DNA of 12,688 bases, from NCBI GenBank assembly GCA_013330825.1, contig DUHN01000041.1, forward strand, positions 1-12,688, given 5' to 3'. Shown here one piece after another: positions 1 through 12,688 of the stretch. The notes beneath the pieces were generated by a model. The model was not told the origin of the DNA, did no database searches, and worked only from the letters and a program-made list of their open reading frames with translations. Source of the stretch: Candidatus Woesearchaeota archaeon (lineage in GTDB: Archaea; Nanobdellota; Nanobdellia; Woesearchaeales; GW2011-AR4). A program made the position numbers and the translations under genes. Each line of letters begins with the position of its first letter. The first letter of the stretch is position 1.

Positions 1-14
1 TTATCCCGCGGGAC

Positions 15-36
15 TATTAAAAAAAGAAAAAATTCC
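15..36 (-). terminator. T-rich terminator after SOD
   Basis: Read on the minus strand, two runs of six and seven T separated by one C begin about 24 nt after the SOD stop codon. Archaeal transcription commonly ends in such U-tracts without a strong hairpin. A 10-nt palindrome (TCCCGCGGGA, 4-13) follows it. Confidence 0.5.
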
Positions 37-59
37 TTTCGTGGAAAACTGGCTGAAAA

Positions 60-677
60 CTAATGCTTCTTTTTCAGCGCATTAAGGTAATGTTCATTGA
101 CTTTTTCCCAGTTAATGACATTCCAAATGGCGACGAGGTATTCATTTCTCCTCGACTGATAGAGTAGATAATAACTATGTTCCCATACATCAATTCCAAT
201 CAACGGAACCTTTCCCTCACTCAGGGGAGAATCCTGGTTCGCGGTGGACATCACTTCCAGCTTGCCGTCCCTTGCCATCACCAGCCACGCCCAGCCGGAG
301 CCGAAGCGGTTCATCGCGGCGGTTGAAAGCTGTTCCTTGAATTTATCAAGGCTGCCAAAGGCCTTGGCGATGGCATCGACAGCCTCGCCTTTCGGCTCGG
401 CTTCCTTCTTCAGGATATGCCAGAAAAAAGTGTGGTTCGCGTGGCCGCCGCCGTGGTTTCGCACTGCGGTCCTGATGTCTTCGGGGACGTTGTTGAGATT
501 GGCGAGAAGCTCCTCGACCTTCTTGTTCTGCAATTCAGGATGCTTCTCCAGGGCTGCGTTGAGCTTGTCCACGTACGCCTGGTGGTGCTTGCCATGGTGG
601 ATCTCCATGGTCTTCTGGTCGATGTACGGCTCCAGCGCGTCGCTGGGATATGGCAGAGGTTCCAGTGTGTGCTTCAT
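60..677 (-). CDS. sodA: Superoxide dismutase, Mn/Fe family (Mn-type)
   Basis: Converts superoxide to oxygen and hydrogen peroxide in the cytoplasm. The 205-aa product has the usual family length and both domains. The four metal ligands are visible: H27 (in MEIHHGKHH), H82 ([10 protein letters not shown]), D163 and H167 (DVWEHSYY). GGGHANH together with Q148 in STANQDSP is the pattern of Mn-type rather than Fe-type enzymes, and the whole protein resembles bacterial MnSOD closely, so bacterial ancestry is possible (inference). The ATG at 677 is preceded by a Shine-Dalgarno-like GGGTGGT, and a TATA-like box lies about 49 nt upstream. This mRNA therefore probably has a short leader, unlike several neighbours. 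It appears monocistronic and is followed by a T-rich tract. Confidence 0.97.
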
Positions 678-718
678 GATACCACCCTTTTCGTTGATGA
701 TATTGCAAGGGAGAGAAA

Positions 719-726
719 CTTTAAAA
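719..726 (-). promoter_or_regulatory. TATA box of the SOD gene
   Basis: TTTTAAAG read on the minus strand, 49 nt before the SOD start codon. A start about 25 nt downstream would leave a leader of roughly 20 nt that contains the GGGTGGT ribosome-binding site. This is based on sequence pattern only. Confidence 0.5.
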
Positions 727-781
727 TGATTTCTATCCTAAAGGCATTGGGCGGAAGCGCACGGTCGATTACTGCGAATCA

Positions 782-1405
782 TCATGGCATTCCTGGAACT
801 GGAGAAGTTATCAACTTAGGTCTCCAAAGCAGCCTGCCAGAGCCGGTTTTTCCCGTGTCTCCGGTTGGCTTCATCAGATACACTTCATCAAATCCGGACA
901 GGGTCACCCCATGCGCTTTCCTCGGGTCCTTGCGGACCGAATCAATAAGTGCTTCCAAAGAGTCAAAGACCCACGGATCGGCTCCCGCATCTCCATTACC
1001 TGTGCTTACGGCAGAATCTGAATTTGGGGATGTTGATTTTTTTAAATATCTCCCATACAAAGTGAAAACAGCAGCATAATCCGTCTCCCTGAGATATTTG
1101 CGGTCCACCAACTCCTGTAATTGAACCGGTGCATATCTGAAGCCATGAATTGGGCCAATCACCGTGAAAAATTCCTTTATATGTAGGCGTCCCCGGAGTA
1201 TTTCAGACTCGTATCTGGTTTCTGCCTTGGCGCCCGGCTCTTGTTTTGCCATCAGTTTCGCAGGAAGGGTGGCCGCAACCAGAAGTCCGGCATTTGCGGT
1301 CAACACTTCATACGTGTACAGCCCGTTTTCCATTCTTCTGGGCACGAGAAGGGGGTTTCCAACTATGCTATAAACAGGCAATGGATTTGGTTGAGGCCCC
1401 CACAT
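782..1405 (-). CDS. Hypothetical protein, family not recognised (207 aa)
   Basis: The open frame extends back to 1825 but would then overlap GluRS on the opposite strand, so an internal start is needed. The ATG at 1405 (MWGPQPNPLP) lies about 33 nt after a minus-strand ATATTTAA (1431-1438), which supports this start; M1333 (MENGLYTYEV) is the alternative. No signal peptide or membrane segment is obvious. Residues 25-55 contain an alanine/leucine-rich stretch, and a Ser/Gly/Asp-rich low-complexity linker (SDSAVSTGNGDAGAD) separates two more ordered parts. Codons are more A/T-ending than in GluRS or UPF0182, so the gene may be accessory or acquired. No function is assigned. Confidence 0.6.
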   Translation of the reverse strand: MWGPQPNPLPVYSIVGNPLLVPRRMENGLYTYEVLTANAGLLVAATLPAKLMAKQEPGAKAETRYESEILRGRLHIKEFFTVIGPIHGFRYAPVQLQELVDRKYLRETDYAAVFTLYGRYLKKSTSPNSDSAVSTGNGDAGADPWVFDSLEALIDSVRKDPRKAHGVTLSGFDEVYLMKPTGDTGKTGSGRLLWRPKLITSPVPGMP

Positions 1406-1430
1406 GATGCATTTGGGAATGAAGAATGGG

Positions 1431-1476
1431 TTAAATATCTTGCCCCAACGAGCCGGAAATGCCCAACATTTAAATA
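1431..1476. promoter_or_regulatory. Divergent promoter pair between ORF 782-1405 and GluRS
   Basis: Two AT boxes lie in the 93-nt gap. TTTAAATA at 1469-1476 (+) is 30 nt before the GluRS ATG, and ATATTTAA read on minus at 1431-1438 is 33 nt before the ATG at 1405. Both spacings suggest leaderless or nearly leaderless transcripts. Confidence 0.6.
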
Positions 1477-1498
1477 ACGACAATCCTCCTCTGCCCGG

Positions 1499-3181
1499 AT
1501 GAAAGACATTATCAGGAAGTACGCGCTGCTCAACGCCGTGCAGCATGACGGCACGGCCAGCCAGGGCGCGGTGATGGGCAAGGCCATCGCCGAGAAGCCG
1601 GAGCTGAAAGGGGACATGGGGGCGCTGGCAAAGGAAATCGCTTCTGTCCTCAAGGAGGTCAACGCCCTTTCCCCCGAGGACCAGAAAAAAGAGATGGAGA
1701 AGCTCGGCCCGATAGAGAAGCCGGAGAAGAAGCAGCGCGAGGGGCTTCCGGACCTGCCGAATGTCAAAGGAAAGGTCGTCATGCGCTTCGCCCCCAATCC
1801 GAACGGGCCGCTGCACATCGGCCACGTGCGGCAGGCCATCCTCAATGACGAATACGTGAAGCGCTACGGCGGCGAGTTCATCCTGCGCTTTGATGACACC
1901 GATCCCAAGACAGAAGGCAAGCAGCCGATGAAGGAGGCATATGACTGGATGGAGCGGGACCTGGAATGGCTCGGCATCGTCATCGGAAAGGTATCTGCTG
2001 CCTCCTCAAGATTGGAAATCTACTATGCCCATTTCGGGAAACTGCTGGAGATGGGCAAGGCGTATGTCTGCACATGCGATGCTGAGCGCTGGCGGAAGAT
2101 GAAGGAGCGCAAGGAGGCATGCCCCCATCGCGAAGAGCAGCCTGCCGCCCAGGAAGAGCGCTGGAGGAAGATGCTTGGCGATTGCGAAGAGGGCAAAGCG
2201 GTTGCCCGCATCAAGACGGACATTTGCCATCCCGACCCTGCCGCGAGGGACTGGGCCGCGTTCCGCATCATCGCCAGGCCGAACCACGCGAAGACGGGAA
2301 ACACATACCGGGTGTGGCCCCTGCTGGACTTCGCCTCGGCCATCGACGACCATGAGTTCGGCACCACCCACATCATCAGGGGCGTCGACCTGAACATCAG
2401 CGAGGTGCGGCAGCGCTTCCTCTACGGCTACTTCTCCTGGGAATACCCCTCGGCGATCACGACGGGCAAGTTCTCGGTCAAGGATACCCTGATGAGCAAG
2501 TCCAAGATATTCGCGGGCATCTCCACGGGAGACTTCACCGGCTGGGACGATCCCCGCTTGGCGACCATCATGGCGCTGCGCAGGAGAGGCTTCAACGCCC
2601 GGGCCATACGGAACCTTATCCTGGAAGTCGGCATCAATGCGGCGAACATCGAGATCGACATGGTGGCCTTGGAGGCGCACAACCGGAAGCTCATCGACAG
2701 CAAGGCCAGCAGGTATTTCTTCGTCGAGGATCCGCACAAGGTGGCGGTGAAGGGAGCGCCTTCCCAGACCGTGGAGCTGAAGCTGCATCCCGATGACGCC
2801 GGCAGGGGGAAGCGGGCGCACAAGACCGGGGAGGAGTTTTTCATCTCCGGGAAAGACCATGATATGCTGAAGAAGGGCAAGCTCTACCGGCTCATGGACT
2901 GCCTGAACTTCGTGTGGGAGGGGAAGGATGCGTCGTTCCATTCCCTTGCGCACGACGAGTACAGGAAAGGCGGCGAGAAGATCATGCACTGGCTGCCCGT
3001 TGGCGAGCATCTTGCCGACGCCGAGGTGATGATGCCGGACAGGAGCGCGGCGAAGGGGGTGGCCGAGCAGATGGCCGGGGGCCTCAACGTCGGAGATGTC
3101 ATCCAGTTCGAGCGCTTCGGGTTCTGCAGGCTGGACGCGAAGGAAGGGAAACTATTAAAATTCTGGTACACTCACAAGTAA
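1499..3181 (+). CDS. gltX: Glutamyl-tRNA synthetase, archaeal type
   Basis: Class I synthetase that charges tRNA-Glu. In archaea lacking GlnRS the enzyme usually also mischarges tRNA-Gln for later amidation by GatDE; whether that holds here is not visible. At 560 aa it has the usual archaeal length. Residues 1-90 form the charged helical N-terminal extension. The catalytic Rossmann domain carries RFAPNPNGPLHIGH with the HIGH signature at 106-109, LRFDDTDP at 129-136, and the KMSKS-type loop LMSKSK at 331-336. Residues from about 400 onward match the beta-barrel anticodon-binding part seen in the archaeal/eukaryotic GluRS-GlnRS branch. The ATG lies 30 nt after a TATA box and there is no room for an SD, so the mRNA is probably leaderless. 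Only 1 nt separates its stop from the next gene. Confidence 0.97.
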   Translation: MKDIIRKYALLNAVQHDGTASQGAVMGKAIAEKPELKGDMGALAKEIASVLKEVNALSPEDQKKEMEKLGPIEKPEKKQREGLPDLPNVKGKVVMRFAPNPNGPLHIGHVRQAILNDEYVKRYGGEFILRFDDTDPKTEGKQPMKEAYDWMERDLEWLGIVIGKVSAASSRLEIYYAHFGKLLEMGKAYVCTCDAERWRKMKERKEACPHREEQPAAQEERWRKMLGDCEEGKAVARIKTDICHPDPAARDWAAFRIIARPNHAKTGNTYRVWPLLDFASAIDDHEFGTTHIIRGVDLNISEVRQRFLYGYFSWEYPSAITTGKFSVKDTLMSKSKIFAGISTGDFTGWDDPRLATIMALRRRGFNARAIRNLILEVGINAANIEIDMVALEAHNRKLIDSKASRYFFVEDPHKVAVKGAPSQTVELKLHPDDAGRGKRAHKTGEEFFISGKDHDMLKKGKLYRLMDCLNFVWEGKDASFHSLAHDEYRKGGEKIMHWLPVGEHLADAEVMMPDRSAAKGVAEQMAGGLNVGDVIQFERFGFCRLDAKEGKLLKFWYTHK

Positions 3182-3182
3182 A

Positions 3183-3362
3183 ATGGCAACATCACTCATC
3201 GTCCACGTGCAGGTGAAGGAAGCGGCGACCCAGGCCGGCATGCCGAACGTCTCGGCCGATTTCTATACCGAGCTGGAGAGCAGGGTGAAGAAGCTCATCG
3301 GGGAGGCGTGCGCCAGGGCGAAGAGGAACAACCGCACCACGGTGATGGGCAAGGACGTGTAA
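3183..3362 (+). CDS. Minimal histone-fold protein (59 aa, DUF1931-like)
   Basis: A 59-aa protein starting MATSLIVHVQ, 1 nt after the GluRS stop codon and therefore probably translationally coupled. Residues 5-19 could form histone helix 1. Residues 24-49 (VSADFYTELESRVKKLIGEA and onward) form a long basic helix 2, followed by NNRTTVMGKDV, the counterpart of the RKTV/xxD loop of archaeal histones. The chain ends there, so helix 3 is missing or minimal. Small proteins of this shape, annotated DUF1931, are known to me from DPANN-type archaea; the match is from memory and was not searched. It probably binds DNA or another histone-fold partner, but its role is unknown. It ends 5 nt before the convergent cytidylate kinase stop. 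Confidence 0.8.
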   Translation: MATSLIVHVQVKEAATQAGMPNVSADFYTELESRVKKLIGEACARAKRNNRTTVMGKDV

Positions 3363-3367
3363 GGGCA

Positions 3368-3928
3368 TCATCCCTTCTTTTTTCCCTTCTGCCCCCTCTT
3401 CTTCACGATGGCGATTATCGAGTCAATGAGCCTGTCGAGGGGCAGCGTCGTGGTGTCCACGATGTCCGTGTAGAGCTTCCTGTCCGTGTAGTCGACGTCG
3501 TAATAGTGCTTGTAGCGCTTCCGCTCGCTCTCCTCGCGCCTCTCCATGTTGGCGAGGGTCTCCTCGAACGTCTCGGTGCGCTCGTCGCTCCGCTGCGCGC
3601 GGAGGATGCGCTCGGCCCTGGTCCTGGGGTCCGCCTCCAGGAAGATGCGGGCGTCTGCCCGGGGGATGAAGAACGCCGCCAGCCGGCCGTCAATGACAAA
3701 ATCATGCTCCGTCTCCCCCAGCTTTGCGAGGCGGCCGTCCAGCTCCTTGTCGATGGACTGGTCTTTTTCAGCCAGCTTGTTGAGCTCGAGGAGGGGGATG
3801 CTCCTCTCCGCGGCCATCTGCCGCATGACATCACCCACAGAATAATGCTTCAGCCCGAGCTTGAGGGAGAGCTGCCTCGCGATGGTGCTCTTGCCAGAGC
3901 CTGCCTTGCCGGAGAGGGTGATTATCAT
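3368..3928 (-). CDS. cmk: Cytidylate kinase, archaeal type
   Basis: Phosphorylates CMP and dCMP with ATP in pyrimidine nucleotide metabolism. The 186-aa product begins MIITLSGKAGSGKST, with the P-loop at G7-T15. It continues with the archaeal Cmk features FVIDGRLAAFFIP (78-89), a lid-like arginine segment RTRAERILR (102-110), EESERKRYKHYYDVD (132-146) and YTDIVDTT (153-160). The open frame extends further upstream, but the ATG at 3928 gives the canonical N terminus and lies 29 nt after a TATA box (minus-strand TTTTTAAA, 3950-3957), so the mRNA is probably leaderless. The C terminus is a lysine/glycine tail (KKRGQKGKKKG). It converges with the GluRS-histone operon, and the lysine codons give that operon a U-tract on the opposite strand. 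Confidence 0.95.
   Translation of the reverse strand: MIITLSGKAGSGKSTIARQLSLKLGLKHYSVGDVMRQMAAERSIPLLELNKLAEKDQSIDKELDGRLAKLGETEHDFVIDGRLAAFFIPRADARIFLEADPRTRAERILRAQRSDERTETFEETLANMERREESERKRYKHYYDVDYTDRKLYTDIVDTTTLPLDRLIDSIIAIVKKRGQKGKKKG
3377..3384 (+). terminator. U-tract likely ending the GluRS-histone transcript
   Basis: CTTTTTTC begins 15 nt after the stop of the small histone gene, inside a longer C/T-rich stretch. It is the antisense of the lysine codons in the cmk tail, so one sequence serves as coding tail on one strand and as probable terminator on the other. Confidence 0.45.
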
Positions 3929-3949
3929 GGATGTTGTGGTGTGCTGAAG

Positions 3950-3957
3950 TTTAAAAA
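3950..3957 (-). promoter_or_regulatory. TATA box of cmk
   Basis: TTTTTAAA on the minus strand, 29 nt before the cmk ATG. The spacing fits a leaderless mRNA and supports the start at 3928. Confidence 0.65.
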
Positions 3958-4023
3958 CGTTGTTGCGCTGGAGGGAGGATGAAATTGTTGAAAAGCGCAT
4001 CATCGCCGCCTCCAGCGGAGAAG

Positions 4024-4147
4024 GTTTCGCGCGGCCCCCCATGCTGCATGGGCCGCGCATTAATCGGTGCGCCCGCACTGGGGCGCACTAATGGATGCGC
4101 CGCGCAGGGGCAATGGACGCGGCGCGTAACTATCCCCGCGAAGCGGG
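4024..4147. repeat. Triple-hairpin GC-rich element, copy A
   Basis: Intergenic element between the cmk promoter and the UPF0182 promoter. Stem 1 pairs 4029-4037 with 4050-4058 (GCGCGGCCC/GGGCCGCGC). Stem 2 pairs 4067-4074 with 4081-4088 (GTGCGCCC/GGGCGCAC). Stem 3 pairs 4097-4104 with 4118-4125 (GCGCCGCG/CGCGGCGC). Linkers of 8 nt separate the stems. An alternative outer stem pairs 4024-4032 with 4122-4130 with one mismatch. A smaller hairpin, CCCGC-GAA-GCGGG, follows at 4135-4147. A second copy with the same architecture lies at 10540-10682. No open frame fits it and no U-run follows it, so an intrinsic terminator is unlikely. It could be a dispersed palindromic repeat or a structured RNA. 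The rest of the 3929-4228 gap holds only the flanking promoters and a short palindrome, GGCACGTGCC. Confidence 0.8.
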
Positions 4148-4199
4148 CAAGGGCAAAGATGGCCAGGCACGTGCCCATATATCGCGGAGGAGCGAAGCG

Positions 4200-4207
4200 T
4201 TTATAAG
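4200..4207 (+). promoter_or_regulatory. TATA box of the UPF0182 gene
   Basis: TTTATAAG, 29 nt before the ATG at 4229, as expected for a leaderless transcript. Confidence 0.7.
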
Positions 4208-4228
4208 ACTCCAAGCATTACCCTACCC

Positions 4229-6907
4229 ATGGAGCCCGTCATGCCGGAGCGGAGGAGGCCAAATTTCACGTTCCAGTTCATCATTCTCGGCATTTTCCTC
4301 GCCATCACGCTTTCCCGGATCTATGTCGACTGGCTGTGGTTCGGCTCCCTCGGCTACCTTGCCGTGTACAAGACCATGCTGTTCACCAAGATCCTGGTGG
4401 GCGCCGCCATCGCCGCCCTGTTCTTCCTTTTCCTTGGGGGCAACGTGTGGATCGCGGACAGGAGGGCCAAGCTGGCGAAGGCCGCGCCGTACTACAGCAT
4501 CGCCGCCGGCATCTCGGTAATCGCGGGCTTCATCGGCAGCGCGTTCTGGTTCGTGGTGCCGCGGTTCGCGGAGGCCGCGCCGTTCGGCTTCGTCGAGCCC
4601 TTGTTCAAGAGGGACCCGTCGTTCTACATGATGGCGCTGCCGTTCTACCAGGCCCTCATCATCACCGTGTCGCTTGCCGTCCTCGCCGCGCTCGGGCTGA
4701 CGCTGGCCGCCTACTTCTTCTCCCAGAAGCCGAAGAAAGCCGCGCGTCCGGCAGAGCAGCCTCCCGAGGGGGCGGAGCAGCGCATCACCCAGTTCACCGT
4801 CGGCCTGCCGCAGAAGGGCAGGGACCATCTCGCCGTGCTCTTCGGCGTGCTGCTCCTCGCGGCAGGGGCGTTCTTCTGGATACGCAGGTATTCCCTGCTC
4901 TTCTCGCACCGCGGCGCGGTGTACGGGGCGGGATTCACCGACGTGCATGTCGCTCTCCCGCTGTACGCCATCCTGACGCTCCTCGCGCTCGCGGCCGCTG
5001 GCGTCGTGATGGCCTACCCATGGCACAAACGCGGCAAGCTCCTCCTCTCCGCAAGCTTCCTCGTGTTCGGCGTGTTCTTCGGCGGCATGCTGGTCTCCGG
5101 GCTGGTGCAGGCGCTCTACGTCGAGCCGAATGAGTTCAACCTCGAGCAGCAGTATATCCAGGAGAACATCAAGCACACGCTCTATGCGTACGGCCTGACG
5201 GATGTCTCCGTCAAGGACTTCCCTGTCACCTATAACCTCTCGGCGAAGGACATCGCCGCGAACAAGCAGATGATCGACAACATCCGGCTGTGGGACTGGA
5301 GGCCCCTATTGACCACGTACCAGCAGCTCCAGCTCTTCCGCACCTACTATGACTTCGTCGACGTGGACATCGACCGGTACACCATCAACGGCAGGATGAC
5401 CCAGCTCATGACCTCGCCGAGAGAGCTTGACCAGCAGCAGCTCGACGCGAAGGCGAAGACGTGGATCAACGAGAAGCTGGCGTACACCCACGGCTATGGG
5501 GTGGTGACGTCGCCGGTCAACAAGATCTCCAAGGAGGGGCTTCCCGACCTCTTCGTGCAGGACATCCCCCCCAAGAGCGGGTTCGCGGAGCTTGCCATCA
5601 GCGAGCCGCGCATCTATTTCGGCGAGAAGACGGACAGCTTCATCATCACCGACACCAAGGCGAACGAGTTCGACTATCCGCTGGGCAACGACAACGTCTT
5701 CACGACCTACAACGGGAGCGACGGCATCCTGCTCAACGGTCTGGCGAGGAAGCTCGCGTTCTCCATCAACCTGGGATCGCTCAACCTCATGATCTCAAGC
5801 GCGCTGACGCCGGACAGCACGGTGCTCATCAGGAGGAACGTCGTGCAGCGCGTGAAGACCCTCGCGCCGTTCCTGCAGTACGACAGCGACCCGTACATCG
5901 TCATCGCCAATGGCAGGCTGTACTGGATCATCGACGCCTATTCCAGCTCGAACCGGTTCCCGTACAGCGAGAGCACGTATGGCGTCAATTACATCAGGAA
6001 CGCGGTCAAGGTGGTGGTGGACGCGTACAATGGCGACACCTCCTTCTACATCGTGGACAAGGGCGACCCCCTGACCCAGAGCTATGCGTCCATCTTCCCG
6101 ACGCTGTTCAGGAGCTTCGATGACATGCCGGACGCGCTGAAGCAGCATATCCGCTACCCCGAGGAGCTGTTCAGGATACAGAACGGGATGTACGGCGTCT
6201 ATCACATGAAGGATCCGCAGGTCTTCTACAACAAGGAGGATGTCTGGCAGACGCCGAATGAGATCTATGACCGCGAGCAGGTCGAGATGGAGCCTTACTA
6301 TATCATCCTCAAGCTGCCGGAAGAGAAGAAGGAAGGATTCTTCCTCATCCGTCCCCTGATTCCCCGTGGAAAGGACAACATGATCGCGTGGATGGCCGCT
6401 TCCTCCGATCCGGACAGATACGGCACGCTGGAAGTGTTCAAGCTCAGCAAGCAGGAACTGACGTACGGGCCGATGCAGATAGAGGCCAGGATCAACCAGG
6501 ACACGGACATCTCGCAGCTCTTCACCCTGTGGGGGCAGCAGGGATCGCAGGTCATCAGGGGCAACATGATCGTCATCCCCATCGAGCACAGCTTCCTCTA
6601 CATCGAGCCGGTGTACCTCAAGGCGTCCGCCGGCGGGGCGCTGCCGCAGCTCAAGCGGGTTGTCGTCGCGTATGAGGACAAATTGACCATGCAGCCGACG
6701 CTGGATGAAGCATTGCAGGTGCTGTTCGGGGCATCCACCGGCAAGCCACAGGAGCAGGAAGAAGAGAGCATGCTGTCAGGGACCATCGGGGAGCGCTTCG
6801 CGCAGGCTTCCCGATTGTACGATGAGGCCCAGGCAGCGCTGCAACAGGGGGATTTTGCCACCTACGCGCAGAAGATCGAGGAGCTGGGCAGAATTCTGGA
6901 ATCGTAG
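4229..6907 (+). CDS. UPF0182 family large membrane protein
   Basis: The 892-aa protein has the UPF0182 (COG1615) layout: seven hydrophobic segments in the first 300 residues (about 12-32, 52-72, 90-112, 133-164, 200-219, 240-262 and 270-296), then a long soluble domain of about 590 residues. The family signature EPNEFNLEQQYIQENIKHT follows the last membrane segment at 299-317. The C terminus has the typical pattern of an acidic linker (EQEEE) and a helix containing QGDFATYAQKIEELGRIL. The biochemical function of the family is unknown; the topology suggests a membrane-anchored protein with a large domain on one face, probably outside. The ATG at 4229 lies 29 nt after TTTATAAG. Codons end overwhelmingly in G/C, as expected of a long-resident gene. 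It appears monocistronic, with a histone promoter just downstream. Confidence 0.93.
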   Translation: MEPVMPERRRPNFTFQFIILGIFLAITLSRIYVDWLWFGSLGYLAVYKTMLFTKILVGAAIAALFFLFLGGNVWIADRRAKLAKAAPYYSIAAGISVIAGFIGSAFWFVVPRFAEAAPFGFVEPLFKRDPSFYMMALPFYQALIITVSLAVLAALGLTLAAYFFSQKPKKAARPAEQPPEGAEQRITQFTVGLPQKGRDHLAVLFGVLLLAAGAFFWIRRYSLLFSHRGAVYGAGFTDVHVALPLYAILTLLALAAAGVVMAYPWHKRGKLLLSASFLVFGVFFGGMLVSGLVQALYVEPNEFNLEQQYIQENIKHTLYAYGLTDVSVKDFPVTYNLSAKDIAANKQMIDNIRLWDWRPLLTTYQQLQLFRTYYDFVDVDIDRYTINGRMTQLMTSPRELDQQQLDAKAKTWINEKLAYTHGYGVVTSPVNKISKEGLPDLFVQDIPPKSGFAELAISEPRIYFGEKTDSFIITDTKANEFDYPLGNDNVFTTYNGSDGILLNGLARKLAFSINLGSLNLMISSALTPDSTVLIRRNVVQRVKTLAPFLQYDSDPYIVIANGRLYWIIDAYSSSNRFPYSESTYGVNYIRNAVKVVVDAYNGDTSFYIVDKGDPLTQSYASIFPTLFRSFDDMPDALKQHIRYPEELFRIQNGMYGVYHMKDPQVFYNKEDVWQTPNEIYDREQVEMEPYYIILKLPEEKKEGFFLIRPLIPRGKDNMIAWMAASSDPDRYGTLEVFKLSKQELTYGPMQIEARINQDTDISQLFTLWGQQGSQVIRGNMIVIPIEHSFLYIEPVYLKASAGGALPQLKRVVVAYEDKLTMQPTLDEALQVLFGASTGKPQEQEEESMLSGTIGERFAQASRLYDEAQAALQQGDFATYAQKIEELGRILES

Positions 6908-6926
6908 CCCGGTACAAATCCAAAAC

Positions 6927-6934
6927 TATATAAA
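6927..6934 (+). promoter_or_regulatory. TATA box of the histone gene
   Basis: TATATAAA, 64 nt before the histone ATG. A start about 25 nt downstream would give a leader of roughly 35 nt containing GGAGGGG at 6968-6974. The histone mRNA is therefore probably leadered, although the SD lies about 16 nt from the ATG, farther than usual. Confidence 0.6.
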
Positions 6935-6990
6935 TCTCCGGGAGAAAGAAATGATTTCATAAAGACTGGAGGGGCGATTTACTAGTTCTC

Positions 6991-7203
6991 ATGCCGCGGA
7001 AGACTCTCATCATCCCGAAGGCGCCGCTCGCGAGGCTCATGGAGCATGCGGGGGCGCAGCGCGTGGGCAAGGATGCGTGCGAGGAGCTGAGCGGGTTCCT
7101 CATCGATTACGCCCTTGCCGTTGCGAAGAAAGCGTCCGAGATCGCGCAGCATGCCGGCAGGAAGACCGTCAATGCGGGCGACGTGAAGCTGGCGGCTAAG
7201 TGA
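6991..7203 (+). CDS. Archaeal histone (HMf-like)
   Basis: Small DNA-wrapping chromatin protein, 70 aa. It aligns by eye with HMf-type histones: helix 1 IPKAPLARLMEHAG (8-21), AQRVGKDA before helix 2 (27-55), then AGRKTVNAGDVKLAAK with the conserved RKTV loop at 57-60 and the helix-3 DVKLA at 64-68. It has a short basic N-terminal extension (MPRKT) and stops right after LAAK, lacking the RRF-type end of HMfB. The leader contains GGAGGGG but it is distant from the ATG. A GC hairpin begins at the stop codon. It is one of two histone-fold genes in the window. Confidence 0.96.
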   Translation: MPRKTLIIPKAPLARLMEHAGAQRVGKDACEELSGFLIDYALAVAKKASEIAQHAGRKTVNAGDVKLAAK

Positions 7204-7242
7204 TTCTCAACCAACGCGCGCTGTGGGGGCGCGCCAAGAATC
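7202..7242 (+). other. Hairpin overlapping the histone stop codon
   Basis: GCGCGC at 7216-7221 pairs with 7229-7234 around a 7-nt loop, and GATTCT (7202-7207) pairs with AGAATC (7237-7242) as an outer stem. No U-run follows. It could stabilise the 3' end of the histone mRNA, or be a decayed relative of the GC hairpin elements at 4024 and 10540, but similarity to those is weak. Confidence 0.4.
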
Positions 7243-7286
7243 CGCGAAGCACCATCATCGGCAGGTTCTGTTGCGCTAAAGGGTGG

Positions 7287-7294
7287 TTTATAAG
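7287..7294 (+). promoter_or_regulatory. Orphan TATA box upstream of tRNA-Ala
   Basis: TTTATAAG with no recognised gene at the usual distance. An ATG at 7313, 26 nt downstream, opens only a 16-codon frame ending at the tRNA-Ala TATA box. It could be a secondary tRNA promoter or drive a very short transcript. Confidence 0.35.
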
Positions 7295-7356
7295 TCGGTT
7301 ATTCACGGATAAATGTATCACCTCCCGACAACGCACCACTACCCATCGGCATTAGT

Positions 7357-7364
7357 TTTATAAA
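7357..7364 (+). promoter_or_regulatory. TATA box of tRNA-Ala
   Basis: TTTATAAA, 33 nt before the first base of the tRNA. The box before the CAT tRNA lies at 32 nt, so the tRNA leaders are probably only a few nucleotides long. Confidence 0.75.
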
Positions 7365-7389
7365 CAAAACGTATCACCATTTCCTTCAA

Positions 7390-7463
7390 GGGCAGGTGGT
7401 TCAATCCGGTAGAACACCCCGTTGGCTTCGGGGAGGCTGGGGGTTCAAATCCCCCCCTGTCCA
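7390..7463 (+). tRNA. tRNA-Ala (anticodon GGC)
   Basis: 74-nt cloverleaf: acceptor GGGCAGG/CCTGTCC, D stem GTTC/GAAC with GG in the loop, anticodon stem CCCCG/CGGGG, T stem GGGGG/CCCCC with loop TTCAAAT, and discriminator A. The anticodon GGC (7424-7426) reads the alanine codon GCC, and the acceptor contains the G3-U70 pair that marks alanine tRNAs. Position 37 is T instead of the almost universal purine, which makes the identity slightly less certain; the D arm is also reminiscent of proline or tryptophan tRNAs. CCA is not encoded. It ends 2 nt before the stop codon of the convergent hypothetical gene. Confidence 0.9.
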
Positions 7464-7465
7464 CC

Positions 7466-8491
7466 TTATTTTCTTGTAGGGGCGTATTGCGAGAATGGCA
7501 CGATGTTTACCGGGCTGAGCTTGATGTACACTTCGTAGTTGAGCCCTCCTTTCTCCGCGGCGAATGTGCCTTCTCCCTTGAAGTGCTGGGGGATGTAGAT
7601 TGTCTGCCCTTTCATGTTCTTAAAGACGTCGGACCTGAGCGTGCGCGGATAACCTTCAACAGGGTGGAAACAGACACCGTCCAAAGAGCTTTGCGCCCCC
7701 AGTTTCAGCAATTCTTTCCTGGAGAGGACACGGTACACGGGCCTGTCCACGGTTTTCGACAGTTTGGTGTTGGCCTTGCCTCTCTTCGCAAGGCGCTCTT
7801 GGGTTGTGCGATACGCATTCGTCTCAAGGCGGATGATGAAGTTTCTGGGGTCCATGATGTACACTATCTGCTCCATCCCCATCATCGTTGCACGGGAGAG
7901 GTCCCGAATCATGTCTTGCGGGAGAGTCTCCCGTTCATGCGCAGGGACGTCAATCTTGTCAGGCGCTCCCATATGGAGATAGAGAGGTGCAATAGCCATC
8001 CTAACTCCTATGTTTTCCGGGCCTGTGTTTTCAATCTCCCTGATGGTGACGTCTCCAGAGAAGAGAATGTTCTTTGCAGGATATTTGGACCCTTTTGCCG
8101 TATCGCTGTGCGCCAAAGACCGCCGCTTTTTTTCCCATCTGAGCGATGTGGTGCGGAATGTGGCTCCTTCCTGATAATCAAGAAACACGACCGATTCATC
8201 ATCTTCGATGGCAGTCAGGGGAAAAGGGGTGATAAAAAAACGGCCATGCTGTTGGGAGAGCCCCATATAGCCTCCGAGGGCATCGCAAAAGGCGGCCTTG
8301 TCTCCTTTGAACCGGCTGAATATTTCTGTGGATGAGAACGGCAGCTCAAAGAGGGAAGAATCGCGCACAAGGTGCTCAAGATAACGAGGGGGATTCTCCA
8401 GCCCAAGGTCCATTTCAAAGGTGTGCAGGGGGGTGCGCCTATGCTCAAAGTCCTTGAGCTTGTCCACCAGTCCGTCGAAGTAGTCTCCCAT
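7466..8491 (-). CDS. Hypothetical protein, family not recognised (341 aa)
   Basis: I do not recognise this family. The 341-aa product starts MGDYFDGLVDKLKDFEHRRT. It has no signal peptide or clear membrane span and reads as a soluble protein with mixed alpha/beta character. Notable segments are SVVFLDYQEGATFRTTS (about 100-116), MGMEQIVYIMDPRNFIIRLE (about 204-223), a basic stretch RTTQERLAKRGKANTKLS, and a C-terminal QTIYIPQHFKGEGTFAAE. The ATG at 8491 lies 30 nt after a TATA box, so the start is well supported and the mRNA probably leaderless. Codon choice is more relaxed than in the GC-rich neighbours, suggesting an accessory gene. It stands alone, convergent with tRNA-Ala and divergent from the phosphoesterase operon. 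Confidence 0.8.
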   Translation of the reverse strand: MGDYFDGLVDKLKDFEHRRTPLHTFEMDLGLENPPRYLEHLVRDSSLFELPFSSTEIFSRFKGDKAAFCDALGGYMGLSQQHGRFFITPFPLTAIEDDESVVFLDYQEGATFRTTSLRWEKKRRSLAHSDTAKGSKYPAKNILFSGDVTIREIENTGPENIGVRMAIAPLYLHMGAPDKIDVPAHERETLPQDMIRDLSRATMMGMEQIVYIMDPRNFIIRLETNAYRTTQERLAKRGKANTKLSKTVDRPVYRVLSRKELLKLGAQSSLDGVCFHPVEGYPRTLRSDVFKNMKGQTIYIPQHFKGEGTFAAEKGGLNYEVYIKLSPVNIVPFSQYAPTRK

Positions 8492-8513
8492 GCCAAAAGG
8501 GATACCGGAAGTG

Positions 8514-8521
8514 TTTATAAA
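8514..8521 (-). promoter_or_regulatory. TATA box of the 341-aa hypothetical gene
   Basis: Palindromic TTTATAAA, 30 nt before the ATG at 8491 on the minus strand. Confidence 0.65.
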
Positions 8522-8580
8522 TTTGCCCCTTTTAAGTAGTTATATCCTACCCAGGTGTTCTCTTCCAGGCAATCAACAGG

Positions 8581-8588
8581 TTTATATC
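8581..8588 (+). promoter_or_regulatory. TATA box of the phosphoesterase-HIT operon
   Basis: TTTATATC, 30 nt before the ATG at 8611. The spacing supports that start over an upstream TTG at 8596 and suggests a leaderless first cistron. Confidence 0.65.
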
Positions 8589-8610
8589 GTTTCCGTTGCC
8601 CCTCCGGCGA

Positions 8611-9432
8611 ATGAGGCTGCTCTATTCCTCGGACCTGCACGGCAACAGGAAGGCGTATGGGGCGCTTCTTGAGCGGGCGTCCCGCGACGATGTGGATGCG
8701 CTGGTGCTGGGCGGGGACCTGTGCCCGCGGGGAGGCTCTACTCTTGGTGAGTGGATCGCTGCCCAGAGGGAGTTCCTGGAGAGCTTTCTCGTGCCATTGT
8801 TTTCCCCGTTCAAGAAAAAATATCCCGCCAAGAACATTTTTGCCATCATGGGAAACGATGACTTCAGGAAGAATGCCGATGTGCTTGAGAAGGCGGAGAA
8901 GGAAGGCGTCCTGCACTTCATCCACAAGAAAAAGGCGGAGCTGGGGGGCGGGTTTTTTATCGCCGGCTACGGCTTCGTCAACACCACCCCTTTCCGGCTG
9001 AAGGACTGGGAGAAGAAAGACCTTGAGGGGGCGAAGATGCCGCCGCAGCTCTCTTCTGAAACGGTGCGGAGCGTCCCCGAGGAGAAGGGCACGATTGCGG
9101 AAGACATGGAAGACATTGCGGCGCTTTCTGACCCGCGGAAGACCGTCTACGCCATCCATGCGCCGCCGTTCAACACCAACCTCGATATTGCCTCTTCAGG
9201 CCAGCACGTCGGGAGCGTTGCGATACGGGATTTCATCGAGAAGCATTCCCCCCTGGCGACGCTGCACGGCCACATCCACGAGTCTCCAGAGATGTCGGGG
9301 TCGTGGATGGACGTCCTCGGGACGACAGTCTGCGTCAATGTGGGCAGCGCGTATCCGAGACCCATCTTACCCTGCTGCGCCATTGATACGGAAAGCATCA
9401 CTACACTCTCCTATGAGGAAGTCCTTTTATGA
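8611..9432 (+). CDS. Calcineurin-like metallophosphoesterase, Icc-like
   Basis: Predicted two-metal phosphoesterase of the calcineurin-like fold; the substrate is unknown. All five metal motifs are present in 273 aa: D8-x-H10 (SSDLHGN), GGD at 34-36, GNDD at 81-84, H183 (YAIHAPP) and GHIH at 220-223. Between the third and fourth motifs lies an insert of about 90 residues rich in Lys and Glu. The archaeal group of Icc-related phosphoesterases has a similar size (from memory). The ATG at 8611 is preferred because it begins directly with the first catalytic strand and lies 30 nt from the TATA box. Its stop overlaps the start of the next phosphoesterase (ATGA), showing an operon. Confidence 0.93.
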   Translation: MRLLYSSDLHGNRKAYGALLERASRDDVDALVLGGDLCPRGGSTLGEWIAAQREFLESFLVPLFSPFKKKYPAKNIFAIMGNDDFRKNADVLEKAEKEGVLHFIHKKKAELGGGFFIAGYGFVNTTPFRLKDWEKKDLEGAKMPPQLSSETVRSVPEEKGTIAEDMEDIAALSDPRKTVYAIHAPPFNTNLDIASSGQHVGSVAIRDFIEKHSPLATLHGHIHESPEMSGSWMDVLGTTVCVNVGSAYPRPILPCCAIDTESITTLSYEEVLL

Positions 9433-9915
9433 TAGCGCTGATATCGGACACCCACGAGAACGAGGAGGCCATCAAGAAAGCCGTTGCCGCCATCAAGGCG
9501 CGCGAGCCGGAGTTCACCATCCACCTGGGGGACATCATCTCTCCCCCAATGCTGGAGCATTTCAAGGGACTGAAGATGAGAATTGTTTTCGGCAATAATG
9601 ACGGGGAGCGGGTTGGGCTTGCACAGAAGGCAACATCGCTCGGCTTTGAGGAGCCGAAGGAAGAGCTGGAAATGGTGCACAAGGGCAGGAAGCTGTATGC
9701 GTACCACGGCACGGACAAGGATAGGCTGGACCAGCGCATCTTCTATGGCGGCTATGAATTATGTCCTGACCGGCCACACGCATGCCAAGAGGGATGAGAA
9801 GGTGAAGCAGACCCGGGTGATCAACCCAGGGGCATTGTTCCGGTGCACTCCTTACACGATCGCGTTCCTTGACGTCGAGAAAGACGGCGTTGAGTTTGTC
9901 GAGATACCAAGATGA
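9429..9915 (+). pseudogene. Frameshifted YfcE/MJ0936-like phosphodiesterase
   Basis: A small metallophosphoesterase split by one extra base. The first frame starts at 9429, overlapping the previous stop (ATGA). It carries D7-x-H9 (ISDTHEN), GD at 34-35, GNND at 55-58 and HGT at 93-95, then leaves the family at residue 111 and ends at 9797. The next frame continues with YVLTGHTHAKRDEKV, INPGALFRC and a family-like C terminus ending at 9915. Removing one A from GAATTAT at 9756-9762 gives YDYVLTGHTH and a 161-aa protein of normal family length. The downstream stop overlaps an ATG by 1 nt, which suggests the full frame was translated until recently. It may be a real mutation, a sequencing or assembly error, or, less likely, a programmed +1 shift. 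Confidence 0.85.
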
Positions 9916-9935
9916 TCAATGATGAGGTGAGCACC

Positions 9936-10358
9936 ATGGACAACTGCATCTTCTGCAAGATCGTCGCCGGGCAGATCCCGTCCGCCAAGGTCTATGAGGA
10001 CCATGAGACGTTCGCGTTCCTGGACATCGCTCCCGCGAACAAGGGGCACTGCCTGGTGGTGCCGAAGAAGCATATGGCAACCGTCGAGGAGGCCGCTCCA
10101 GAGGCGCTGGCCGCGATGATGAGGGCGGCGAAGAAGGTCGCGCGGGCAATTTCTTCGGCGCAGGGCAACACCGCGTACAACATCGTGGTGAACAACGGCA
10201 GGGAGGCCGGGCAGATCGTGTTCCACCTGCACCTCCATGTCATCCCGCGCTATGCCGATGACGAGCTGGTGATCGACTGGGAGCGGGCCAAGCGCCGGGC
10301 GAAATACGCTTCCGGAGAGATAGAGCAGGTGCGGCTCGCGATTGGGAAGTTCTTGTAG
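9936..10358 (+). CDS. HIT family hydrolase (HinT-like)
   Basis: Histidine-triad nucleotide hydrolase or transferase, typically acting on AMP conjugates or dinucleotides in the cytoplasm. The 140-aa product begins MDNCIFCKIVAGQIP. C4 and C7, with H46 and H97, form the zinc site of the family. The triad HLHLH is at 97-101, with H99 the expected nucleophile. The frame is also open from an ATG at 9912 that overlaps the previous stop, but the ATG at 9936 gives the canonical N terminus and has a good SD, AGGTGA, 7 nt upstream. It is the last gene of the phosphoesterase operon; all three are small phosphate-ester enzymes, so a shared nucleotide-related role is possible (inference). A tRNA promoter follows 5 nt after its stop. 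Confidence 0.95.
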   Translation: MDNCIFCKIVAGQIPSAKVYEDHETFAFLDIAPANKGHCLVVPKKHMATVEEAAPEALAAMMRAAKKVARAISSAQGNTAYNIVVNNGREAGQIVFHLHLHVIPRYADDELVIDWERAKRRAKYASGEIEQVRLAIGKFL

Positions 10359-10363
10359 CAACG

Positions 10364-10371
10364 TTTATAAA
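10364..10371 (+). promoter_or_regulatory. TATA box of the CAT-anticodon tRNA
   Basis: TTTATAAA, 32 nt before the tRNA and directly after the HIT gene. Confidence 0.75.
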
Positions 10372-10395
10372 ACAAGTTTTTGTCCCCGGTGGTGA

Positions 10396-10502
10396 GGCAG
10401 TGTAGCTCAGTGGTTAGAGCGCGTCGCTCATACCGCAGCGGTCCTTTTTGATCGGCTGCGCCGGAAACGACGAGGTCGCGAGTTCAATTCTCGCCACTGC
10501 CA
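10396..10502 (+). tRNA. tRNA-Met (CAT), with a 34-nt intron
   Basis: Acceptor GGCAGTG/CACTGCC, D stem GCTC/GAGC, anticodon stem CGTCG/CGACG, T stem GCGAG/CTCGC and discriminator A are all perfectly paired. Between the two anticodon-stem strands lie 41 nt instead of 7. The best mature loop is CTCATA plus A, which places the intron at 10433-10466, between positions 37 and 38, the usual archaeal site. The intron contains its own helix (CGCAGC/GCTGCG). The four exon bases before the 5' cut do not pair well with CCGG before the 3' cut, so the bulge-helix-bulge is relaxed, and the cut could shift by a base. The sequence cannot distinguish elongator Met from the Ile2 tRNA that carries modified CAT; the acceptor does not look like an initiator. 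Confidence 0.9.
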
Positions 10503-10539
10503 CTTTAGTTCTCAATTTGCCCAATGGAGAATATCATTG

Positions 10540-10682
10540 CCCGCTTGGCGGGAGAATCTAGGCGCGCCCTCCAGAGCTGCACCGGGCGCGCATGCATTGG
10601 TGCGCCCACATTGGGACGCACTACGATTGCGCCGCGCAAGGGACAATGGGCGCGGCGCCTAGAATTCCCGCCCGCAGGGCGG
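10540..10682. repeat. Triple-hairpin GC-rich element, copy B
   Basis: Second copy of the element at 4024-4147. Stem 1 pairs 10562-10569 with 10584-10591 (GCGCGCCC/GGGCGCGC). Stem 2 pairs 10600-10607 with 10613-10621 with one bulged A. Stem 3 pairs 10629-10636 with 10651-10658 and has arms identical to copy A. An outer stem pairs CTAGGCGC (10558-10565) with GCGCCTAG (10655-10662). It is flanked by two small hairpins, CCCGC-TTG-GCGGG (10540-10552) and CCGCCC-GCA-GGGCGG (10668-10682). The core is 97 nt in both copies. It lies between two tRNA genes and ends 12 nt before a TATA box. No coding capacity is seen. Confidence 0.8.
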
Positions 10683-10694
10683 CCATGATGAAGG

Positions 10695-10702
10695 TTTATA
10701 AA
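10695..10702 (+). promoter_or_regulatory. TATA box upstream of the minihelix and tRNA-Leu
   Basis: TTTATAAA, 32 nt before the minihelix at 10727 but 83 nt before tRNA-Leu. The spacing to the minihelix equals that of the CAT tRNA promoter. A weaker box, TTAAAAAT at 10744-10751, lies 34 nt before tRNA-Leu and could be its own promoter. Confidence 0.65.
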
Positions 10703-10726
10703 ATCGGTAAAAACCCATAGGTATAT

Positions 10727-10765
10727 GCGGAGGTGCGTCAGGATTAAAAATCCACTGACCTCCGC
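10727..10765 (+). ncRNA. Putative tRNA-Leu-like minihelix RNA
   Basis: A 39-nt stem-loop whose ends are GCGGAGG and CCTCCGC, identical to the acceptor strands of tRNA-Leu 51 nt downstream. The match continues past the stem as GCGGAGGTGC, covering tRNA positions 8-10. The inner part pairs TCA and GGATT with AATCC and TGA around an AAA loop, with a 2-nt bulge. It begins 32 nt after a TTTATAAA box, the same spacing as the CAT tRNA. It may be a small RNA, the leader of the tRNA-Leu precursor, or the remnant of a truncated tRNA copy. Confidence 0.5.
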
Positions 10766-10777
10766 TCATGCTCATTC

Positions 10778-10861
10778 GCGGAGGTGCCGGAGCGGTCAAA
10801 CGGGGTAGGCTTAGGACCTACTGGCTTAGTGCCTACGCAGGTTCGAATCCTGTCCTCCGCA
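10778..10861 (+). tRNA. tRNA-Leu (anticodon TAG)
   Basis: 84-nt class II tRNA with acceptor GCGGAGG/CCTCCGC, D arm CCG/CGG, anticodon stem GTAGG/CCTAC with loop CTTAGGA giving anticodon TAG, long variable arm with GGC/GCC stem, T stem GCAGG/CCTGT with loop TTCGAAT, and discriminator A. It reads the leucine codon CUA. No intron is present. Partial copies of its acceptor sequence occur on both sides (10727-10765 and 10930-10946). Confidence 0.96.
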
Positions 10862-10863
10862 TT
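10847..10863 (+). repeat. Direct repeat at the tRNA-Leu 3' end, left copy
   Basis: ATCCTGTCCTCCGCATT covers the last 15 bases of tRNA-Leu plus 2. It is repeated exactly at 10930-10946, and the similarity extends leftward through GTTCG with one inserted base. A repeat of a tRNA 3' end downstream of the tRNA is the typical product of integrase-mediated insertion. Confidence 0.75.
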
Positions 10864-10898
10864 GTTTTTCTTTTGGTCGGGCTTTTCTTTGCCTGACC
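10863..10898 (+). terminator. T-tract and hairpin after tRNA-Leu
   Basis: A run TGTTTTTCTTTT begins just after the tRNA and should end Pol transcription. It is followed by a hairpin, GGTCGGGC (10875-10882) with GCCTGACC (10891-10898), eight pairs including one G-U. Confidence 0.55.
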
Positions 10899-10929
10899 GC
10901 AGGGAAGGAGAAAGAAAAGGCCGTTCGTG

Positions 10930-10946
10930 ATCCTGTCCTCCGCATT
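10930..10946 (+). repeat. Direct repeat of the tRNA-Leu 3' end, right copy (att-like)
   Basis: Exact 17-nt copy of 10847-10863, followed by further T-rich sequence. The 66 bp between copies hold a terminator-like hairpin and purine-rich sequence but no gene, so any element bounded by these copies has been lost or is reduced to this remnant. No integrase gene is seen in the window. Confidence 0.6.
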
Positions 10947-11017
10947 TTCCTTTTTGGCTTTGAAGGGTTTTTCTTCTATGCCTTTTTCACCACTCCGCGA
11001 TGGATAAAATAGAAAGA

Positions 11018-11025
11018 TTTATAAA
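11018..11025 (+). promoter_or_regulatory. TATA box of the 133-aa exported protein gene
   Basis: TTTATAAA, 30 nt before the ATG at 11048. It lies inside a longer frame open from 11000, which argues against that earlier start. Confidence 0.65.
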
Positions 11026-11047
11026 GAGGAAATGGCAGAGGAACCAT

Positions 11048-11449
11048 ATGAGACTGGAGACTACGGTGAGGAATCTGGCCCTGGCAGGGACTGCTGCGCT
11101 GGGCATAGGGCTGGGCAGTGCGAATGCTGCGGAGTATAATCCCCACGGGTACCCTGTCCCTTCAGTTGGGTCGTTAAGACCCTATCAGACCGTCATGTAT
11201 GATGTAAATAAGATAATCCCTGGAAAGGAAACCAAAATCCAAAGATACCATCTCCCTTCCGGGGGAAAAGTAGCCGTGTTGAGTGTTGATGATAAAATCT
11301 TCGCCTATTCCATAAAAGAGCCTAATCAAAACAGGTGGTATGCTATTCGTGACCGTGATGGATCTGGCAATTTCACTGAGAAGTTCTCACATGGCGAACC
11401 TTTTGACGTCCCCTCTTGGCTTGTTAATAGGAAGCTCAGCCGGAAATAA
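11048..11449 (+). CDS. Hypothetical exported protein (133 aa)
   Basis: I do not recognise the family. The start at 11048 gives MRLETTVRNLALAGTAALGI, a classical Sec signal: basic start, hydrophobic core and a likely cleavage after ANA at residue 27. The mature part of about 106 residues is soluble, Tyr/Pro/Asn-rich and has no cysteine. It contains VAVLSVDDKIFAYSIKE (about 75-91) and WYAIRDRDGSGNF (about 97-109), suggesting a compact beta-rich domain. The last six residues are basic. Codons are A/T-richer than in the core genes. It lies just downstream of the tRNA-Leu duplication and 38 nt before another exported protein, so the two may act together at the surface (inference). Confidence 0.75.
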   Translation: MRLETTVRNLALAGTAALGIGLGSANAAEYNPHGYPVPSVGSLRPYQTVMYDVNKIIPGKETKIQRYHLPSGGKVAVLSVDDKIFAYSIKEPNQNRWYAIRDRDGSGNFTEKFSHGEPFDVPSWLVNRKLSRK

Positions 11450-11458
11450 GAGGTAATT

Positions 11459-11466
11459 TTTTATAC
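11459..11466 (+). promoter_or_regulatory. TATA box of the large exported protein gene
   Basis: TTTTATAC, 29 nt before the ATG at 11488, inside a small inverted repeat AGGTA/TACCT (11451-11468). Confidence 0.55.
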
Positions 11467-11487
11467 CTATAGATTAATGACATTTTG

Positions 11488-12688
11488 ATGAGATTCGCAT
11501 CATTGGCTCGTACCTTCATTGCCTGTGCTATTGTTCTGTATGCAATTGTGGGTTCTCTGATAGTTTTTGCAGAGATAACTCCTGAAGAAGCAGGTGGAGA
11601 AGCAGCGGATAGTAGCGCCACCGGCAGCGGCCTCACCCAGCAGCAGGAACGGGAGATGCAGGCGGCGGTGGAAGGTGGAGTGCTGCCTGCGTGGGTCAAT
11701 GATGACCCAAAATATATGCAAATGTTTGTTGACAGGCTCAACAAGCGATATGGTTCCCGCCTTACTATTGAAAAGGTGCATCAGTTTCCAGATAATACAC
11801 AAGTAAAATCCAGAGTAAACAGAGACGGTACTCAAGTAAAATACCTCGAGCTGGGGGACAGACCCCCCGGCATGCATTGGAAGGAAGCGAAAGCCAAGGG
11901 ATATCTCATCACGCTTGAGCAAAACAAAAGAGCAAATATACGCGGGACAGCAGACGGTGGGATAGAAGTGGAATATCCAGACGATGGCAATACTTGGTTT
12001 GGGGGGGATAATATTGAAATTGATGGCTCCATCCCCGGAGGGATGAAAGCAGTATTCGCCTCTCAAGCAAGGACCGGCAACGGCCTGCTCACCGTCACCA
12101 ACGGCGAGGACCTGGAAGTGTACTACGACCGCGTCAAGGTGGGGAAGGCGGACACGGTGGAGTACAGCTGCGTGCGGTTCTTTGACGTCGTGAACGCGGA
12201 CTTCACCGCATCGCCGTCAGAGGTGAGGATGTCCACGTCCTCGCTGGCGCCGGTCAAGATCACGGACTGCGCGAACAGGCAATTGTTCTTCACCTCCTAC
12301 GGCGAGGGCAGCTTCATCACCATCGCGGGGGATGGCATCACCATCGCCAACGGCGGACTGAACTGCACGGAGAGGGGCAAGGTGGACACCATGGAGGCCA
12401 ACGAGAGCGCGGTCATCAACCTGGGGGCGTCGTGCTTCGAGTGCCTGCTCATCCAGCCCATCGGGAGCTACTATTACTATGACGACCGGGCGAGGGAGAA
12501 GGACTTCGCGGTGCGGATACCGAAGGACGGGAAGAAGGGATACAGGTTCTGCCTAAGGAAGCTGCCGCTGCAAGCGTTCAAAACCTATGACGGATTGGGG
12601 GATCTGGTGGACAAGAGGGTGGAACTGAAGGGCAAGGCGCAGTACAAGAAATACCCGCTGAAGTACGGCAAGGCGGCTGACATCCTGA
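11488..12688 (+). CDS. Hypothetical exported or surface protein, 3' end outside window
   Basis: The frame stays open from the ATG at 11488 to the window edge, giving at least 400 aa; the terminal TGA lies in another frame. The N terminus MRFASLARTFIACAIVLYAI and onward is a signal peptide or anchor, with likely cleavage after VFA at residue 28. A Glu/Gly/Ser-rich linker (32-48) follows, then a mixed domain to about 190, then a probable beta-sandwich part with cysteines at 228, 271, 303, 326, 329 and 355. C326-x-x-C329 could be a disulfide or metal pair. From about 12070 the codons become almost entirely G/C-ending, whereas much of the 5' part is A/T-richer, so the gene may be a fusion. The family is not recognised. 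Confidence 0.8.
   Translation, partial: MRFASLARTFIACAIVLYAIVGSLIVFAEITPEEAGGEAADSSATGSGLTQQQEREMQAAVEGGVLPAWVNDDPKYMQMFVDRLNKRYGSRLTIEKVHQFPDNTQVKSRVNRDGTQVKYLELGDRPPGMHWKEAKAKGYLITLEQNKRANIRGTADGGIEVEYPDDGNTWFGGDNIEIDGSIPGGMKAVFASQARTGNGLLTVTNGEDLEVYYDRVKVGKADTVEYSCVRFFDVVNADFTASPSEVRMSTSSLAPVKITDCANRQLFFTSYGEGSFITIAGDGITIANGGLNCTERGKVDTMEANESAVINLGASCFECLLIQPIGSYYYYDDRAREKDFAVRIPKDGKKGYRFCLRKLPLQAFKTYDGLGDLVDKRVELKGKAQYKKYPLKYGKAADIL

Follow-up and report, generated by a model that had tools for sequence, protein, structure and literature searches.

Palindromic repeats of the kind described here are well known in bacteria. Integron attC sites are folded single-strand sites, in which RYYYAAC is the first heptamer and GTTRRRY the last, and they stand in cassette arrays. 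REPINs are short, multi-copy, intergenic pairs of inverted hairpins with compensatory stem changes; they are inverted REP doublets with RAYT transposases, and a clover fold has been proposed as the form that the transposase recognizes (PMC3116915). BOX elements of Streptococcus pneumoniae are modular intergenic stem-loop repeats of the layout boxA-boxB(n)-boxC, with a variable number of inner modules and no transposase of their own, and BOX, RUP, and IS are over-represented between convergent pneumococcal genes (PMC3049150). Prokaryotic MITEs are short, multi-copy, intergenic elements with inverted ends and stable stem-loops (PMC10969869).

We analyzed a window of 12,688 nt (contig C23) from a 1.157-Mb archaeal draft genome (83 contigs, 87% complete), in which a preliminary description had placed two triple-hairpin elements. 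We estimate a probability of roughly 55% that both belong to a REPIN/BOX-like family of palindromic repeats that is lineage-specific and non-autonomous, spreads slowly from one intergenic site to another, and acts in the form of folded DNA. Like REPINs, its members are short, multi-copy, and intergenic, with compensatory stem changes, and their small palindromic units stand as inverted pairs that form a hairpin or clover; REPINs are nearest to the family in its possible mode of working. It differs from them in having no linked Y1 (RAYT) transposase, CATTG or CAATG loops, two to four hairpins with mutually different stems, TCATNG ends and (in our genome) end hairpins, and tens rather than hundreds of copies. 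The likeness to BOX was assessed on modular layout; sequence and host domain are different, and our family is under-represented between convergent genes, where BOX is over-represented (PMC3049150). The general MITE features are all present, with terminal inverted repeats in the form of TCATNG at both ends plus end hairpins, and in the relative G008 an outer inverted repeat is paired in 59.4% of cells. However, the stems are GC-rich, and neither a parent transposon, among the candidates scored in our 87% complete assembly, nor, at the 13 of 22 copies of our genome with clean ends, a target duplication was found. Like attC, the element would be a folded single-strand site, and relatives carry GCCTAAC/GTTAGGC-like heptamers, but their order, judged by eye, is the reverse of the generally known consensus, and the copies lie isolated among chromosomal genes without cassette arrays. 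A search of the open-licence literature by title and opening abstract, a body outside which most subscription papers lie, returned no description of such repeats in this archaeal group.

RESULTS

Two hairpin elements in the window

Both triple-hairpin sites are real (Table 1). The shared core measures 97 nt in each copy, with linkers of 8 and 8 nt in copy 1 and 8 and 7 nt in copy 2. As originally reported, the arms of stem 1 are unlike between the copies while their pairing is kept. Those of stem 3 agree over 8 bp. The element extends past the coordinates first given, to about 4000 to 4153 and about 10534 to 10688. Each flank adds an end hairpin and a TCATNG-like terminus; in copy 1 the right terminus is degenerate. 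Genes for a histone of archaeal type (PF00808) and for an aminoacyl-tRNA synthetase of the E/Q type point to an archaeon, probably a DPANN-like one with a small genome.

Table 1. Coordinates of the two elements and of adjacent genes in the window
Feature	Position	Strand	Basis
Copy 1, whole element	4000..4153	.	Covariance model R1 match C23:4000-4155 (+), 3999-4153 (-)
Copy 1 left end TCATCG	4000..4005	.	Sequence reading; TCATNG consensus from 39 ends
Copy 1 left end hairpin (CCGC/GCGG)	4006..4018	.	Sequence reading
Copy 1 hairpin 1, stem allele A (GCGCGGCCC)	4029..4058	.	
Copy 1 hairpin 2 (GTGCGCCC, loop GCACTG)	4067..4088	.	
Copy 1 hairpin 3, stem allele C (GCGCCGCG)	4097..4125	.	
Copy 1 right end hairpin (CCCGC/GCGGG)	4135..4147	.	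Sequence reading
Copy 2, whole element, ends TCATTG ... CCATGA	10534..10688	.	R1 match C23:10534-10690 (+), 10533-10688 (-)
Copy 2 left end hairpin (CCCGC/GCGGG)	10540..10552	.	
Copy 2 hairpin 1, stem allele B (GCGCGCCC)	10562..10591	.	
Copy 2 hairpin 2 (GTGCG/CGCAC, inner CCC/GGG offset)	10600..10621	.	
Copy 2 hairpin 3, stem allele C (GCGCCGCGC)	10629..10658	.	
Copy 2 right end hairpin (CCGCCC/GGGCGG)	10668..10682	.	
tRNA gene, 31 bp left of copy 2	10396..10502	+	Rfam RF00005
tRNA-Leu gene, 89 bp right of copy 2	10778..10861	+	
Cytidylate kinase gene, start toward copy 1	3368..3928	-	Pfam PF13189 + gene call
UPF0182 gene, start toward copy 1	4229..6907	+	Pfam PF03699 + gene call

A dispersed repeat family

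The preliminary description had proposed a covariance-model search of this genome and of related archaea, and such searches found further copies in both. In our genome, blastn with copy 1 or copy 2 as the query gave 12 and 14 matches. A covariance model built from 11 copies (R1; threshold E 0.1 or better) gave 44 matches at 22 places, each matched on both strands, the weakest place at 1.3e-4, so the two sites are no chance occurrence. With 150 of 647 candidates scored, the family numbers at least 22 places, three of which (C37, C55, and C14) are interrupted by N gaps. No half elements appeared among the R1 matches at E 2 in this 87% complete assembly, within the same scored candidates.

A full copy spans about 155 bp and consists of TCATNG, a short end hairpin, three GC hairpins, a second end hairpin, and CNATGA. 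About 10 nt separate each end hairpin from the neighboring core hairpin, hairpins 1 and 3 have 9 bp each, and 8 nt lie on either side of hairpin 2. The ends are conserved at positions -6 to -1 of the end hairpin and hold at most 0.32 bit at -7 to -16. Among the 18 copies in which both end hairpins were found, 13 combine a CCCGC with a CCGCC type and a variant occurs in 5 (C79, C4, C32a, C65, and C7); no copy has two identical ones. Six places have two core hairpins (C66b, C45, C65, C44, C61, and C7), and the middle hairpin is degenerate in C4. Across the family, elements have 2, 3, or 4 hairpins.

Covariation of the stems

Eleven of the 16 copies then known were aligned (A1), C7, C66b, C45, C37, and C44 being excluded as short or cut. 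Hairpins 1, 2, and 3 were paired in 93.9, 86.1, and 93.8% of cells. The covariation score of the whole structure, outer stem included, was reached by none of 500 shuffles, and the A1 score fell from 0.243 to at most 0.080 when the partner was slid by 1 to 3 columns. In 13 copies from G008, two hairpins were paired in 100 and 97.8% of cells, and again no shuffle of 500 reached the whole-structure score. Two of the five measures fell within the shuffle range, namely pairs with two-sided changes (17 of 500 shuffles for A1 and 79 for G008) and further pair types (76 and 141). The covariation of the stems is real. The preliminary description had staked its reading on further copies and on significant covariation once more sequences were aligned; both were found, and the observation therefore passes its own test.

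The alternative outer stem did not hold up as a covarying feature of the family. Over 11 copies its pairing (50.9% of cells) was no higher than in shuffled alignments (51.5%), and 307 of 500 shuffles were as high, which is chance level in our genome. In G008 its pairing (70.8%) lay below the shuffled mean of 73.4%, so there the outer stem is conserved in sequence rather than covarying; in a mixed short-core alignment it was paired in 76.3%. Long-range pairing between hairpins 1 and 3 was also rejected, since 500 of 500 shuffles were equal or better.

Most stem changes exchange G-C for C-G, and G-U pairs are almost absent. Excluding the loop-closing pair, hairpins 1 and 3 had 1 of 88 cells each unpaired, and one-sided changes occurred only within another pair type. 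At orthologous sites in two genomes of genus g5 (G004 and G011), a stem reads GGC/GCC in one species and GCC/GGC in the other (C38/C5 at 17949; C27/C9).

This near lack of unpaired and one-sided cells would be expected of old repeats shaped by mutation alone, in which template switching repairs stems and inverts segments and there is no current mobility or host use. Two published accounts describe template switching as homogenizing arms and inverting spacers (PMC8604942) and as yielding multibase compensatory changes (PMC8794818), and one whole element is inverted between collinear flanks (see below). Yet mutation alone leaves the origin of 22 dispersed copies unexplained. It also fails to explain the nearly pure G-C stems, given that a C-to-T change could be templated into an A-T pair, or the differing outer stems, except via deletion of equal ones. 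We consider it very improbable as the full account. As a cause of the paired changes, however, template switching rivals selection, and pairing with almost no one-sided intermediates fits it as well as it fits selection for the fold. Selection on structure, which the preliminary description had thought the simplest explanation, is thus not forced, because template switching between hairpin arms can yield two-sided changes; the mobile palindromic repeat that it had listed among its possibilities is the best supported.

Folding as DNA and as RNA

We folded 17 of the 22 elements of our genome and 13 of 15 from G008. Every scored hairpin was kept in 28 of 30 elements as DNA and in 24 of 30 as RNA, and several RNA folds favored one long hairpin over separate ones. 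Only perfect stems found by script were scored, so the degenerate third hairpin is uncounted in C75 and C22. A structured RNA gene, or a cis-acting RNA family transcribed at each site, would account for the covarying multi-branched fold and for the longer forms with conserved linkers in genus g5. We judge it improbable, since fewer elements keep all hairpins as RNA, G-U pairs are so scarce, and the element is nearly its own reverse complement, with R1 matching both strands at every place. Moreover, Rfam gave no match to the window elements, nor to 4 loci of our genome and 8 of relatives at E 1. The retention of the hairpins in DNA is consistent with a repeat that works as folded DNA.

First and last stems differ

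The stems of our genome fall into alleles A (GCGCGGCC), B (GCGCGCCC), and C (GCGCCGCGC) and one variant. Alleles were assigned by eye, degenerate stems included, at 19 of the 22 places (C45, C55, and C14 are without one outer hairpin). None of the 19 elements carried the same allele first and last (6.0 would be expected, P 0.0005), nor did any of 15 in G008 (expected 4.7 to 5.2, P 0.001 to 0.002). After collapse to distinct combinations the avoidance was not significant (P 0.15 and 0.22, respectively), so common descent of the copies may account for much of it. Equal stems would allow an element to fold into a single long hairpin or to be deleted between direct repeats, and either would yield this pattern. 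That the stems are almost purely G-C and that the outer ones differ favors some selection.

Distribution in relatives

R1 gave weak matches in two genomes of the same family, which on reading were multi-hairpin elements with CATTG or CAATG loops. A short-core model built from 12 sequences (R2) matched at least 8 of the 287 genomes in the order, every one of them in the same archaeal family and some in other genera (at least 18 genomes of the family were among those listed), and at least 3 of 330 genomes of the class, again in that family only; these counts are lower bounds because only the top 16 to 18 candidates per genome were scored. Fifteen places in G008 were inspected by reading. Genus g5 has longer forms, and one g5 element matches 12 stretches in G004 and 8 in G011.

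G004:C9 and G011:C9 share one element between unmatched flanks; the two versions are 82% alike over 208 nt, and the stem differences between them are two-sided. The sites G004:C26 and G011:C5 (11099) are orthologs. Their flanks, of 1.39 and 1.55 kb, align at 85% on the plus strand, while the 164-nt element between them aligns on the minus strand at 88%. Either this element was inverted where it stood or two insertions occurred in opposite directions, and template switching or transposition could be the source. Four orthologous sites are retained in two sister species, so movement is slow at best. When the flanks of G004:C9 and G004:C31 were compared with G011 (80% complete), only elements matched and no flanks, and hence no empty site was found.

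Genomic setting

Using our own codon-score gene finder, we classified the gaps of 17 copies of our genome and 27 of relatives with a called protein gene on both sides. Copies were under-represented in convergent gaps (1 of 44, against 21 of 143 copy-free gaps; Fisher P 0.016), and the sole convergent case rests on a weak gene call. In our genome alone the figures were 0 of 17 and 15 of 97 (P 0.02 to 0.06). A tRNA gene lies within about 115 bp of 7 of the 22 copies, six by called tRNAs (C23b, C15, C79, C32a, C32b, and C55; 22 tRNAs were called in the assembly) and the seventh, C45, by a tRNA read by eye whose start is cut by the contig end. The TATA box first reported for both window copies does not extend to the whole family: an outward TATA-like site within 70 nt accompanies 10 of 22 copies, both window copies included, which is above the roughly 25% expected (P 0.03). 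A role as transcription terminator was rejected; G008 copies have outer A-runs and T-runs, yet copies are rare between convergent genes.

These settings suit a chromosomal or promoter-side site at which a protein reads the clover or the CATTG/CAATG loops and organizes the chromosome or tunes promoters, the copies being kept by host need. Some sites also recur between genera: the 3' side of GluRS in G003 and G008, the region upstream of the same gene in C26 of our genome and in G046, and likewise C44 and G003. Few sites are common to genera, however, and the two copies of our genome that flank a gene also flanking a copy elsewhere are probably near chance. The convergent effect is modest per genome, and sequence, length, and hairpin number vary widely. 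We regard such a binding site as unlikely.

Candidate carriers and enzymes

Y1 genes occur in 18 of 36 genomes of the family and in none of our own assembly. At 12 Y1 loci examined there was no R2 match, and no hairpin beside the gene (correctly located at 10 of the 12) had a CATTG or CAATG loop; a linked Y1 transposase was rejected. The preliminary description had suggested flanking target duplications as a check; the 13 copies with clean ends had none, with no excess at k 2 to 10. Plasmid carriage gave no match. For viral carriage, one pattern gave 4 matches, which on reading were without CATTG-loop hairpins, and three other patterns gave 0. A pattern search of genome contigs gave 51 matches, all bacterial by title and provisionally regarded as chance.

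DISCUSSION

Dispersal, sharp ends, and one element at unrelated sites speak for mobility. Restriction to one family, conserved ends at 22 dispersed places, copies of 2, 3, and 4 hairpins, and the opposite orientations at G004:C26/G011:C5 point the same way. Against mobility stand the absence of a linked transposase, target duplication, or empty site from what we found, and the avoidance of convergent gaps, opposite to the pneumococcal repeats (PMC3049150).

The stems of the 2 to 4 GC hairpins remain paired through two-sided changes, and since the outer stems within an element differ, each hairpin closes separately and the strand takes the shape of a clover. A trans-acting enzyme might recognize this shape, or else the TCATNG ends on a single strand or an extruded cruciform, and would move the element without target duplication. 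Template switching, in the form of hairpin-templated repair, could maintain the pairing, as could selection for the fold or the two together. We infer this mechanism, because our analysis recovered neither a linked transposase nor a target duplication or empty site.

A bolder proposal, which we hold to be doubtful, is that every hairpin is selected for a stem word unlike its neighbors, so that the strand can fold only as a clover. The elements would then be structured mobile DNA of a new archaeal class; a hypothetical single-strand transposase or recombinase would act on the clover rather than on the sequence and could also invert the element in place. The rule of differing stems, if it holds in more genomes, would suggest that folding itself is the selected property. 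Compensatory stem changes occur naturally in large number, both from copy to copy and at orthologous sites, which makes the family a test case for template switching versus selection, and stems that stay paired while changing offer a natural test of hairpin evolution.

Copies at assembly gaps

Clover elements, the palindromic repeats found twice in the window, seem to break the assembly, because four of the copies (C45, C37, C55 and C14; loci L064, L065, L070 and L071) abut N gaps. The copy number counted in this genome is therefore probably too low.

Other genes and repeats

The tRNA match to the left of the second window copy spans 107 nt, exceeding the length of a plain tRNA, and probably contains an intron; ARAGORN, run in bacterial mode, did not report this tRNA. 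A phosphoesterase-like gene in the window is apparently divided between two frames, which appears to reflect a frameshift or an assembly error. Elsewhere in the genome, an archaeal RNase P RNA lies ~570 bp from the copy at C66:1084.

Locations of the features
Feature	Location	Strand
tRNA	window 10396-10502	+
Phosphoesterase-like gene	window 9429-9915	+
ORFs of this gene	9429-9797, 9583-9915	+
RNase P RNA	L010 1806-2203	-
GluRS locus	window 1499-3181	

Sister species G004 and G011 carry many occurrences of a second hairpin repeat of ~50 nt (query 1150-1200; at L214 and other loci), also found within clover elements. The element occurs at the GluRS locus in three genera (L172, L180 and the window): immediately 3' of GluRS in the related genomes G008 and G003, and ~0.8 kb downstream, with two genes between, in the window genome.
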